Shown in pieces: positions 1 through 64,000 of a stretch of DNA of 64,000 nucleotides. The notes under the pieces were generated by a model. It ran no database searches. It saw only the letters and a list, made by a program, of their open reading frames with translations, and was not told the origin of the DNA. How positions within the stretch are numbered: position 1 is the first letter of the stretch; the number at the start of each line of letters is the position of its first letter. Source of the DNA: Chryseobacterium senegalense (GTDB lineage: Bacteria > Bacteroidota > Bacteroidia > Flavobacteriales > Weeksellaceae). Made by a program: the position numbers and the translations under genes. The stretch is from assembly GCA_001403755.1 (NCBI GenBank), contig CYUH01000015.1, positions 1,280,589 through 1,344,588 of the forward strand, written 5' to 3'.

Positions 1-1
1 C

Positions 2-400
2 CAAATAAAAGAGCTTCACGGCTATTTTTCGCGCGTTATTTTATACCAACAGCGTATTTTCGCTTATTCGGTAACTTGTCTTATTTTCTTCTTAATTGGC
101 GCGAGTTTAGGATCAATTATCCGAAAAGGAGGTTTGGGACTTCCGGTAGTCATCGCTATCGTGGTTTTCATTATTTTTTATGTTATGAATCTCTCGGTAG
201 AAAACATGGCTTGGTCCGGAAAATTGGATCCTTACGTGGCGGCCTGGCTCCCAAATATGGTACTTTTCCCCTTCGGTGCGTGGCTTACTTACAAAGCACT
301 TACCGATTCTCAAGTATTTGATATTGAGAAATATAAAACTTTATTCAAACCGATTACCGATCGATTTACGAAAAATAAAGAACACGAAAGATATCGATAA
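2..400 (+). CDS. LptF/LptG family LPS-export permease, C-terminal part
   Basis: The reading frame is open from the left edge of the window, so the N-terminus and most of the protein lie outside. The visible 132 residues contain a cytoplasmic or periplasmic stretch, a hydrophobic helix, the family-typical IIRKGGLGLPVV turn and two further membrane helices, ending in a charged tail. In this family, LptF and LptG form the inner-membrane channel of the Lpt complex that extracts lipopolysaccharide and passes it to the periplasmic bridge. Which of the two paralogues this is cannot be decided from the C-terminus. The gene converges on the peroxidase gene with a shared hairpin terminator between them. 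Confidence 0.85.
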   Translation, partial: QIKELHGYFSRVILYQQRIFAYSVTCLIFFLIGASLGSIIRKGGLGLPVVIAIVVFIIFYVMNLSVENMAWSGKLDPYVAAWLPNMVLFPFGAWLTYKALTDSQVFDIEKYKTLFKPITDRFTKNKEHERYR

Positions 401-413
401 TAATGAACAAAAG

Positions 414-448
414 AAAAGCCGCAATTTCCATGAATTGCGGCTTTTTTT
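414..448. terminator. Bidirectional intrinsic terminator between permease and peroxidase genes
   Basis: A perfect 13-bp inverted repeat (arms 414-426 and 433-445) with a 6-nt loop is flanked by A residues on the left and a T run on the right. It can therefore stop transcripts of both converging genes. The right flank includes the stop codon of the peroxidase gene at 447-449. Confidence 0.85.
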
Positions 449-1016
449 ATTTTAAATATTTGGTAATTGCGTCGTCTGTTGGTTTGGTCGTACTTATGAA
501 ACTATCAATTAATTTACCGTTTTCATCGACCAAAAACTTCGTGAAATTCCAAAGAATGTTGGTGTTTTTTACGCCGTTCAATTCTTTTTCCGTGAGATAT
601 TTAAAAATCGGTGCAGTATCATCACCTTTTACCGAAACTTTAGCAGCCATCGGAAAACTTACCCCATAATTTTTTTGGCAAAAAGCACCAATTTCGGCAT
701 TACTTCCCGGTTCTTGGCCTCCGAAATTATTGGCTGGGAAACCAATGACTACCAATCTATCTTTGTAATCCTTGGAAAGCGTTTCTAGATCAGCGTATTG
801 AGGGGTAAAACCACATTCGGAAGCGGTGTTCACAATAAGGATTTTCTTCCCTTTAAAATCGGCAAAATTAATTTCTTTACCGTCCAAACCTTCTACTTTG
901 TAGTCGTAAATGCTTTTGATCATAACATTTTTATCCTGTGAAACTTCCTTTTTCTGTTGGGTACAACTTTGCAAAAAAGCTGCAGCTGATAAAAAAAGAA
1001 TGAATATTTTTTTCAT
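447..1016 (-). CDS. Glutathione peroxidase family lipoprotein
   Basis: A 189-residue peroxidase of the GPx/thioredoxin fold. The peroxidatic Cys68 sits in NTASECGFT, a second Cys113 is where thioredoxin-dependent GPx proteins carry the resolving cysteine, and Trp156 lies in the WNF motif. The usual FPCNQFG box reads FPANNFG, so the catalytic Gln is Asn here. A signal peptide with a lipobox ending at Cys18 (LQSC) predicts a lipid-anchored periplasmic enzyme that reduces hydroperoxides, probably with thioredoxin. The ATG at 1016 was chosen because the signal peptide starts there; an upstream TTG at 1106 would put 30 odd residues before it. Confidence 0.88.
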   Translation of the reverse strand: MKKIFILFLSAAAFLQSCTQQKKEVSQDKNVMIKSIYDYKVEGLDGKEINFADFKGKKILIVNTASECGFTPQYADLETLSKDYKDRLVVIGFPANNFGGQEPGSNAEIGAFCQKNYGVSFPMAAKVSVKGDDTAPIFKYLTEKELNGVKNTNILWNFTKFLVDENGKLIDSFISTTKPTDDAITKYLK

Positions 1017-1062
1017 AATTGTAGGTTTATTACTGTGAAAAATTTCTTGTAAACTAATATTT

Positions 1063-1725
1063 TTAAAACTTAAAAGTATTTGCAGGCAACGCTTTATTGG
1101 TTTCAATAGTGTTGAGAATCATCACATAATCGCTGTCTTTTTTCGGTGAAGAAGATTCAATTCTAAACGGCATTAGCAAACTTCCTACTTTTCTATAATC
1201 GCTGTACGAAAGAGTTTCATCACTTTTCACTTCTTTCAACAACATATAATTTTTGGTATCGAAATAGTAAATGGTTTTGTTGACATTTTTGGTCAATTCT
1301 ACTTTGTGACAATATGTTTCGCCCACTTTTTCTTTTCCAAGATATTTAGCTTCAAAACCTTTGTTTTCCCAATCGATAAAATCAGTATCGAAACTTTCAG
1401 CGTTATAATTCGGATATTCCTGAATTTTGTTGGTTGCGTAATTCATCGCGTAACCTTTTTTCCCGTCGTAACCTTCGATCGCCGTTTCTTTTTTATTAAT
1501 GGTGATAACGGTTTTGGTCAAATTTGGTCTTTGTTGGAAAATTTTTATCGGATAAGAATCATTGATTCCGAGCGTGAGTTTACCATGTAAAATAATGGAA
1601 TTCAAAAGTTTCCAATTAGTTAAACCACCCGATTTTTCTATATTTTGGTCGATAATTTCTTTGGCGGTTTGTGCAGAAATAATTCCACTCACCAATATCA
1701 TCAACACCAATACGATCTTTTTCAT
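1063..1725 (-). CDS. Secreted protein, outer-membrane lipoprotein-sorting-like
   Basis: A 220-residue protein with a cleavable signal peptide (MKKIVLVLMILVSGIISAQ) and no further membrane helix, so it is probably periplasmic. The body is rich in beta-strand patterns, with a TIYYFDTKNYMLLKE segment followed by YSDYRKVGSLLMPFRIE, as in Bacteroidetes proteins annotated as outer-membrane lipoprotein-sorting (LolA-like) proteins. The function is unknown and the LolA relation is an inference from this pattern. It is transcribed in the same direction as the peroxidase gene downstream, 46 nt away. Confidence 0.65.
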   Translation of the reverse strand: MKKIVLVLMILVSGIISAQTAKEIIDQNIEKSGGLTNWKLLNSIILHGKLTLGINDSYPIKIFQQRPNLTKTVITINKKETAIEGYDGKKGYAMNYATNKIQEYPNYNAESFDTDFIDWENKGFEAKYLGKEKVGETYCHKVELTKNVNKTIYYFDTKNYMLLKEVKSDETLSYSDYRKVGSLLMPFRIESSSPKKDSDYVMILNTIETNKALPANTFKF

Positions 1726-1746
1726 TCAATCAATCAATTTATTTTT

Positions 1747-1754
1747 CAAATATA
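1747..1754 (-). promoter_or_regulatory. Putative -7 box for the secreted protein gene
   Basis: Reads TATATTTG on the minus strand, 21 nt before the ATG at 1725. No TTTG at the usual -33 distance is present. Confidence 0.4.
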
Positions 1755-1781
1755 TACTTTTTGAATTTAAGTAAGCCAAAA

Positions 1782-2516
1782 TTAAATTCCTGTGTTCAAA
1801 ATTGCTCGGGCTTTTTCCAAATCTTCAGGAACATCAATGCCAACTCCCACAAAATCGGTTTCGATCATTTTAATTTTCATGCCATATTCCAAATACCGGA
1901 TGCATTCGATTTTTTCTGATATTTCCAAAGGTTTCATCGGCAACTGCGCAAAATTCAGCAAAGCATTTTTTCTGAAAGCATACACACCAATATGTTTAAA
2001 ATAAGCAACATCCGGATGAATTTCTCTCGGAAAAGGAATTACGGAACGGCTGAAATACAGAGCAAAACCGTCATTATCGGTAATTACTTTCACATTGTTT
2101 GGATTCTCGATTTCCTCCTTATTTTTTAATTGAATTTTCAACGAAGCTAAAGAAATTTTTTCCTCTAAATCGTCATTAAAAGCCGAAATTAACTGTTTCA
2201 GTGGTTCAGTTTTCAGGAAAGGTTCGTCCCCCTGAACATTGACTACGATATCGCATTCGATGTCTCGAACAGCTTCTGCAATTCGATCGCTTCCCGTTTC
2301 ATGCTCTCCGGTCATCACAGCATTTCCTCCGATTTTATTGATTTCTTCAAAAATAATCTCAGAATCTGTAGCGACAAAAACTTCATCGAACAAACCGGTT
2401 TCGACCACGTTTTGATATGTCGTTGCAATGACGGTTTTTTCGCCCAAAATTTGCATTAGCTTTCCCGGAAACCGGCTGGCTTGGTATCGCGCAGGAATTA
2501 CAGCTATAATTTTCAT
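1782..2516 (-). CDS. kdsB: 3-deoxy-manno-octulosonate cytidylyltransferase
   Basis: A 244-residue CMP-KDO synthetase. The N-terminal nucleotide-binding signature [15 protein letters not shown], the acidic VATD segment and the NVQGDEPFL motif are characteristic. The enzyme activates KDO with CTP for transfer to lipid A in LPS core synthesis. The ATG at 2516 is preferred; a TTG codon one triplet upstream adds one residue. The start lies 3 nt after the stop of the aminotransferase gene, so the two are co-transcribed. Confidence 0.95.
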
Positions 2517-2519
2517 CAA

Positions 2520-3773
2520 TTAGCTTAGTTTTGAAAGTGCGTTTTCTAATCTTGGTAACATTTTTTCAATTTCGTTTAAAGACAAACCGCCTGCAGAAGC
2601 CCTGAACCAAGGCATATCCCGGGAATTGCCAAAAGCCGAAAACGGAACCAGCGCAACACCGGCTTCATTAATCAGATAAAAAACAAGATCCGAAGAATCC
2701 ACGATTGATGAACCATCTGGTTTGGTTTTTCCAAGATAATTGAGTTCGATGGTTAGATACAAAGCTCCCATCGGTTGAATACTTTCTACAGCAAGTCCTC
2801 GGGATTTCATATCCTGAATTCCCTGATGAAGAACGGATAAACTTTCTGAAATTTTTGCTTTAAAATCGCCTACAAAAATATCTACGTTTTCCTTTTCATT
2901 TAAAAATGTGGCAACCGCCTCTTGCTCTGGCTTCGGTGCCCATGCTCCAACGTGGGTGAGCAAAGCTTTCATTTTATCTATAATTGCTGCAGGACCAAAA
3001 CTCCAACCAACGCGAACACCTGTCGCAGCGAAACATTTTGAAGTTCCGTCGATGAAAATTGTATATTCTTTAAGCTCAGGAAACAAAGAAACCGGATTGA
3101 AATGCTCCTGCCCGAAAGTTAGCATTGCATAAATTTGATCATACATCAAATAAAGCGGTTTCTCATTTTGGCCACGTTTTTTGTTTTCCTCCAAAACCAA
3201 TTTACAAATCTCAGTAAGTTGATCTTTGGTAAACATCGTCCCAGTGGGATTTAGTGGGGAACAAAGCGCCAATAAAACCGCGCCTTCCAAATGAGGTTTT
3301 AAATCGTCTGCAGTTGGCAGAAAATTATTGGATTGCGACGTTTCTACTTCAATTTTTTCGGCGTTGGTTAAATAGGCATAATGGTTATTGTTCCAAGACG
3401 GAATCGGATAAACCACCTTATCTCCATCATCAACAATAGTTTTAAATGTCGCATAGATCAATGGTCTAGAACCACCTGCCACTAAAATTTCTTCAGGGGA
3501 ATAATCGAGCTTCCAACGATTCTTTAAGTCTTTGGAAACTGATTTTCTTAAAGATAAAAGTCCGTTTGCTGGCGGATAATTTGTTAAATTATTTTGATAC
3601 GCTTTCTGAATTTCTTCTTTCAGTTGTGCCGGAATTGGATAGATATTGGAATCTAAATCTCCAATGGTAAGGTTCGCGATTTCCGCACCTTGAGCTTTTA
3701 ATTCGTTGACTTGATTTCCGATTTTAATGATTTCTGAACCTATGAGGTTTTCTGCGAGTTTGGATACTTTCAC
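2520..3773 (-). CDS. Class I/II pyridoxal-phosphate aminotransferase
   Basis: A 417-residue fold-type I aminotransferase. The SPLNPTG motif, the YDQIY segment and the PLP-lysine motif DGTSKCFAATGVRVGW are clear, as is the C-terminal Arg in WFRASAGG. The substrate cannot be read from the sequence; the pattern is close to aspartate/prephenate-type enzymes. The start is GTG at 3773: a stop codon lies four codons upstream in frame and no ATG intervenes, and the protein then begins MKVSKLAENLIGSEI, as expected for the family. It overlaps nothing and runs straight into kdsB. Confidence 0.9.
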   Translation of the reverse strand: MKVSKLAENLIGSEIIKIGNQVNELKAQGAEIANLTIGDLDSNIYPIPAQLKEEIQKAYQNNLTNYPPANGLLSLRKSVSKDLKNRWKLDYSPEEILVAGGSRPLIYATFKTIVDDGDKVVYPIPSWNNNHYAYLTNAEKIEVETSQSNNFLPTADDLKPHLEGAVLLALCSPLNPTGTMFTKDQLTEICKLVLEENKKRGQNEKPLYLMYDQIYAMLTFGQEHFNPVSLFPELKEYTIFIDGTSKCFAATGVRVGWSFGPAAIIDKMKALLTHVGAWAPKPEQEAVATFLNEKENVDIFVGDFKAKISESLSVLHQGIQDMKSRGLAVESIQPMGALYLTIELNYLGKTKPDGSSIVDSSDLVFYLINEAGVALVPFSAFGNSRDMPWFRASAGGLSLNEIEKMLPRLENALSKLS

Positions 3774-3795
3774 GTGGCCTATTTATTATGTTATT

Positions 3796-3827
3796 AAAAA
3801 AGCGGCAATTAGAGTAGTTACCGCTTT
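3796..3827 (-). terminator. Intrinsic terminator after phosphosugar mutase
   Basis: Minus-strand hairpin with AAAGCGG (3827-3821) pairing CCGCTTT (3805-3799), extended inward with one mismatch and followed by a T run on the minus strand. Confidence 0.7.
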
Positions 3828-3856
3828 CTTGGTATTAATTGAAATTTGACTTGAAA

Positions 3857-5575
3857 TTACAAGTTTAAATCTGCTTTTACTTGATTTATTTTTTGATCTA
3901 AAAGCACTAATTTTTCCTTGAATTCCTGTTCAGAAGCGATAACATCTTTCACTGAAACGTAAAACTTAATTTTCGGTTCCGTTCCTGAAGGACGAACGCA
4001 AACTTTGGTTCCATCTTCAGTATAATAGATCAATACGTTGGATTTTGGAATGCCGTCCATAACGGATTTTTCGTTGCTTAAAAGATTTAATGAAGTTTGT
4101 TCCTGGTAATCTCGTACTTCAACAATTTTAGAATTTGCGATTTCTTTCGGTGGATTTTCGCGGAAATCGGCCATCATTTGTTTAATTTCATCTGCTCCGG
4201 ATCGTCCCTTTCTTACAACATTGATGAGTCCTTCATGATACATGCCGATCTCTTTGTAAATTTCGATCATGTACTGATACATGGTTTTGCCATTAGCTTT
4301 GCACCAAGCTGCGATTTCGCAAGCCAGTAAAATAGAGCCACAAGAATCTTTGTCTCGAACGAAATCTCCGGTCATAAACCCGAAACTTTCTTCACCGCCG
4401 CAAACAAATTTTTCTTGACCTTCAAAATCGCGGATCATTTTTCCGATCCACTTAAATCCAGTTAACCCAATTTTGCAATCAACTCCGAATTTTTTAGCAA
4501 TATCAATGAACACATCGGAAGTCACAATTGTAGAACCGATAAATTCTTTTCCGGTAATCTTTCCAGCTTTTTTCCATTGCTCCAAGATATAATATGTAAG
4601 AATCATATTGCATTGATTTCCATTTAGAAGTTTTATTTCTCCATCTAAATTTCTCACCGCAATTCCCAAACGATCACCGTCCGGATCTGTTCCTATCACG
4701 ATATCTCCGTTGGTAATTCTTGCCAAGTCGATCGCCATTTCCAATGCTGCAGGTTCTTCCGGATTCGGGGAAACTACCGTTGGGAAATTTCCACTTGGAA
4801 TCATCTGCTCTTTTACCAAATCAATCTTCTGGAATCCTGCTTTGCGCAAAGCTTTGGGAATGGTGGTGTACGTAGTTCCGTGAATGGAAGTAAATACGGT
4901 ATTGAGATTATCGTATCCTTTTTTATCCTTTTGATAGAGGGAATTTTCAATACATGCATCGATATAGACGTCATCTTGCTCCTCTCCGATCCATTCGATT
5001 AATTCATCGTTACCGCTGAATTTGATTTCTTCGAATTTCACTGCATAAACTTCTTTAATAATCGCATCGTCGTTAGGAGGAACAATTTGTGCTCCGTCGT
5101 TCCAATATACCTTATAACCATTATATTCAGGCGGATTGTGAGAAGCTGTCAGAACAATTCCAGCATTACATTTCTTGTCTCGAACGGTAAAAGAAAGTTC
5201 GGGAGTTGGTCGGTGTTCTTTAAATAATAAAACCTTGATTCCGTTTGCTGTAAGCACATCTGCGCACATTTTGCCAAATTCTTTGGAATTATTTCGAACG
5301 TCATATGCGATTGCGACTTTTATTTTTTCGCCAGGAAACTGCGAATGAAGATAATTTGCCAAGCCTTGGGTAGCTTGTCCCAATGTATATTTATTAAGAC
5401 GATTGGTTCCAACTCCCATTACGCCGCGCATTCCGCCGGTTCCGAACTCCAATTCTCGGTAAAAAGAATCTTCGAGTTCTTCAGAATTGGTATCAATCCA
5501 ATTTTGGATGGTATTTTTGGTTTCTTCGTCGAAAATATCTGTGAGCCAGAGTTTTGCTTTTTCTAAAGTTGTCAT
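3857..5575 (-). CDS. Phospho-sugar mutase (phosphoglucomutase/phosphomannomutase family)
   Basis: A 572-residue alpha-D-phosphohexomutase. All four signature elements are present in order: the phosphoserine loop TASHNPPEYNG near residue 145, the metal-binding DPDGDR, the sugar-binding GGEESFGFMTGD, and the phosphate-binding RPSGTEPKIKFYV near the C-terminus. It interconverts hexose 1- and 6-phosphates through a bisphosphate intermediate, supplying precursors for glycan and LPS synthesis. The length matches the longer PGM2-like branch of the family. It has its own promoter-like box and a terminator, so it is probably monocistronic. Confidence 0.93.
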   Translation of the reverse strand: MTTLEKAKLWLTDIFDEETKNTIQNWIDTNSEELEDSFYRELEFGTGGMRGVMGVGTNRLNKYTLGQATQGLANYLHSQFPGEKIKVAIAYDVRNNSKEFGKMCADVLTANGIKVLLFKEHRPTPELSFTVRDKKCNAGIVLTASHNPPEYNGYKVYWNDGAQIVPPNDDAIIKEVYAVKFEEIKFSGNDELIEWIGEEQDDVYIDACIENSLYQKDKKGYDNLNTVFTSIHGTTYTTIPKALRKAGFQKIDLVKEQMIPSGNFPTVVSPNPEEPAALEMAIDLARITNGDIVIGTDPDGDRLGIAVRNLDGEIKLLNGNQCNMILTYYILEQWKKAGKITGKEFIGSTIVTSDVFIDIAKKFGVDCKIGLTGFKWIGKMIRDFEGQEKFVCGGEESFGFMTGDFVRDKDSCGSILLACEIAAWCKANGKTMYQYMIEIYKEIGMYHEGLINVVRKGRSGADEIKQMMADFRENPPKEIANSKIVEVRDYQEQTSLNLLSNEKSVMDGIPKSNVLIYYTEDGTKVCVRPSGTEPKIKFYVSVKDVIASEQEFKEKLVLLDQKINQVKADLNL

Positions 5576-5626
5576 ATTTTTTTAGTTAGAAGATGGAAAT
5601 TTGAAAATCAAAGTTTTTAAACTTCA

Positions 5627-5634
5627 CAAATTTA
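5627..5634 (-). promoter_or_regulatory. Putative -7 box for the phosphosugar mutase gene
   Basis: TAAATTTG on the minus strand, 51 nt before the ATG at 5575. Confidence 0.4.
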
Positions 5635-5764
5635 TTTCCATTTGTTAAACATTTATTTTAATTTTTTAAAAGATTTAGGAAAGGGTAAATAATTCAAAGA
5701 ATTTGAAATTCAATATAACATCCAATTTTAATTGTTTTTTTTCCTTTATTCCAAAAGGTCGCAG

Positions 5765-6466
5765 TTATTTCAATTCTTTATTATTCACATTCGCTGTTTT
5801 CTCGATCTTGAAAGCTCGGATTGGATCGTTGTAATACACAAATTTTGCGGTATTTTTGATATCTCCTTTTAATGAATCTTTCACATTTACTTCGACATAA
5901 TTTCCGTTTTTGGAATCGATATTCAAGTTATCAATAAACCAATAAGGAGCGATCAAACTTGCTGTATCAGCGATCTTGATCACTGCATCTTTTGTTTTTC
6001 CTAAAAAATTAGCGCGGCTCTTGTCCGTCATTTCCACTTCTGCTCTTCGAGAATTTACCGACCCAATAAATTTAGCATTATTTTTTAAATTTAATTTAAA
6101 ATTATCGGTTTTTATTTCGCTAGAAATATTGATTTCGACGGAATCGGAAATGGCAACTTTCTCTAAATTATTTTTTGAATAGATGGTAATATTATAAAAG
6201 TCAACAGATTGCGTTTCTATTTTTTCTTCGATATTCAAAGTTTTATCTTTCACATCCATTTTTAAGTTTCCAATCAAATTCGGATAGGTTTCCACATTGA
6301 CAAAATTTTTATCGGAGTGAATGTAAAACAAACGAAATTTTCCTTTTGCATTAAGATTTACAAATTCTGCCACCACAAAATCTTTGCTTTCGATATTTCC
6401 TTTTGGCGAGATTTTTCCACAAGAAATCACGGAAAATATCAACACGAAAAAAAGCAGATTTTTCAT
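5765..6466 (-). CDS. Head-GIN domain lipoprotein (DUF2807 family)
   Basis: A 233-residue protein with a lipoprotein signal (VISCGK, lipidated Cys16) and a body made of short repeating beta-strand units (IDSKNGNYVEVNV, VEMTDKSRANFLG) typical of the head-GIN beta-helix. Such proteins are anchored in the periplasm or outer membrane of Bacteroidetes; their biochemical role is not established. It follows the glycosyltransferase gene by 38 nt on the same strand and may be in its operon. Confidence 0.8.
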   Translation of the reverse strand: MKNLLFFVLIFSVISCGKISPKGNIESKDFVVAEFVNLNAKGKFRLFYIHSDKNFVNVETYPNLIGNLKMDVKDKTLNIEEKIETQSVDFYNITIYSKNNLEKVAISDSVEINISSEIKTDNFKLNLKNNAKFIGSVNSRRAEVEMTDKSRANFLGKTKDAVIKIADTASLIAPYWFIDNLNIDSKNGNYVEVNVKDSLKGDIKNTAKFVYYNDPIRAFKIEKTANVNNKELK

Positions 6467-6504
6467 TAGTTTTTTATTAATTTTCTAATTTATTTTAAGA
6501 AAGT

Positions 6505-7455
6505 CTAAATCACCTCTTCGATATTATAATTTTTGTGTTCACGGTTTGATCTGATAATCATTTCACCCAAAAATCCTGCGATAAAAAGCAAAGTTCCCAT
6601 CAACATCATCGTTAAAGCAATGAAAAACCAAGCATTATTGGTCAAAAGGTGTCCATAAATTCCTCTCGAAACATCGATTAATTTTGAAATTCCCAACCAA
6701 AGTGCGGATAGAAATCCGATGATAAACATTAAAGTTCCTACGGCGCCAAAAAAATGCATCGGTCTTCCTCCAAAACGACTTACAAACCAGAGCGTTACTA
6801 AATCTAAAAATCCACGAATGAATCGTTCAGTTCCAAATTTTGATGTACCATAAGGTCTAGCCTGATGTCTGACTTCTTTTTCGGTAATTCTCCGGAAACC
6901 CGCATTGGCAGCCAAAACCGGAATATACCGGTGCATATCTCCATAAACGTCGATGGATTTTACAACTTGCTTTTTATAAGCTTTCAAACCACAGTTAAAA
7001 TCATGAAGTTCAACTCCCGAAACCTTTCTCGCTGCTGCATTAAAAAGTTTTGAAGGAATATTTTTGGTCATCACATTATCGAAGCGCTTTTTCTTCCAGC
7101 CGGAAACAATGTCGTAATTTTCGTTTTTTACCATCTCGTACAATTCCGGAATTTCTTCAGGAAAATCCTGTAAATCAGCATCCATGGTAATCACTACATC
7201 GCCGTTTGCTCTTGCAAAAGCTGCGTGAAGCGCCTGAGATTTCCCGTAATTTCTAGAAAATTTGATCCCATGAATCTGCGGATTCTGCACCTTCAAATTT
7301 TCGATAATACTCCATGAAAGATCGGTACTTCCGTCGTCTACAAACCAAATTTCGTAGGACAAATTATTGGTTTCGCAAACCAAATCAATTCTTGAAAATA
7401 ATTCTTCAAGAGATTCTTCTTCATTAAGAAGTGGTATGATGATGGATAAAATCAT
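6505..7455 (-). CDS. Family 2 glycosyltransferase, polyprenyl-phosphate type
   Basis: A 316-residue enzyme with an N-terminal GT-A domain: IIPLLNEEESL, the VDDGSTD motif, FSRNYGKSQAL and the DADLQDFPEEIP metal-binding segment, as in DPM1/GtrB/ArnC-like transferases. Two membrane helices follow (about residues 232-258 and 275-300). These enzymes move a sugar from a nucleotide donor to undecaprenyl phosphate on the cytoplasmic face of the inner membrane. The sugar is unknown. The DUF4199 gene lies 71 nt upstream on the same strand, and the two are commonly neighbours in this group. Confidence 0.9.
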   Translation of the reverse strand: MILSIIIPLLNEEESLEELFSRIDLVCETNNLSYEIWFVDDGSTDLSWSIIENLKVQNPQIHGIKFSRNYGKSQALHAAFARANGDVVITMDADLQDFPEEIPELYEMVKNENYDIVSGWKKKRFDNVMTKNIPSKLFNAAARKVSGVELHDFNCGLKAYKKQVVKSIDVYGDMHRYIPVLAANAGFRRITEKEVRHQARPYGTSKFGTERFIRGFLDLVTLWFVSRFGGRPMHFFGAVGTLMFIIGFLSALWLGISKLIDVSRGIYGHLLTNNAWFFIALTMMLMGTLLFIAGFLGEMIIRSNREHKNYNIEEVI

Positions 7456-7526
7456 TGAATTTTTATATTTTCACTGTTCGGTTGAACAATATAAAGTTTT
7501 AATTAAAATTTTTTGTGATGAAATCC

Positions 7527-8105
7527 TTACTCCTGAATTCGGCTTCGGAAAAAACTTCCGAAAAACACGGATAAAATTACATAAAAAACCATCACTGCCC
7601 CGAAATAATAGGTAAACTGGCGAAAGGAAAACATGTCTTTGTCCTTAATCATTTCCGGAGAAAAACTCTGAAGTCTGGCTTGGTAATTTTTCTCAAGCTC
7701 TTTTCTCTCAGCTTCTTCTTTAAGACCAATCTTCGCCTTTTCATACTCGTTGTTGAGTTCCGTTTTCTGTCTTTCGATGTATTGAAAATTAAGTAAATCT
7801 TTTGCATCTCGATCTGCAAAATTCAGAAAAGTGAAAATAGTGAGCATAGAAAGGAATCCTCCAATGAACATGGGTTTGAAAGCGCTTCCAAAAACTGCCC
7901 GAAATCCCATTGGAAACCCTAACTTTTTTGCAGAAGTTACGGAATAATACGCTCCGACAACATACACCACAGGAAGCAAAAATGCATTGATCAGCATTGA
8001 ATTGTTGAAATAATCAACATTCATCCCAAAAAAATACATTCCAAAAAAGAAGCACATTGTCGCTATAAACAACATAAAACCAACTGCATAAACGTTTTTT
8101 ACCAT
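7527..8105 (-). CDS. DUF4199 membrane protein
   Basis: A 192-residue integral membrane protein with four hydrophobic helices. Two are near the N-terminus (YAVGFMLFIATMCFFFGMYF and the following one), one is central and one C-terminal. A charged cytoplasmic or periplasmic coiled stretch (about residues 110-150) lies before the last helix. This arrangement fits DUF4199, a family of unknown function in Bacteroidetes. It sits upstream of the polyprenyl-phosphate glycosyltransferase, which hints at a role in envelope glycan transfer, but that is only context. Confidence 0.8.
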   Translation of the reverse strand: MVKNVYAVGFMLFIATMCFFFGMYFFGMNVDYFNNSMLINAFLLPVVYVVGAYYSVTSAKKLGFPMGFRAVFGSAFKPMFIGGFLSMLTIFTFLNFADRDAKDLLNFQYIERQKTELNNEYEKAKIGLKEEAERKELEKNYQARLQSFSPEMIKDKDMFSFRQFTYYFGAVMVFYVILSVFFGSFFRSRIQE

Positions 8106-8145
8106 ATCCGAGAATTATAATTTTTAATTTTTTTTAAATTAGATT

Positions 8146-8175
8146 TTTGATTTTTGAATTAAACCCTTATCTTTG
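8146..8175 (+). promoter_or_regulatory. Promoter of the SRP RNA gene
   Basis: TTTG (8146-8149), an 18-nt spacer and TATCTTTG (8168-8175) match the flavobacterial consensus TTTG-N18/19-TAnnTTTG. The predicted start falls about 5 nt downstream, exactly at the first paired base of the RNA. Confidence 0.8.
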
Positions 8176-8179
8176 CAAC

Positions 8180-8272
8180 GGCAAGTCCTAAACAACCAGC
8201 TCCTGTGAATCCTCCAGGGTGGGAACGCAGCAAAGGTAAACGGTTGTAGCGGTGTGATTTAGGTAGCTTGCC
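8180..8272 (+). ncRNA. ffs: Bacterial small signal recognition particle RNA (4.5S type)
   Basis: A 93-nt RNA whose ends pair (GGCAAG at 8180-8185 with CTTGCC at 8267-8272), with further pairing of TCCTAAA and TTTAGG inward. The apical part CCTCCAGGGTGGGAACGC followed by AGCAAAGGTAAACGG is the conserved domain IV hairpin with the GGAA tetraloop and the asymmetric internal loop that bind Ffh. It guides co-translational membrane targeting. A T-rich stretch (8274-8279) follows the closing stem and could act as terminator. The gene converges on the HNH-like gene, only 13 nt away. Confidence 0.88.
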
Positions 8273-8285
8273 ATTTTTTGTTTCT

Positions 8286-9098
8286 TTATTTTTGCATTTC
8301 TGCTTTTAATTCACTCACTGTTTTTACGTGGCTCCAGTTTTCTCCCGTTTTGATGCGGTGAATCTGCATTTCTGAAACCCCAAACTGATGTGCCAATTTC
8401 TTCATCGTCACTCCTTTTTTTCCCAATTTTGATTTGATGAAAAGCACGTCGTTTTCCGAGAGTTTGGTACTTCTTACATTCGGTTTTTTATCTTCGAATT
8501 GCTTTTTGAATTGGTTCAGAATGACTTTCGGATGTTTCATTTGGCGTTCGGTTAATTCTTCCTGAGTTGCCCATCCTAAATTTTCCACTTTATTATTTAA
8601 CTTATCAAAATCGTGGTGGATCACGAACTTTCTAGACTCATCTAAAGGTTTTCCTATAAATAATTCCGCAACCGCTTTATGAACCAAAATCGCTACATAT
8701 TTTGAAACTTTCTTTCTAAACTTTGTATTAAGTTTTGACCTTGTCTTAACGAGTTCAGCTCTTCTGTTCTTTAAATCATCTAGCTTATGGCGCAAGTTTT
8801 CGGATTTATTCTCAATAGGTGATTTTAATCCAAAGTTTTTAATTTCGGCATTAAGTTCGGCAATTTCTTTATCGAGTTCTTGAAGTTTTTCGGCATCTTT
8901 AGGTTTGAGTTCATCCGTAAATGTAGTTCTGAAAATGGGAAAACCGCCTTGTAACGAACCACTAATAATATTTCCTTTTGGAGCAAGTCTAGAAAACGTC
9001 TTCATTCTACCCAAATTTGAAAACTCGATTCTAAAATCAGTTGCAAATCCCAGATTTAAAGGATACTCCTTCCAAATTTCTTCATTTTTCTTAATCAT
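8286..9098 (-). CDS. NUMOD4/HNH endonuclease-like protein with C-terminal HTH
   Basis: A 270-residue protein with three parts. Residues 1-40 (EIWKEYPLNLGF... FSNLGRMKTFSR) resemble NUMOD4, a DNA-contacting module of homing endonucleases. After a charged coiled-coil insertion (about residues 65-125) comes an HNH_3-like core: LVHKAVAELFIGKP, then VIHHDFDKLNNKVENLGW, with the two His and the Asn in place. The C-terminus (about 215-260) looks like a helix-turn-helix (VTMKKLAHQFGVSEMQIHRI). The likely activity is metal-dependent DNA nicking or cleavage at a specific site; the target is unknown. No intron or intein is visible next to it. It may be a freestanding homing endonuclease or a domesticated regulator. 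Confidence 0.72.
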   Translation of the reverse strand: MIKKNEEIWKEYPLNLGFATDFRIEFSNLGRMKTFSRLAPKGNIISGSLQGGFPIFRTTFTDELKPKDAEKLQELDKEIAELNAEIKNFGLKSPIENKSENLRHKLDDLKNRRAELVKTRSKLNTKFRKKVSKYVAILVHKAVAELFIGKPLDESRKFVIHHDFDKLNNKVENLGWATQEELTERQMKHPKVILNQFKKQFEDKKPNVRSTKLSENDVLFIKSKLGKKGVTMKKLAHQFGVSEMQIHRIKTGENWSHVKTVSELKAEMQK

Positions 9099-9115
9099 AT
9101 TTTCTAAATTTTCAA

Positions 9116-9123
9116 CAAAAATA
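9116..9123 (-). promoter_or_regulatory. Putative -7 box for the HNH-like gene
   Basis: TATTTTTG on the minus strand, 17 nt before the ATG at 9098. Confidence 0.4.
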
Positions 9124-9157
9124 CAAAAAATAACGCGGGGTATTGGCGAAGTATAAA

Positions 9158-9838
9158 TTAAATTTCAAATTCCTCTCCCAATTGCGGTAAAGCAAAATCG
9201 ATATTCCGTTCTGCAAAAAGTTCTTTCGCTTCTTCGTGATTGATTTTAATTGGCGGAAAAGTATCGAAATGGCAACCAATTACTTTTTTCGTTTTTAATA
9301 ATTCAGCAGCGGCAAAACTTGCTGTTCTTGCACACATGGTGTAATGAGAACCTACGGGAAGTATTGCCAAATCGATATTTCCGAACAGTCTTGGAAAAAT
9401 TTCCATATCTGCCAAAATTCCTGTATCGCCCGCAAAATAAATATTTTTCCCTTGAAACTTGAACATGTAACCGCAAGGTTCTCCACCATAAGTTCCGTCT
9501 GGAAATGAGCTTGTGTGACTTGCCGGAACCATCGAAATCTTCAAATCATCAATTTTTGCAGAGCCTCCAAAATTGATATCAATGGAATTTGAATGAGCGA
9601 AGTATCCGCAAATTTCCGGTTGACCAATCACTGCAGCGTCCGGATGATGTTGCAAAACTTCTTTCACATCAGCAGTATGATCGCCGTGAGCGTGAGTAAT
9701 CAGCACATAATCGATCTTTTGAGCGGCAATATCGAATCCCGATTCAGCTTTACCAAAATTGTAAAAAGGATCTGCTAAAATATTTTTTCCGTTGTAAGTA
9801 AACAAAAAACAGTTTTGTCCGAGGTATTGTATTTTCAT
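9158..9838 (-). CDS. UPF0173-type metal-dependent hydrolase
   Basis: A 226-residue metallo-beta-lactamase-fold protein. The zinc motif THAHGDHTADV (HxHxDH) near residue 50, the downstream SHTSSFPDG and AGDTG segments and the C-terminal GCHFDTFPP are those of the UPF0173 family. The physiological substrate is unknown. It lies downstream of menB and menA on the same strand, 133 nt after menA, so it may be only loosely linked to menaquinone synthesis. Confidence 0.88.
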   Translation of the reverse strand: MKIQYLGQNCFLFTYNGKNILADPFYNFGKAESGFDIAAQKIDYVLITHAHGDHTADVKEVLQHHPDAAVIGQPEICGYFAHSNSIDINFGGSAKIDDLKISMVPASHTSSFPDGTYGGEPCGYMFKFQGKNIYFAGDTGILADMEIFPRLFGNIDLAILPVGSHYTMCARTASFAAAELLKTKKVIGCHFDTFPPIKINHEEAKELFAERNIDFALPQLGEEFEI

Positions 9839-9971
9839 TTTTTTAGGTATTAAATTTAGTGATAGAAGTAAAAAGATATATTACGAAACAAATTAAAATC
9901 GTCCCGATCGAGTTTAATAATTATAAAGATTAAGTTGTTTGCGATTTATTTGCAGATGCTATTTTCATCAT

Positions 9972-10901
9972 CTAAAAATAATTTAATCCAAATGCAACTA
10001 AAATTGCCATCATCAACGTCATTATTCCCACTTGTTTTAAGAAAGGATCTAGTTCATTTGGTTGTTTTACCTGCATAATTTTTCTTCGAAGCCCCGTCAT
10101 TGGAAACATCAAAATAAAAAAGATGAAAGCATAGTATTTTCTTTCGGTGTGCAAACCGTTCATCATCATAAAAACCAGCATAAGAATCAAAGGAAGTTGT
10201 AATAAAATTACTTCATAAACCATTGCATTCCTGAATCCTAAACGCAAAGCCAGCGTTTTTTTACCGCTGATTGCATCGTTTTCAATGTCGCGCATATTGT
10301 TCAGATTCAAAACTGCTGCACTCATCATTCCAATAGCTGTTGCTGGTAAAAGCATATCCCAGTGGAAAGTTTTGGTAAACAGGAAATAACTACCGCAAAC
10401 GGAAACTAATCCAAAAAACACAAACACAAAAATATCTCCGAGACCTAAGTATCCATAAGGTTTTTTACCAACCGTATAGCCGATTGCTGCCAATATACAA
10501 GCAATTCCCAATGCTACGAAGATGTAGAATTCTTTCAGAAAATTTTCTTTGAAAAATGCGAGATACAAAAGTGCGATTGTTGCCAAAAAAGATAGCATTG
10601 CAAATAAAATCACGGCATTTTTCATTTGATTTGCGGTAATTTTTCCAGAGGCTACAGTTCTTTGTTCGGCTTCACCTATTCTATTTTTGTCGGTACCTTT
10701 TACCCCATCGCCGTAATCATTGGCAAAATTTGAAAGAATTTGATAAAGCAGCGTCACCAAAATTGCCATCGCAAAAATCTTCCATTCCCAAGTTCCGCCA
10801 TTTTCCACGATTCTCCATCTTGCGATGAAGGATCCCATTATAATCCCGCTCATTGACAGCGGCAGAGTTCGCAGCCGAGCTGCTTTTATCCAATCCATCA
10901 T
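9972..10901 (-). CDS. menA: 1,4-dihydroxy-2-naphthoate polyprenyltransferase
   Basis: A 309-residue UbiA-family prenyltransferase with about eight membrane helices. The two Asp-rich motifs that bind prenyl diphosphate and magnesium are visible as NDYGDGVKGTDKNR (about residues 62-75) and NMRDIENDAISGKKTLA (about 201-217). It attaches the isoprenoid tail to dihydroxynaphthoate, the membrane step of menaquinone synthesis. Two ATG codons are adjacent; the first is given. It follows menB by 72 nt on the same strand, consistent with one transcript. Confidence 0.93.
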   Translation of the reverse strand: MMDWIKAARLRTLPLSMSGIIMGSFIARWRIVENGGTWEWKIFAMAILVTLLYQILSNFANDYGDGVKGTDKNRIGEAEQRTVASGKITANQMKNAVILFAMLSFLATIALLYLAFFKENFLKEFYIFVALGIACILAAIGYTVGKKPYGYLGLGDIFVFVFFGLVSVCGSYFLFTKTFHWDMLLPATAIGMMSAAVLNLNNMRDIENDAISGKKTLALRLGFRNAMVYEVILLQLPLILMLVFMMMNGLHTERKYYAFIFFILMFPMTGLRRKIMQVKQPNELDPFLKQVGIMTLMMAILVAFGLNYF

Positions 10902-10973
10902 AAATTTTAGTTGTAAGATTTCAGACCAATTTTAAAAATCTGAGTCTAAGCTCCTATTCGAAGTCTATTATTT

Positions 10974-11810
10974 TTAAGAAATCCATTTATTCTCCCCGAA
11001 ATCAGGTTTTCTTTTTTCGAGGAACGCATTTCTGCCTTCTTTGGCTTCCTCGGTCATGTATGCCAAACGCGTTGCTTCGCCTGCGAATACTTGTTGGCCA
11101 ACCATTCCATCATCCGTTAAATTCATTGCGAATTTCAACATTCTAATAGATAAAGGTGATTTTTCTAAAATTTCCTGAGCCCATTGGTAAGCAGTATCTT
11201 CCAGTTCTGCATGCGGAATCACGGCATTTACCATTCCCATTGCTTCCGCTTCTTTGGCTGAATAATTTCTTCCTAAAAAGAAAATTTCTCGAGCTTTCTT
11301 CTGACCGACCATTTTCGCCAAATAAGCCGACCCATAACCACCATCGAAACTCGTCACATCGGCATCAGTTTGTTTGAAAATCGCATGCTCTTCACTCGCT
11401 AAAGTTAAGTCGCATACTACGTGCAAAGAATGTCCGCCACCGACAGCCCAACCGTTCACCACGGCGATAACCACTTTCGGCATAAAGCGAATCAAACGCT
11501 GAACTTCCAAAATATTCAAACGATGCCTTCCATCTTCGCCTACATAGCCTTGTTCGCCACGCGCTTTTTGGTCGCCACCGCTACAGAATGCATGTCCGCC
11601 ATCTTTTGGACTTGGACCTTCGCCGGTAAGCAAAACTACGCCTACAGAAGAGTCTTCTGAAACGTGATAAAAAGCATCATACAATTCTGAGGTTGTTTTT
11701 GGGCGAAATGCATTGCGAACTTCCGGTCTGTTGAAAGCAATTCTAGCTACAGCGCCACACTTTTGGTAAGTAATATCTTCGTATTCTTTTACGGTTTTCC
11801 AATCGATCAT
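10974..11810 (-). CDS. menB: 1,4-dihydroxy-2-naphthoyl-CoA synthase
   Basis: A 278-residue crotonase-fold enzyme. The oxyanion-hole segments FCSGGDQKARG and NGWAVGGGHSLH and the TSFDGGYGSAYLA segment with the MenB-specific acidic residue are present, together with the C-terminal FLEKRKPDF. It closes the second naphthalene ring from o-succinylbenzoyl-CoA in menaquinone synthesis. A well-spaced promoter precedes it, and menA follows. Confidence 0.95.
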   Translation of the reverse strand: MIDWKTVKEYEDITYQKCGAVARIAFNRPEVRNAFRPKTTSELYDAFYHVSEDSSVGVVLLTGEGPSPKDGGHAFCSGGDQKARGEQGYVGEDGRHRLNILEVQRLIRFMPKVVIAVVNGWAVGGGHSLHVVCDLTLASEEHAIFKQTDADVTSFDGGYGSAYLAKMVGQKKAREIFFLGRNYSAKEAEAMGMVNAVIPHAELEDTAYQWAQEILEKSPLSIRMLKFAMNLTDDGMVGQQVFAGEATRLAYMTEEAKEGRNAFLEKRKPDFGENKWIS

Positions 11811-11829
11811 TTTCTTGTAAAATTTGAGC

Positions 11830-11860
11830 CAAAGATACGGAATTTATGAGGCAGTACAAA
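11830..11860 (-). promoter_or_regulatory. Promoter of menB-menA
   Basis: On the minus strand TTTG (11860-11857), a 19-nt spacer and TATCTTTG (11837-11830); the -7 box ends 19 nt before the menB ATG. Confidence 0.7.
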
Positions 11861-11963
11861 AGGAAATCGAACGGTTTTGGGAATAAAATAGGATAATTTT
11901 TTGGATGAAATTAAACTCAAAACCGCATTAAAATTTGAAAATACGGTTTGAAAAAAAAAACGT

Positions 11964-12200
11964 TTATTCCGGATTTTCTTCTTCGGTGATTTCGTTGGTT
12001 TCTTTTAGAATTTTTTGTGCCATGTCGACATCATGTTGATTGACCAAGAGAAAATAATTCTGTGAAATGGGAAACACTGCCACATTATTCACATATTCAT
12101 TTTTAATGTGACTTGGTATATCACGCGAGGCGAGTTTGGTTTTGGCAAGTTCTATTTCGTAAAGATATGATGACTGAAAAATAGGAACGGGTTCTGACAT
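11964..12200 (-). CDS. DUF2007 small protein
   Basis: A 78-residue acidic protein without signal peptide or membrane helix. The pattern YLYEIELAKTKLASRDIPSHIKN followed by a NYFLLVNQHDVDMAQKIL segment is the ferredoxin-like DUF2007 fold, described as a putative signal-transducing domain. The partner is unknown. It stands alone on the minus strand, downstream of the permease gene and separated from it by the repeat element at 12262. Confidence 0.72.
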   Translation of the reverse strand: MSEPVPIFQSSYLYEIELAKTKLASRDIPSHIKNEYVNNVAVFPISQNYFLLVNQHDVDMAQKILKETNEITEEENPE

Positions 12201-12261
12201 TTTTTAAATTTTAATAAATGTAAGGCTATTTTGGGGAATTTTCAAAATAAAAACGACAGAA

Positions 12262-12340
12262 CTTCTAGCCCTGATGGAAGTGGAAATCCTTCCGCCGACA
12301 AGGTCGGCGGAAGATTGCAACGGACAGCAGGTGGAGTCTT
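12262..12340 (+). repeat. Flavo-1-like interspersed RNA/repeat element
   Basis: The segment begins with a CTAGCCCTGATGGAAGTGG block and ends with an ACGGACAGCAGGTGGAG block. Between them lies a perfect 11-bp hairpin (12289-12299 with 12303-12313, loop AAG) that is far more GC-rich than its surroundings. The conserved flanks with a variable central hairpin are what I recall of a very common dispersed element in Flavobacteriia, probably the Flavo-1 candidate RNA; the name is from memory. In this orientation it is antisense to both neighbouring genes. Confidence 0.55.
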
Positions 12341-12376
12341 GGAAAATATAGAAAACCTTGATGCTCCTAAAAAAAT

Positions 12377-13786
12377 TTAATCGGTTTTCCGTATGTTGAA
12401 GAACCAATATACTGGCAAGCCAAGCAAAATAAGGATGAAACCAGGCCATGTATATTGAGGTTTGAACCAAATCAACAGGATACAAAATGCACTGCCGATC
12501 AATAGATATAAGATGGGCGTTATGGGATAAAGCCATGTTTTGTAGGGCCTTTCCATGTTTGGTTTTTTGACTCTGAGGTAAATAACTCCGAAAACCGTAA
12601 TCATATAGAAAAGGACGATAACGAAGGAAATCATATCCAGTAAATCGCCGTATTGACCGCTGAGAGCAAGGACTGAAGCCCAAATTCCCTGCATCCAAAG
12701 TGATTTTTCGGGAACTTCGTTTTTATTGTTTTCTATGGCTTGTTTGAAGAAAAGTCCATCTTTCGCCATAGTTTGGAAGACGCGTGCGCCGGCTAAAACC
12801 AATCCATTGATGCAACCAAACGTAGAAATCATCACCAAAATCGCCATAATCACGGTACCTAAATTTCCGAAAATAACTTCCGAAGCTGCTACCGCAGGAC
12901 GATTTTTATCCGCAAATGCGATTTCGTCTCGATCAAGTACGTTCAAATAAACGAAATTCACGAGTAGATACAAAATCATCACAACGATGGTTCCCAAAAC
13001 CATTGCTTTTACTACATTTTTCTTTGGATTTTCAATTTCGCCCGACATGAAAGTTACGTTTTCCCAAGCAACAGAACTGAAGACCGACCCGACCATCGCA
13101 GCTGCAATTCCGCCAAGAAGGGTAATACTTCCGATCGATTGCCAACCGGTTGGAACCAGATCATTTCCTACTTCCTTCCCAAAATCCTGAAAGCCCTTCC
13201 AGCCAAAACTCATATTTTCCGTCCATTGCGAATCTTTAACCAAAAGAAATCCGAAAACGATAATTCCAAGCAGCGCTAATATTTTTGAAGTCGTGAAAAT
13301 ATTCTGCAAAAATTTGCCATTTTTCATTCCTTTGGTATTGATAAAAGTGAGCAAAAGAATAATCAAAATTGCTAAAATTTGCACCCAAGTAATTTTGAAA
13401 CTTCCACTTTGAAAAATAGGATTTGAATTATTGAGCGCAGGAATCAGGTAAGCGGTAAATTTTCCGAAAGCCATTGCTACTGCCGCAATGGTGCCCGTTT
13501 GTATTACCGTAAACAATCCCCAACCGTAGAGAAAACCCGTCATTTTTCCGAAAATCTCGGTCATATAAGTGTACTGTCCGCCCGCTCTGGGAAACATTGC
13601 TGAAAGTTCACCGTAAGAAATCGCCGCCGCTACCGTCATAATTCCGGTAATTACCCAAACGGCGATGAGCCAGTAACCGGAACCCAAATTTCGCATCATA
13701 TCTGAGCTTACGATAAAAATTCCGCTACCGATCATCGAGCCCATTACGAGCATTGTTGCATCCCAAAGTTTGAGTTTTTTTTCCAT
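12377..13786 (-). CDS. APC-superfamily amino-acid permease
   Basis: A 469-residue membrane protein with about 12 helices. The first helix carries the APC substrate-backbone motif (MGSMIGSGIF), followed by GELSAMFPRAGGQYTYM, another family hallmark, and the conserved AWENVTFMSGEIENPKKN loop. It should carry an amino acid in symport or exchange across the inner membrane; the LAT-like pattern does not fix the substrate. The gene is monocistronic, and its 3' end faces the repeat element. Confidence 0.87.
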   Translation of the reverse strand: MEKKLKLWDATMLVMGSMIGSGIFIVSSDMMRNLGSGYWLIAVWVITGIMTVAAAISYGELSAMFPRAGGQYTYMTEIFGKMTGFLYGWGLFTVIQTGTIAAVAMAFGKFTAYLIPALNNSNPIFQSGSFKITWVQILAILIILLLTFINTKGMKNGKFLQNIFTTSKILALLGIIVFGFLLVKDSQWTENMSFGWKGFQDFGKEVGNDLVPTGWQSIGSITLLGGIAAAMVGSVFSSVAWENVTFMSGEIENPKKNVVKAMVLGTIVVMILYLLVNFVYLNVLDRDEIAFADKNRPAVAASEVIFGNLGTVIMAILVMISTFGCINGLVLAGARVFQTMAKDGLFFKQAIENNKNEVPEKSLWMQGIWASVLALSGQYGDLLDMISFVIVLFYMITVFGVIYLRVKKPNMERPYKTWLYPITPILYLLIGSAFCILLIWFKPQYTWPGFILILLGLPVYWFFNIRKTD

Positions 13787-13957
13787 TAAATTTGAATATG
13801 GCTTTAGATAAATACGATTAGTACCGAATTTTTTTGTTGTTGAAAGATAATGAATAAATGTATAAATTATATTTAAAGATCTTAAGTTTTATTTAAAATT
13901 AATATAGCTTTTAAACTTAAATGCACCTTTTCTAAAAATAAGATTGGAAAAAATTAT

Positions 13958-13965
13958 TATTTTTG
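13958..13965 (+). promoter_or_regulatory. Putative -7 box for the DUF4920 gene
   Basis: TATTTTTG, 14 nt before the ATG at 13980. Confidence 0.45.
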
Positions 13966-13979
13966 TAAAAATTTGGTTC

Positions 13980-14483
13980 ATGAAAAAATTAGCATTCCTA
14001 GTAAGCATCGCATTATCAACCATGGTTTTCGCTCAGGAAACCGAGAAAAAGATGGGTCCGCCTCCCGGAAATGCCTTAGTAGGTGACGTTTATGGAAATG
14101 TAATTTCTGCAAAAGCTGAAAAAAAAGCAATTTCACCAGAAAAATTGGATAAAAAGCTGGCTCAATCAAAAAAAATAGAAAATGTTGCGGTGAAAGGAAA
14201 AGTAACCGATGTTTGCGATAAAAAAGGCTGCTGGTTGACTCTAGAAACAGAAAACAACGAGAAGTTTTTTGTGAAAATGAAAGATTACGGATTCTTCGTT
14301 CCTACTGCTTTGATTGGAAAAAACGTAGTATTAGAAGGCAACGCAGAGACGAAAATAATTTCAGTTGATGAGCAGAAACATTACGCTGAAGATGCGAAAA
14401 AATCGCAACAGGAAATTGATGCCATCACCAAACCACAGGAAGAAATTCGATTTGTAGCATCCGGAATCAAGGTTGTGAACTAA
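13980..14483 (+). CDS. DUF4920 secreted protein
   Basis: A 167-residue protein with a signal peptide (MKKLAFLVSIALSTMVFAQ) and an OB-like beta domain: VKGKVTDVCDKKGCWLTL, FFVKMKDYGFFVP, then GKNVVLEGNAE. The CDKKGCW pair of cysteines is characteristic of DUF4920 and could bind a metal or form a disulfide. The function is unknown. The ATG at 13980 gives an intact signal peptide; a TTG at 13944 would bury it. It ends in a terminator shared with the converging carboxypeptidase gene. Confidence 0.82.
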   Translation: MKKLAFLVSIALSTMVFAQETEKKMGPPPGNALVGDVYGNVISAKAEKKAISPEKLDKKLAQSKKIENVAVKGKVTDVCDKKGCWLTLETENNEKFFVKMKDYGFFVPTALIGKNVVLEGNAETKIISVDEQKHYAEDAKKSQQEIDAITKPQEEIRFVASGIKVVN

Positions 14484-14504
14484 TTATCAACAGTTTACAA
14501 ATTT

Positions 14505-14535
14505 AAAGCGAGACTTTTCAGTCTCGCTTTTTCTA
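14505..14535. terminator. Bidirectional terminator, DUF4920 / M14 peptidase
   Basis: Perfect 11-bp stem, AAAGCGAGACT (14505-14515) with AGTCTCGCTTT (14520-14530), loop TTTC, and T/A runs on both sides. Confidence 0.85.
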
Positions 14536-15639
14536 TTCTATTTTAAAATCAACTTCCGCATCCAGTATTGGAAATTTCTTGTCGGAAATAAATTTTTTCC
14601 CGGTGCAATCAATTTCTTTCCAACCCTTTTTTTTGCCAACGTCACCTACTTCCATCACGATAGGCACAAAAGAAATTTCATCATCACCGGCGCGAATTTC
14701 TTCTTTGAACTGTACTGCGATGTCGAGAATACAATTATGATCGGTGTTCAATTTCACATTTCTGTAAATTATGTCGTAATGCGATTCCTTATTCTCCGGT
14801 ATTTCCTGATATTTTTCCCAAAAATCAGTTGCACCCTTCAGTTCCGCAATCGCCTTTAAACCTTCGTATAGCGCCAAAGTATAATATTTTCGGGTACCTT
14901 CTCTTTTATAATCATTCGGAAAATGACCACCTTCATATAGAACTGTCGGTATCCCCATTTTAGTAAAGTTATCTCCCGTAGAGGTTGGATAAAATTCATC
15001 CGAATATCGAGCAATTTGGTTCGGAATCTCAGTTTTCAACGCCTCAAAAATCTTGACAATCACCGCCATGGATTTTTTTCGAGTCTCAGTAATCTCTCTT
15101 TCTATATTCATTGAAGGTGCTAAAAAAGAAAGCGTTGCCGGATTTTCACCATCCGTAGTAAAAATCGTACGTTGTTCATGAAGATTTAATGCATAATCAT
15201 AATTACCGTTTTCAGCGATATTTTTCAAAATAGGAAATTCTTTGCTCGAAAGCTTTAAAAAATCCCGGTTCATATCAATATCTATCGCATTTCTGCGCGA
15301 CCATTTTTCTGATCCATCTGGATTCAACATGAAAATAAAATCCAAAGTTATCTCCGAAAACAATTTTTCTTTCAATTCGGGTTGATGTTTAAAAATCTCC
15401 AACAAATCAAGCATTGCGTGTGTAGCATTCGATTCGTTCCCATGCATCTGCGACCAAGCCAAAACCTTTATTCCACCTGATCCGATTCGCATTTTATAAA
15501 TAGGTTGATCCAGAAAAGATGTTCCGATCTCTGAAGTACAATCGCTGTAATTCTTCTGTAGGAAAAAAAATAATTTTCCCGGGGAAATATAGCGGTTTGG
15601 GAAATCGGGGCATTTTCGATAAATGAGACTATCTCGCAT
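14533..15639 (-). CDS. M14-family zinc carboxypeptidase, cytosolic
   Basis: A 368-residue protein with the M14 metal site: H66-G-N-E69 and H154 as ligands, the substrate-binding MLNPDGSEKWSRRNA segment with Arg116, and a likely catalytic Glu in VLYEGGHFPND. No signal peptide is present, so it should act in the cytosol on a C-terminal residue of peptides or on an amide-linked adduct. A beta-rich C-terminal extension (about residues 290-368) follows the peptidase domain. It converges on the DUF4920 gene. Confidence 0.83.
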   Translation of the reverse strand: MRDSLIYRKCPDFPNRYISPGKLFFFLQKNYSDCTSEIGTSFLDQPIYKMRIGSGGIKVLAWSQMHGNESNATHAMLDLLEIFKHQPELKEKLFSEITLDFIFMLNPDGSEKWSRRNAIDIDMNRDFLKLSSKEFPILKNIAENGNYDYALNLHEQRTIFTTDGENPATLSFLAPSMNIEREITETRKKSMAVIVKIFEALKTEIPNQIARYSDEFYPTSTGDNFTKMGIPTVLYEGGHFPNDYKREGTRKYYTLALYEGLKAIAELKGATDFWEKYQEIPENKESHYDIIYRNVKLNTDHNCILDIAVQFKEEIRAGDDEISFVPIVMEVGDVGKKKGWKEIDCTGKKFISDKKFPILDAEVDFKIE

Positions 15640-15831
15640 AGAAATTTATTTTACAATTTTCAAATTTAATTTTTTTAACCGGATTTAAGAAATTCACTTT
15701 TGTAAATTAACTAAACAATTGAAAATGTCAGTTTGTCTGTTGATAAAATTGTGGATTGCATTGTATTTAAAGAATTTTTATATAAAGTTAAATATCAGTA
15801 ATTTATTCTATTTAAATAAACTAATTTTTTA

Positions 15832-15858
15832 AATGTACTTTAAGTTAAAAAGTACATT
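15832..15858. repeat. Perfect 10-bp inverted repeat upstream of terC
   Basis: AATGTACTTT and AAAGTACATT separated by 7 nt. No T run follows on either strand, so an operator or cruciform is more likely than a terminator. Confidence 0.5.
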
Positions 15859-15925
15859 GGAATGCCCATTTGTAGGGAAAAAACGTAAACACATTATCTT
15901 GTGGAAAATCTTACTATTAACAACG

Positions 15926-15942
15926 TAATTACAAATGTAAAT
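15926..15942 (-). promoter_or_regulatory. 17-nt near-palindromic element, copy 1
   Basis: On the minus strand it reads ATTTACATTTGTAATTA, identical to 17199-17215 on the plus strand. The core TTACATTTGTAA has dyad symmetry around two bases. It also contains TACATTTG, so it may be a minus-strand -7 box for the M14 peptidase gene. Confidence 0.45.
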
Positions 15943-15965
15943 CAGAGTAAAAATGATTAATTTCC

Positions 15966-15973
15966 TATCTTTG
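15966..15973 (+). promoter_or_regulatory. Putative -7 box for terC
   Basis: TATCTTTG, 15 nt before the terC ATG. Confidence 0.5.
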
Positions 15974-15988
15974 TAATAAATATTTTAT

Positions 15989-17080
15989 ATGAGTAGCGAA
16001 TCACTTTTTCTTCTAGGATTTATATTATTTATTTTTTTGATCCTAGCATTAGACTTGGGATTATTAAATAAAAAATCCGACACCATTTCAATGAAACAAG
16101 CAGGACTGATGAGTTTCTTTGTGGTTGCATTGTCCATGTGTTTTTATTTTATTTTGATCACTTACGGTCACCTACTCCACGGCATCGATAGCATGGAAAA
16201 ACTACAACAGGTGATTTCTTCTCATCATCATCCCGTCAAAGTTATTCCGCAAGATCTGGAACACAGTATCCAATTGTATAATCAAAATCTCGGACTGGAA
16301 TATCTAACCGGCTATGTGGTTGAGTACGCCCTTTCTGTGGATAATATATTTGTAATGGTGCTTATTTTCTCTGCTTTTGGCGTTGCGCAGAAGAACTATC
16401 ATCGGGTTTTGTTTTGGGGAATTTTGGGAGCGATTGTGATGCGTTTTATCTTTATTTTCGTTGGAGCAGCGCTGATCGAGAAATTCAGTTGGATCATGTA
16501 TGTATTCGGAGCATTTCTCGTTTTCACAGGAATCAAAATGTTTTTCGATAAAGACAACGATGAGAAAATTGATACTCAAAATCACCCGGTGGTAAAGTTT
16601 GCGAAACGATTTTTTAAAGTTCATGACCATTTTGTTGGAAACAAATTTTTTGTAACAATTGATGGTGTGAAGAAAATTACCCCGCTTTTTCTGGTTCTAC
16701 TTATTATAGAAGCCACCGATTTAATCTTCGCAGTCGATAGTATTCCTGCAATTTTTTCAGTGACTAAAGATCCTTATATTGTATTTTTCTCCAATATTTT
16801 TGCAATTATCGGGCTTCGATCGATGTTCTTTTTATTAGCAGGAATTATCGATAAATTCCGTTTCCTTAAATTAGGTTTGGCCTTGCTTTTAACCTTTATC
16901 GGTTTGAAAATGCTTTTCCATTCCTACCTGGATTCATTTGGATTTACCACAACACATTCATTGCTCATTATTGTTAGTATTTTAGGACTAAGTATATTTT
17001 TCTCGTTAATTTTTCCGGAGCATAAAAAAGAAAGAAAATTAAGAATTGATGACGATCATAAGGAAAATTTACATAGGTAA
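15989..17080 (+). CDS. TerC/Alx-family integral membrane protein
   Basis: A 363-residue protein with about nine membrane helices and the acidic intramembrane motifs of TerC: LALDLGLL in helix 1, EYALSVDNIFVM, and EATDLIFAVDSIPAIF. TerC/Alx proteins are linked to manganese efflux and to metalation of exported proteins. An extra hydrophilic loop of about 40 residues (residues 63-102) between helices 2 and 3 contains HHHP and is longer than in the usual family members I know. An XRE regulator and an AAA ATPase gene follow on the same strand. Confidence 0.9.
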   Translation: MSSESLFLLGFILFIFLILALDLGLLNKKSDTISMKQAGLMSFFVVALSMCFYFILITYGHLLHGIDSMEKLQQVISSHHHPVKVIPQDLEHSIQLYNQNLGLEYLTGYVVEYALSVDNIFVMVLIFSAFGVAQKNYHRVLFWGILGAIVMRFIFIFVGAALIEKFSWIMYVFGAFLVFTGIKMFFDKDNDEKIDTQNHPVVKFAKRFFKVHDHFVGNKFFVTIDGVKKITPLFLVLLIIEATDLIFAVDSIPAIFSVTKDPYIVFFSNIFAIIGLRSMFFLLAGIIDKFRFLKLGLALLLTFIGLKMLFHSYLDSFGFTTTHSLLIIVSILGLSIFFSLIFPEHKKERKLRIDDDHKENLHR

Positions 17081-17179
17081 TTAATACCAAAAGAAATTCA
17101 AACATCTGAAAACCAACAAGAATCTTGTTGATTTTACTTTTGTAAATAAGTTTAGTTTATTGCTGTTTACTTTTGTGTA

Positions 17180-17209
17180 TTGTTGTACTGGATTATTTAT
17201 TTACATTTG
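17180..17209 (+). promoter_or_regulatory. Putative promoter of the XRE regulator
   Basis: TTG (17180-17182), a 19-nt spacer and TACATTTG (17202-17209), only 5 nt before the ATG, so the transcript may be nearly leaderless. Two further TACTTTTG boxes lie at 17135-17142 and 17168-17175. Confidence 0.5.
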
Positions 17210-17215
17210 TAATTA
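17199..17215 (+). promoter_or_regulatory. 17-nt near-palindromic element, copy 2
   Basis: Identical to copy 1 upstream of terC in opposite orientation; it overlaps the -7 box and reaches the start codon of the XRE gene, a position suited to autorepression. Confidence 0.45.
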
Positions 17216-17727
17216 TGAATTTGAACGAGAGAATTTCAAAAATTATAGAATATTCAGAACTTTCTTCTTCTGAATTTGCAGATACGATCGACGTGCAGCG
17301 TTCGAATATTTCGCATATTACTTCCGGTAGAAATAAACCATCCTTGGATTTTCTCATTAAAATTAAAGAGCGGTTTCCAGAAATTCAGTGGGATTGGCTA
17401 ATCAAGGGCGACGGTGAAATGCTCATCAAACCAGAACCGGAAATCATTGTTGAAAAACAGAAACCCACTTCCCTGCCCGATTTGTTTTCTTTAATTGACG
17501 ATGATAATTTTGGGATTACGGAATGTGAAGATTCAACACAAAAACATATTCCGCGAGAATCGAAAATTTCCGCACAAACTCCCGAAAAAGAAAAAATATC
17601 CGATTTTCAGCGATTAGGCGTTCAGGAAAATCAAACTCCCTTACAAACACCTGAAAATCAAAAAAGTAAAATTATCAGGATTGTAATGTTTTATGACAAT
17701 GGGAAATTTGAAAGTTTCGAACCTTAA
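17215..17727 (+). CDS. XRE-type helix-turn-helix protein
   Basis: A 170-residue protein with an N-terminal Cro/CI HTH (about residues 1-65: MNLNERISKIIEYSELSSSE, FADTIDVQRSNISHITSGRN, then KPSLDFLIKI). This is followed by IQWDWLIKGDGEML, typical of Bacteroidetes XRE proteins. The rest is a low-complexity Pro/Gln/Lys-rich tail (TPEKEK, PLQTPENQ) ending in a short hydrophobic strand. It probably acts as a DNA-binding regulator. The ATG at 17215 is preferred over a TTG at 17173, which precedes the -7 box. It sits between terC and the AAA ATPase gene. Confidence 0.82.
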   Translation: MNLNERISKIIEYSELSSSEFADTIDVQRSNISHITSGRNKPSLDFLIKIKERFPEIQWDWLIKGDGEMLIKPEPEIIVEKQKPTSLPDLFSLIDDDNFGITECEDSTQKHIPRESKISAQTPEKEKISDFQRLGVQENQTPLQTPENQKSKIIRIVMFYDNGKFESFEP

Positions 17728-17841
17728 TTTCTAATAAAAGTACTTTTTCAATTATTTTTATTCAGACTATTTCTCTCGGGTAAGGAAATTTCTATTCAGC
17801 ATGATTTTTGCCAATTTGTAATTGCAAAAAAAATTGATAAA

Positions 17842-19191
17842 ATGAAATTAGCCGAACTCGCAAAAGAACTTCAAATATCCACCGAAAGCTTTATCAAATT
17901 TATCCAAGATTTCGATTTGGAAATTTCAGAATGCATTTCGACAAATTTTGAGGTTAAGAAAGATTTCATAAAATTCGCTAAAGAAAATATAACTTTTTTG
18001 AAGAAATATGAAGAGGTTTTAGGCCACAGTAAATCCGTTGAAGATATCGCCAAAACCATAAAGCAACCCCAAGATAAAGTTACCGAAATTTTAGAAAAAG
18101 ATAAAGTAAAAATCTATGACAATGGTTTTTATAAATCCTCAGTTTCCAGCTATGTAATCGATCAAAAGCTGGGTGGCAATTACCAATTTGTTTATGATTA
18201 TTTCGGAAAAAAAACCAGTCTTGCTGAGCGAGATTTCATCGGTTATCGTGACCTTTTTTTCTTTATTTCGAAAACCTTAGATCCTTTTTTACATCACTCG
18301 CTGCTTACGGATTGGGGAATTCATAAATCAGCAGGAATTATTTTATACGGACCTCCCGGAAGTGGAAAAATTTTCTGGGCTAATAAAATTGCAGAAATTG
18401 TTGATTTTCAGTTTAAACAGATTAAAAAATATTATTTCGGAACTTCATTTGTGGATGGTAGGAAAGCCAATTTCAACGATTTTTTGGTTGAAATAATGAG
18501 CGAAGACAAAGTTTTACTCTTCATGGATGATTTTGATACGATTATGAGTGAAAGAAGCCAGGAAAAATCGGTTTCATCTTGTTATGAAGAAACCAAAGAA
18601 ATTGTTTTGCATTACGTAAATCAGTTCGAAAAAGAAGGCATATTGATGATTGGATCAGCAAATTCTTTAGTTGATATTGATACGGAGATTCTGGCGCCGG
18701 GACGATTTGATGTAACGATTCCCATTTTTCCGCCAAATGCCCATGAACGCGCCGAAATGATCCTGTATTATATAAAGGAAAATCTTTCCAAAGATGCTAT
18801 TTTAATGGAAATTTTAAAAGCGAATGATGCCGATCATTTACCGTTCTGGAAAGATATTTCAATGAAAATGAAAGTGTTTTCGAATACGATGATCATCGAT
18901 TTCACGCAAAGTTTGAAGAAGAAAATCAGAGATATTTATCTAAAAAACAGCTCTCCAAATATAAAAATCACTGAAAAACTTTTGGAAGCCGCTTTTCGAG
19001 AAGCTTCCGCAAAACATACAGGAGAATATCTAAATCACGTTGCCCAATTTGTACAGGATGTTTCAATCAACAATTATGATGATTTTTCCAGTAGAATTGA
19101 AGCATTGAAGGCGGAACTCGATAGCTACAAAATGGTTGAAAAACCGAGAAAAACCATTGGTTTTACTCATAATGAAAATAAGGAATCGTAA
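17842..19191 (+). CDS. Degenerate AAA ATPase with IF2N-like N-terminal domain
   Basis: A 449-residue protein. Residues 1-48 (KLAELAKELQISTESFIKFI) resemble the small N-terminal domain of translation factor IF-2; a second helical segment follows. The AAA core has Walker A GPPGSGK (170-176) but with Ile177 where Thr or Ser normally binds magnesium. Walker B reads LLFMDDFD (225-232), with Asp230 replacing the catalytic Glu. The second region of homology is IDTEILAPGRFD, where the first Arg of the usual LRPGRFD is Ala. It may therefore bind ATP but hydrolyse poorly. The substrate is unknown. It follows the XRE gene by 114 nt. Confidence 0.75.
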   Translation: MKLAELAKELQISTESFIKFIQDFDLEISECISTNFEVKKDFIKFAKENITFLKKYEEVLGHSKSVEDIAKTIKQPQDKVTEILEKDKVKIYDNGFYKSSVSSYVIDQKLGGNYQFVYDYFGKKTSLAERDFIGYRDLFFFISKTLDPFLHHSLLTDWGIHKSAGIILYGPPGSGKIFWANKIAEIVDFQFKQIKKYYFGTSFVDGRKANFNDFLVEIMSEDKVLLFMDDFDTIMSERSQEKSVSSCYEETKEIVLHYVNQFEKEGILMIGSANSLVDIDTEILAPGRFDVTIPIFPPNAHERAEMILYYIKENLSKDAILMEILKANDADHLPFWKDISMKMKVFSNTMIIDFTQSLKKKIRDIYLKNSSPNIKITEKLLEAAFREASAKHTGEYLNHVAQFVQDVSINNYDDFSSRIEALKAELDSYKMVEKPRKTIGFTHNENKES

Positions 19192-19316
19192 TTTTTTTTA
19201 TTAAGAATACAGCTTTTTTTCGTCAAGAAAAACTTCATTTTTTGGATGAAGATATTTACTCTAATAAAAGCATTTTCTATTGTTGAAGAATGATGGACGC
19301 ATTTTGATAATTTTGT

Positions 19317-19324
19317 TATCTTTG
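19317..19324 (+). promoter_or_regulatory. Putative -7 box for the DPP IV gene
   Basis: TATCTTTG, 20 nt before the ATG at 19345. Confidence 0.5.
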
Positions 19325-19344
19325 ATCATTATCAAATTTTAACA

Positions 19345-21471
19345 ATGAAAAAAATCTTTTTATCCGTTTCTATTTTAGTTTCTGTAGCAACTTTCTCACA
19401 GGAAATAACTTTAGATAAAATTTACTCCGGATACTACCGCGGAAAAGGAATTGCAGGGATAGCTTCCTTAAAAAATGGTGAAAATTATGCCGTAATCGAA
19501 AGAGGTGGAATTGCCAAATATTCTTATAAAACATCTGCAAAAGAAGGTAATATTGTCGATGGAAGTTTTGAATCTTATCTATTTAATGATGACGAGTCGA
19601 AGATCCTATTATTAAAAGAAAGTCAGCCCATTTATCGCCATTCTTTCCTAGGAAAATTTGATGTAAAAGATTTAAAATCAGGAAAAACATTAAGTTTAAA
19701 CAACGGAAATTACGTTCAAGAACCCACTTTTTCACCAGACGGAACTAAGGTAGCATTTATTGCTGAAAACAATTTATTTTACCAAGATTTAAACTCAGAA
19801 AAGATTACGAAAATCACTCAAGATGGGAAGAAAAACTCAATAATAAACGGACTTGCAGATTGGGTTTATGAGGAAGAATTCGGGCACGCAAAGCAATACG
19901 AATGGACCAAAAATTCGGACGCTATTGTCTTTGTAAAATCCGACGAAACTGCAGTTCCGGAAATCTATATCCCGATTTACGGAAAACAACTTTATCCTTC
20001 TGAAATGCGTTTTAAATATCCAAAAGCGGGTGAAAAAAACTCGATGGTTTCAGCGCATTTATATCGTTTGGATTCTCAGAAAACAATAGCATTAAATTTA
20101 TCGAACTTCAAAAATTATTACATTCCGAATGTCTATAAAACTGCAAAACCTGACGAAATTGTTTTGATTACTTCAGACCGATTGCAGAATGCATCGGATG
20201 TTTTAAAAGTGAATACAAAAACCGGAACTATTCAGAAATTATTCACAGAAAGTGATGATAAATGGATCGAAACCGATAATGTTACGCTGGAATTTTTAGC
20301 TGACAATTCATTTATCTGGGGCAGCGAAAGAGATGGCAACAGACATCTGTATTGGTATGACCAAAGCGGAAAACTGAAAAAACAAATCACCAAAGGAAAT
20401 TGGGAAGTAACTGATTATTACGGATTTAATCCTAAAACAAAAGAAGTTCTGGTACAAACCACCGAAAAAGGAAGCATCAACAGAGTGGTTTCTAAAGTGA
20501 ATATCGAAACCGGAAAAGCTATTTTGGTTTCGAACAGCAATGGAACCAACAGCGCAAATTTCAGCGGAAATTATAATTATTTTATCGAAACTTCCTCCAC
20601 TGCGACGAAACCTTACACTTATGTTTTAAAAGACGGAAACGGAAAAACAGTGAAAGAACTTCAGAATAATGATGAGCAGCTGAAAAAACTTCAAGCTGAT
20701 AATATGGTGAGCAAGGAGTTTATCACGATTCCGAACGAAGCCGGCGATCAAATGAACGCGTGGATTATGAAGCCAAAAAACTTTGATCCCAATAAAAAAT
20801 ATCCGCTATTTATGTATCAATATTCCGGACCGGGATCTCAAAGTGTTGCAAACTCATGGGACGGAGGTAATGGATTATGGTTCAATCACTTGTTACAGCA
20901 AGGCTATATAGTGGCATGCGTTGATGGACGCGGAACGGGCTACAAAGGAACAAAATTCAAAAAAGTAACCTATTTAAATTTAGGAAAATACGAAATCGAA
21001 GATCAAATTGCTGCTGCGAAATGGTTCGGTAAGCAAACCTATATCGATAAATCCAGAATTGGTATTTTCGGATGGAGTTTTGGCGGTTATATGGCGAGTT
21101 TGGCTCTAACAAAAGGTGCAGACGTTTTCAAAACAGGAATTGCGGTAGCACCAGTTACAAACTGGAGATATTATGATTCGATTTACACTGAGAGATTCAT
21201 GAGAACTCCGCAAGAAAACGCAAAAGGCTACGATGAAAATTCGCCAACCGAATTTGCCAATTTGCTGAAAGGAAAATTCCTTCTAATCCACGGAACAGCT
21301 GATGACAACGTGCATTTTCAAAATTCCATGGAGTTTTCAGAAGCTTTAATTCAGAACAAAAAACAATTCGAATTTATGGCGTATCCTGATAAAAACCACG
21401 GGATTTATGGCGGAAACACAAGACCACAACTTTACCAAATGATGACGGATTTCCTCCTGAAGAATTTATAA
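19345..21471 (+). CDS. Secreted S9 family prolyl peptidase (dipeptidyl peptidase IV)
   Basis: A 708-residue protein with a signal peptide (MKKIFLSVSILVSVATFSQ), an N-terminal beta-propeller domain and a C-terminal alpha/beta-hydrolase domain. The catalytic triad is visible: Ser578 in GWSFGGY, Asp653 in HGTADDNVHF and His685 in KNHGIYGG. The propeller carries the DWVYEEEFG segment, whose Glu pair binds the substrate N-terminus in DPP IV. It should remove X-Pro dipeptides from peptides in the periplasm or outside. The POT peptide carriers downstream could import the products. Confidence 0.92.
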   Translation: MKKIFLSVSILVSVATFSQEITLDKIYSGYYRGKGIAGIASLKNGENYAVIERGGIAKYSYKTSAKEGNIVDGSFESYLFNDDESKILLLKESQPIYRHSFLGKFDVKDLKSGKTLSLNNGNYVQEPTFSPDGTKVAFIAENNLFYQDLNSEKITKITQDGKKNSIINGLADWVYEEEFGHAKQYEWTKNSDAIVFVKSDETAVPEIYIPIYGKQLYPSEMRFKYPKAGEKNSMVSAHLYRLDSQKTIALNLSNFKNYYIPNVYKTAKPDEIVLITSDRLQNASDVLKVNTKTGTIQKLFTESDDKWIETDNVTLEFLADNSFIWGSERDGNRHLYWYDQSGKLKKQITKGNWEVTDYYGFNPKTKEVLVQTTEKGSINRVVSKVNIETGKAILVSNSNGTNSANFSGNYNYFIETSSTATKPYTYVLKDGNGKTVKELQNNDEQLKKLQADNMVSKEFITIPNEAGDQMNAWIMKPKNFDPNKKYPLFMYQYSGPGSQSVANSWDGGNGLWFNHLLQQGYIVACVDGRGTGYKGTKFKKVTYLNLGKYEIEDQIAAAKWFGKQTYIDKSRIGIFGWSFGGYMASLALTKGADVFKTGIAVAPVTNWRYYDSIYTERFMRTPQENAKGYDENSPTEFANLLKGKFLLIHGTADDNVHFQNSMEFSEALIQNKKQFEFMAYPDKNHGIYGGNTRPQLYQMMTDFLLKNL

Positions 21472-21496
21472 AACAGGAAACCCACAAACAATAAAT

Positions 21497-21525
21497 AAAA
21501 CCACTCAGTAGCTGGGTGGTTTTTT
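21497..21525 (+). terminator. Intrinsic terminator after the DPP IV gene
   Basis: AAAACCACTCA (21497-21507) pairs with TGGGTGGTTTT (21513-21523) with one wobble pair, followed by T residues. Confidence 0.8.
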
Positions 21526-21640
21526 AATTGTGTTTTTCCGTCATTTTATTTCAAATTTTCCCCGATTGATTTACCAACTGTTTGAATGTGCATCCGCACA
21601 AAATACATTTGCCTCATCATTTACCAAAAAACATTTTATA

Positions 21641-22573
21641 ATGAAATTTTTAGCACCAATAATTTTTCTGCTGATCGCAGTGTCCTTATCCGCCCAGCAA
21701 AATAAGTATGAAGAATGGTATTTTAACACCAAAGACAGTTTAAGAATTTATGTAAAGGAATCTCTATCTACTTCTAAAGACACGGTTATTGTGCTTCACG
21801 GTGGATTTGGAGCCAACCACGATTATATGTTGGATGCGACAAAAGGTTTGAAAGGTCGGTTCCATTTTGTTTTTTACGATCAGCGCGGTTCATTGATGTC
21901 CCAACCTTCGGCTCCTGAAAAAAAACTGACATTCGATAAAAATGTAGGCGATATCGAAACGCTGATGACAGCATTATACATCAAGAGGGCAAAATTTCTT
22001 TGTCATTCCATGGGAACCCTTGTGGGAATGGAATTTCTAAAACAGCATCCCGAAATGGTGAAAAATATGGTACTGGTCGGTGCAGTGATACCGGTAGCAT
22101 AGTCGGCGGACGATGTTTTCACCAAGCGCCAGAACGATCAGGTAAAATTTCTAATGGAAAGAAAAGAAGTAAAAGATTTGCTACAGCTTTATGAAAAAAA
22201 ACAAAATCTTTCGCCGAGATAAGCCACACGTAAATGGAAGATTCAGTTTGCTTCGGTAAATTCTTATCAGCTAAATAAAAGCCTTCAAAACTTCAAAGGC
22301 GGAATGGCTTATTATAATCAAAGAGTGGCTAACGCGATGCCTAAAACAGTCAACTGGAATTACGATTACCCTGATGCGATGAATAAAAACGGAAAAATAA
22401 CCATCATCAATGGCGAATACGATTTTATGGATTTTGGCAGCACAACCTATTCGGGAAATATCAAAAATTATCCTTCCATTGATCTCAAAGTCATTCCGAC
22501 TTCCGGTCATAATGTCTGGAGCGATGAACCTGAACATTTTAAAGAAGAACTCGAAAAAGCATTAAGCAAATAA
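21641..22573 (+). pseudogene. Secreted alpha/beta hydrolase broken by two in-frame stops
   Basis: One continuous reading frame encodes a signal peptide (MKFLAPIIFLLIAVSLSAQ), an oxyanion region (VIVLHGGFG), the nucleophile Ser123 in CHSMGTLVG, then a TAG at 22100-22102 and a TAA at 22220-22222. Beyond the stops the same frame continues with the acid segment INGEYDFMDFG and the catalytic His in PTSGHNVWS, as in alpha/beta-hydrolase peptidases. No frameshift is needed. With the triad split by stops, the product is truncated after residue 153. It is probably a recent pseudogene; sequencing error is possible but two independent stops make it less likely. Confidence 0.85.
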
Positions 22574-22600
22574 AAAATAAACAATCAAAAAATTATTAAA

Positions 22601-23332
22601 ATGAAATCAACAGTTAAAATGCCTTTGGGAGTAGTTCTCTTCGGTGCAGCATTTACCCTTTTTACCCTTCTAAATTCTTTCCGATTAGAAAAAAAAATTG
22701 AAAATTTTGATGAAATTAATGTGAAAAGAATTAACATTATTGAAAAAGATGGTACCATCAGAATGGTAATCTCCAACAAAGAACTTCAGCACTCCGGGAG
22801 GATGGACGGCAAAGATTGGGAAAAGCGGGAAAGACAGGCAGGGATGATTTTTTTCAACGATTTGGGGGACGAATGCGGCGGTTTGGTATATGCAGCCAAG
22901 AAAACAGCCGACGGCAAAACCACCAGCGGAATGTCCATCACGATGGACCGTTATCGGGATGATCAGGTGATTCAAATTTTAAATGATGAATCCATAGACG
23001 CAGGTAAAATCTTTTCTCAACGCGGTTTTTTTGTGAATGACTATCCAACCTTAAAAGGAATAAATCAGAGAAATGAAGCTATTAAAGAAGTCGAAAAAAT
23101 CACTGATGACAAAGCCAGAAAAACAAAAATCCGTGAAATCTATCAAACGCATGGAATCAGAAACCTTTTATTTTTAGGCAAAACCAAAGGAAATTCGCAA
23201 GGGCTGTTCATTGCAGACCAAAAAGGACAGCCAAAACTGATGATCTATGTTGATGAAAAAGGGCAACCCAAAATCCAAACCTTTACCGAAGCTGGTGAAA
23301 TAAAAGATTTCCTGGTTACGGCAACTAAATAA
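22601..23332 (+). CDS. Membrane-anchored protein of unknown function
   Basis: A 243-residue protein with one N-terminal membrane helix (about residues 8-25) and a soluble domain. The domain has paired IDxKGxxRM-like strands (INIIEKDGTIRMVISN near the start, LFIADQKGQPKLMIYVDEKG near the end) and a Gly-rich FFNDLGDECGGLVY segment. I do not recognise a named family; similar proteins occur in Bacteroidetes as hypotheticals. It starts 27 nt after the hydrolase pseudogene and lies 54 nt before the sensor kinase gene, so it may belong to that transcript. Confidence 0.65.
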   Translation: MKSTVKMPLGVVLFGAAFTLFTLLNSFRLEKKIENFDEINVKRINIIEKDGTIRMVISNKELQHSGRMDGKDWEKRERQAGMIFFNDLGDECGGLVYAAKKTADGKTTSGMSITMDRYRDDQVIQILNDESIDAGKIFSQRGFFVNDYPTLKGINQRNEAIKEVEKITDDKARKTKIREIYQTHGIRNLLFLGKTKGNSQGLFIADQKGQPKLMIYVDEKGQPKIQTFTEAGEIKDFLVTATK

Positions 23333-23386
23333 TATAAATTTAGGCATTTATCTTTCACGAAAAATGCCCATTTTTGAATTTTTAAC

Positions 23387-24394
23387 ATGAAGCATCACAA
23401 ATTTATATCGAACATTATCCTTTTACTGGCATTTATTGTCTTGGTAAATACGGTGCAAACCTATGTGCTGCACATTACGAGAAAGTTTGGGGACATTGAT
23501 TTTTTCAATTTATCTACGCACATTTTTGGAATTATCACCTGTGTATTTTCTCTGGCAAGTACTGTTATTGCTTGGAAAATAATTTCAAAAACCCAATTCA
23601 GGAAATTATCTAAAATGTTGGCGGCCTTTTTTCTGTCCATTGTAATATTTGCCGTCAGTCAGGGCATTTACTTTTGGTTAGAGCGACTGATTTTTTATGG
23701 TCTAGATACAGCCATAGGTATGATGGTGGGGAATTTTGTGTTTACCTTGGTCATTTTTCATCTTTATATCAGCGGTTTGACATTGGCTTATTTTTATTTC
23801 CGTGAAAGTGCGAAAACAGAGATTGAACTTCTGCAAACCGAAAAAGAAAAAGAAATGTTACAGCACAAAATCCTTCAAAAGAATCTGGAACCCCATTTTT
23901 TGTTTAATAATTTAAGCGTTCTTTCCGGTCTGGTGAGGAAAAAACCTGGCGAGGTGGAAAGTTTTATTGCTGATTTATCGGATGTTTACCGCTACTACCT
24001 CACCCACAGCGAGAAAGAACTGGTTTCACTCAAAGAGGAAATTATTTTTCTTGAAAGATATATTTCTTTAATGAAAAAGAGGTTCGGCAACGCTTATTCG
24101 TTTGAGATTAAAATTGATAATCAAGACGGGTACATTTTTCCCTGTTCGTTGCAGTTGTGTGTTGAAAACGCCATTAAGCACAACCGCGGTTCGGAAGAAA
24201 TTCCTTTGAAAGTTAATGTTGAAAGGAAGAATGCTTTTGTTCAGATAAAAAACGATTTCAAACCTGTGGATTACACCAAAGGTTCCGGCTTGGGAAACCA
24301 TTTTTTAGAAAAAAGTTATGACATTAACTTTGGAAAAAAAGTAACTTTTAGCCAAAATGAAAGCGAATATATTGTTGAAATACCCGTTATCTAA
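23387..24394 (+). CDS. LytS-like sensor histidine kinase
   Basis: A 335-residue inner-membrane kinase of the His_kinase (PF06580) type. About four N-terminal helices (residues 8-145) are followed by a short coiled coil, the phospho-acceptor motif NLEPHFLFNNLSVLSGL, and a HATPase domain with the N-box QLCVENAIKHN and a GSGLGN lid. It should sense an unknown signal and phosphorylate the LytTR regulator encoded just downstream. Confidence 0.9.
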   Translation: MKHHKFISNIILLLAFIVLVNTVQTYVLHITRKFGDIDFFNLSTHIFGIITCVFSLASTVIAWKIISKTQFRKLSKMLAAFFLSIVIFAVSQGIYFWLERLIFYGLDTAIGMMVGNFVFTLVIFHLYISGLTLAYFYFRESAKTEIELLQTEKEKEMLQHKILQKNLEPHFLFNNLSVLSGLVRKKPGEVESFIADLSDVYRYYLTHSEKELVSLKEEIIFLERYISLMKKRFGNAYSFEIKIDNQDGYIFPCSLQLCVENAIKHNRGSEEIPLKVNVERKNAFVQIKNDFKPVDYTKGSGLGNHFLEKSYDINFGKKVTFSQNESEYIVEIPVI

Positions 24395-24400
24395 TCAATA

Positions 24401-24452
24401 GGAACGGGCTTTAGCTCGCTTTAATAATCAGAAAACAATTTAGCTTTAGCCA
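24401..24452 (+). repeat. GGCTTTAGC-type dispersed element
   Basis: GGAACGGGCTTTAGCTCG followed 22 nt later by TAGCTTTAGCCA. The first part folds as CGGGC-TTTA-GCTCG (24405-24418) and the second is a degenerate copy of the same hairpin. From memory, elements of this shape are scattered through Chryseobacterium-type genomes. It fills the whole gap between the kinase and regulator genes. Confidence 0.5.
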
Positions 24453-24460
24453 ATTATAAT

Positions 24461-25210
24461 ATGAAAGTTTTAATCATAGAAGATGAACAACTGAACGCCG
24501 AAATCATCGCCGAACATCTGAAATATTATGATTCGGGAATTGAAATTTTGGCTTATTTAAGAAGTAAGGAAGAAACTAAAAACTGGATTCAAAAAAACGG
24601 ACAGGCAGATTTGGTTTTCAGCGATATTGAATTGTTGGATGGCAATGTTTTTTCGATGCTGAAGGAAAATTTTATCACCTCTCCTATCATTTTCACCACG
24701 GCTTACAACATGTTTTATCAAGATGCCTTTGACGTAAACGGTATCGCTTATTTGCTCAAGCCCGTGAGTTTTGAACGTTTCTCCCAAGCCATGAAAAAAT
24801 TTGAAAGCCTCAATTTATCCGAAAAAAATCCGGACTGGAAATTGATTTCTGAACTTCTACATCAAAAAACAAAAGCATACAAAGAAAGAATCATCATTAA
24901 AACTGCAAAAGAAATCCATATCCTGAATACCGAAAACACTGCCGCAATACTTTCAAATGCGGGAAAATTAACAGCCATAGATGAAAAAGGAAAAGAGCAC
25001 GGGTTCCGATATAAACTTTCAGATTTGGCGCAAGAACTTGATCCCAAAACCTTCTTTCAAATCAATCGTGGTGAAATTATCAACATCAATTTTATTGAAA
25101 GGATCAAGCCTTACTTTGGTGACCGACTTTCCATAAGAGTTAAAAATTACAAAGTCGCTTTAATTACCAGCGCTTCTTCCACCGCAGAATTTAAAAAATG
25201 GCTGGAATGA
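24461..25210 (+). CDS. LytTR-family response regulator
   Basis: A 249-residue regulator. The receiver domain (residues 1-115) shows the acidic pocket (IIEDEQ), the phospho-acceptor Asp in VFSDIELLDG and the conserved Lys in YLLKPVSFERF. The C-terminal LytTR DNA-binding domain (about residues 145-249) has RIIIKTAKEIHILN, FQINRGEIININFIE and a final FKKWL. It pairs with the upstream kinase. The targets are unknown; the POT transporter gene 48 nt downstream is a possible one. Confidence 0.92.
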   Translation: MKVLIIEDEQLNAEIIAEHLKYYDSGIEILAYLRSKEETKNWIQKNGQADLVFSDIELLDGNVFSMLKENFITSPIIFTTAYNMFYQDAFDVNGIAYLLKPVSFERFSQAMKKFESLNLSEKNPDWKLISELLHQKTKAYKERIIIKTAKEIHILNTENTAAILSNAGKLTAIDEKGKEHGFRYKLSDLAQELDPKTFFQINRGEIININFIERIKPYFGDRLSIRVKNYKVALITSASSTAEFKKWLE

Positions 25211-25233
25211 CTTTCATATTAAATTAAAAATCC

Positions 25234-25241
25234 TATTTTTG
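25234..25241 (+). promoter_or_regulatory. Putative -7 box for the first POT gene
   Basis: TATTTTTG, 17 nt before the ATG at 25259. Confidence 0.45.
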
Positions 25242-25258
25242 GGCAAATTCAATTTTTT

Positions 25259-26923
25259 ATGGAAAAATCTACTGCCAAACATCCAAAGGGGCTTCCCTAT
25301 CTTTTTTTCACGGAAATGTGGGAAAGATTCGGCTATTATTTAATTCTCGGAATCTTTGTTCTTTATCTGATTGAACCACAAGGTATTGGTGGCGGACTCG
25401 GAATTACCGACAAAAATGCTGACGATATTTTCGGGACCTATATAGCCCTCACTTATTTAACTCCTTTTATTGGTGGATTTTTGGCCGATCGGGTTTTAGG
25501 ATATATCAAATCGATTTACTTGGGCGGAATTTTAATGGCTGCAGGATATATTGGAATGGGAATTTTTAAAGATTTGCCAATGTTCTATACCTCGCTCGCA
25601 CTGATTATCATCGGAAACGGATTTTTTAAGCCTACAATCTCAACGCTTTTAGGAAACCTCTATTCCGAAGAGCCATACAAAGCCAACAAAGATTCTGGTT
25701 ACAACATTTTCTATATGGGAATCAATATTGGTGCATTTATTTGTAATATTATTGCAGCTTTCATGAGGAATAAATTCGGGTGGGGAGAAGCATTTATCAC
25801 AGCGGGAGTCGGGATGTTGTTGGGATTGGTTATTTTCTCTCTTGGAATGAAACATTATCGACATGCTGCGATCATGAAACCAAGTGAGGAAGGCGATACC
25901 AAGCTTTCGGAAATATTATTGAAAGTTTTCATTCCTGCAATTATTGCCGGACTTATCGGGTGGTTTATCCCAGGAAATTTAATTGGAAGCGATTCTACAG
26001 ATGCTTTTATTTTCGCGACTATTCCTGTAATTTTCTTCTACCTTTCTCTTTATTTTAAAGCAAAACCAGAAGAAAAACCTTCAATTGGTGCTTTGCTTTC
26101 TATCTTTCTAGTTTCAATGTTTTTTTGGGCGGTTTTCAAGCAAAATGGTACTGCTTTAACCAGATGGGCAAACTATTATACTGATCGTAGTGTTAGTCCT
26201 TCCTTAGAAAAACCTCTGGAATCTATTTATATGGTTGAAGGATTATCCTATGAAACCAAAGAAGTTCCTGTGTATGATGACCAATTTCGTGCGCAAAAGG
26301 ACGAAAATAAGACGACATTAAAAGAGCAAGGAAAAGATGTTTATTTTAAAAATATCGCTCCAGAAAAAAAAGCAGAATTGGAATCTGCTGAAAACAGCCA
26401 AGTTTTCTTATACAATACAGAACTTTTCCAATCAATCAATCCATTTTGGGTAATCGTATTAACCCCAATTATTGTAGGGATTTGGATGCTATTAAGAAAT
26501 AGAGGAAAAGAACCATCTACCCCTTCGAAAATTGTGATCGGACTTTTCATTTCGGCACTTTCTTGTTTGGTGATGGTTTTGGCCGTGCAGGCAGGAGAAA
26601 ACGGCGCTATCAAAGTATCGCCATGGTGGCTTGTTGCAAGTTATGGTGTTATTACCATTGGGGAATTGTGTCTTTCGCCAATGGGACTTTCTTTTGTATC
26701 AAAGCTTTCGCCAGTGAGGTTTACAGCTTTGATGATGGGAGGTTTTTTCCTCGCAAATTCCGTGGGGAACAAACTTTCGGGGATTTTGGCAAGTACGTGG
26801 TACGATTATGAAAACAAAACAAATTATTTCTTAGTGAATTTCGGACTTCTGATTTTCGCAACCCTGCTCGGACTTTCAATGCTGAAAAGGCTGAATAAAA
26901 TTATGAAAGAAAAAGGACATTAA
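25259..26923 (+). CDS. POT/PTR peptide:proton symporter 1
   Basis: A 554-residue MFS transporter. The proton-coupling ExxER motif is seen in TEMWERFGYYLI near residue 20 and the PTR2 signature in FYMGINIGAFICN. About 12-14 helices are predicted. An inserted hydrophilic segment of about 80 residues (about 318-398, rich in Lys/Glu) separates two helices in the C-terminal half. It imports di- and tripeptides with protons. It is the first of three POT genes in tandem, each with its own signals, and follows the LytTR regulator. Confidence 0.92.
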   Translation: MEKSTAKHPKGLPYLFFTEMWERFGYYLILGIFVLYLIEPQGIGGGLGITDKNADDIFGTYIALTYLTPFIGGFLADRVLGYIKSIYLGGILMAAGYIGMGIFKDLPMFYTSLALIIIGNGFFKPTISTLLGNLYSEEPYKANKDSGYNIFYMGINIGAFICNIIAAFMRNKFGWGEAFITAGVGMLLGLVIFSLGMKHYRHAAIMKPSEEGDTKLSEILLKVFIPAIIAGLIGWFIPGNLIGSDSTDAFIFATIPVIFFYLSLYFKAKPEEKPSIGALLSIFLVSMFFWAVFKQNGTALTRWANYYTDRSVSPSLEKPLESIYMVEGLSYETKEVPVYDDQFRAQKDENKTTLKEQGKDVYFKNIAPEKKAELESAENSQVFLYNTELFQSINPFWVIVLTPIIVGIWMLLRNRGKEPSTPSKIVIGLFISALSCLVMVLAVQAGENGAIKVSPWWLVASYGVITIGELCLSPMGLSFVSKLSPVRFTALMMGGFFLANSVGNKLSGILASTWYDYENKTNYFLVNFGLLIFATLLGLSMLKRLNKIMKEKGH

Positions 26924-26930
26924 TGAATAC

Positions 26931-26962
26931 AAAAATCGCAGAATACTCTGCGATTTTTTTTT
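26931..26962 (+). terminator. Intrinsic terminator after POT gene 1
   Basis: Perfect 12-bp stem AAAAATCGCAGA (26931-26942) with TCTGCGATTTTT (26947-26958), loop ATAC, followed by T residues. Confidence 0.88.
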
Positions 26963-26978
26963 AATTTGCTCAAAAATG

Positions 26979-27008
26979 TTTGCAAAAAGCCAAAAAAAAC
27001 TATATTTG
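26979..27008 (+). promoter_or_regulatory. Promoter of POT gene 2
   Basis: TTTG (26979-26982), an 18-nt spacer and TATATTTG (27001-27008), 31 nt before the ATG; same spacing as the ffs promoter. Confidence 0.75.
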
Positions 27009-27039
27009 CTAGTCTTAACAAAAAATTAACAATAAAAAA

Positions 27040-28758
27040 ATGGATACAGTACAAGCTAAAGCTAGACATCCGAAAGGTCTTTGGGTCTTATTTGGTACAG
27101 AAATGTGGGAGCGTTTCAACTTCTATGGAATGCGTGCGTTGCTAACATTATTTATGGTAAATTCTCTATTGATAAAAGAGGCGGATGCTGCAATTGTCTA
27201 CGGCGGATTTTTAGCATTATGCTATTTGACGCCGCTTTTAGGAGGTTTTATCGCTGATAAATATATTGGGAACAGAAACGCAATAATAATAGGAGGCTCA
27301 GTAATGGCTCTTGGTCAGTTCTTACTGTTTATAAGCGCATCCATTTTTTCAAATAGTTTATCAAATGCGAAATTAATCATGTGGTTAGCATTGTTTATCA
27401 TCATATTTGGAAATGGATTTTTCAAACCGAATATTTCCTCCATGGTGGGAAGTTTATATCCTAAAGAGGAGAAATCCAAATTAGACTCTGCCTTCACTAT
27501 TTTTTACATGGGTATTAACTTGGGAGCATTTCTTGGGCAGTTTATATGTCCTTACCTTGGTGATGTGAAAGATGCAGCAACTGGAGCTAGAGATATATTT
27601 GCATTTAAATGGGGATTTTTGGCAGCATCAATTGCAATGATTATTGGTACGATAACATTCTTTATCCTGAAAAATAAATATGTTGTAACTCCTGAAGGAA
27701 GACCTATTGGAGGGCTACCGAAAAACAATACAAGTGACGATTTCGAAGAAGGTGAAACCCAAACTGCGAAATTTTCGAGTAAAGCTATAGGTATAGCGAT
27801 CGGGCTGTTTGTAGCTTTATTCTTTGTGTTCAGGTATCTTTTGGTGGGAGAACTCGGATTTAGTTCTGTATCAATGGGGCAACTTATAAAAGGCTTAATA
27901 TATCCTTTCATTTACTCCGCTGGTATTTCACTGGCATTTTTAATTATGAGTTCTGCTGAAAATAAAGTAGAAAGACAAAGAATTTGGGTAATTTACATTG
28001 TTTCATTCTTTATCATATTCTTTTGGGCAGCTTTTGAACAGGCTGGTTCTTCTTTAACTTTTATTGCAGATAATCAGACCGACCGTAATATTTTCGGATG
28101 GAATATGCCTCCGTCAATGGTGCAGATTTTTAATGGTATTTTCGTAGTAGCTTTAGCGTTACCTTTTAGTTTACTTTGGGATAAATTGAGAGCGAACGGA
28201 AAAGAGCCTGTATCACCAATGAAACAAGCAATTGGTTTAGCATTAATAGCCTTAAGTTATTTCATTATCGCTCACAATGTGAAAGATTTGGGCAACTCAG
28301 GAATGCTTGCAATAAAATGGTTAATTTTATTATACTTAATTCAAACAATGGGGGAATTATGCCTATCGCCTATTGGTTTATCATTGGTCGGTAAATTAGC
28401 ACCAAAAAGATTTGCCTCTCTACTGTATGGAGTGTTCTTTATCTCCAATGCTGCAGGCTACGCTTTGGCGGGATCTTTAGGAGCTTTAATTCCTGCTACT
28501 GGCGACAAATTTATTAAAGCGGAAAAATTAGGAGTTAACCTGCAAGATGTTTTAGATAAAAAGACCACTTTAACAACAGAGCAAGTAGCTTTATTTGAGA
28601 AAGAGCAATTGCCAACAGCAAATACAAGTTTTGCCGGATTTGAAATTCATAACTTATATGAGTTTTTCATGGTGTTTGTTGTATTATGTGGTATCGCTGC
28701 AGTTATTTTAGCCGTGCTTTCTCCAAGATTGAAAAAAATGATGAACGGTGTCAATTAA
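27040..28758 (+). CDS. POT/PTR peptide:proton symporter 2
   Basis: A 572-residue transporter with the ExxER motif in TEMWERFNFYGMRALL, a GGFIADKYIG loop and the PTR2 signature FYMGINLGAFLGQ. A hydrophilic insertion before the last helix (about residues 487-540, GDKFIKAEKLGVNLQDVL onward) distinguishes it from the other two. The role is the same as its neighbours; differences in loops may reflect different peptide preferences. It lies between two intrinsic terminators and has a well-spaced promoter, so it is transcribed alone. Confidence 0.92.
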   Translation: MDTVQAKARHPKGLWVLFGTEMWERFNFYGMRALLTLFMVNSLLIKEADAAIVYGGFLALCYLTPLLGGFIADKYIGNRNAIIIGGSVMALGQFLLFISASIFSNSLSNAKLIMWLALFIIIFGNGFFKPNISSMVGSLYPKEEKSKLDSAFTIFYMGINLGAFLGQFICPYLGDVKDAATGARDIFAFKWGFLAASIAMIIGTITFFILKNKYVVTPEGRPIGGLPKNNTSDDFEEGETQTAKFSSKAIGIAIGLFVALFFVFRYLLVGELGFSSVSMGQLIKGLIYPFIYSAGISLAFLIMSSAENKVERQRIWVIYIVSFFIIFFWAAFEQAGSSLTFIADNQTDRNIFGWNMPPSMVQIFNGIFVVALALPFSLLWDKLRANGKEPVSPMKQAIGLALIALSYFIIAHNVKDLGNSGMLAIKWLILLYLIQTMGELCLSPIGLSLVGKLAPKRFASLLYGVFFISNAAGYALAGSLGALIPATGDKFIKAEKLGVNLQDVLDKKTTLTTEQVALFEKEQLPTANTSFAGFEIHNLYEFFMVFVVLCGIAAVILAVLSPRLKKMMNGVN

Positions 28759-28777
28759 AATTAGCACAAAAAACTTT

Positions 28778-28808
28778 AAAACCTCTGCAATGTCAGAGGT
28801 TTTTTTTA
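28778..28808 (+). terminator. Intrinsic terminator after POT gene 2
   Basis: AAAACCTCTG (28778-28787) pairs with CAGAGGTTTT (28794-28803), loop CAATGT, followed by T residues. Confidence 0.88.
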
Positions 28809-28831
28809 TTTTCGTTTAATAATTAAATATA

Positions 28832-30343
28832 ATGGAATTAACTCTCGAACAAATTCAGGATTTCAAAGGAAAATATCCAAAGCAAATCTGGTCACTTTTT
28901 TTCTCGGAGATGTGGGAACGTTTCTGCTTCTACGGAATGCGCGGAATGCTTGTTTTCTTTATGATTTCTCAATTAAATTTTGGAGATCAGCAAGCAAATC
29001 TGCAATATGGAGCTACACAAGCGTTTGTATATGCATTTACCTTCGTTGGCGGAATTTTCGCCGATAAAATTTTAGGTTTCCGAAAATCGCTCTTCTGGGG
29101 TGGATCATTAATGATTGTCGGAAGCTTGATTCTGGCCTTCGAACCACATCAGTTTTTCTTTTTGGGAATTGCATTTACTGTCGTTGGAACCGGTTTCTTT
29201 AAGCCAAATATTTCCACCATGGTGGGAAAACTTTATAAATCAGATGATTCCAGAAGAGATGCGGGCTTCTCGCTTTTTTATGCAGGAATTAATCTCGGCG
29301 CGCTGCTCGGTGGCTATCTGTGTATCGCTATCGGGAAAGGCGAAATGCTTTCTTCCATGATACCTGAAGATAAAAGGTGGAATGTCGCTTTCGGTTTGGC
29401 CTCAATCGTAATGGTTATTTCACTCATTAATTTCGTATTCACACAGCGAAGTCTGGGTCCAATAGGACTTGCGCCCAAAAAAATACTTGCAGACGGAACC
29501 AAAGTTGCTGTAGAAAAATGGAAAGAATATGGCGTTTACATTTTATCATTAATCTTCGTACCTCTCATCATGAAGATGGTTTCCGTTCCGCAATACACGG
29601 ATTTATTCATGTATGTCGTAGGTCCGGCAACACTGCTCTACCTTTTTTATGAAATGACGAAGGTGACTTCTGCTGAAAGAAAAAAACTTTGGGCAGCTTT
29701 AGTTTTCATCATTTTTTCCATTATATTTTGGGGAATTTATGAGCAATCGGGTGGTTCGCTAAGCATTTTTGCGGCTAATAATCTCAATAAAGATTTGCTT
29801 GGTTTAGATCCAAATGGTGTTAACAATTCCGGTGGAGCTTTTTTCATCATCTTCTTAGCGCCGTTGGTTGGTTTACTCTGGCTTTGGTTGAGCAAAAGAA
29901 AACTTGAACCTAATACCATCATTAAATTCGGTTTAGGATTTATCTTTCTTGGTTTAGGATATTATGTCTTGTTTGCTACCAGATTATTTGCCGATTTACA
30001 AGGAATTACCTCTCTTAATATCTTCACCATCGCACTATTGGTCATTACCTTTGGTGAGCTTTGTCTTTCACCGATTGGCCTTTCAATTATGACCAAACTT
30101 TCCACCGAAAAACTGCAAGGAATGATGATGGGAATGTGGTTTCTGGCTTCTGCTTACGGGCAATATGTTGCAGGAATCATCGGAGCAAATATGGCTACAG
30201 CAGACGAAAATGCATCCAATTTAGATAAATTTTTAACCTACACGGAAGGTTATAAACAATTGGGAATATATGCACTAATCGCCGGAGTTGTACTTATTAT
30301 TATTTCACCTTATGTGAAAAAATTGATGCAAGAGGTAAGATAA
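28832..30343 (+). CDS. POT/PTR peptide:proton symporter 3
   Basis: A 503-residue transporter, the shortest of the three, without the large loops of the others. ExxER appears in SEMWERFCFYGMRGML and the PTR2 signature in FYAGINLGALLGG; about 12-14 helices. A thioredoxin-like gene follows 37 nt downstream on the same strand and may be co-transcribed. Confidence 0.92.
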   Translation: MELTLEQIQDFKGKYPKQIWSLFFSEMWERFCFYGMRGMLVFFMISQLNFGDQQANLQYGATQAFVYAFTFVGGIFADKILGFRKSLFWGGSLMIVGSLILAFEPHQFFFLGIAFTVVGTGFFKPNISTMVGKLYKSDDSRRDAGFSLFYAGINLGALLGGYLCIAIGKGEMLSSMIPEDKRWNVAFGLASIVMVISLINFVFTQRSLGPIGLAPKKILADGTKVAVEKWKEYGVYILSLIFVPLIMKMVSVPQYTDLFMYVVGPATLLYLFYEMTKVTSAERKKLWAALVFIIFSIIFWGIYEQSGGSLSIFAANNLNKDLLGLDPNGVNNSGGAFFIIFLAPLVGLLWLWLSKRKLEPNTIIKFGLGFIFLGLGYYVLFATRLFADLQGITSLNIFTIALLVITFGELCLSPIGLSIMTKLSTEKLQGMMMGMWFLASAYGQYVAGIIGANMATADENASNLDKFLTYTEGYKQLGIYALIAGVVLIIISPYVKKLMQEVR

Positions 30344-30380
30344 TATTTAACTAAAACCAAATTTTGCTATCCAACTCGCA

Positions 30381-30914
30381 ATGAAAAAATTCACCTACAT
30401 ACTTTTCCTTTTAATCGCAGCTTCCTCCTACTCACAAGTGAAATGGATGAACTTGGAACAGGCGGTAGAAGCGCAAAAAAATCAACCCAGAAAAATACTG
30501 ATTGATTTCTATATTGATAGTTGCGAACCATGCAAAATAATGGAGAAAAACACCTTCAACCATCCGATTATTGCGAAATATTTGAATGAAAATTACTATC
30601 CGGTAAAGTTTAATGCCGAAAGCAACGAAAACATCACACTTTTCGGCAGAACATTCTCAAATAGTAACCAGATCGATAATAAAGGCAAAAATTCTTTGCA
30701 CGATTTCGCTAAATTCATGAATGTAACCACCATTCCTACGACTGTTTTTTTGGATGAGCAAAGTATGCCAATTACCATTTTGCAGGGTGCGCTTACGGCC
30801 AAAGAAATGGAACCTTACATCCCCTTCATCGCCGGAGATCAATACAAAAAAATCAATACCCGAGAACAATGGGAAAATTATCAGAAAAAATTTAAATCAA
30901 CCATTAAAGATTAA
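30381..30914 (+). CDS. Secreted thioredoxin-fold protein
   Basis: A 177-residue protein with a signal peptide (MKKFTYILFLLIAASSYSQ) and a thioredoxin-like domain. The redox motif is CEPC (in DSCEPCKIM, about residues 51-54) instead of CGPC, with the cis-Pro in TTIPTTVFLD. It probably acts as a periplasmic thiol reductase or chaperone; the partner is unknown. A segment of about 20 residues (GRTFSNSNQIDNKGKNSL) is inserted before the cis-Pro, as in DUF255/thioredoxin_7-like proteins. Confidence 0.82.
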   Translation: MKKFTYILFLLIAASSYSQVKWMNLEQAVEAQKNQPRKILIDFYIDSCEPCKIMEKNTFNHPIIAKYLNENYYPVKFNAESNENITLFGRTFSNSNQIDNKGKNSLHDFAKFMNVTTIPTTVFLDEQSMPITILQGALTAKEMEPYIPFIAGDQYKKINTREQWENYQKKFKSTIKD

Positions 30915-30942
30915 TAAAATAATTATTTTCTTTTAAAATCCT

Positions 30943-30976
30943 AGACTTTCAAATTAATTTTTGGAAGTCTTTTTTA
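30943..30976 (+). terminator. Probable terminator after the thioredoxin gene
   Basis: AGACTT (30943-30948) pairs with AAGTCT (30965-30970) across a long loop, followed by T residues. Weaker than the others and very close to the recG reading frame. Confidence 0.5.
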
Positions 30977-31085
30977 TTTTACCGAAATTCGCCTTTCGCT
31001 TAATGCAATAAAAATCGACTTAGAAACTTCCATAGAATTCATCAAAGGAATCGGTCCGGAACGCGCCAAATTCATTCGGAATGTC

Positions 31086-33104
31086 TTGGGAATTACGACA
31101 GTTGAAGACTTTCTTACTTTTTATCCGTTGCGCTACATCGATAAAAGTAAAATCTACCAAATCGGCGATTTAGAAGAAGAGCCTGAAACCGAAATTCAAT
31201 TCAAAGGAAAAATTACTGATTTACAGGAAATTGGTTATGGTAAAGGACAAAAACGGCTTTCCGCAAAATTCCGCGACGAAACCGGAACTTTGGAATTGGT
31301 CTGGTTTCGCTATTCCAATTGGATGAAAGAGCAAATTCCGCTGAACCGCGAGATCTTTATTTTCGGGAAAGTAAATCTTTTTAATGGCACCTACTCCATG
31401 CCTCATCCGGAGATAGAAGTTGACGAGAAGAAAGCGCTTTACGGGTCGCTACTTCCCGTTTATCCAGGAAGTGAAAAACTATCGAAAAGAGGGATTAATA
31501 ATAAGTTCTTTCAAAATATCCTTTCAGAAATTACCCAAAATTTACCATTATTAATGCAAGAAAATTTGCCCGAAGCTTTAATGAAAAATTTAAAGCTAAT
31601 CGGAAGAATTCCTGCATATTACCACATTCATTTTCCAAAAGATTTCTATCATTTTGAGCATGCCAACCGAAGAATTAAATTTGAAGAAGCATTTTTTTTT
31701 CAGTTGGGTTACGGTTTGAAAAAACTACACCAAAAAACTTCCGTAATTGGGAATCCTTTCCCTAGGATTGGCGACAATTTCAATAATTTTTATAAAAATG
31801 CACTTCCCTTCGATCTTACCAACGCACAAAAACGGGTTTTAAAAGAAATCCGAACGGATATGAAAAAGCCGATTCAGATGAACAGGTTGCTGCAAGGAGA
31901 TGTAGGTTCCGGGAAAACGATGGTGGCTTTACTCACCATGTTGATCGCAATGGACAATGGCTTTCAGAGTTGTATGATGGCTCCGACGGAAATTTTGGCT
32001 CAGCAACATTTCAATTCAATTTATGAATTATTAAAGGATACGGAAATCAAAGTTCGCCTGTTAACCGGGTCCACAAAAACTTCCGAAAGGAAAATAATTC
32101 ATGAAGAATTACTCAGCGGTGAACTTGCAATTTTGGTAGGAACACATGCTGTTTTGGAAGATATTGTACAGTTCAAAAACCTCGGACTTGCGATTATCGA
32201 TGAGCAACATCGTTTTGGAGTGGCTCAACGAGCGAAACTTTGGGCAAAAAATAAAATTCCTCCACATATTTTGGTCATGACTGCAACACCGATTCCGCGA
32301 ACCTTGGCGATGAGTTTTTACAGTGATTTGGATGTCTCGGTAATCGATGAAATGCCTGTCGGCAGAAAACCCATCATCACTGCTCACAGAAGGGAACAAG
32401 ATCGACTTTCCGTCTTCAGATTTGCCAAGGATGAAATCGAAAAAGGCCGGCAAATTTATTTCGTTTATCCATTAATTGAAGAATCTGAAACTTTGGATTA
32501 CAAGAATCTCATGGAAAATTTTGATCATATTACCACTTTTTTTGAAGGAAAAAATGTGACCATGCTCCATGGACGAATGAAACCGGCAGAAAAAGATGCC
32601 GCGATGCAATATTTCGCGTCCGGAAAAGCTGAAATCATGGTAGCAACCACCGTAATTGAAGTTGGCGTAAACGTTCCAAACGCTTCGGTAATGGTGATAG
32701 AAAGTGCAGAACGGTTCGGTTTGTCCCAACTTCACCAGTTGCGCGGCAGAGTTGGCCGTGGTGCCGAACAAAGCTACTGCATCCTAATGACTTCTGACAA
32801 ACTCAGCAAAGAAAGCCGAACACGGATCAAAACCATGACTGAAACCAACGACGGATTCAAAATTTCAGAAGTTGATATGCAACTTCGTGGCCCAGGTGAT
32901 ATTTTGGGAACACAGCAAAGCGGCGTGGTGGATTTTAAAAAACTGGATTTGGTAGCCGATGGGGAAATCATTAAAACATCAAAAAATGCTGTAGAACAAT
33001 TGCTTACAACCGATCCACAACTCACCAAACCGGAAAATTCGGACATGAGAAATTACTATATGAAACTCTATAAAGGAAAAAATAAGTGGAGTCGGATTTC
33101 CTAA
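31086..33104 (+). CDS. recG: ATP-dependent DNA helicase RecG
   Basis: A superfamily 2 helicase that remodels stalled forks and branched recombination intermediates. Visible are the wedge/OB domain (IQFKGKITDLQEIGYG onward), Walker A GDVGSGKTM, DEQHRFGVAQR, MTATPIPRTLAMS and the motif VI region QLRGRVGRGAEQS. The coordinates start at the first canonical start codon, a TTG. The conserved N-terminus is encoded upstream in the same open frame from about 31008 (LETSIEFIKGIGPERAKFIR), but no ATG, GTG or TTG precedes it, so the true start may be a rare codon such as the ATA at 31008 or ATC at 31014. Confidence 0.9.
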   Translation: MGITTVEDFLTFYPLRYIDKSKIYQIGDLEEEPETEIQFKGKITDLQEIGYGKGQKRLSAKFRDETGTLELVWFRYSNWMKEQIPLNREIFIFGKVNLFNGTYSMPHPEIEVDEKKALYGSLLPVYPGSEKLSKRGINNKFFQNILSEITQNLPLLMQENLPEALMKNLKLIGRIPAYYHIHFPKDFYHFEHANRRIKFEEAFFFQLGYGLKKLHQKTSVIGNPFPRIGDNFNNFYKNALPFDLTNAQKRVLKEIRTDMKKPIQMNRLLQGDVGSGKTMVALLTMLIAMDNGFQSCMMAPTEILAQQHFNSIYELLKDTEIKVRLLTGSTKTSERKIIHEELLSGELAILVGTHAVLEDIVQFKNLGLAIIDEQHRFGVAQRAKLWAKNKIPPHILVMTATPIPRTLAMSFYSDLDVSVIDEMPVGRKPIITAHRREQDRLSVFRFAKDEIEKGRQIYFVYPLIEESETLDYKNLMENFDHITTFFEGKNVTMLHGRMKPAEKDAAMQYFASGKAEIMVATTVIEVGVNVPNASVMVIESAERFGLSQLHQLRGRVGRGAEQSYCILMTSDKLSKESRTRIKTMTETNDGFKISEVDMQLRGPGDILGTQQSGVVDFKKLDLVADGEIIKTSKNAVEQLLTTDPQLTKPENSDMRNYYMKLYKGKNKWSRIS

Positions 33105-33171
33105 TCTTAAGAAATAATTTACCCAGCGCTACATAAAAATAAAAAATACGATTTCATTCGGATAATTTAAA

Positions 33172-33179
33172 TAATTTTG
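33172..33179 (+). promoter_or_regulatory. Putative -7 box for the DUF5686 gene
   Basis: TAATTTTG, 5 nt before the ATG at 33185. Confidence 0.4.
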
Positions 33180-33184
33180 TTTCT

Positions 33185-35614
33185 ATGAATAAACTATCAA
33201 CATTGCTTTTTTTAATGGTTTTCCTAAACATTTTCGGGCAATCACAAATCTCTGTTTTGCAAGCTGGTGAAGGGAAACCCATTCAAAATGCAAGGGTGTT
33301 ATGCAACAATAAAATCCTAGGAGAAACCAATGCTTTAGGAAAACTGAATTTTCGAAGTAAATGTAAAAAAGTAACCGTGAAGGCTGCCGGATTTCATGAA
33401 GACGATGTAGTGGTTGACAAAGTGATGGAAATTGCGCTCACCAAAGTTGATCCTAAAACACAATCGATTGAAACCGTTATTATCAATGATAAAAGCGATC
33501 CTTTGGCACTTGAAATTTTACAAAAAGTAAATGATAATTACGAAAAAAATTCGCCAAACAGTTTAGACTCCTACTCTTTTAAATCTTACGAAAAAATCTC
33601 TTTAGATATTGATGAAGACAGTATTAAACATTACAATAATTATCTGGAGAAAAGGTTAGATTCTTTGAAGAAACTTCCGGAGCAAATTCAGACGCAGGAA
33701 AGAAAAAAAGATTCTATCGAAAGTGTGAATGTGATGAAACTAATGGCTTCCAGCAAACTTTTCCTTTGGGAAAAAGCCTCTGAATATCTTTTTTCAAAAA
33801 AATATGGCGAAAAAATCAATGTTCTCGACAACCGTGTTTCCGGATTGAAACAACCGATCTACGAAATGATGACATTGCGCTCCAACAGAAATCGCATTCC
33901 GCGCGAAATCCGTGAAGAAAACCGTTCCCTTTACCGTTTTTTCCTCACCGATTCCATCGATATTGAAGGAAGAAAAAATTATGTGATCCGTTTTCGTCAG
34001 GTGGATTACAAACAAGCTCCAAATAAAAGGAAATTCAATGGTTATCTTTATGTTGATGCAGAAACATACGGTTTAAAAAAAATCGAAAGCAACAGCAAGA
34101 AAAAAAGCGATGGAAGCATCACAAGCATCTGGAAACCCATTAACAACAAATGGTTTCTGAGCAAAGAAAATTTTAAAGTTAGAATGGGCGCCACGGCTTT
34201 TGAGACTCAAAAATCTGATGATAAGGACAAAGAAAAAAAGAAGAAAAAATTCGGAAATTACGTTTTTGTAGTCGCTGATTATTTCGATTTCAAAACCCCA
34301 ATTGACGAAAATAAAAAAGATTTCTCTGGTTACACCATGTCGGTGAAAAATTCCGACGGAAGTCTTATCAACCAATTCCGAACAGATTCTTTAACGGCTA
34401 GAGAAAATATGACCTACGAAAAAATCGACAGCGTTGGTAAAAAATACAAACTCGATCAGAAAATCAATGCATTTACCGGACTTATTAAAGGAAAAATAAG
34501 AGTGGGAAAATTCGATTTTGATGCTTCTCAAATCATTAAATATAACCAATACGAAGGGATTCGGCTGGGAGTTGCTGCAAAACTCAACGAGCGATTCAAC
34601 CAATACATTTCGCCGGACGCTTATATCGCGTATGGTTTTAAAGACGAAAACTGGAAGTACGGAGCAGGAATTGACATAAAAACCACGCTGGAAAAGAACT
34701 CATTTTTCCGCGCTGAATATTACAAAGATGTAATGACAGCAGGACGTTTCAATGAAAATTTGTGGAATTTCAAAATGAAGATTATGAATTCCGGAATTGA
34801 TCTGAAAAATGACAGATTCTATCATTTCGAAGGCCTTAAATTATCATTTGAAAATGATCTTAGCAATGCATTAACCATGAAAATTTCCGCTAAAAAAGAC
34901 AAAGAGGAAGCTACTTTCAATTATGATTTCATGAATCTAGGACAACGTTTTGACAATTTTGCCGGACAAATCACTTTCAAATACGCACCAAATTCTAAAA
35001 ATATCATGACTCCCTCCGGTAAGTTTACTTATGAACAGAGTTTTCCAGAATTTTATCTGAATTTTGAACAAGGATTAAAAACCCTTGGCGGAGATTTCAA
35101 TTACAGCAGAGTTGATCTTTTAGCTCAACATAATTTCAAAACCAAAGCTGGTGTCACAGGCATTCGCATGTACGGAGGTTTAGTTTCAGGGGAAACACCA
35201 ATTTGGCATCAATTCGCCATGAATGGGCTTGGAAATGGAAAAAACAGCTTTAACTTCAACCTTACTTCTTTCCTCGGATTTGCAACGATGGAAAGCGGAA
35301 AATACTATAACGACAAGTTTGTAGGCTACTATCTTACCCATCGAATTCCGTGGTATTTTAAAACATTCGGGAAAAATACTTCGAGTTTCGACTTGGTTTA
35401 TCGAGGAATTTCAGGAGATATGAAAAATCCGGAATTACACCATTTTGAGTTCCAAAAACTCAATCATCTCTACCAGGAAATTGGTTTAGAAAGCAATCAT
35501 TTTCTTGGGACGCCTTTCAATCTCGGGTTTTTCTATCGGGTTGGCTACTACTCCACGCCATCTTTTAAAGAAAATTTTGCCATTCAATTAAAACTTAATT
35601 TTTTAGGATTTTAA
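33185..35614 (+). CDS. DUF5686 outer-membrane protein with carboxypeptidase-like N-domain
   Basis: An 809-residue protein. After a signal peptide (residues 1-18) comes a carboxypeptidase-regulatory-like Ig domain (about 20-95: GKPIQNARVLCNNKILGETNALG), then a long alpha/beta region with charged coiled-coil parts. From about residue 430 there are alternating amphipathic strands ending in a C-terminal aromatic strand (FAIQLKLNFLGF), the pattern of an outer-membrane beta-barrel. DUF5686 proteins are common in Bacteroidetes and their cargo or role is unknown. No TonB box or plug domain is evident. Confidence 0.85.
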   Translation: MNKLSTLLFLMVFLNIFGQSQISVLQAGEGKPIQNARVLCNNKILGETNALGKLNFRSKCKKVTVKAAGFHEDDVVVDKVMEIALTKVDPKTQSIETVIINDKSDPLALEILQKVNDNYEKNSPNSLDSYSFKSYEKISLDIDEDSIKHYNNYLEKRLDSLKKLPEQIQTQERKKDSIESVNVMKLMASSKLFLWEKASEYLFSKKYGEKINVLDNRVSGLKQPIYEMMTLRSNRNRIPREIREENRSLYRFFLTDSIDIEGRKNYVIRFRQVDYKQAPNKRKFNGYLYVDAETYGLKKIESNSKKKSDGSITSIWKPINNKWFLSKENFKVRMGATAFETQKSDDKDKEKKKKKFGNYVFVVADYFDFKTPIDENKKDFSGYTMSVKNSDGSLINQFRTDSLTARENMTYEKIDSVGKKYKLDQKINAFTGLIKGKIRVGKFDFDASQIIKYNQYEGIRLGVAAKLNERFNQYISPDAYIAYGFKDENWKYGAGIDIKTTLEKNSFFRAEYYKDVMTAGRFNENLWNFKMKIMNSGIDLKNDRFYHFEGLKLSFENDLSNALTMKISAKKDKEEATFNYDFMNLGQRFDNFAGQITFKYAPNSKNIMTPSGKFTYEQSFPEFYLNFEQGLKTLGGDFNYSRVDLLAQHNFKTKAGVTGIRMYGGLVSGETPIWHQFAMNGLGNGKNSFNFNLTSFLGFATMESGKYYNDKFVGYYLTHRIPWYFKTFGKNTSSFDLVYRGISGDMKNPELHHFEFQKLNHLYQEIGLESNHFLGTPFNLGFFYRVGYYSTPSFKENFAIQLKLNFLGF

Positions 35615-35652
35615 TAATTGAATTACTTTTGCTAAAAAATAAAGATCATCAA

Positions 35653-35889
35653 ATGAAAATCATTCAAATAAAAGCTTCTCAATTTTTCGAACTTTTGAAA
35701 TCAAGAGACACTTCCATGTGGGAAATTTTCGCCCAAATGATCGATGGCGAGGAAAAAGAACTTATTTTTTTGGATGATCAAGAGCAATTGCTTTTCAATT
35801 ATATTTTGCCGGAAAACTTAGAAAAGCTCAATGAAGATCGCGAAATTTTCGCAAAAGAATACGCTGAAAAACTTTCTGGGCTGAACTAA
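35653..35889 (+). CDS. Small acidic protein of unknown function
   Basis: A 78-residue soluble protein rich in Glu and Leu, predicted to be mostly helical (FFELLKSRDTSMWEIFAQMI, then FNYILPENLEKL). No family is recognised. The ATG at 35653 is preferred over the TTG at 35629, which lies inside a TACTTTTG promoter-like box (35624-35631). It ends 3 nt before the stop of the converging folP gene. Confidence 0.6.
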   Translation: MKIIQIKASQFFELLKSRDTSMWEIFAQMIDGEEKELIFLDDQEQLLFNYILPENLEKLNEDREIFAKEYAEKLSGLN

Positions 35890-35892
35890 ATT

Positions 35893-36735
35893 CTAAAAGG
35901 TTAAAGTCTTTTTCGTCGCGGCAACTTCGTGAACACGAAAAATTCGCGCACCCTTTTTTAGCATTTTAAGATGTAGTTTTTGCGTTTCTTCCTGTATTTC
36001 CAGCGGTCCTTTTCCTAAAGGTTTGTAGATAAAAGATTTCCGCGAAATTCCTATTAATAAAGGAAATTTTCCAAATCCGATATGTTCGAGTTCATCAATC
36101 ATCTGATATTGTTGCTCAACGGATTTTCCAAATCCGAAACCGGGATCCAGAATGATATCTTTCACTCCAAATGCTTGTAATTGCTGGATTTTTTCTGAAA
36201 AATAACGATTCATATTCAAGAGAATATCTTCATTGATCAATTTTTCATGCATTGATGTATAGGTCGGATTTACATGCATCAAAATATAAGGAAGTGCTGT
36301 TTTTCCCACGGTTTCAAACATTTTTTCATCAAACATACCACCGGAAATATCGTTGACGAGATCTATACCTTCATTAAAACCGAAATCCACCACTTCGGCA
36401 TAAAAAGTATCTAAAGAAATCAAAGTTTTCGGAAATTCTTTTTTAATCAAAGAAATCATTTTTCCCATCCGTGAAATTTCCTCTTTCGCCGATAAAAACT
36501 GAGCATTCGGACGAGTTGATTGCGCTCCTATATCGATTATTTCAGCGCCCTCATTTATCATTTTTTCAGCATGAAGCAAGGCTGATTTTTCGTCATTAAA
36601 TTGACCACCATCCGAAAACGAATCAGGAGTTAAATTGAGAATTCCCATAATTTTCGGAGAAGACAAATCGAGAAGGTTGCCGCGACAATTAACAGAAAAA
36701 GAAGGCGAAAAACTTTTATAAACTTCAGGTTCCAT
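35893..36735 (-). CDS. folP: Dihydropteroate synthase
   Basis: A 280-residue TIM-barrel enzyme with the DHPS signatures GILNLTPDSFSDGG, EIIDIGAQSTRP, the pterin-binding DPGFGFGKS and GISRKSFI. It condenses p-aminobenzoate with hydroxymethyldihydropterin diphosphate in folate synthesis and is the sulfonamide target. The ATG at 36735 places the conserved core at the usual distance; a TTG at 36798 would add 21 residues and overlap the divergent promoter region. Confidence 0.95.
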   Translation of the reverse strand: MEPEVYKSFSPSFSVNCRGNLLDLSSPKIMGILNLTPDSFSDGGQFNDEKSALLHAEKMINEGAEIIDIGAQSTRPNAQFLSAKEEISRMGKMISLIKKEFPKTLISLDTFYAEVVDFGFNEGIDLVNDISGGMFDEKMFETVGKTALPYILMHVNPTYTSMHEKLINEDILLNMNRYFSEKIQQLQAFGVKDIILDPGFGFGKSVEQQYQMIDELEHIGFGKFPLLIGISRKSFIYKPLGKGPLEIQEETQKLHLKMLKKGARIFRVHEVAATKKTLTF

Positions 36736-36740
36736 AGGTG

Positions 36741-36748
36741 CAAATTTA
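36741..36748 (-). promoter_or_regulatory. Putative -7 box for folP
   Basis: TAAATTTG on the minus strand, 5 nt before the folP ATG, implying an almost leaderless mRNA. Confidence 0.35.
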
Positions 36749-36804
36749 GCAAATACTTGCCAGAAACTTTCTGCATTGAACTTCCAACTTCCTATCAAAA
36801 TTCT

Positions 36805-36812
36805 TATCTTTG
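36805..36812 (+). promoter_or_regulatory. Putative -7 box for the DUF1599-tpiA operon
   Basis: TATCTTTG, 17 nt before the ATG at 36830, in the 94-nt divergent gap with folP. Confidence 0.5.
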
Positions 36813-36829
36813 AAAAGTTTAGAAATTTT

Positions 36830-37390
36830 ATGCAGAAAACATCAATACAATACGACGAAATAATTCACTCCTGTCGAGATTTATTCAGTAAAAAACTTAG
36901 TGATTACGGTGCTTCCTTCCGCGTGCTCAGAACTCCTTCTTTAACGGATCAGATTTTCATTAAAGTAAAAAGTTTGAGGAATTTTCAAACCACCGGAATT
37001 TCCAAAGTTGGTGAATCTGAAGAGGAAAACTTCATCGCCATTGTGAATTATGCAATTATCGGATTAATTCAGTTGGAAAAAGGATTCGCAGATGACTTTA
37101 AGCAAGATACAAACGAAATTTTGAATTTGTACGACCATTTTGCAAACGAAGCAAAAGAATTGATGTTGCGTAAAAACCATGATTATGGTGAAGCTTGGAG
37201 AGAAATGAGAATCTCATCAATCACCGATTTAATTTTCCAGAAAGTACTAAGAACCAAACAAATAGAGGATAACTCCGGAGCAACTTTGGTTTCGGAAGGC
37301 ATTGATGCCAACTATTTCGATATGCTAAACTATGCGGTTTTTTGTTTGATTAAACTTTCGGAACAAAAATTTGAACATAAAATAATCTAA
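36830..37390 (+). CDS. DUF1599 protein with two tandem repeats
   Basis: A 186-residue protein built of two homologous halves. Residues 9-95 contain KKLSDYGASFRVLRTPSLTD; residues 105-180 contain RKNHDYGEAWREMRISSITD. Each half continues with IFxKVLR and ends in an ANYxxMLNYAVF-type helix. DUF1599 has been called a nucleotide-modification-associated domain; the DYG and helical acidic motifs recall MazG-like nucleotide hydrolases, but activity is not shown. The ATG at 36830 follows the promoter box; the TTG-type start at 36776 precedes it. It is first in a run to tpiA and divergent from folP. Confidence 0.8.
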   Translation: MQKTSIQYDEIIHSCRDLFSKKLSDYGASFRVLRTPSLTDQIFIKVKSLRNFQTTGISKVGESEEENFIAIVNYAIIGLIQLEKGFADDFKQDTNEILNLYDHFANEAKELMLRKNHDYGEAWREMRISSITDLIFQKVLRTKQIEDNSGATLVSEGIDANYFDMLNYAVFCLIKLSEQKFEHKII

Positions 37391-37413
37391 TCAAATTTAA
37401 ACTGATCTTATCC

Positions 37414-38499
37414 ATGAAACACATTTTAAGAATCATCATCGCCCTCATTTTTATTGCATCCGGCTTTGTGAAGGCGGTTGATGTGGTGGGATTTTCGTTT
37501 AAATTGGAAGAATATTTTTCACCATCGGTGTTCAATATGCCATTTTTGGAAAGTCAAGCATTAGCGATTTCAATTTTCGTCGTGGTTCTGGAGTTGGTTT
37601 TAGGATTTATGTTGTTGCTAAGAATACGACTTAAATTCACGCTTTCTGCGTTAATTGCAGTATGTGTATTTTTCGCATTTCTCACGTTTTATTCGGCCTA
37701 CTTCAATAAAGTTACCGATTGTGGATGTTTCGGAGATGCCCTGAAATTCACGCCTTGGCAAAGTTTTTTCAAGGATTTAGTGCTGTTGATTGGTTTAATT
37801 TTGTTGTGGCTTTTGTATAGAAATCAGTTTCAGTTGCTTCAGGCAAAAAATCCATCGAAATATCTTGCACTTTCACTATTTTCAATCATCATGGGATTCG
37901 TCATCGCTCATGGAATTTTGCATGAACCGCTCATCGATTTCAGAGATTATAAAATTGGTACAGATTTGAATGCAGAAAAATCGAAATTAGAGAAAGACCC
38001 TTCTGAATACAAAACTTTTTATTCATTAAAAAACACAAAAACCGGCGCGGTTTTAGAAGTCAATCAAGATGATTATGTGAACGACAAAAAATATTGGGAA
38101 GAAGGTTCGCCTTGGAAAATCGAGGATGGAAAAACAACTTCAAAAATTGTGAAAGAAGGTTATTCATCAGAAATTTCAAAGTTTAAACCTGAAACTCCGG
38201 AAGGAATGGAATTGACCGATGAAATACTGAAATCACCGAATGCCATTCTAATTTTTTCATACAAACCCAACGAAGCCGACAAAGATTTAATCGCTGAAGC
38301 CGAATCGAAAGTTAAATCTCAAAAAAACGCTTTGGTCTTGGGAATTTCAACCCAGCCAAATACTTTTAAAACCATTGATAATGCTACAATGGATGCAACT
38401 GCGATCAAAACAATTGCAAGAAGCAACCCATTTGTTTTAACTTTACAAAATGGAAAAATCGTTGACAAAATGTCGGCAAAAGATTATTTGAAAAACTAA
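37414..38499 (+). CDS. BT_3928-like DoxX/MauE membrane protein
   Basis: A 361-residue protein. The N-terminal part (residues 5-170) has four to five membrane helices with the MauE/DoxX-type IASGFVKAVDVVGFSFKLEEY start and a CGCFGDAL cysteine pair, suggesting a role in thiol-disulfide electron transfer. The C-terminal soluble domain (about 180-361) carries no clear motif except a thioredoxin-like strand order without CxxC. BT_3928-type proteins are widespread in Bacteroidetes next to tpiA. The function is unproven. Confidence 0.8.
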   Translation: MKHILRIIIALIFIASGFVKAVDVVGFSFKLEEYFSPSVFNMPFLESQALAISIFVVVLELVLGFMLLLRIRLKFTLSALIAVCVFFAFLTFYSAYFNKVTDCGCFGDALKFTPWQSFFKDLVLLIGLILLWLLYRNQFQLLQAKNPSKYLALSLFSIIMGFVIAHGILHEPLIDFRDYKIGTDLNAEKSKLEKDPSEYKTFYSLKNTKTGAVLEVNQDDYVNDKKYWEEGSPWKIEDGKTTSKIVKEGYSSEISKFKPETPEGMELTDEILKSPNAILIFSYKPNEADKDLIAEAESKVKSQKNALVLGISTQPNTFKTIDNATMDATAIKTIARSNPFVLTLQNGKIVDKMSAKDYLKN

Positions 38500-38526
38500 A
38501 TTTCAACAAATATATACCTACATACC

Positions 38527-38877
38527 ATGCAAAAATCTAATAAATCCATCGCAGGTTATCATCTTTTAATGATCCTTTCTTCTGTTGATGGAGAATTTGC
38601 TCCCGCTGAAGGATTAAAAGTGCAAGAATATCTTGCGGAAGAATTTCCCTTTAAAATGAATCTAGATAATGAACTGGACGTTATTGCCACATTGCAACCG
38701 GAAGATTGGAAAGATCATTTCGAATTTCACGCAAGATGTTTTTATGACGATTCGGTGGAGGAAGAGAGAAGAAGTTTTGCCCAGTTCGCAAAATCATTAA
38801 TTAAAGCGGATGACAAAGTGAGTGAAGATGAGCACCGTTTTTATAAATTATTAAAAAACATCTGGAATCTTGACTAA
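38527..38877 (+). CDS. TerB-like helical protein
   Basis: A 116-residue soluble, all-helical protein. The pattern LMILSSVDGEFAPAEGLKV, then ERRSFAQFAKSLIKADDKVS followed by a DEHRFYKLL helix matches the TerB/DUF533-like fold, where Asp and Glu clusters bind divalent metal. It is not a tellurite-resistance marker by itself. It sits between the BT_3928-like gene and tpiA with gaps of 27 and 38 nt. Confidence 0.65.
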   Translation: MQKSNKSIAGYHLLMILSSVDGEFAPAEGLKVQEYLAEEFPFKMNLDNELDVIATLQPEDWKDHFEFHARCFYDDSVEEERRSFAQFAKSLIKADDKVSEDEHRFYKLLKNIWNLD

Positions 38878-38915
38878 AAATCCAATAATCGTGAAATACT
38901 AACAAACTGGAAATT

Positions 38916-39677
38916 ATGAGAAAAAACATCGTTGCAGGAAACTGGAAAATGAATAAAAATGTGATTGAAGCCCAACAATTAATGTTTCAATTACTCGAAT
39001 ACAAAAAAAACAACGCCACCAACTGCGAAGTGTGGATCGCGCCGCCTTCACTGTATTTAATGATGGCAAAAGATATCTATGAGCAAGATGAAATCGGAGT
39101 TTTCGCACAGGACATGAGCGAGCATGAAAGTGGCGCTTTTACAGGCGAAATTTCCGCGGATATGCTGGAATCCATCGATGCAACCGGTGCAATAATCGGG
39201 CATTCTGAACGCAGACAATACCACGGAGAAACCGATTCGCACTGCAACAGAAAAGTGAAATTGGCTATAGACAAAGGCTTAACACCAATTTATTGCAATG
39301 GTGAAACTTTAGAACAAAGAAAAGCCGGACAACATTTGGACGTTGTAAAAAACCAAACTGAAGTTGCACTTTTCACGCTTTCTGCTGAGGAAATCAAGAA
39401 AGTAGTGATCGCTTACGAACCTGTTTGGGCAATCGGAACCGGCGAAACTGCATCTCCGGAACAAGCGCAAGAAATTCACGCGCACATCAGAAGTTTGATT
39501 GCTGCGAAATACGGACAAGAAGTTGCGGACGAAATTTCGATTTTGTATGGAGGTTCTGTAAAACCGGATAATGCTAAAGAAATCTTTTCCCAACCCGATA
39601 TCGACGGCGGTTTGATCGGCGGAGCGGCTTTGAAAGCTGAAGATTTTGCTAAAATTATTGAAGGTTTTAATTCTTAA
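38916..39677 (+). CDS. tpiA: Triose-phosphate isomerase
   Basis: A 253-residue TIM-barrel enzyme of glycolysis that interconverts dihydroxyacetone phosphate and glyceraldehyde 3-phosphate. The GNWKMNKN start with the catalytic Lys, IIGHSERR with the electrophilic His, the catalytic Glu in YEPVWAIGTG and the phosphate-binding YGGSVKPDNA and GGAALKA loops are all intact. It is last in its operon and ends in a palindromic terminator. Confidence 0.97.
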   Translation: MRKNIVAGNWKMNKNVIEAQQLMFQLLEYKKNNATNCEVWIAPPSLYLMMAKDIYEQDEIGVFAQDMSEHESGAFTGEISADMLESIDATGAIIGHSERRQYHGETDSHCNRKVKLAIDKGLTPIYCNGETLEQRKAGQHLDVVKNQTEVALFTLSAEEIKKVVIAYEPVWAIGTGETASPEQAQEIHAHIRSLIAAKYGQEVADEISILYGGSVKPDNAKEIFSQPDIDGGLIGGAALKAEDFAKIIEGFNS

Positions 39678-39696
39678 AAACCATCCAAATTATAAC

Positions 39697-39727
39697 AAAA
39701 AAGAACGCAAATTTGCGTTCTTTTTTT
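39697..39727. terminator. Bidirectional terminator, tpiA / clpP
   Basis: Fully palindromic segment centred at 39711/39712 (AAAAAAGAACGCAAA and its complement), with T runs on both strands. Confidence 0.85.
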
Positions 39728-39751
39728 ATTGAGGAAAGTAAATTGAATTGA

Positions 39752-40435
39752 TTACTTTTCTACTTTTCTTTCTAAAACTTCGTCCACCATACCGAATTCT
39801 TTTGCTTCAGTAGAAGTCATCCAATAATCTCTGTCAGAAGCCTTTTCAACCCACTCATAGGTTTGTCCGGAGTGGATAGAGATAATGTCGTACAACTCTT
39901 TTTTAAGTTTCAACATTTCTCTTAAATTAATTTCCATATCAGAAGCAACACCTTGTGCGCCACCAGATGGCTGGTGAATCATCACGCGGGAATGTTTCAA
40001 TGCGGAACGTTTGCCTTTTTCTCCGGCTACCAAAAGTACAGCACCCATCGAAGCTGCCATACCGGTACAAATTGTAGAAACATCCGGCTTAATGATTTGC
40101 ATCGTGTCGTAGATTCCTAAACCTGCATAAACGCTTCCACCAGGGGAATTAATGTAGATTTGAATATCTTTGGAAGCATCCGAACTTTCTAAGAACAGAA
40201 GCTGAGCCGTCACGATATTCGCTACCTGATCATCAATTCCGGTTCCTAGAAAAATGATTCTATCCATCATCAAACGCGAGAAAACATCCATTTGTGCAAC
40301 GTTTAATCGTCTTTCTTCCATGATATATGGCGTAAGATTGGTTGGTCCAAACATTCCCATATATTGATCGGTTACCAAACCGCTGTTACCCAAGTGTTTT
40401 ACAGAGAAATCTCTGAAATCTTTTTTTATGTCCAT
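39752..40435 (-). CDS. clpP: ATP-dependent Clp protease proteolytic subunit
   Basis: A 227-residue serine protease subunit. The catalytic Ser129 lies in TGMAASMGAVLL, His154 in MIHQPSGGAQG, and the Asp in the DRDYWMT segment near residue 203. It forms tetradecameric rings that degrade proteins unfolded by ClpX or ClpA/C. An N-terminal stretch of about 45 residues precedes the mature core and could be a propeptide. No clp ATPase gene is adjacent; dnaG lies upstream on the same strand. Confidence 0.96.
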   Translation of the reverse strand: MDIKKDFRDFSVKHLGNSGLVTDQYMGMFGPTNLTPYIMEERRLNVAQMDVFSRLMMDRIIFLGTGIDDQVANIVTAQLLFLESSDASKDIQIYINSPGGSVYAGLGIYDTMQIIKPDVSTICTGMAASMGAVLLVAGEKGKRSALKHSRVMIHQPSGGAQGVASDMEINLREMLKLKKELYDIISIHSGQTYEWVEKASDRDYWMTSTEAKEFGMVDEVLERKVEK

Positions 40436-40522
40436 ACTATTTTTAATTACAAATTTTAAGATCTATTTTTAATGCTGACTAATTTACAAACAATATTCCA
40501 TAACGGAAAATCCGACAAACTG

Positions 40523-42448
40523 TCATAAAACTCTGAAAAGCTTTTCATCAAGCTCTTTTCTGAGTTGGTTGAGGCTGATGATTTTTTTATACGTTTCATC
40601 GTTGTTCTCATTTTGCGAAAGTTGCATTTTCATATCGTTAATGATTTTCAGGATATACTCTCTTTTGTAGCGAAAAATCACATCCTGAACCAATTTCGGA
40701 AGCACTTCTTCTTCCGTACTGAAAAATATTTGATACTTACCCCAATCACTATTTTCATAAGGTTCTACCAAAGCATCAGCAATTTTCCCGGTAATTTCTT
40801 CGTCCATGAGTGTCATGAAAAAATTCCCCGAACGCAACTCGTTTTCAGCAATTCCCGATTTTATTTCATTAATAATTTTCTGATTCAATGGTGACTGAAT
40901 TTCGCACTGGTCGACTTCCAAATGGGTGATAATTTCTTCGATAACCGTAATTTGATAAGCATTATTTTCTTCATCAGTTCGGTTAAGAATTCGGTCACCA
41001 TATTTCAGCATCAGTTCCACCATTTTTTCCTCCAAAACCAAAATCGGATTTACCGAATCAATGACATCGGGAACTTTTTCCAGTTTAGGTTTTATCGGCG
41101 CTTCTTGCTTATGTTGTGGCGTGCTTTGTTGTTTCTGAAGCTGTTTCTGAACGTTCAATTCATTAAAAAGTGATTGTTCTGAAAGCTGAAACTTATTGGA
41201 AACTTCCTTTAAATAAATTTCTTGTTTTAATGCATTTTGCACAAAACCGACCGATTTCACGATATCACGGATGGATTCTGCCTTTTTTATAGGGTCATCG
41301 CCAGCTTCTTTCAAAAGAATTTCGGCTTTGAAATCGATGAAATCTTTAGCTTCCTTTTGAATGAAATTTTCCACATATTCTTGTGAATGTTTTCTGGCAA
41401 AAGAATCGGGATCATCGCCATCGGGGAATAGCAAAACGCGAATATTCATAGATTCTGAAAGCAACATATCAATGCTTCGGAAACTTGCTTTAATTCCTGC
41501 TTTGTCACCATCAAAAAGAATTGTTACGTTCTCGGTAAGTCGCTTAATCAGTTTGATTTGTTCCACCGTAAGTGCCGTTCCGGAGCTGGAAACTACATTC
41601 TCTATCCCACTTTGGTGCAGCGCAATTACATCCATATAACCTTCAACCAAAAGACAAAGATTATTTTTTGAAATCGACTGTTTCGATTGGTTTAAACCGT
41701 AGAGAACATTGGATTTATGGTAAATTTCCGTCTCAGGGGAATTGAGATATTTGGCGGTTTTAAGGTTATTTTTAAGAATTCTTGCACCGAATCCTAAAAC
41801 TCTGCCCGAAAAACTGTGAATAGGAAAAATCACTCTCTCTCGAAAACGATCAACACCGTTAGGCGAGTTTTCAGGGAAGATGGAAAGTCCAGATTTCTCT
41901 AAAATTTCTTTCGAGTACCCCTTATCTAAAGCATATTCTGTAAATGCATTTTTCTTTTCAGGGGAATATCCCAGTTGAAATTTCTTAATGATTTCATCGC
42001 GAAGTGCTCTTTCTTTAAAATAAGAATAACCGATGGTTTTGCCTTCCTCCGTTTCAAAAAGTTGCTCCTGAAAAAAATTGCTTGCTACTTCATGAATTTT
42101 AAATAACAATTCTTTATCGGTCTGCGACTTTTTTTCGTCTTCCGTAAGTTCGCGGGTATCCTCTTCTATTTCGATCCCGTATTTTTTGGCTGCATGGCGA
42201 AGTGCTTCCGGGTAGGTGAAGTTTTCTATTTCCATCAGAAAAGAAATAGCCGTACCTCCTTTTCCGCTGGAGAAATCTTTCCAGATTTGCTTGCTTGGAG
42301 AAACCACAAAACTTGCAGTTTTTTCATCATGAAAAGGGCTTAATCCTTTAAAATTGGAGCCGGCTCTTTTCAGCTGCACATATTCACCTATAATTTCTTC
42401 AACACGAATGGTGGAGAATATCTTATCGATGGTCGCTTTTGAAATCAT
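40523..42448 (-). CDS. dnaG: DNA primase lacking the zinc-ligand cysteines
   Basis: A 641-residue replicative primase. The N-terminal CHC2-type domain is recognisable (GSNFKGLSPFHDEKTASF, QIWKDFSSGKGG), but the three ligand Cys are Ser37, Asp58 and Ser61; only His40 remains, so the zinc site is lost. The TOPRIM core has VEGYMDVIALHQSG and FDGDKAGIKA with their acidic metal ligands. The C-terminal part (from about residue 430) is divergent, as usual for the helicase-binding domain. From memory, loss of these Cys is common in Flavobacteriia. Confidence 0.95.
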   Translation of the reverse strand: MISKATIDKIFSTIRVEEIIGEYVQLKRAGSNFKGLSPFHDEKTASFVVSPSKQIWKDFSSGKGGTAISFLMEIENFTYPEALRHAAKKYGIEIEEDTRELTEDEKKSQTDKELLFKIHEVASNFFQEQLFETEEGKTIGYSYFKERALRDEIIKKFQLGYSPEKKNAFTEYALDKGYSKEILEKSGLSIFPENSPNGVDRFRERVIFPIHSFSGRVLGFGARILKNNLKTAKYLNSPETEIYHKSNVLYGLNQSKQSISKNNLCLLVEGYMDVIALHQSGIENVVSSSGTALTVEQIKLIKRLTENVTILFDGDKAGIKASFRSIDMLLSESMNIRVLLFPDGDDPDSFARKHSQEYVENFIQKEAKDFIDFKAEILLKEAGDDPIKKAESIRDIVKSVGFVQNALKQEIYLKEVSNKFQLSEQSLFNELNVQKQLQKQQSTPQHKQEAPIKPKLEKVPDVIDSVNPILVLEEKMVELMLKYGDRILNRTDEENNAYQITVIEEIITHLEVDQCEIQSPLNQKIINEIKSGIAENELRSGNFFMTLMDEEITGKIADALVEPYENSDWGKYQIFFSTEEEVLPKLVQDVIFRYKREYILKIINDMKMQLSQNENNDETYKKIISLNQLRKELDEKLFRVL

Positions 42449-42656
42449 GGTGTAAAAATATGAATTTTTTAGAAGAAAAAATTGGCGCTTCGAGGTTAAG
42501 AAAATCGCTTAATGAGATTATTTTGCAATAGTATGTTGATGAATATCGTAAATTTTAAAACAAAAAAAAACTGCAATTATTTTATGATTCAACTTTTTGG
42601 CGCTCGCTTCGCTCGCGCCCAACAAATTTTAATTATTTTTGAAAAAATAATCCAAA
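42449..42656. other. Divergent gap with a GC-rich imperfect palindrome
   Basis: Between dnaG and tsaE. Positions 42600-42620 read GGCGCTCGCTTCGCTCGCGCC, with GGCGC/GCGCC ends and a direct CGCTTCGCTCG core. It stands out from the AT-rich background and may be a degenerate dispersed repeat. Confidence 0.35.
42634..42641 (+). promoter_or_regulatory. Putative -7 box for tsaE
   Basis: TATTTTTG, 15 nt before the tsaE ATG. Confidence 0.4.
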
Positions 42657-43064
42657 ATGCAATTCAACATCAATAAAATAGAAGATTGGCAAAATGTGGT
42701 GAAAGAAATTCTCCCGGAATTACAGTATCCTATTTTGCTTTTGAAAGGAAATTTAGGAGCGGGAAAAACGACTTTTACACAGTTTTTATTGAAAAATCTG
42801 GGCAGCGCCGACGAGGTTTCTTCTCCAACTTATGCAATTGTGAATGAATACCATACACCGAAAGGAAATGTATTCCACTTTGATTTGTACCGAATGAAAA
42901 ACATATCTGAAGTTTATGACATTGGTATCGAAGAGTATCTGGATAATTCCTACCTCTGCATTATCGAATGGCCGGAGATTTATGAAGAAGAACTCGAAGA
43001 TTTTCCACATCATGAACTCAAAATTGAAAATGATGGAGAAACAAGAAGAATTGATTTCGTTTAA
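42657..43064 (+). CDS. tsaE: tRNA threonylcarbamoyladenosine biosynthesis ATPase
   Basis: A 135-residue P-loop protein with Walker A GNLGAGKTTFTQ, the VSSPTYAIVNEY segment, FHFDLYRM and IIEWPE, all diagnostic for TsaE. It is the ATPase that supports TsaB-TsaD in placing threonylcarbamoyl on A37 of ANN-decoding tRNAs. It stands alone before the alanine dehydrogenase gene. Confidence 0.95.
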   Translation: MQFNINKIEDWQNVVKEILPELQYPILLLKGNLGAGKTTFTQFLLKNLGSADEVSSPTYAIVNEYHTPKGNVFHFDLYRMKNISEVYDIGIEEYLDNSYLCIIEWPEIYEEELEDFPHHELKIENDGETRRIDFV

Positions 43065-43145
43065 AAAAATGATTTTAAAAACTTTAAGTAAAACCGATTC
43101 TCAGCAAGTTTTAAGCAACCGAAGCACAGATCCTTACGAAATGAT

Positions 43146-43153
43146 TATCTTTG
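43146..43153 (+). promoter_or_regulatory. Putative -7 box for alanine dehydrogenase
   Basis: TATCTTTG, 43 nt before the ATG at 43197. Confidence 0.45.
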
Positions 43154-43196
43154 CAATTAAATTATAAGATTTCTATTAAATAATTATTGATTTCTA

Positions 43197-44390
43197 ATGA
43201 GCAATACACATGTTTTCACTCCTTTTTCAGAAGAAGAACTCATCCCAAAAGAAGAGAAATTGGAAGTGATCAAAAAAGGCAAACAGTTCAGCATCGGGGT
43301 ACCGAAAGAAACCTGCCTGAATGAACGCAGAACTTGCCTCACACCTGATGCAGTGCAGGTTTTGGTGGCGCATGGTCACCATATTGTTGTAGAAAGTGGC
43401 GCTGGTGAAGGTTCATTTTTCACTGATTTGCAATATTCTGAATCAGGAGCAACGATTACGCAAAATCCTCAAGAAGCTTTTCAACAGGATTTGGTACTGA
43501 AAATAAATCCACCGACTGAAGAAGAAATTGAATATTTCAAACCGTGTACTTATTTAGTTTCTGCGCTACAAATTAACCTTAGAGATCAAGATTATTTCAA
43601 AAAACTTTCCGAGAAAAAAATCAATGCCATCGCATTTGAATTTATTATCGATGAGTACAAGCAACTGTCTTTGGTAAGACTCATTGGGGAAATCGCAGGA
43701 AACATTTCCATTCTTTATGCAGCCGAATTATTAGCATTATCGAACGGATTAATGTTGGGTGGAATTACTGGTGTAAGACCAACCGAAGTAGTAATTTTAG
43801 GTGCTGGAATCGTTGGAGAATTCGCTACAAAAGCGGCATTAGGATTAGGAGCAAGTGTGAAAGTATTCGACAATTCATTATCAAAACTGCGCAGATTACA
43901 TATGATGGTTGACGGCAGAGTACCGACTTCTATTATTGACCCTAAAGAACTTTCTAAAAGTCTGAAACGCGCAGATGTTGTAATTGGTGCACTTTCAAAG
44001 AACAGTTTAGCTCCAATCGTGACCGAAGAAATGGTTTCGAAGATGAAAAAAGGAAGCGTAATTATCGATGTAACCATCGATAACGGAAATATTATTGAGA
44101 CTTCGGAGCTTACCGATATGGAAAATCCTTACATCATAAAACACGGTGTAATTCATTGCGGATTACCGAACCTTACCTCGAAAATGCCAAGAACAACGAC
44201 GAAAGCTGTTTCTAATTTCTTCCTCAGCTATCTCCTTAACTATGATGAAGAAGGCGGTTTCGAGAACATGCTGGTTCGTAAAAACGAAATGAAGCAATCT
44301 TTGTATATGTACAAAGGTCGTCATACAAAAAAACTGGTTTGCGACCGATTCAATTTAACGTACCACGACATCAACCTTTTAATTTTTTAA
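43197..44390 (+). CDS. ald: Alanine dehydrogenase family protein
   Basis: A 397-residue NAD-dependent enzyme. After an N-terminal extension of about 30 residues come the substrate-binding GVPKETCLNERRTCLTPD and, in the Rossmann domain, VILGAGIVGEFATKAALGLG with the NAD-binding glycines. The INAIAFEFI and NISILYAAELL stretches complete the AlaDH/PNT fold. It reversibly deaminates L-alanine to pyruvate. NAD(P) transhydrogenase alpha subunits share the fold, but the single-domain length favours alanine dehydrogenase. The small anchored protein starts immediately at its stop codon. Confidence 0.88.
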   Translation: MSNTHVFTPFSEEELIPKEEKLEVIKKGKQFSIGVPKETCLNERRTCLTPDAVQVLVAHGHHIVVESGAGEGSFFTDLQYSESGATITQNPQEAFQQDLVLKINPPTEEEIEYFKPCTYLVSALQINLRDQDYFKKLSEKKINAIAFEFIIDEYKQLSLVRLIGEIAGNISILYAAELLALSNGLMLGGITGVRPTEVVILGAGIVGEFATKAALGLGASVKVFDNSLSKLRRLHMMVDGRVPTSIIDPKELSKSLKRADVVIGALSKNSLAPIVTEEMVSKMKKGSVIIDVTIDNGNIIETSELTDMENPYIIKHGVIHCGLPNLTSKMPRTTTKAVSNFFLSYLLNYDEEGGFENMLVRKNEMKQSLYMYKGRHTKKLVCDRFNLTYHDINLLIF

Positions 44391-44762
44391 ATGAGAAAAT
44401 TGAAATTTTTCTTTATCGGCCTAATTCCCGGGCTGATGTTGGTATTCTTTATCCTAAACAAAAAAGGCGCAAGCTGCAGAGGATATCTTCCAAACTCCAG
44501 AGTGATAGCAGAAACCCTTTCAAAAAAAATAGTTTATACACCTGCGTTTTCAGAACAGATGAATCTGAATAATATAGATGAAAAATTTTTGAAAGACAGC
44601 ATTATCACTAAAGGTTCAATCGATTTTGAAAGAAGCCAAGCTCAGAAAAAACCTTGCCCTGAATATCTGCTTACGTACCCGAATAAAAACCCAAAATTTG
44701 AAATCGGTTTTGAAAAATGCAAGGAAAATGCAACTTTCAAGACCTTAAAGAAACTTCGTTAA
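44391..44762 (+). CDS. Small membrane-anchored protein, possibly DUF4258-like
   Basis: A 123-residue protein with an N-terminal helix (about residues 5-22) and a soluble domain containing three Cys (SCRGYLP, KKPCPEY, FEKCKEN). It begins directly after the stop of the alanine dehydrogenase gene and is surely co-transcribed. I believe homologues carry a DUF4258 label, but this is from memory; the function is unknown. Confidence 0.6.
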   Translation: MRKLKFFFIGLIPGLMLVFFILNKKGASCRGYLPNSRVIAETLSKKIVYTPAFSEQMNLNNIDEKFLKDSIITKGSIDFERSQAQKKPCPEYLLTYPNKNPKFEIGFEKCKENATFKTLKKLR

Positions 44763-44790
44763 AAAATTCTAATTAAAGTATTGTTGAAGG

Positions 44791-45636
44791 ATGAAAATTA
44801 CAATCATCGGTGTTGGATTAATTGGAGGTTCCATGGCATTGAAACTAAAATCTGCAGGAATGGTTTCTTATGTATTTGGAGTAGATCAAAATGAAAATCA
44901 TTTAACTGAAGCCAAAGACAGAGGTATTATCGACGAGTTTTCATCTCTGGAAAATGCGGTAAAGCAATCGGATTTGGTGATTATTGCTATACCTGTAGAT
45001 GCGGCAAGAAAAGTTTTGCCAAGCGTGCTCGATTTAATCAATGACAACCAAACAGTAATGGATGTAGGTTCTACCAAACACGGAATCGTAGGAGCTGTTC
45101 GCAATCATCCGATGAGGAAACGTTTCGTAGCTTTTCACCCGATGTGGGGAACGGAAAATTCGGGTCCTCAATCCGCAATTTCAGAGAGTTTTTCTGGAAA
45201 AGCTGCCGTCGTTTGCGATCGAGAAGATTCTGCTGAAGATGCATTGAGAATGGTAGAAAAGGTCATTGAAAACCTCGATATGCATTTGATCTACATGAAT
45301 GCGGATGATCATGATATTCATACGGCTTATATTTCACACATTTCACACATTACTTCTTATGCACTTGCGAACACTGTTTTGGAAAAAGAACGCGAGGAAG
45401 ACACGATTTTTCAGCTTGCAAGTACCGGTTTTTCAAGTACGGTTCGCTTAGCGAAATCGCACCCAGAAATGTGGGTTCCAATCTTTAAACAAAACAAAGA
45501 AAATGTGCTGGACGTACTGAATGAGCATATTTCGCAACTAAGAAAATTCAAATCTGCTTTAGAAAAAGAGAATTATGATTTGTTGGAAGATCTCATTAGA
45601 AATGCCAATAAAATCAGAGGAATTTTAGATAAATAA
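44791..45636 (+). CDS. tyrA: Prephenate dehydrogenase
   Basis: A 281-residue enzyme with an NAD-binding Rossmann start (GVGLIGGSMALKL), MDVGSTKHG, and the active-site segments HPMWGTENSGP and HTAYISHISHI. It oxidatively decarboxylates prephenate to 4-hydroxyphenylpyruvate for tyrosine synthesis. No ACT or chorismate mutase domain is fused. It is 28 nt downstream of the small anchored protein and probably ends this operon. Confidence 0.93.
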   Translation: MKITIIGVGLIGGSMALKLKSAGMVSYVFGVDQNENHLTEAKDRGIIDEFSSLENAVKQSDLVIIAIPVDAARKVLPSVLDLINDNQTVMDVGSTKHGIVGAVRNHPMRKRFVAFHPMWGTENSGPQSAISESFSGKAAVVCDREDSAEDALRMVEKVIENLDMHLIYMNADDHDIHTAYISHISHITSYALANTVLEKEREEDTIFQLASTGFSSTVRLAKSHPEMWVPIFKQNKENVLDVLNEHISQLRKFKSALEKENYDLLEDLIRNANKIRGILDK

Positions 45637-45661
45637 TTTGATAAAACTTCCCAGTTTCAGC

Positions 45662-47080
45662 TTAACATTCTGCCACGTTTACCGCAATTGCCAATCCACC
45701 TTCGGAAGTTTCCTTGAAACGATCATTCATGCTTTGCGCGGTATCCCACATCGATTGAATTACCTGATCTAGAGAAACTCTGGCTTTGGATGGATCCGAT
45801 TCAATAGCGATATTCGCTGCGGTAATCGCTTTTATCGCGCCCATCGAATTTCTCTCAATACAAGGGATTTGTACCAAACCTGCAATAGGATCGCAGGTCA
45901 TTCCCAAATGGTGTTCCATTGCAATTTCCGCTGCCATAAGCACTTGTCCTGGAGTTCCGCCCATAATTTCGGTAAGACCGGCTGCTGCCATTGCCGACGA
46001 CACTCCTACTTCCGCTTGGCAACCTCCCATTGCTGCAGAAATCGTTGCATTTTTCTTGAAAAGTGTACCGATCTCGCCTGCAACCAAAAGAAAACGGATG
46101 ATATCTTCTTCTTTATTGAATTCTGTAAAAGCTTGTGAATACATCAAAACCGCGGGAATCACTCCACTTGCTCCGTTGGTAGGTGCTGTGATGATACGCC
46201 CGAAACTCGCATTCTCTTCATTTACCGCCAATGCAAAGCACGAAACCCATTTGCTGATGTTTACAAAATTCTCTTCCGCATCTACAACCATCTGGAACCA
46301 TTCATCGATATTCCTGTAGACTTTATCTTTCAATAATTTTCGGTTCAATCCGGCTGCCCGGCGCGTTACATTCAATCCACCAGGAAGCGTTCCTTCCCTG
46401 TTTACGCCTTTGTAGATACATTCTTTAATTTGTTGCCAAATATAAAGTGCTTCTTTCTTTGTTTCTTCTTTGCTGCGCCAAGATTCTTCGTTGAGGAATA
46501 TTAAATCTGAAATTCGGTTCAAATTTAGAAGATTAACATATTTAATGATCGCTTCGCCATTATGACACGGATAAAGCGTTCTGATACAATGCTTCTCCAG
46601 CGAATTCTCTTCCTGAGTCGCAATAAAACCGCCACCAACTGAATAATAATCCTGGGATAACATCTCACCATTTTCGAAAACGGCTTGAAAAATCATTCCG
46701 TTTGGATGAAAATCTAAGGATTTTTCTTTATTTAATATTAAATGTTTACCATATACGAAAGGAATGACCTTTTCTCCGGCAAGATTAATTTGGTTAGAAG
46801 ATTTGATGGTTTCAATTTTCAAATCGATGGACGAGGTATCGATAGTCTTGAAATTCTCACCGGAAAGTCCCAGCATTCCGGCAATATCTGTTCCGTGACC
46901 AATTCCTGTTTTGGCAAGCGATCCGAAAAATTCAACAAAAATTTCTTTTACTTCGGAAATGGAGTGGCTTCTGCGAATTAAATTTAAAAAACTTTCAGCC
47001 GCATTCCAAGGACCCATGGTATGTGAACTTGATGGACCAATTCCGACTTTGATGATTTCAAAAACACTGATAGATTGCAT
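45662..47080 (-). CDS. sdaA: L-serine ammonia-lyase, single-chain iron-sulfur type
   Basis: A 472-residue serine deaminase. The N-terminal domain has GIGPSSSHTMGPWNAAESF. The C-terminal catalytic domain carries the cluster cysteines in AMGGCQAEVGVSSAMAAAG and CDPIAGLVQIPCIERN. It converts L-serine to pyruvate and ammonia with a [4Fe-4S] cluster. The ATG at 47080 gives the usual N-terminus (MQSISVFEIIKVGIG); an alternative codon at 47131 would add 17 residues upstream of the promoter box. Confidence 0.94.
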   Translation of the reverse strand: MQSISVFEIIKVGIGPSSSHTMGPWNAAESFLNLIRRSHSISEVKEIFVEFFGSLAKTGIGHGTDIAGMLGLSGENFKTIDTSSIDLKIETIKSSNQINLAGEKVIPFVYGKHLILNKEKSLDFHPNGMIFQAVFENGEMLSQDYYSVGGGFIATQEENSLEKHCIRTLYPCHNGEAIIKYVNLLNLNRISDLIFLNEESWRSKEETKKEALYIWQQIKECIYKGVNREGTLPGGLNVTRRAAGLNRKLLKDKVYRNIDEWFQMVVDAEENFVNISKWVSCFALAVNEENASFGRIITAPTNGASGVIPAVLMYSQAFTEFNKEEDIIRFLLVAGEIGTLFKKNATISAAMGGCQAEVGVSSAMAAAGLTEIMGGTPGQVLMAAEIAMEHHLGMTCDPIAGLVQIPCIERNSMGAIKAITAANIAIESDPSKARVSLDQVIQSMWDTAQSMNDRFKETSEGGLAIAVNVAEC

Positions 47081-47087
47081 AATGATA

Positions 47088-47095
47088 CAAAAATA
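47088..47095 (-). promoter_or_regulatory. Putative -7 box for sdaA
   Basis: TATTTTTG on the minus strand, 7 nt before the ATG at 47080. Confidence 0.4.
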
Positions 47096-47193
47096 GCTTT
47101 TTTGTTGAATATTAAAATTAACCGAGAGCAAACATTTCCCGGAAATAAATTATTTTTAAGATTTAATTAAAAAACTCTTGAAAAGAGGCAAAA

Positions 47194-47859
47194 TTATTGC
47201 TTTGATGCAGCTAGATCTGGAGCGAAAATCTCCTCTAAAATCGCGGAAACTTCTCTCGGTTTTGTTGCGGGAAAAAGATGAGTTCCGTTTTCGATCACGT
47301 AATTGGGTTTGGAATATTTGATGGGAAAAACAATATCCTTATCCGCTAAAACCTGAATCACTTTAGGGTTTTCTTCAAATTTCCAAGCGGCAATTTTTTC
47401 GATGCTCCATTTTAAATAATATGGATTTCGAACGTTAAAATACTCCATGATTTTTGGATTATTCGGGTCGAAAAATTTCCGAATAAAAGAATATCCAAGT
47501 GCTGATTTTTCGGTAAAAATATTTTCTGGCAGATATTTCGGTATGCGTGTCACCTCACCTACTTTAATAAATCTGGATTTTTCTTTGTCGGATTTTATAC
47601 TTCCCAGAATTACGATTTTTTCAGCAGGTTTTATCTTATCGATTTCCTGAACCATAATACCACCGAATGAATATCCTAGAAGAGAAAACGGTTGGGAATC
47701 ATCGATTTTTTCGGCCATTCTCACGACATAATCTTTAAAATGTTCGCCTTTTTCGGGAATTAACCAAGGTAAGAAAATCACTTCGAGATTGGCTGGAAAT
47801 TTTATTTTTTCCAACACTTTAAAATCTGCTCCTAATCCGCTAATAACGTACAGTTTCAT
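47194..47859 (-). CDS. Alpha/beta-hydrolase fold protein
   Basis: A 221-residue cytosolic protein. The nucleophile elbow is GYSFGG (about residues 73-78), preceded by VISGLGAD at the oxyanion region; an Asp in LADKDIVFP and a His in NGTHLFP complete a plausible triad. The substrate is unknown. The ATG at 47859 gives a typical MKLYVISGLGAD start; the upstream codon at 47895 adds 12 residues. Glucokinase lies upstream behind a terminator. Confidence 0.8.
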   Translation of the reverse strand: MKLYVISGLGADFKVLEKIKFPANLEVIFLPWLIPEKGEHFKDYVVRMAEKIDDSQPFSLLGYSFGGIMVQEIDKIKPAEKIVILGSIKSDKEKSRFIKVGEVTRIPKYLPENIFTEKSALGYSFIRKFFDPNNPKIMEYFNVRNPYYLKWSIEKIAAWKFEENPKVIQVLADKDIVFPIKYSKPNYVIENGTHLFPATKPREVSAILEEIFAPDLAASKQ

Positions 47860-47903
47860 TTGGTAAAAATAAAAAATAAGATTCTCATTGAGCAATTAAT
47901 TCA

Positions 47904-47930
47904 AAAAAACTCCGACGAAAGCCGGAGTTT
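47904..47930 (-). terminator. Intrinsic terminator after glucokinase
   Basis: On the minus strand AAACTCCG (47930-47923) pairs with CGGAGTTT (47914-47907), followed by a T run (47910-47904). Confidence 0.85.
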
Positions 47931-47950
47931 TATGCTTAGTGAATGCAGTT

Positions 47951-48994
47951 TTACGAAAATGCTGCGTATAAAGCAGCTCCATTGATGATAGTCTGCTCGT
48001 CTTTTACCAGATAAATAGGTATATCTTTCAGCACCACTTCCATTTTATCGCTTACGATAAAACTTTGGTAAAACTTGTCATTTTTAAGGTATTGTTGAAG
48101 TTTCACCGGAATTTCACCACTCAGGAACAAACCTCCGGTTGCTTTTAATTTCAACACCAAACTATTGGCTTCTCTAGCGAGATACATGATATAGGTATCC
48201 ACCGTCATTTCGCAAATTCTATCTTTATTTTCCAAGGCGCCGTTAATCAAAGCATCGGTAAAGTTGTCCGCTTCGATTTCTTTCGTCAGCCATTCCGGTT
48301 GTTTTTGCTGTTTTACGTCTCTTAAAAAACGATAAATATTGAATAAACCAGAGGTAGAAAGTACGGATTCCCAAGTTACAATGCCATAAATTTTTTGTAA
48401 AAATTGGTAAAATTCAACCTCATCATTGGTTCTCGGGGAAAATTCGCAATGCCCACCTTCAGTAGCAAAAGGTCTTAAAGTATCGCCATCCCAGAACAAG
48501 CCGGCTTCTCCTAATCCCGCACCTGGAGCTAGAACAGCAATATTTCCGGGGATGAAATTGTCGGATTGATGAATGGTAAGAAAATTACTTTCGTCATCAT
48601 TTCCTAAACCATAGGACGAAGCTTCCATATCGTTGATGAGATAAACTTTGTCTACCTGAGTTTTTGCTTTAATTTCATCAGCATCCAATGTCCATGGTAG
48701 CCGCACCGGCGCACTTTTGCCCCCAATTACTGGTCCCGGAACCGCTACAGCAATTTTTGAAATTCCGGAAAGCGAAAAATCGGAAATAAAACGATTGGCG
48801 ATTTCGGAAAAAGAAGCAAAATCCTCGGTTGCGTAGCTGCTTTCGTGTTTCTGAACGACCTTTTTGTCAATGGTTTCATACAAAGCAAGATAGGTTACCT
48901 TGTTTCGGACATCGGCAGAGAGCACGGTAATCTTATTGTTAGAATCCTCCTTAATTTCCGGCAGGAAAAGTTTGAATTTATTTTTAGTTTCCAT
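47951..48994 (-). CDS. glk: Glucokinase
   Basis: A 347-residue protein of the bacterial glucokinase family (PF02685). The phosphate-binding strand (ITVLSADVRNKVT), VAVPGPVIGG, the catalytic-Asp segment LINDMEASSYG, LAPGAGLGEAGLFW and ATEGGHCEF are visible. It phosphorylates glucose with ATP. A promoter-like box lies just upstream and a terminator downstream, so the gene is monocistronic. Confidence 0.93.
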   Translation of the reverse strand: METKNKFKLFLPEIKEDSNNKITVLSADVRNKVTYLALYETIDKKVVQKHESSYATEDFASFSEIANRFISDFSLSGISKIAVAVPGPVIGGKSAPVRLPWTLDADEIKAKTQVDKVYLINDMEASSYGLGNDDESNFLTIHQSDNFIPGNIAVLAPGAGLGEAGLFWDGDTLRPFATEGGHCEFSPRTNDEVEFYQFLQKIYGIVTWESVLSTSGLFNIYRFLRDVKQQKQPEWLTKEIEADNFTDALINGALENKDRICEMTVDTYIMYLAREANSLVLKLKATGGLFLSGEIPVKLQQYLKNDKFYQSFIVSDKMEVVLKDIPIYLVKDEQTIINGAALYAAFS

Positions 48995-49013
48995 TTTTGA
49001 AAGTGTTATCTAC

Positions 49014-49021
49014 CAAAGATA
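49014..49021 (-). promoter_or_regulatory. Putative -7 box for glk
   Basis: TATCTTTG on the minus strand, 19 nt before the ATG at 48994. Confidence 0.5.
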
Positions 49022-49043
49022 ATAATTGTTTTGAAATAAATAT

Positions 49044-49074
49044 AAAAAACCTTCTCAAATAAAATTCGAGAAGG
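49044..49074 (-). terminator. Intrinsic terminator after the outer-membrane barrel gene
   Basis: On the minus strand CCTTCTC (49074-49068) pairs with GAGAAGG (49056-49050), followed by six T residues. Confidence 0.82.
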
Positions 49075-49103
49075 CTTCGTTTTATAAAAAATCAAAAGAT
49101 TGA

Positions 49104-49667
49104 TTATTTACCTAATGGAATGTTGTAACCAACACCTATGCCGATTGCTCCAGCGTTGTATTTTTGAGATCCAATTTCACCTTTATCACCAGTAAAGGTT
49201 TTTTGATATTGAAGAGCGAAGTTCCAATCTCTGTTGTGGTAACCGATTTCTGGCTTGATGTAGAAACCTCCGTCAGGTCTATCAACATTTTGGTTAGAAG
49301 CAACTTTTTCATCACCAACGATGAAACCGTAACCAAGGTCAGTTCCTAAATAGAAACCAGTTTGTTTTGGATATACTCTAATTAAAGCAGCAACAGGAAC
49401 AACTCCGAAATCATTATTGTTATTTCCGTTGTTTTCTTTTCCGAAGAAGTGGCTATAACCAGTTGCGATACCTAAACCAAATCCTGGGGTTACCAAATTT
49501 TGGTAAGCAACGTCTAGACCTAAGTTTGCAGAAGCATTTTCAGCTGGAACTGCTAATCCAACATTTGCACCTACTTTAATCATGTTTCTCATATCCGCAC
49601 TTTGTGCACTTACTAATCCTGCTGTCATTACTCCTAAAGCTAGGATTGTTTTCTTCATTGAATTCAT
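49104..49667 (-). CDS. Small outer-membrane beta-barrel protein
   Basis: A 187-residue protein with a signal peptide (MKKTILALGVMTAGLVSAQ) and about eight alternating amphipathic strands (FGLGIATGYSHFFG, GFYLGTDLGYGFIVG, GAIGIGVGYNIPLG), consistent with an OmpA/OmpX-like eight-strand barrel. A Gly-Asn-rich loop (NNGNNNND) separates two strands. Two ATG codons are possible, at 49667 and 49658; the second starts the signal peptide directly. The function is unknown. It is flanked by a terminator and a 205-nt upstream region without a gene. Confidence 0.82.
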   Translation of the reverse strand: MNSMKKTILALGVMTAGLVSAQSADMRNMIKVGANVGLAVPAENASANLGLDVAYQNLVTPGFGLGIATGYSHFFGKENNGNNNNDFGVVPVAALIRVYPKQTGFYLGTDLGYGFIVGDEKVASNQNVDRPDGGFYIKPEIGYHNRDWNFALQYQKTFTGDKGEIGSQKYNAGAIGIGVGYNIPLGK

Positions 49668-49872
49668 AATTCTAAATTTTAAGTTTTACGAAATGATTAC
49701 TTGTCAAAATCGTGCCAAAATTGATTGAGAAGGCGGAAACCTATACAAACAATAGCATAAAAAATTGATAATCAATTAACAAAAATTAAACAACCATTTA
49801 TATTTTTTAACTTTTTTTTATGACATTTTGGAAAAAAAATAAGCCAAATTAACAATTTGACTTATTTTAATG

Positions 49873-50160
49873 TTATAAACTTTCCAGCGTTTCCTTTATT
49901 TCTTCGTAACCACCTCCGTTGTACACATCGGTCATGCCTTGAGATTTAAAATATTCCTCGGCTTGCCCGCTTCTGTTTCCGCTGCGACAAAAGAAAATTT
50001 TGTAACCGCTAAGATTTAGAATTTCTTGCTTTCTAGCTTCTAATTCACCCAAAGGAATATTTTGAGCTTCTTCAATGTGACCATTCATTTCGAGTTCCAT
50101 CGGTTCGCGAACGTCGATTAAATGATAGTTTCCAGATTTTAATACCTCTACTAATGACAT
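49873..50160 (-). CDS. Rhodanese-like domain protein
   Basis: A 95-residue single rhodanese domain with the IDVREPMELEMNGHIEEA start, PLGELEAR, and the active-site Cys in FFCRSGNRSG. It carries sulfur as a persulfide on that Cys. No signal peptide is present. The ATG at 50160 fits the family; the codon at 50229 would add 23 hydrophobic residues unlike any homologue I know. It is divergent from queG. Confidence 0.88.
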   Translation of the reverse strand: MSLVEVLKSGNYHLIDVREPMELEMNGHIEEAQNIPLGELEARKQEILNLSGYKIFFCRSGNRSGQAEEYFKSQGMTDVYNGGGYEEIKETLESL

Positions 50161-50258
50161 AAATAATTTGTTTTTAAGGTTGAATAAAAAACACTTGACA
50201 AAATCCAGTTGCAGGAACAGGATTCGCAAAATTTAATAGCAAATTTATGAAATAATGT

Positions 50259-50266
50259 TAGTTTTG
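50259..50266 (+). promoter_or_regulatory. Putative -7 box for queG
   Basis: TAGTTTTG, 10 nt before the ATG at 50277. Confidence 0.45.
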
Positions 50267-50276
50267 CACTATCAAA

Positions 50277-51203
50277 ATGAATCGCGCCGAAAAATATTCT
50301 CATCTCATTAAAACCAAAGCAAAAAAATTTGGTTTCGAAAGTTGTGGCATTTCGAAAGCGGGATTTCTCGAAGAAGATGCCAAACCGCTAGAAAATTGGC
50401 TCAACAATAATTATCACGGGGAAATGGCTTACATGGAAAATTATTTCGATAAAAGACTTGATCCTACTTTGTTGGTCGAAGGTTGCAAATCGGTAATTTC
50501 TCTATCTTATAACTACTTCCCGAAGGATAAGGTTTCGTCCCTTGATAATTTTAAAATCTCGAAATACGCTTACGGGCAGGATTATCATGAAGTGATTAAA
50601 GAAATATTGAATGAAATGGTGGCGGAACTGAAAGAGGAAATCGGAGATTTTCATTGTCGGGTTTTTGTGGATTCGGCGCCGGTTTTGGAAAGAAGTTGGG
50701 CGAAAAAATCCGGAATTGGCTGGGTAGGCAAAAATGCAAACCTCATCACCAAACAAAGCGGTTCTTTTTATTTTTTGGCAGAAATCATGATTGATTTGGA
50801 GCTTCAAGAAGATTCCCCAACCACCGATCATTGTGGAACCTGTACCAAATGTATAGAGGCTTGCCCAACGGACGCCATTGTTTCTGAGAAAATTATCGAT
50901 GGAAGCAAATGTATTTCCTATGCAACCATCGAATTGAAAAACGAAATCCCCGAAACCTTTAGAAATAAAATGGAAGATTGGATGTTTGGGTGCGACATTT
51001 GCCAAGATGTTTGTCCGTGGAATCGGTTTTCAGCACCTCATCATCAGGAAAAATTCAAACCCAATCACTTTCTGGCAAATGCGAAAAAAGAAGATTGGAA
51101 AGAACTTTCTCAAGAGCTTTTTTCAGAAATCTTCCGAAAATCTCCAGTGAAAAGAACCAAGTTTGCGGGCTTGAAAAGAAATATCGAATTTTTGGGTAAG
51201 TAA
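50277..51203 (+). CDS. queG: Epoxyqueuosine reductase
   Basis: A 308-residue cobalamin and iron-sulfur enzyme, shorter than forms with a C-terminal HEAT repeat. The cobalamin domain has [21 protein letters not shown]. Two ferredoxin-type clusters follow in [16 protein letters not shown] and [12 protein letters not shown]. It reduces epoxyqueuosine to queuosine in the tRNA wobble position. Confidence 0.95.
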
Positions 51204-51494
51204 TGCCTTTCGGAAATTTTTAGTCTCCAAAGAATGAGAATACATTTCTATTAACCTTTAATTCAATTAAAGTTCAGAAAAAAACGATACGAAAACCGCA
51301 AAAATTTCAGTTGAAAATCAGCGTTTTTTTTGCAATCTTTTCGGAGCCGTTTTCACACGAATTTTTAATCTTTTATTTTTTTTAGATTTCTTTGGCATCT
51401 ATCCTATTTTTATTTATGTTTAAATTTAGGAATAATTTTAATTCGAAAAATCATTTGAAAGTTCCTCTGCGTTAATTTTTTGTTACATTTGAAT

Positions 51495-52172
51495 ATGAAG
51501 AAAATTGTACTGTTTTTACTAAAGGCTATCGTAGCAATCATGGGATTAGTGGGACTTTATGTTTTATGTGCGTTGCTAATCCCTTATATTGAAATCCCTA
51601 AAAAGCCTGTAGCGGAAACGGAAAACATAGAAATTTATCTGATAACCAATGGAGTTCATTCCGATTTGGTAGTTCCTGTGAAATCTGCAGTATTCGACTG
51701 GAGCAAAGAAATTCCGTTTGAAAATACCTTATCAAAAAGAACCGATTTCAAGTATCTTTCGATTGGTTGGGGCGACAAGGGCTTCTATTTGGACACGCCA
51801 ACTTGGGCAGACTTAAAGGTTTCAACCGCATTGAAAGCCGCATTTTGGTTGAGCGAATCTGCGATGCACTGCACTTTTTATGATGAAATGAAAGTTGGCG
51901 AAGATTGCAAGAAAATCACCCTTACCAAATCGCAATACGAAGAATTGATCAAATTTATCCGAGCAAAATTTGATCGCGATCTAAACGGAAAACCGATTTT
52001 GATAAAAACCGAGGCAGTGTATGGAAAAGATGACGCTTTCTACGAAGCAAAAGGAAGTTACAATTTTGCAGAGACGTGTAATACCTGGACCAACAGAGGA
52101 TTAAAAATTGCCGGGCAAAAAGCAGCGCTATGGACCGCCACAGATCGAGGAATTTTTCAGCATTATAAATAA
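51495..52172 (+). CDS. TIGR02117/DUF2459 membrane-anchored protein
   Basis: A 225-residue protein with one N-terminal membrane helix (about residues 4-30) and a soluble periplasmic domain containing GVHSDLVVPV, YLSIGWGDKGFYLDTPTW, MHCTFYDE and the ETCNTWTNRGLKIAG segment, which together define the TIGR02117 family. Conserved Cys, His and Asn in these motifs suggest a papain-like or NlpC-like hydrolase, but no activity is known. The ATG at 51495 is preferred to the TTG at 51480. A TACATTTG box lies at 51484-51491, 3 nt before the ATG. Confidence 0.82.
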   Translation: MKKIVLFLLKAIVAIMGLVGLYVLCALLIPYIEIPKKPVAETENIEIYLITNGVHSDLVVPVKSAVFDWSKEIPFENTLSKRTDFKYLSIGWGDKGFYLDTPTWADLKVSTALKAAFWLSESAMHCTFYDEMKVGEDCKKITLTKSQYEELIKFIRAKFDRDLNGKPILIKTEAVYGKDDAFYEAKGSYNFAETCNTWTNRGLKIAGQKAALWTATDRGIFQHYK

Positions 52173-52195
52173 AAAAGACTTCCTAAAAAAGGAAG
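52171..52195 (-). terminator. Probable terminator for the YceI remnant
   Basis: On the minus strand CTTCC (52183-52179 complement GGAAG at 52195-52191) forms a short stem followed by a T run at 52176-52171. Confidence 0.45.
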
Positions 52196-52251
52196 CCAAA
52201 AACAAATAATAATGAAAAAGTATAACTGAATTTACTTAAAATGAATCTTTC

Positions 52252-52527
52252 TTAATCATGAATTGCCAAACTGAACAGTAAATCGATTTCGTTTTTCACA
52301 TAAACCATTCCTCCCATTTTCTTTGGTGGAACGATATTGAAATCAGAGAATTTCAATCTTTTGGTTCCGACGAGACTGTTTTGGTTTTTGCTGAATTCGA
52401 TGGTGTATTTTCTTATTACATTCATCATTTTCACCTCTACCATTGCTGTGAATTTATTGGCTGTGGAAATCCAAGGCATTTTGTTTTGATCAAAAAAATC
52501 ATCATCAATCAAAATATTGGGCCTCAA
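52252..52527 (-). pseudogene. C-terminal remnant of a YceI-family protein
   Basis: An open frame of 91 residues matches only the C-terminal half of YceI lipid-binding proteins: DFFDQNKMPWISTANKFTA, then LKFSDFNIVPPKKMGGMVYVKNEIDLLF. The N-terminal half and signal peptide are absent, and the frame begins with a TTG without a promoter. Full-length YceI proteins are about 170-190 residues. It is probably a deletion remnant next to the tRNA-Leu gene. Confidence 0.65.
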
Positions 52528-52588
52528 ATAAAATTTTAATCAAAATTTTTGTCGAATACGGACAAAATGTGGACAGATGAACTAACGT

Positions 52589-52629
52589 AAAAAATCAAAA
52601 CGCCGCTAATCAATGATTAACAGCGTTTT
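52589..52629 (-). terminator. Intrinsic terminator after tRNA-Leu
   Basis: On the minus strand AAAACGC (52629-52623) pairs with GCGTTTT (52603-52597) with further inner pairing, followed by T residues at 52594-52589. Confidence 0.7.
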
Positions 52630-52632
52630 TTG

Positions 52633-52714
52633 TACCCAGTGCCGGAATCGAACCGGCACACCTTGCGGTACTAGAGTTTGAGTCTAGCGCGTCTACCAAT
52701 TCCGCCAACTGGGC
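52633..52714 (-). tRNA. tRNA-Leu (anticodon CAA)
   Basis: An 82-nt cloverleaf on the minus strand: acceptor GCCCAGT pairing with ACTGGGT (a G-T pair at the end), D-arm with GGTAGAC, anticodon stem CTAGA/TCTAG with loop CTCAAAC, a short class II variable arm (TACCGCAAGGT) and T-arm GCCGGTTCGATTCCGGC. The CCA end is not encoded. It reads the UUG codon. Confidence 0.95.
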
Positions 52715-52731
52715 TGCTTTAAATTGGTGTG

Positions 52732-52739
52732 CAAATATA
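52732..52739 (-). promoter_or_regulatory. Putative -7 box for tRNA-Leu
   Basis: TATATTTG on the minus strand, 17 nt before the tRNA 5' end. Confidence 0.5.
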
Positions 52740-52821
52740 GAATTAATTTTTATTTCTGAAAAATAATTTTTCTATAAATTTCATTATTTATAAGACGTTT
52801 CAGCGATTGAGTCGCTTCCAA

Positions 52822-53586
52822 TTAAAATTCAATCTCCATTCCATCGTAAGCAAGATGTACATTTTCAGGAAGTTCCAATTCCGTAACCGCATGCAAACCC
52901 ATGTGATGAGAAATATGCGTTAAATACATTTTTTTAGGTTGCAGCTCCTCGAAAAGTTCCAAAACTTGGGGCAAAATAAAATGCGCAGGGTGAAAATGCT
53001 CTTTTCGGATACAGTTCAGAATCAAAAAATCCAGATTTTTCAACTTTTCTTTTTCAGTTTCCGAGATAAAACTCGCATCGGTTATGTACGCCATTTTCTT
53101 CAACTTAAACCCAAAAATCGGCAAATGATAATGCATCACCTCCATAGGAATAATTTCAGTATCAAACAGTTCAAAATTTTCTGTAATCTCATGAAGTTCA
53201 AACGATGGCGCTCCGGGATATTTATCCTCCGCAAATGCATAAGCAAAACGAGTTTTCAACTCATCTCCTACTCTTTTGGAACAATAGATTGCCATATCTT
53301 TTCTGGTCTTGAATATCAATGGGCGCACATCATCCAAACCAATTACATGATCATTATGCTCATGCGTAAGAAGAATCGCATCCACATGGTCTTCATTATT
53401 CTGCAACATTTGCATCCGGAAATCCGGTCCACAATCGATCAGGAGCTTTTTCCCGGCATCCGTAGTAACCAAAGCTGACGAACGGAAACGATGATCTTTA
53501 GGATCAAAAGACACACAAACATCACATTTACAACCAATTACAGGAATCCCCTGAGAAGTGCCGGTTCCTAAAAATTTCAACTTCAT
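52822..53586 (-). CDS. PhnP-like MBL-fold metallohydrolase
   Basis: A 254-residue metallo-beta-lactamase protein. The N-terminal GTGTSQGIPVIGCKCDVC has the cysteine cluster of PhnP-type phosphodiesterases, and the zinc motif is LLTHEHNDHVIGLDD. Further metal ligands are seen in AYITDASFI and LTHISHHMG. It probably hydrolyses a cyclic phosphodiester, possibly a cyclic nucleotide sugar; no phosphonate genes are nearby. The ATG at 53586 is chosen; the codon at 53652 overlaps the start of the divergent gene. Confidence 0.87.
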   Translation of the reverse strand: MKLKFLGTGTSQGIPVIGCKCDVCVSFDPKDHRFRSSALVTTDAGKKLLIDCGPDFRMQMLQNNEDHVDAILLTHEHNDHVIGLDDVRPLIFKTRKDMAIYCSKRVGDELKTRFAYAFAEDKYPGAPSFELHEITENFELFDTEIIPMEVMHYHLPIFGFKLKKMAYITDASFISETEKEKLKNLDFLILNCIRKEHFHPAHFILPQVLELFEELQPKKMYLTHISHHMGLHAVTELELPENVHLAYDGMEIEF

Positions 53587-53640
53587 TTTTTTTGGCGTTG
53601 GTATTATTATTGGTAAATTTACAAAAAAATAGAATTGCCA

Positions 53641-55071
53641 GTGATTAATCAAAAATTAACACCAAAACAGAAAGCTTTAGCGATTAATTTAGACCCAACA
53701 ATTTACGGAACTTTCGCCGAAATCGGAGCAGGACAAGAAACTGTTCGACATTTCTTCAGAGCTGGTGGAGCTTCACAAACCATTGCGAAAGCGATGTCTG
53801 CTTATGATAAAGATTTTAGCGACGCGATTTATGGTAAAGAAACCAAAAACAGATATGTGACGCAAAATCGTCTCCGTAAGATGCTTCGGTATGAGGTTGC
53901 GTTAATTGAAGAGAGATTAACCAGAGAAAATAATCCCGGCAGAAAATTTTTTTCTTATGCAAATACAGTTACGACCATCAATTTCAATAAAACCCTGAAA
54001 GGTCACGGCTGGGTGGGTTTGCGTTTTCAGCTGAACGAGACCGATGATTACAGTGAAATCGTTCTTCATGTGAAATTCAAAGAAAATGATGCTACTTTGC
54101 AGCAAGAAACACTAGGAAGTCTTGGAGTGAATTTAATTTATGGAGCTTTTAATCTTTCAGATAATCCTAGAAAGCTGATCCAATCACTTTATGATGATAT
54201 TTCTACCGACAATGTGGAAATTGATATGATCGATTTCAGCGGCCCGGCGTTCACTTATGTTGATAACCGATTGATGAGTCTGCAACTAGTAAAAAGCGGT
54301 ATGACAGATGCTGTGATTTTCAACTCAGAGGGAAACAACATGTTGCCGGCAGATATTCTTTACAAAAAAAATATTTTCGCAGTACGAGGCAGTTTCCGAC
54401 CGGTAACATTAGTCAACATCGATATGTTCGAGAAAGGTCTTAAAATGTTTATGGACGATTCCAATTGCGGACATGAAGAGACAGTGGTTCTTTTCGAAAT
54501 TACCATATCAAATTTAAGAGCTGCAGGATATATTGATGAAAGGGATTTCCTCGACAGAGTAGATGTTTTGGCTAAATTGGGCTATACCGTTATTATTTCG
54601 AATTTCTCCGAATATTATCGTCTCATCGATTATTTTGCTAATTATACCAATGGTAAAATTGGTGTTGGAATGGGCGTAAATAACCTTTTGGACGTCTTTG
54701 ATGAAAACTATTACAAAAACCTTTCAGGTGGAATTTTGGAGGCATTTGGAAAATTCTTTAAACAACACATGCGAGTATATCTTTATCCGTATAAAGATCC
54801 TGAAACCCACGAATCACTTACTTCCAACAACTTAAAAGTTCAGGACAATTTAAAGGAATTGTACAAATATTTCAAACTCAATCAACGGATTGTGGATATC
54901 AAAGATTACAACCCCGATTACTCTGAAATATATTCCCGGGAAATACTCCAAAAAATCGCCAACCACGAAACAGGTTGGGAAAAACAAGTACCCGAAGGCG
55001 TTGCTGATATGATTAAGGAACGCGGAATGTTCGGTTATAAAGATGAATTAAAACTCAAAGAATTTTCTTAA
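53641..55071 (+). CDS. Conserved cytosolic protein of unknown function
   Basis: A 476-residue protein with no signal peptide and no membrane segment. It contains PTIYGTFAEIGAGQETVRHF near the N-terminus and GLRFQLNETDDYSE, GVNLIYGAFNLSDNP and NMLPADILYKKNIFAVRGS further on. Homologues are, to my memory, labelled inconsistently as TonB-dependent receptor or nicotinate-nucleotide adenylyltransferase; I see neither a barrel nor the HxGH adenylyltransferase motif. A GTG at 53641 is preferred; a TTG lies two codons upstream and no ATG is near. The GAF gene follows after 9 nt, so the two are co-transcribed. Confidence 0.7.
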   Translation: MINQKLTPKQKALAINLDPTIYGTFAEIGAGQETVRHFFRAGGASQTIAKAMSAYDKDFSDAIYGKETKNRYVTQNRLRKMLRYEVALIEERLTRENNPGRKFFSYANTVTTINFNKTLKGHGWVGLRFQLNETDDYSEIVLHVKFKENDATLQQETLGSLGVNLIYGAFNLSDNPRKLIQSLYDDISTDNVEIDMIDFSGPAFTYVDNRLMSLQLVKSGMTDAVIFNSEGNNMLPADILYKKNIFAVRGSFRPVTLVNIDMFEKGLKMFMDDSNCGHEETVVLFEITISNLRAAGYIDERDFLDRVDVLAKLGYTVIISNFSEYYRLIDYFANYTNGKIGVGMGVNNLLDVFDENYYKNLSGGILEAFGKFFKQHMRVYLYPYKDPETHESLTSNNLKVQDNLKELYKYFKLNQRIVDIKDYNPDYSEIYSREILQKIANHETGWEKQVPEGVADMIKERGMFGYKDELKLKEFS

Positions 55072-55080
55072 TATCATACA

Positions 55081-55530
55081 ATGTCAGAAATAAAAAAAAG
55101 ACTTTCGTCAATCTTAGAAAGTCCAACCCACAACACTGAAGATAAACTTCAAAAAATTTGTCAGCTTTTGGATCAAGAAATATCCTACTTCAACTGGACT
55201 GGATTCTACTTTAAAAATGGAGACAAAGAGGAACTTATTTTGGGCCCTTATGTTGGCGCAGAAACCGATCACACCATTATCCCTTTCGGAAAAGGAATTT
55301 GTGGACAAGTAGCGGTTTCCAACGAAACTTTCGTGGTTCCAGATGTGCATGATCAGGACAATTATCTAAGCTGTTCCATCGATACAAAGGCTGAAATTGT
55401 GGTTCCTATCATCAAAAATGGCGAAAACATTGGGCAAATTGATATCGATTCTCACACTTTAGATCCATTTACCTCCGAGGATCGCGAAATGCTGGAATGG
55501 CTTTGCGACGAGGTTGCGAAAATCATGTAA
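55081..55530 (+). CDS. GAF domain protein, free methionine-R-sulfoxide reductase-like
   Basis: A 149-residue single GAF domain. The motifs FNWTGFYFKNGDKEELILGP, GKGICGQVAVSNETFVVPDV and TKAEIVVPIIKNGENIGQID follow the fRMsr pattern, with two of the three active-site cysteines (Cys in GICG and in NYLSCSID). The first Cys position (usually ACTRI) reads DHTII, so reductase activity is uncertain. It may instead bind a small ligand. It is co-transcribed with the protein of unknown function. Confidence 0.82.
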   Translation: MSEIKKRLSSILESPTHNTEDKLQKICQLLDQEISYFNWTGFYFKNGDKEELILGPYVGAETDHTIIPFGKGICGQVAVSNETFVVPDVHDQDNYLSCSIDTKAEIVVPIIKNGENIGQIDIDSHTLDPFTSEDREMLEWLCDEVAKIM

Positions 55531-55562
55531 AAAAATACGCTCTTTATAAAAGCGAGTAAAAA

Positions 55563-55594
55563 AAACCTTCAGAGTATATCTCCGAAGGTTTTTT
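55563..55594. terminator. Bidirectional terminator, GAF gene / E2 gene
   Basis: AAACCTTC (55563-55570) pairs with GAAGGTTT (55584-55591) and is bordered by A and T runs. Confidence 0.8.
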
Positions 55595-55613
55595 AATGAA
55601 GTTTAACTTTAAA

Positions 55614-56930
55614 TTATATTTCTGTATTCAAATCCCAATTTTGTAAATAATCGTGAACATGTTTCAGGAACATACCACCCAAAGAACCGTCTACTACACG
55701 GTGATCGTAAGAGTGAGACATGAACATCAGATTTCGGATTGCAATTACGTCGCCATCTTTGGTTTCGAGAACTGCAGGTTTCTTAACAATCGCGCCAACG
55801 GCAAGAATTGCCACCTGTGGCTGTGGAATAATTGGTGTTCCCATTAAATTACCAAAACCTCCAACATTGGAAATGGTATAAGTTGCACCTTGTGTATCTT
55901 CCGGTCTGAGTTTCTTGTTTCTCGCTCGGTGTGCTAAATCATTAATTGCTTTAGCCAACCCTGAAAGTGAGAGCTGATCCGCATTTTTAATCACCGGAAC
56001 AATCAGGTTGCCATCCGGAAGTGCAGTTGCCATTCCGATATTGATATTTTTCTTTTTAATGATTTTATCGCCATCCACAGAAACATTGATCAGTGGGAAA
56101 TCCTGAATCGCTTTCACAATAGCTTTCACGAAAATCGGCATATAAGTCAGTTTTTCACCTTCGCGCTTTTCGAAAATATCTTTATGTTTTGTTCTCCATT
56201 TTACGACGTTTGTAACATCAGTTTCGATAAAAGAGGTAACGTGTGGAGAAATTCTTTTCGAATTCACCATCGAATCAGCGATAATTTTTCGAACCCGATC
56301 CATCTGGATGATTTCATCGCCCTCTCCCACTTTCACAGGAATTGCGACAGGAGCTGAAAACTGTACAGGAGCCGATGTTTGAACAACTTCTGCTGGTTTA
56401 CTATTGCCTCGATTTGCAACGTAGGCCAATATATCTTCTTTGGTAATTCTTCCGTCCAAACCGCTTCCTTTGATGGATTGCAATTCGGATTCAGAGATAT
56501 TTTCTTGCTGTGCGATATTTTTAACTAAAGGCGAAAGATAAATTTCACCGGAAAACTCCTGCGGTGCTGAATGATGCAAAGGTTTTTCCAGTTCTTTCAC
56601 TTCTTCACTAGAAAGCTGAGGAATTTCCGTTTGCACTTCGGCATGAGATTTAGCATCCTGTGGTTGCTCTCCTACAGCATCACCGGCTCCATCAATTTCC
56701 AGAATCGCGATTGCTTCACCAATTTTAGCAACTTCATCTTTCTGCTTTAGGATTTTTACAATTTTACCCGAAACTGGTGTTGGTACATCAGAATCTACTT
56801 TATCGGTCGCAATTTCAACGACAGAATCGTCTTCTTTTACGGTATCGCCTTCATTAAACAACCAAGTGATTACTGTAGCTTCCATCACACCTTCTCCCAT
56901 CGAAGGAAGTAATAATTTATATTCTGCCAT
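55614..56930 (-). CDS. Dihydrolipoamide acyltransferase, 2-oxoacid dehydrogenase E2
   Basis: A 438-residue E2 subunit. The lipoyl domain (residues 1-75) carries the lipoylated Lys in EIATDKVDSDVPTP. A Pro/Glu-rich linker, the peripheral-subunit-binding domain (SPLVKNIAQQENI... GLDGRITKEDILAYV) and the catalytic domain with SHSYDHRVVDGSLGG follow. It transfers the acyl group to CoA in a 2-oxoacid dehydrogenase complex; branched-chain type is more likely than pyruvate type, but E1 and E3 genes are not adjacent. The ATG at 56930 is preferred. lipB, which supplies octanoyl groups, lies within 2 kb. Confidence 0.9.
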   Translation of the reverse strand: MAEYKLLLPSMGEGVMEATVITWLFNEGDTVKEDDSVVEIATDKVDSDVPTPVSGKIVKILKQKDEVAKIGEAIAILEIDGAGDAVGEQPQDAKSHAEVQTEIPQLSSEEVKELEKPLHHSAPQEFSGEIYLSPLVKNIAQQENISESELQSIKGSGLDGRITKEDILAYVANRGNSKPAEVVQTSAPVQFSAPVAIPVKVGEGDEIIQMDRVRKIIADSMVNSKRISPHVTSFIETDVTNVVKWRTKHKDIFEKREGEKLTYMPIFVKAIVKAIQDFPLINVSVDGDKIIKKKNINIGMATALPDGNLIVPVIKNADQLSLSGLAKAINDLAHRARNKKLRPEDTQGATYTISNVGGFGNLMGTPIIPQPQVAILAVGAIVKKPAVLETKDGDVIAIRNLMFMSHSYDHRVVDGSLGGMFLKHVHDYLQNWDLNTEI

Positions 56931-56950
56931 TTTTACATTTTGGATTTTCA

Positions 56951-56958
56951 CAAAGATA
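56951..56958 (-). promoter_or_regulatory. Putative -7 box for the E2 gene
   Basis: TATCTTTG on the minus strand, 20 nt before the ATG at 56930. Confidence 0.5.
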
Positions 56959-57085
56959 AAAATTTTTGTGGATTAAAGAAATCTTAATTTTAATGCCTCT
57001 TTTTTGGTTTTATGATAAACATTTTTTGGTTTCGGAATCTTATGTTTTGTGGAAAAGTATTCAACGAATTTTAGTGCGCTTTGAT

Positions 57086-57093
57086 TAAATTTG
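57086..57093 (+). promoter_or_regulatory. Putative -7 box for the monooxygenase-like gene
   Basis: TAAATTTG, 19 nt before the ATG at 57113. Confidence 0.4.
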
Positions 57094-57112
57094 CATTTAT
57101 ATTTTTATAAAA

Positions 57113-57406
57113 ATGAAAAATTTATACATCGTAGCTTTATTCCACATCAAAGAAAATTATTTAATGGATGCTATCGAACTTCTGAAGAAACTCGTATTCG
57201 AAACCAGCAAAGAAGATGGGTGTTTGCAATACGATTTGATCGAAGATATCGAAAATAAAGGAATTTTTTTCTTGGTTGAATTGTGGGAAACTCAGGAACA
57301 CCATTACCAACATACTGGCACCGAGCATTTGAATGAATTTAGGGAACAGATTTCGGGAATGTTCGAGAGAAGCACCGAAGTTTACAAAGGATTTAAAACC
57401 TTCTAA
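57113..57406 (+). CDS. ABM-domain protein, putative quinol monooxygenase
   Basis: A 97-residue dimeric alpha/beta-barrel type protein: YIVALFHIKENYLMDAIELL, then TSKEDGCLQYDLIED, a FLVELWETQEHHYQHTGTEH stretch and a final FREQI helix. The E-x-W and conserved His in the third strand fit antibiotic-biosynthesis-monooxygenase proteins such as YgiN. The substrate is unknown. The deformylase-like gene begins 3 nt after its stop codon, so the two share a transcript. Confidence 0.82.
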   Translation: MKNLYIVALFHIKENYLMDAIELLKKLVFETSKEDGCLQYDLIEDIENKGIFFLVELWETQEHHYQHTGTEHLNEFREQISGMFERSTEVYKGFKTF

Positions 57407-57409
57407 CCC

Positions 57410-58030
57410 ATGAAACGGCTATCGGTTTGGTTTCTTTTTCTTGGATTTTTAGCTTACGGACAACAATATTCTAAATCTGAAAAATCCAGAATTACGGAAG
57501 GGGATATCACAACTCCACTTCCGATTTTTCAAAAAGAAAATTCGTTGCAACATCAGGTTTTGCTGGCAAAATCAGTCAACGTGAAACCGAGAAATCGATA
57601 TTCTAAAATACTGGTAAACCGCATGAAACTCGCATTGCTTTCAACCGGAAGCGGTGTTGGAATTGCTGCACCGCAAGTGGGAATCAATCGGAATATCGTT
57701 TGGGTGCAACGGTTTGATTTGCCTCAAAAACCATTACAATATTTCCTTAATCCGGTTATCATTTGGAAATCCGAAACGTTAAACCTAGGACCAGAAGGAG
57801 ATTTATCAATTGCAGATTTTCGGGATCAATTTTATCGCAGCAAGGTAATACAGCTGGAATACGAAGATTTACATGGCAAAAAACACATCGAAATTATTGA
57901 AGGTTTCACTGCAGTAATTGCTCAACACGAGATTGACCATCTGTTTGGAATTTTAATCTCAGATAAAATTAAAGAGCAAAAGAACAAGGATTTTCAACCT
58001 TTGCAGACCTATCGAGAAATCGTAAAATAA
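57410..58030 (+). CDS. Exported peptide-deformylase-like protein with altered metal site
   Basis: A 206-residue protein of the deformylase fold with an N-terminal signal peptide (about residues 1-18, cleavage after YGQ). The first motif GSGVGIAAPQVG (80-91) and the HEIDH metal motif (His173, Glu174, His177) are intact. In the second motif, EGCLS, the metal-ligand Cys is Asp131 (EGDLS). Classical deformylases are cytosolic and remove the formyl group from nascent proteins. Export and the changed ligand suggest a different substrate or metal. It is unlikely to be the essential deformylase of this organism. Confidence 0.82.
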   Translation: MKRLSVWFLFLGFLAYGQQYSKSEKSRITEGDITTPLPIFQKENSLQHQVLLAKSVNVKPRNRYSKILVNRMKLALLSTGSGVGIAAPQVGINRNIVWVQRFDLPQKPLQYFLNPVIIWKSETLNLGPEGDLSIADFRDQFYRSKVIQLEYEDLHGKKHIEIIEGFTAVIAQHEIDHLFGILISDKIKEQKNKDFQPLQTYREIVK

Positions 58031-58045
58031 ACAGATTTGCTAAAG

Positions 58046-58771
58046 TTATTTCAAATCAGCATCAAACACGTCCTTGAAGTGTTTTTTTATTTTGTCTTTT
58101 AATTCACTTACTTCTTCTACGGAAAATTCCCTCTCAAGTTCGCGCTTCAATGAAGTAACCGTTTTGTCCTTGATGCCACAAGGGATAATGTATTCAAAAT
58201 AGCGCAAATCTGTATTCACATTCAGTGCAAATCCGTGCATGGTAACCCACTTGGAAGTTTTCACACCCATCGCACAAATTTTTCTAGCATACGGTTTTCC
58301 CACGTCCAACCAAACACCGGTTTCACCTTCGCTTCGTTCACCTTTCAGGCCATATTCTGCGATCGTTCTTATAACCACTTCTTCCAAATTTCGCATATAA
58401 AGGTGTATATCCGATTTGAAATTATCCAAATCCAACACCGGATAGCCCACAATTTGTCCGAAACCGTGGTAAGTAATATCGCCACCGCGGTTGGTTTTTA
58501 CAAAAGTTGCATTTATTTCTTTTAACTTCTCAGAATTTGCAAGCATATTCTCTTCATCACCAGATTTCCCTAAGGTATAAACATGCGGATGCTCCACAAA
58601 AAGAAGATAATTAGGAGTTTCTTCATAAGCTCCATCGGTCCTGTCGCGGTTTTTCAATTTCAGCTCGATGATTTCTTTCATCAGTTTTTCCTGATAATTG
58701 AATGCGTCAAGATATTCCATCAAACCTAAATCCTGGAAAAATAAAATTTTATTTTGGGTGGTTGTCATCAT
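58046..58771 (-). CDS. lipB: Octanoyl-ACP:protein octanoyltransferase
   Basis: A 241-residue enzyme with the NRGGDITYHGFGQIVGYPV motif (the usual YHGPGQ has Phe for Pro), the catalytic Lys in ARKICAMGVK and the acyl-bound Cys in IIPCGIKDKTVTSL. It moves octanoyl from ACP to lipoyl domains as the first step of lipoate synthesis. An E2 client is encoded about 1 kb away. Two adjacent ATG codons can start it. Confidence 0.94.
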   Translation of the reverse strand: MMTTTQNKILFFQDLGLMEYLDAFNYQEKLMKEIIELKLKNRDRTDGAYEETPNYLLFVEHPHVYTLGKSGDEENMLANSEKLKEINATFVKTNRGGDITYHGFGQIVGYPVLDLDNFKSDIHLYMRNLEEVVIRTIAEYGLKGERSEGETGVWLDVGKPYARKICAMGVKTSKWVTMHGFALNVNTDLRYFEYIIPCGIKDKTVTSLKRELEREFSVEEVSELKDKIKKHFKDVFDADLK

Positions 58772-58929
58772 AATATTTTAGGAAATCATAGAGATTGTAG
58801 CAAACTATGATGTCGAATTTTTGAAAGCCAAAATTACAAAAATTAATTATTATGCATCGAATAAAAACACATTGAGGTTTAATTTTTGAAATGATCTAAA
58901 ATCATTGAAAAACTTGAATTCTAATAATC

Positions 58930-59565
58930 TTAATTATACTTTTCGTAAGCGTTATCCACGATGTCACCCATCACTTCAAGAAAGATATTTTTATCTTCGG
59001 GATCATTAATATTTAATCCGCAGAACTTACTACCGTTCGATTGCGCGTGAATATTCAAATAATAAGTGGAAGAAATCAGGATGGCCAAAATTGCGCGAAA
59101 TTTTTTATGATTGGCTTTAAAATATGGATGCATAACACTCTGAAAAATCTCTTCACCCACCTCTTCCCGATGATCCGCCAGCTTTCTCAAAATATCATTA
59201 TACTCATACAATTCCCACACGATTATTTTCTGCAACTCTTTATTTTTCGAAATTGCATCAAACATATTTTCAATAAGTATTTTGGCAAATCCTTTTCCGT
59301 GATCAGAAACATCGATATTGGCAAAATCGATATTTTTCATACTACTGCCATAATCTTCCGTCTGAAGATAGGCGTTAATAAGGTTTTCTACAGTCCCAAA
59401 ATATTCATATATCAATTTTTTATCTACTCCCGCAACTTTGGCGATATTGGTGATTTTCAACTCGTGAAAACCCTTGGATTTGATAATTTCGCCAACTGTT
59501 TTAATCAGTTTTTCTTTGGTCCGGTCTTTGTCTCGTATTGGACCACTAACAACTTTTCGTGACAT
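58930..59565 (-). CDS. TetR/AcrR-family transcriptional regulator
   Basis: A 211-residue regulator. The N-terminal HTH (residues 15-60: TKEKLIKTVGEIIKSKGFHE, LKITNIAKVAGVDKKLIYEYFG) is typical TetR. The C-terminal ligand-binding domain is all helical and without recognisable signature. The ligand and targets are unknown; no efflux or enzyme gene is divergently adjacent. A plus-strand promoter-like element lies in the region upstream of its start. Confidence 0.88.
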   Translation of the reverse strand: MSRKVVSGPIRDKDRTKEKLIKTVGEIIKSKGFHELKITNIAKVAGVDKKLIYEYFGTVENLINAYLQTEDYGSSMKNIDFANIDVSDHGKGFAKILIENMFDAISKNKELQKIIVWELYEYNDILRKLADHREEVGEEIFQSVMHPYFKANHKKFRAILAILISSTYYLNIHAQSNGSKFCGLNINDPEDKNIFLEVMGDIVDNAYEKYN

Positions 59566-59618
59566 GATAACGAATTGATTTTAAGATTAAAAAAAATATA
59601 TTATTTTTTATCACTATA

Positions 59619-59648
59619 TTGTGAATTATATTAAAATTTGTATATTTG
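59619..59648 (+). promoter_or_regulatory. Orphan promoter-like element
   Basis: TTG (59619-59621), a 19-nt spacer and TATATTTG (59641-59648) on the plus strand, with no plus-strand gene downstream. Confidence 0.5.
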
Positions 59649-59690
59649 CGAAACAAAAATGATGAGAGAATAACTTCATTTCTTCCATAA

Positions 59691-59720
59691 AATAACCGCC
59701 GAAGCGGTTATTTTTTTTAT
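59691..59720. terminator. Hairpin terminator downstream of the trp operon
   Basis: Perfect 9-bp stem AATAACCGC (59691-59699) with GCGGTTATT (59704-59712). On the minus strand the loop is the very stable C(TTCG)G, fitting a trp operon terminator; on the plus strand a run of T follows, so it can act in both directions. Confidence 0.78.
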
Positions 59721-59823
59721 ATCTACATCAAAGTCTAATTAAAAAAATTAGTGTTTCCTTTTCAGCTAAAATCTTTAACCCTACCAATACGGGATACTTT
59801 TTTAACGCATTTCGAATGTAAAT

Positions 59824-60573
59824 TTACAAATTTTCTCCTTTAATACTCTTGATGAAATCTGTCGCCTCACTTTTCCAGTTTTCTTGTTCGAGAAGAATTT
59901 TTACAAAAGCAGTTCCAATGATTCCTCCTGTTGCTTTTTCAGTCACTTCATCAAAATCTTTTCTGTTTTTAATGCCAAACCCGATGTATAAAGGATTCTT
60001 CAATGGTAAAGATGCTAATTTCTGAAGATAATCTTGATTATTAACCGATTTTTTTTCGTTTCCGGTAGTGGAAGAAGAGCTCACGGCATATAAAAAGCCG
60101 GAACTTAAATCATCGAGATATTTTATTCTTTCATCTGAAGTTTCCGGCGTCACTAAAAAAGTAAACGTAAGACCATATTTTTCTACGATTCGACGATAAT
60201 ATTTCTCGAATTCGATCGGTGGAAGATCAGGAATTATCAATCCAGAAACACCTGATTCAGCACATTTTTCACAAAAATTCTCGAACCCGAAACTAAGGAC
60301 AGGATTGATATATCCCATCAAAATCACGGGAATTTTAATTTCATCTTTAATAGATTTAAGTTGTTCTAAAAGTTTAGCTATAGTCATTCCATTTTCCAAG
60401 GCCAGTTCGTGCGCTTTTTGAATGGTCTCGCCATCAGCAACGGGATCAGAATAGGGCATCCCGATTTCCACCATATCCGCACCGGAGCTTTGTATGAGCT
60501 TTATAATTTCAGTGGTATTTTCCAACGTTGGAATTCCGGCGGTAAAATAAATATTGAGTTTTTTATTGATCAT
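59824..60573 (-). CDS. trpA: Tryptophan synthase alpha subunit
   Basis: A 249-residue TIM barrel with the catalytic Glu in DMVEIGMPYSDPVADG, the Asp in LLPDLPPIE-type segment (IIPDLPPIEF) and the phosphate-binding GFGIKNRKDF. It cleaves indole-3-glycerol phosphate and passes indole to TrpB. It is the last gene of trpDCFBA; trpB ends 12 nt upstream. Confidence 0.95.
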   Translation of the reverse strand: MINKKLNIYFTAGIPTLENTTEIIKLIQSSGADMVEIGMPYSDPVADGETIQKAHELALENGMTIAKLLEQLKSIKDEIKIPVILMGYINPVLSFGFENFCEKCAESGVSGLIIPDLPPIEFEKYYRRIVEKYGLTFTFLVTPETSDERIKYLDDLSSGFLYAVSSSSTTGNEKKSVNNQDYLQKLASLPLKNPLYIGFGIKNRKDFDEVTEKATGGIIGTAFVKILLEQENWKSEATDFIKSIKGENL

Positions 60574-60585
60574 TTTCAGTAATTT

Positions 60586-61767
60586 TTAATCCAGATTTTT
60601 CAGATAAGTTTCCATGTCTTTATCACCACGTCCGCTAAGACAGACCACTACGACATCGTCTTTTTCAAAAGTTTTCTTTTTTAAAACAGCCAAAGCATGA
60701 GCCGATTCCAGCGCTGGAATTATCCCTTCCAATTTTGTTAATTCAAAAGCGGATTGTAAAGCTTCATCATCATTAATGCTAAAAAATTCTGCGCGCTTCT
60801 GCTGAAATATATTTGCATGAAACGGCCCAATCCCAGGATAATCCAATCCTGCAGAAATCGAATGCGGCTCGATAACTTGCCCGTCCTCCGTTTGCATTAC
60901 TAAACTTTTACTTCCGTGTAAAACTCCCAATGTTCCTAAAAAAGTAGTAGCTGCTGTTTTCCCGGATTCTACACCAAAACCACCTGCTTCTGCGGCAATA
61001 ATTTTCACTTTCTCTTCATTTACAAAATGATAAAAAGTTCCTGCTGCATTGCTTCCCCCACCTACACAGGCAATGACATAATCTGGATTTTCACGTCTGA
61101 TTTTCTCATTCAATTGCGATTTTATCTCTTTGGAAATGACACTTTGAAATCTAGCTACCAAATCAGGAAACGGATGCGGACCCACGACACTTCCGATAAT
61201 ATAATGGGTGGTCGTAGAATTATTGATCCAATCTCTCAATGCTTCATTTACCGCATCTTTCAACGTTTTGGACCCCGAAGTTGCGGGAATTACGGTTGCT
61301 CCCAACATTTTCATTCGTGCAACATTTGGAGCCTGTCTAGCAATATCGATTTCGCCCATATAAACAATGCATTCCAAACCAAGTAACGCACACGCTGTCG
61401 CCGTTGCAACGCCGTGTTGACCTGCTCCGGTTTCCGCAATGATGCGTTTTTTGCCCAATTTTTTAGCCAGTAAAGCTTGCCCGAGCGCATTGTTGATTTT
61501 ATGTGCGCCGGTATGGTTCAAATCTTCCCTCTTCAGATAAATTTTGGTTTGATATTTTTCACTTAAATTCTTCGCAAAATATAACGGAGTGGCTCTTCCG
61601 ACGTAGTTTTTTAGCAAATCCTGAAACTCCGCTTGGAATTCTTGGGATTCAATAATTTTCAAATAATTTTGCTGCAACTCTTCCACATTCGGATAAAGCA
61701 TTTCCGGGATGAAAGCGCCACCAAATTCTCCGTAATATCCGTTTTCATCGGGGTTTTGGTAATTCAT
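60586..61767 (-). CDS. trpB: Tryptophan synthase beta subunit
   Basis: A 393-residue PLP enzyme. The PLP Lys is in [13 protein letters not shown], the catalytic Glu in [14 protein letters not shown], and the phosphate-binding loop is VGGGSNAAG. It condenses indole with serine to tryptophan. It lies between trpF (59 nt upstream) and trpA. Confidence 0.97.
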
Positions 61768-61826
61768 ATTTTTATTTTTTTATTTTGTACAACGTTTTTC
61801 AGATAAGTCATTAAACTTATTTTTCG

Positions 61827-62465
61827 TTATAAAGTATTATACAATTTTATAAATTCTTTTATTTTGTCTAAATCCTTTATTCCCGGATCCAATTCAAATT
61901 TGGAATTGATATCGAGGGAAAACGGTTGAGTGTTTAGCATTGGGATTTTATGGACATTTTCTAAAGAAATTCCACCGCTTAGAAAATATGGAAAAGGGAT
62001 TTCAACTTCATTCAAAATTTTCCAATCAAAAGTCTTTCCTGTTCCTCCGAAAGCTTTGGAATCGGTATCAAATAAGAGATAGTTGATGTTTGATGCTTGT
62101 TGATTAACATTTTTTTGGAGTTCTTTTAAAGTTTGATTTCCAATTCTTATGACTTTGATCATTTTAATTTGGTTAGGCAAATTATTTTTCAAATTCGCAA
62201 TATAATGATCGTCCTCATCACCATGAAGTTGAATAAAATTAAGATTTGCTTTCACTGAAAAATCAATCACATTTTCAATCGTTTCATTCACAAAAACTCC
62301 AACTTTACCTGCATGCGGAATTTTCGATATTTCTTTTAAGTTTAAATGATTAAGAACATATCTCGGTGATTTTTCGTAAAAAATAAAGCCCAAGAAATCT
62401 ACTTTCAAAGAAATTAATTCCTGAATTTGATCGAGTTTTGTTAATCCACATACTTTTAATTTCAT
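61827..62465 (-). CDS. trpF: Phosphoribosylanthranilate isomerase
   Basis: A 212-residue TIM-barrel protein. The start MKLKVCGLTKLDQI contains the catalytic Cys, FIQLHGDED is conserved, the general-acid Asp is in LLFDTDSKAFGGTGKTFDW, and LSGGISLENV binds phosphate. It carries out the Amadori rearrangement of phosphoribosylanthranilate, the third step of the pathway. It is free-standing, not fused to TrpC, and 49 nt downstream of trpC. Confidence 0.95.
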   Translation of the reverse strand: MKLKVCGLTKLDQIQELISLKVDFLGFIFYEKSPRYVLNHLNLKEISKIPHAGKVGVFVNETIENVIDFSVKANLNFIQLHGDEDDHYIANLKNNLPNQIKMIKVIRIGNQTLKELQKNVNQQASNINYLLFDTDSKAFGGTGKTFDWKILNEVEIPFPYFLSGGISLENVHKIPMLNTQPFSLDINSKFELDPGIKDLDKIKEFIKLYNTL

Positions 62466-62514
62466 CTTTTAAATACTTTCTAAAGGTATTTTCAATGGTT
62501 AAATTCTAAAATTT

Positions 62515-63294
62515 CTACCTAGCTAAATGTGAAAGAAATTCCTCAAATTTCTGTCCCGGATTTTCATTTTTCATAAAATACTCGCCCATCAGAAACCCAT
62601 CAAAACCTTTGCGCTTGAGAAATTGATAATCCTGTACACTATAAATTCCACTTTCTGCAACGGATAAAGTTCCGGCTGGAAGTAAGTTTTTCAAATGTAC
62701 GGAATGCTGCAAATCCACTTTGAAATTTTTCAAATTTCGATTGTTTATTCCCACCAAATCGATATTTTTATTAAAACAATTCAATTCTTCCTCAGTATGA
62801 ATTTCAAGCAACACTTCCAATCCTAACTCATGGGAAATTTCGGTAAATTCCTGTACCTGGACCGATGACAAACACGCTGCAATAAGCAGAACAACATCTG
62901 CTCCGATGGACTTTGCTTCATAAAACTGGTATTCATCAACCATAAAATCTTTTCGCAGAATCGGGATTTCAATTTCATTTCTAATCTTTAAAATATCTTC
63001 AAAATTTCCACCAAAAAAATCAGAATCTGTTAATACGGACATGCCACTTGCTCCAAATTTTTCGTAGGTCTTCGCCACCTCCAAAACATCAGATTGATTA
63101 TTTATAATTCCTTTGCTCGGCGATTTCCTCTTAAACTCGGCAATGATTCCGGAATTTTGAACCAACGATTCTTTCAGTGAAAAGGTTTTCCTTTCAAAAA
63201 AAGCTGAATTTTTCAGGTCTTTCAACGATACCTTAGATTTGGAAAAAGAAATTTCTTCTTTTTTTCTTGCGATAATTTGGTCTAAAATATTCAT
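62515..63294 (-). CDS. trpC: Indole-3-glycerol phosphate synthase
   Basis: A 259-residue TIM-barrel enzyme with IAEFKRKSPSKGIIN near residue 50, ILRKDFMVDEYQF with the catalytic Lys, VGINNRNLKNFKVD and VAESGIYSVQDY. It closes the indole ring. Its ATG lies one base after the trpD stop codon, so translation of the two is probably coupled. Confidence 0.96.
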   Translation of the reverse strand: MNILDQIIARKKEEISFSKSKVSLKDLKNSAFFERKTFSLKESLVQNSGIIAEFKRKSPSKGIINNQSDVLEVAKTYEKFGASGMSVLTDSDFFGGNFEDILKIRNEIEIPILRKDFMVDEYQFYEAKSIGADVVLLIAACLSSVQVQEFTEISHELGLEVLLEIHTEEELNCFNKNIDLVGINNRNLKNFKVDLQHSVHLKNLLPAGTLSVAESGIYSVQDYQFLKRKGFDGFLMGEYFMKNENPGQKFEEFLSHLAR

Positions 63295-63295
63295 C

Positions 63296-64000
63296 TTAAT
63301 TCAATAGATTTTGTAAACATTGCAACGCTTTTCCACTTTCTAAACTTTCTGTAGCTGTGGCCAAACAATCCGAGTAACCACCAAATTTTTCGGTGTTTTT
63401 TAACGCCATCGCCGCGTTGGCAATTACCACCGAATTTTGTTCTGTGGTTCCGTTTCCTTCCAAAATATCTCTAAAGATTTTTGCGGCATCTTGTGTGGAA
63501 TTTCCACCGAAAATGCTTTCCTGATCGATAGTACTGAAACCTAATTCTTCCGCTGAATAAATATATTCGCCAGTTTTATCGAAAATTTTGGTATCCGAAG
63601 TCAAGGATATTTCATCATAACCGTCGAGCGAATGAGCGAGCAAAAAATTCTCTTCATTTTTTTGAAGCAAATACTGATAAATTCTTGCAATTTCTAAACT
63701 GTAAACGCCAATCATGGAAAATTTTGGTTTGGCGGGATTCACCAGCGGACCTAGAATATTGAAAAAAGTTCTCAAGCCCAATCCTTTCCTCAAAGGTGCT
63801 ACCGAGCGCAAAGCTGGATGGAAAACAGGCGCATGAAGAAAACAGATATAGCTTTTTTCCAAGTCCCGGCGCAAATCTTCGGAGTTTGTTTTGAACTGAT
63901 AACCCAGTTCTTCCAAGACATTTGAAGATCCGGAAATTGTCGACACTCCGTAATTTCCATGCTTAGCAACTTTTTGTCCGGCTCCGGCTACCACAAAACT
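63296..64000 (-). CDS. trpD: Anthranilate phosphoribosyltransferase, partial
   Basis: The gene runs off the right edge; about 234 C-terminal residues are visible of a usual 330. The segments KHGNYGVSTISGSSNVLEEL, FFNILGPLVNPA and the SLDGYDEISLT stretch are those of TrpD and bind anthranilate and phosphoribosyl diphosphate. The N-terminal helical domain and the first GTGGD loop lie outside the window. It is the first visible gene of the trp operon; trpE and trpG would be expected further upstream, beyond 64000. Confidence 0.93.
   Translation of the reverse strand, partial: SFVVAGAGQKVAKHGNYGVSTISGSSNVLEELGYQFKTNSEDLRRDLEKSYICFLHAPVFHPALRSVAPLRKGLGLRTFFNILGPLVNPAKPKFSMIGVYSLEIARIYQYLLQKNEENFLLAHSLDGYDEISLTSDTKIFDKTGEYIYSAEELGFSTIDQESIFGGNSTQDAAKIFRDILEGNGTTEQNSVVIANAAMALKNTEKFGGYSDCLATATESLESGKALQCLQNLLN

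Follow-up and report, generated by a model that had tools for sequence, protein, structure and literature searches.

A degenerate classical AAA gene of Chryseobacterium senegalense, a candidate ATP-binding scaffold with an invariant C-terminal IGF tripeptide

The window, a stretch of 64,000 nucleotides of Chryseobacterium senegalense DNA that was analysed as a whole, carries a classical AAA gene whose nucleotide site is degenerate, and nearly all full-length homologues sampled across the taxonomic family share this state. The encoded protein is probably (at a rough probability of 0.6, judged from sequence comparison) a lineage-specific classical-AAA pseudo-ATPase that would act as an ATP-binding scaffold or docking platform and not as a motor. 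Most known degenerate AAA domains share their polypeptide with an active AAA domain, the D1 domains of Pex1/Pex6 being an example. Here a single-domain AAA protein appears to have lost three catalytic positions together while keeping the P-loop Lys and one arginine finger, and it is widespread in a bacterial family. A natural canonical relative is available for comparison, which makes the role of a dead AAA ring testable in a non-pathogenic bacterium.

The AAA core and its nucleotide site

The features of the gene and its upstream neighbour are listed below by window position and strand.

17842..19191, + strand: degenerate classical AAA gene, whole ORF, ATG start, 449 amino acids
17842..18150, + strand: residues 1-103, a pair of small helix-turn-helix-like modules that at best resemble IF2N/MerR (structure models, Z up to 4.0)
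18334..18378, + strand: Walker A stretch, residues 165-179 (GIILYGPPGSGKIFW), with Ile177 replacing Thr/Ser and an invariant Trp179
18514..18537, + strand: Walker B, residues 225-232 (LLFMDDFD), with Asp230 replacing Glu
18688..18711, + strand: arginine-finger motif, residues 283-290 (ILAPGRFD), Ala285 in place of the first Arg, Arg288 kept
18877..18927, + strand: residues 346-362 (FSNTMIIDFTQSLKKKI), a helix following the ATPase core and, on average, the best conserved of eleven segments compared
19156..19164, + strand: residues 439-441, IGF tripeptide, invariant (132/132), in a low-confidence C-terminal tail
17173..17727, + strand: XRE-type regulator gene (HTH_3, E 1.6e-5), a genus-level neighbour and not a general partner

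The AAA core named in an earlier, sequence-only reading of the gene is confirmed by a match to Pfam AAA (PF00004) with an E value of 1.5e-16 and 61.5 bits against a gathering cut-off of 21.2. AAA alone exceeds the Pfam cut-off in the 449-residue protein, the scan found no kinase domain in it, and the AAA profile is matched by 50 of 50 family members (E up to 1). An AlphaFold2 model built from the family alignment has a mean pLDDT of 84.1. Its AAA part resembles p97-type D2 domains, the best row being Cdc48 D2 (Z 20.8, rmsd 3.3, 269 residues aligned) with many rows within 1 of it, and a PDB profile search likewise gives VAT and Cdc48/p97 as best matches. The AAA fold is therefore shared with p97/Cdc48, VAT and Rix7, from which the present protein differs in its single AAA domain, its N-domain, its degenerate site and its IGF tail.

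The genome holds a single close copy of the gene at E <= 0.001; the sole other match is a 682-residue frame, FtsH-like by eye (E 2.9e-10, 22% identity). The nearest named homologue records (93% and 86% identity) are from Kaistella haifensis, Chryseobacterium sp. Marseille-Q5410 and Kaistella montana, and mark the genome as Kaistella-like. A literature search of titles and the starts of abstracts returned nothing on the degenerate AAA family. The AAA gene in the available part of PMC8459023 is a YifB-type protein.

Residue counts refer to 132 different full-length homologues. These derive from 215 loci examined, of which 206 had a match; 10 that were not full length were left out, leaving 196 loci. 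The set is a sample of the 255 gene-bearing genomes, with best or chosen loci taken. The residue register is backed by a profile-profile alignment with canonical AAA proteins (GKT, DE and LRAGRLD; E 9.2e-28, columns 152-314).

Three departures from the AAA consensus had been claimed from this one ORF, together with the proposal to align homologues, and all three prove to be family-wide. The Walker A motif reads GPPGSGKIFWA. Ile177 is present in 131 of the 132 homologues, so that the GK[T/S] of an active AAA protein is missing, and Thr occurs there solely in locus L156; Lys176 is present in 131 and Trp179 in all 132. The Walker B motif has Asp at both 229 and 230. Position 230 is D in 107 homologues, N in 17, S in 4, E in 2 and H in 2, and the Asp-Glu pair of active sites occurs in 1 of 132. 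Position 285 is Ala in 130 homologues, Ser in one and Arg in one, and Arg288, the second finger, is invariant (132/132). The pair of arginine fingers three residues apart is therefore broken, with the first lost and the second present. In the available part of PMC10518020, such a pair characterizes active AAA sites, and replacement of its first member by Lys gave 100% and 80% inhibition.

The alignment adds two deviations to those listed previously. The Walker B Asp at position 229 is itself variable (D 68, E 63, T 1), and the 229/230 pairs are DD in 63 homologues, ED in 43, EN in 17, DS in 4, EH in 2, and EE, TD and DE in one each. The sensor-1 Asn at position 274 is N in 93, K in 15, D in 10, T in 8, E in 5 and H in 1. 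The Kaistella montana copy (L037) has Glu at both 229 and 230 and retains Ile177 and Ala285.

These residues suggest a mechanism in which the AAA domains would assemble into a ring or partial ring, with ATP at the subunit interface between the P-loop Lys176 of one subunit and Arg288 of its neighbour. In canonical AAA rings, the Lys176 and Arg288 positions reach the phosphates from opposite sides of the interface. With no Mg-binding Thr, no catalytic Glu and no first arginine finger, the ATP would not be hydrolysed, or would turn over very slowly. That Lys176 and Arg288 persist where the catalytic and metal positions are gone fits ATP as structural glue or as a sensed ligand, and not as fuel. 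Docking, and with it the gathering of partner proteins, would then fall to the helix-turn-helix-like N-terminal modules and to the flexible IGF tails at the C-terminus. The sequence-only reading had offered a scaffold or pseudo-ATPase as its alternative, and with the degenerate site found family-wide this is the better half of that interpretation.

A precedent is provided by the D1 ring of Pex1/Pex6, whose motifs are degenerate. In the part of PMC10518020 available to us, ATP is bound in all of its domains without hydrolysis, and the ring still moves with the active ring. Pex1/Pex6 differs in that an active D2 ring is part of the same proteins and the dead ring keeps the Walker A Thr, whereas the degenerate domain here stands alone.

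Selection, origin and distribution

At Ile177 and Ala285, synonymous codons vary while the residue stays, which indicates that the residues themselves are kept. Ile177 is encoded by ATT in 78 homologues, ATA in 35 and ATC in 18, and Ala285 uses four codons. The window copy has dN/dS values of 0.108 and 0.091 against two close relatives (two pairs). Across the N-terminal, AAA and C-terminal parts the values range from 0.083 to 0.112, and those of the AAA part (0.112 and 0.083) show that this domain is not decaying. By these measures the degenerate site is a kept state under purifying selection and not a state of decay. A decaying pseudogene was rejected for the window copy by its dN/dS of about 0.1 and for the family by its conservation. 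Separately, the gene is in pieces in three genomes of the genus, G026 (L158), G002 (L159) and G003 (L043/L160, the Kaistella haifensis record), and these broken copies may represent decay or assembly error.

One full-length homologue is canonical throughout. It is found in genome G329 (L156, P0002), is divergent (36-37% identical) and reads GCGKT, FFDEFD, AATN and IRPGRFD. It shares with the degenerate members the stretch after the core (FSNSLVIDFTQ), the C-terminal IGF and the N-terminal layout. The other two genomes of the genus of G329 have matches confined to the AAA region. In a midpoint-rooted tree of 45 representatives, G329 stands alone on a very long branch (4.2); with such rooting and such a branch, the tree leaves it undecided which state came first. 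The nearest AAA relatives examined outside the family are kinase-AAA fusion proteins, in which GKT, DE and the finger Arg are kept in nine of nine. With one canonical member and nine canonical relatives, the ancestral state was likely the canonical one. The simplest reading of these sequences is that an ancestral ATPase lost the three positions together early in the family. The canonical copy of G329 could be a transferred gene.

At E <= 1e-20 the gene is matched in 255 of the family's 320 genomes (249 of the 306 good genomes) and in 17 of the 33 genera. It was not found at this threshold in the remaining 65 (57 of the good ones). Within the genus of the window, 35 of 36 genomes carry it, including the window's own and the three that have it in pieces. 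In G023 the gene is absent from between TerC-XRE and DPP-IV, which are in place and separated by 407 bp where 1574 bp are otherwise found. The lack of a match in 65 of 320 genomes, the absence between kept neighbours in G023 and fragmentation in three genomes indicate that the gene is dispensable, which weighs against the scaffold reading. Presence is patchy in genera g28, g31 and g32, where for example G251 and G255 have the gene and G249, G250, G252, G253 and G254 do not.

Outside the family, searches were made against order, class and phylum genome sets that are samples and partly overlap. No full-length relative was found in the sampled genomes of other families. With the whole profile, matches outside the family in 395 order genomes (E <= 1e-20) and in 395 class genomes (E <= 1e-28) were limited to profile positions 104-351. 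The C- and N-terminal profiles gave no convincing relative outside the family among 395 and 345 phylum genomes, respectively (E <= 0.01); four weak matches (E 0.0019-0.008, two with internal stops) were discarded. No plasmid matched at E <= 1e-20. Two phage records, of one virus, matched residues 126-300 alone and contained no full-length relative, and all matches in viral contigs were centred on the AAA domain. A mobile or defence origin was rejected on the absence of plasmid matches at this threshold, the short span of the phage matches and the centring of the viral-contig matches on the AAA domain. The gene looks like an old, mostly vertically inherited family gene that is dispensable yet strongly selected.

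The N-terminal modules and the C-terminal tail

The N-terminus had been described as IF2N-like, and structure prediction supports this as a weak fold resemblance and not as an assignment. Residues 1-143 modelled alone (pLDDT 75.3) form two helical modules. The model matches CarH (Z 4.0), CadR (3.9), RacA (3.6) and IF2 N-domains (3.4-3.9), with MerR-type chains at 2.3-4.0. A Z of about 4 is within the range given by unrelated small helical domains. Foldseek found no match to the model at E <= 0.001, which is not evidence of a new fold. Pfam IF2_N (PF04760) matches residues 1-21 below its cut-off (E 0.33, 11.2 bits against 25.3; 15.3 bits in the genome search) and is matched by 16 of 50 family members at E up to 1, the best at 0.0018. 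In the same genome, a 956-residue frame has two IF2_N matches, one above the cut-off and one below. Against these, hhalign gave a probability of about 2% (E 0.021, 16 and 26 columns); the IF2_N side of these comparisons consisted of single sequences. MerR-type, RacA and IF2 N-domain folds are classed near one another, and this kinship could explain the original IF2N reading, which the sequence comparisons do not confirm.

The N-terminal profile also matched a CAP repeat (E 1.8e-7), a designed helical protein (E 6.1e-4) and a viral spike construct (E 0.0012) in the PDB. These were taken as chance because they involve short helical or odd stretches, and because the CAP repeat and the spike have no independently passing stretch.

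The region after the ATPase core is strongly conserved. Residues 346-362 have a mean commonest-residue frequency of 0.94, which at 9 of the 17 positions reaches at least 98%. Near the end of the protein, the tripeptide I439-G440-F441 is present in all 132 homologues and is followed by 3 to 25 residues. The last 17 residues (433-449) have a pLDDT below 50. As a control, IGF was found within the last 30 residues of 1 of 637 ORFs of at least 250 amino acids that are not AAA relatives; these are stop-to-stop frames from related loci, many of them mutually homologous and some not genes. A PDB search with the C-terminal profile gave best E values of 0.12 and 0.57. The invariant C-terminal IGF tail is a new observation of this analysis, and the simplest reading of an invariant hydrophobic tripeptide in a flexible tail is that of a putative docking motif.

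The same tail occurs in the kinase-AAA fusions of Bacteroidota (L236-L244, frames of about 580-615 amino acids), in which IGF lies at the end or within four residues of it in nine of nine. The two families share the AAA domain (hhalign E 9.2e-28) and the C-terminal IGF region, whose profiles align with a probability of 68% (E 4.7e-5). The fusions differ in having an N-terminal kinase (Pkinase E 1.1e-36 in L237, the one scanned, and others alike by eye), in keeping GKT, DE and the finger Arg in all nine, and in their operon partners. The common tail points to a docking partner that the two AAA families would share in Bacteroidota.

The operons of the fusions (for example L237:1110-8852) contain a protein starting with NPYRI, a coiled-coil-like protein and one or two Hsp70-like proteins, then the IGF-tailed kinase-AAA protein, one that by eye is TerB-like, and a DUF6804 protein. 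A short tail of similar kind closes several of the Hsp70-like proteins. The Hsp70-like protein of L237 matches Pfam HSP70 with an E value of 5.5e-67. PADLOC at E <= 0.001 gave no match for the Hsp70-like, TerB-like and first proteins of L237.

ClpX also has an IGF tripeptide, which in its case sits on a loop of the ATPase domain; here it lies in a C-terminal tail, and the AAA subfamily is different. The ClpX locus of the same genome reads ...NKQAIGFSAEK, which allows a shared docking site but does not show one. By analogy, the dead AAA ring might be a nucleotide-gated adaptor whose IGF tails dock a ClpP-like peptidase or a kinase-AAA/Hsp70 partner, as the IGF loops of ClpX do, and which gates, competes or delivers without hydrolysis. 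We consider this improbable. Flexible loops are mentioned in the available part of a ClpX paper (PMC8745299).

Neighbouring genes and other explanations

The adjacent XRE gene had been proposed to form a small module with the AAA gene. The pairing stands inside the genus of the window, where 31 of 33 AAA loci have XRE as their upstream neighbour on the same strand (one with about 1.1 kb between), as do the broken AAA loci of G002 (L159) and G026 (L158). It does not extend further. No XRE homologue was found within 1.5-kb flanks at any of 30 loci of other genera, and G023 keeps XRE without the AAA gene; a general module was rejected on these grounds. In a wider set, XRE is present at 13 of 96 loci, a count that underrates the genus pairing because few of these loci (77 and 19 by origin) come from the genus of the window. 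The two genes are a genus-level pair, possibly with shared regulation there, and not a module required by the AAA protein.

The eight window neighbours scanned with Pfam comprise DUF4920, M14 peptidase, TerC, DPP-IV, abhydrolase and histidine kinase proteins and two without a match. No obvious client for the AAA protein is among these eight. No general gene partner was found at the loci compared, which also counts against the scaffold reading.

The degenerate site could instead belong to a slow but real ATPase, a remodeller or unfoldase with an altered active site and a metal-poor P-loop. This is unlikely, although it has more in its favour than the retained Lys176 (131/132) and Arg288 (132/132). 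Position 203, which is pore loop 1 by eye, is F or Y in 100 of 132 homologues, the fold matches p97-type D2 domains (Z 20.8, rmsd 3.3, 269 aligned), and Walker B pairs of DD, ED or EN might still allow slow hydrolysis. The Mg-binding Thr and the first arginine finger are, however, each lost in 131 of 132 homologues, of which 23 carry Asn, Ser or His at the catalytic position 230.

A role as a DNA- or RNA-binding regulator, with the AAA domain as a nucleotide-gated oligomeriser, would have the MerR/IF2N-like modules bind nucleic acid or the ribosome. The structural matches to CarH, CadR, RacA and IF2 N-domains agree with it, but Z values near 4 are also within reach of unrelated small helical domains. 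The net charge of residues 1-60 is -3 in the window protein and -5.8 on average over the 132 proteins, and such acidity speaks against nucleic-acid binding. Release factor 2 (by eye) is among the neighbours in 70 of 96 loci, 58 of them within four downstream same-strand bins; this may reflect inherited gene order, and the gene does not adjoin the AAA gene in the window. Such a regulator is very unlikely. Less likely still is a remnant or offshoot of a defence module, either an IetA-like ATPase or the kinase-AAA/Hsp70 operon, that has been retained for immunity. IetA is the best PADLOC profile, without a stated cut-off, for the window protein (E 1.2e-13, residues 145-361) and reaches 2.7e-35 in the canonical relative. 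NCBIfam anti-phage ATPase IteA matches at E 3.6e-11, far below its cut-off. The IGF tail is common to the kinase-AAA proteins, and the gene is patchy in some genera. The IetA match falls on the AAA domain and the region following it, however, and the protein differs from IetA in its degenerate site and its N-terminus. IetAS requires an adjacent subtilisin-like protease, and no subtilase was found by Pfam among the eight window neighbours. The lack of plasmid matches (E <= 1e-20) and of phage matches beyond residues 126-300 also counts against defence. So does the presence of the gene in 35 of 36 genomes of the genus, mostly with the same upstream neighbour, which is unlike mobile defence genes.

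Two further observations concern other genes at these loci. At 21530-22573 of the window, an alpha/beta hydrolase gene looks broken; its N-terminal part (Abhydrolase_1) ends at 22102, and a continuation-like ORF that matches nothing in Pfam at E <= 1e-5 starts at 22304. At L144:3114-4475, three nearly identical ORFs, GIY-YIG nucleases by eye, are arranged in tandem.
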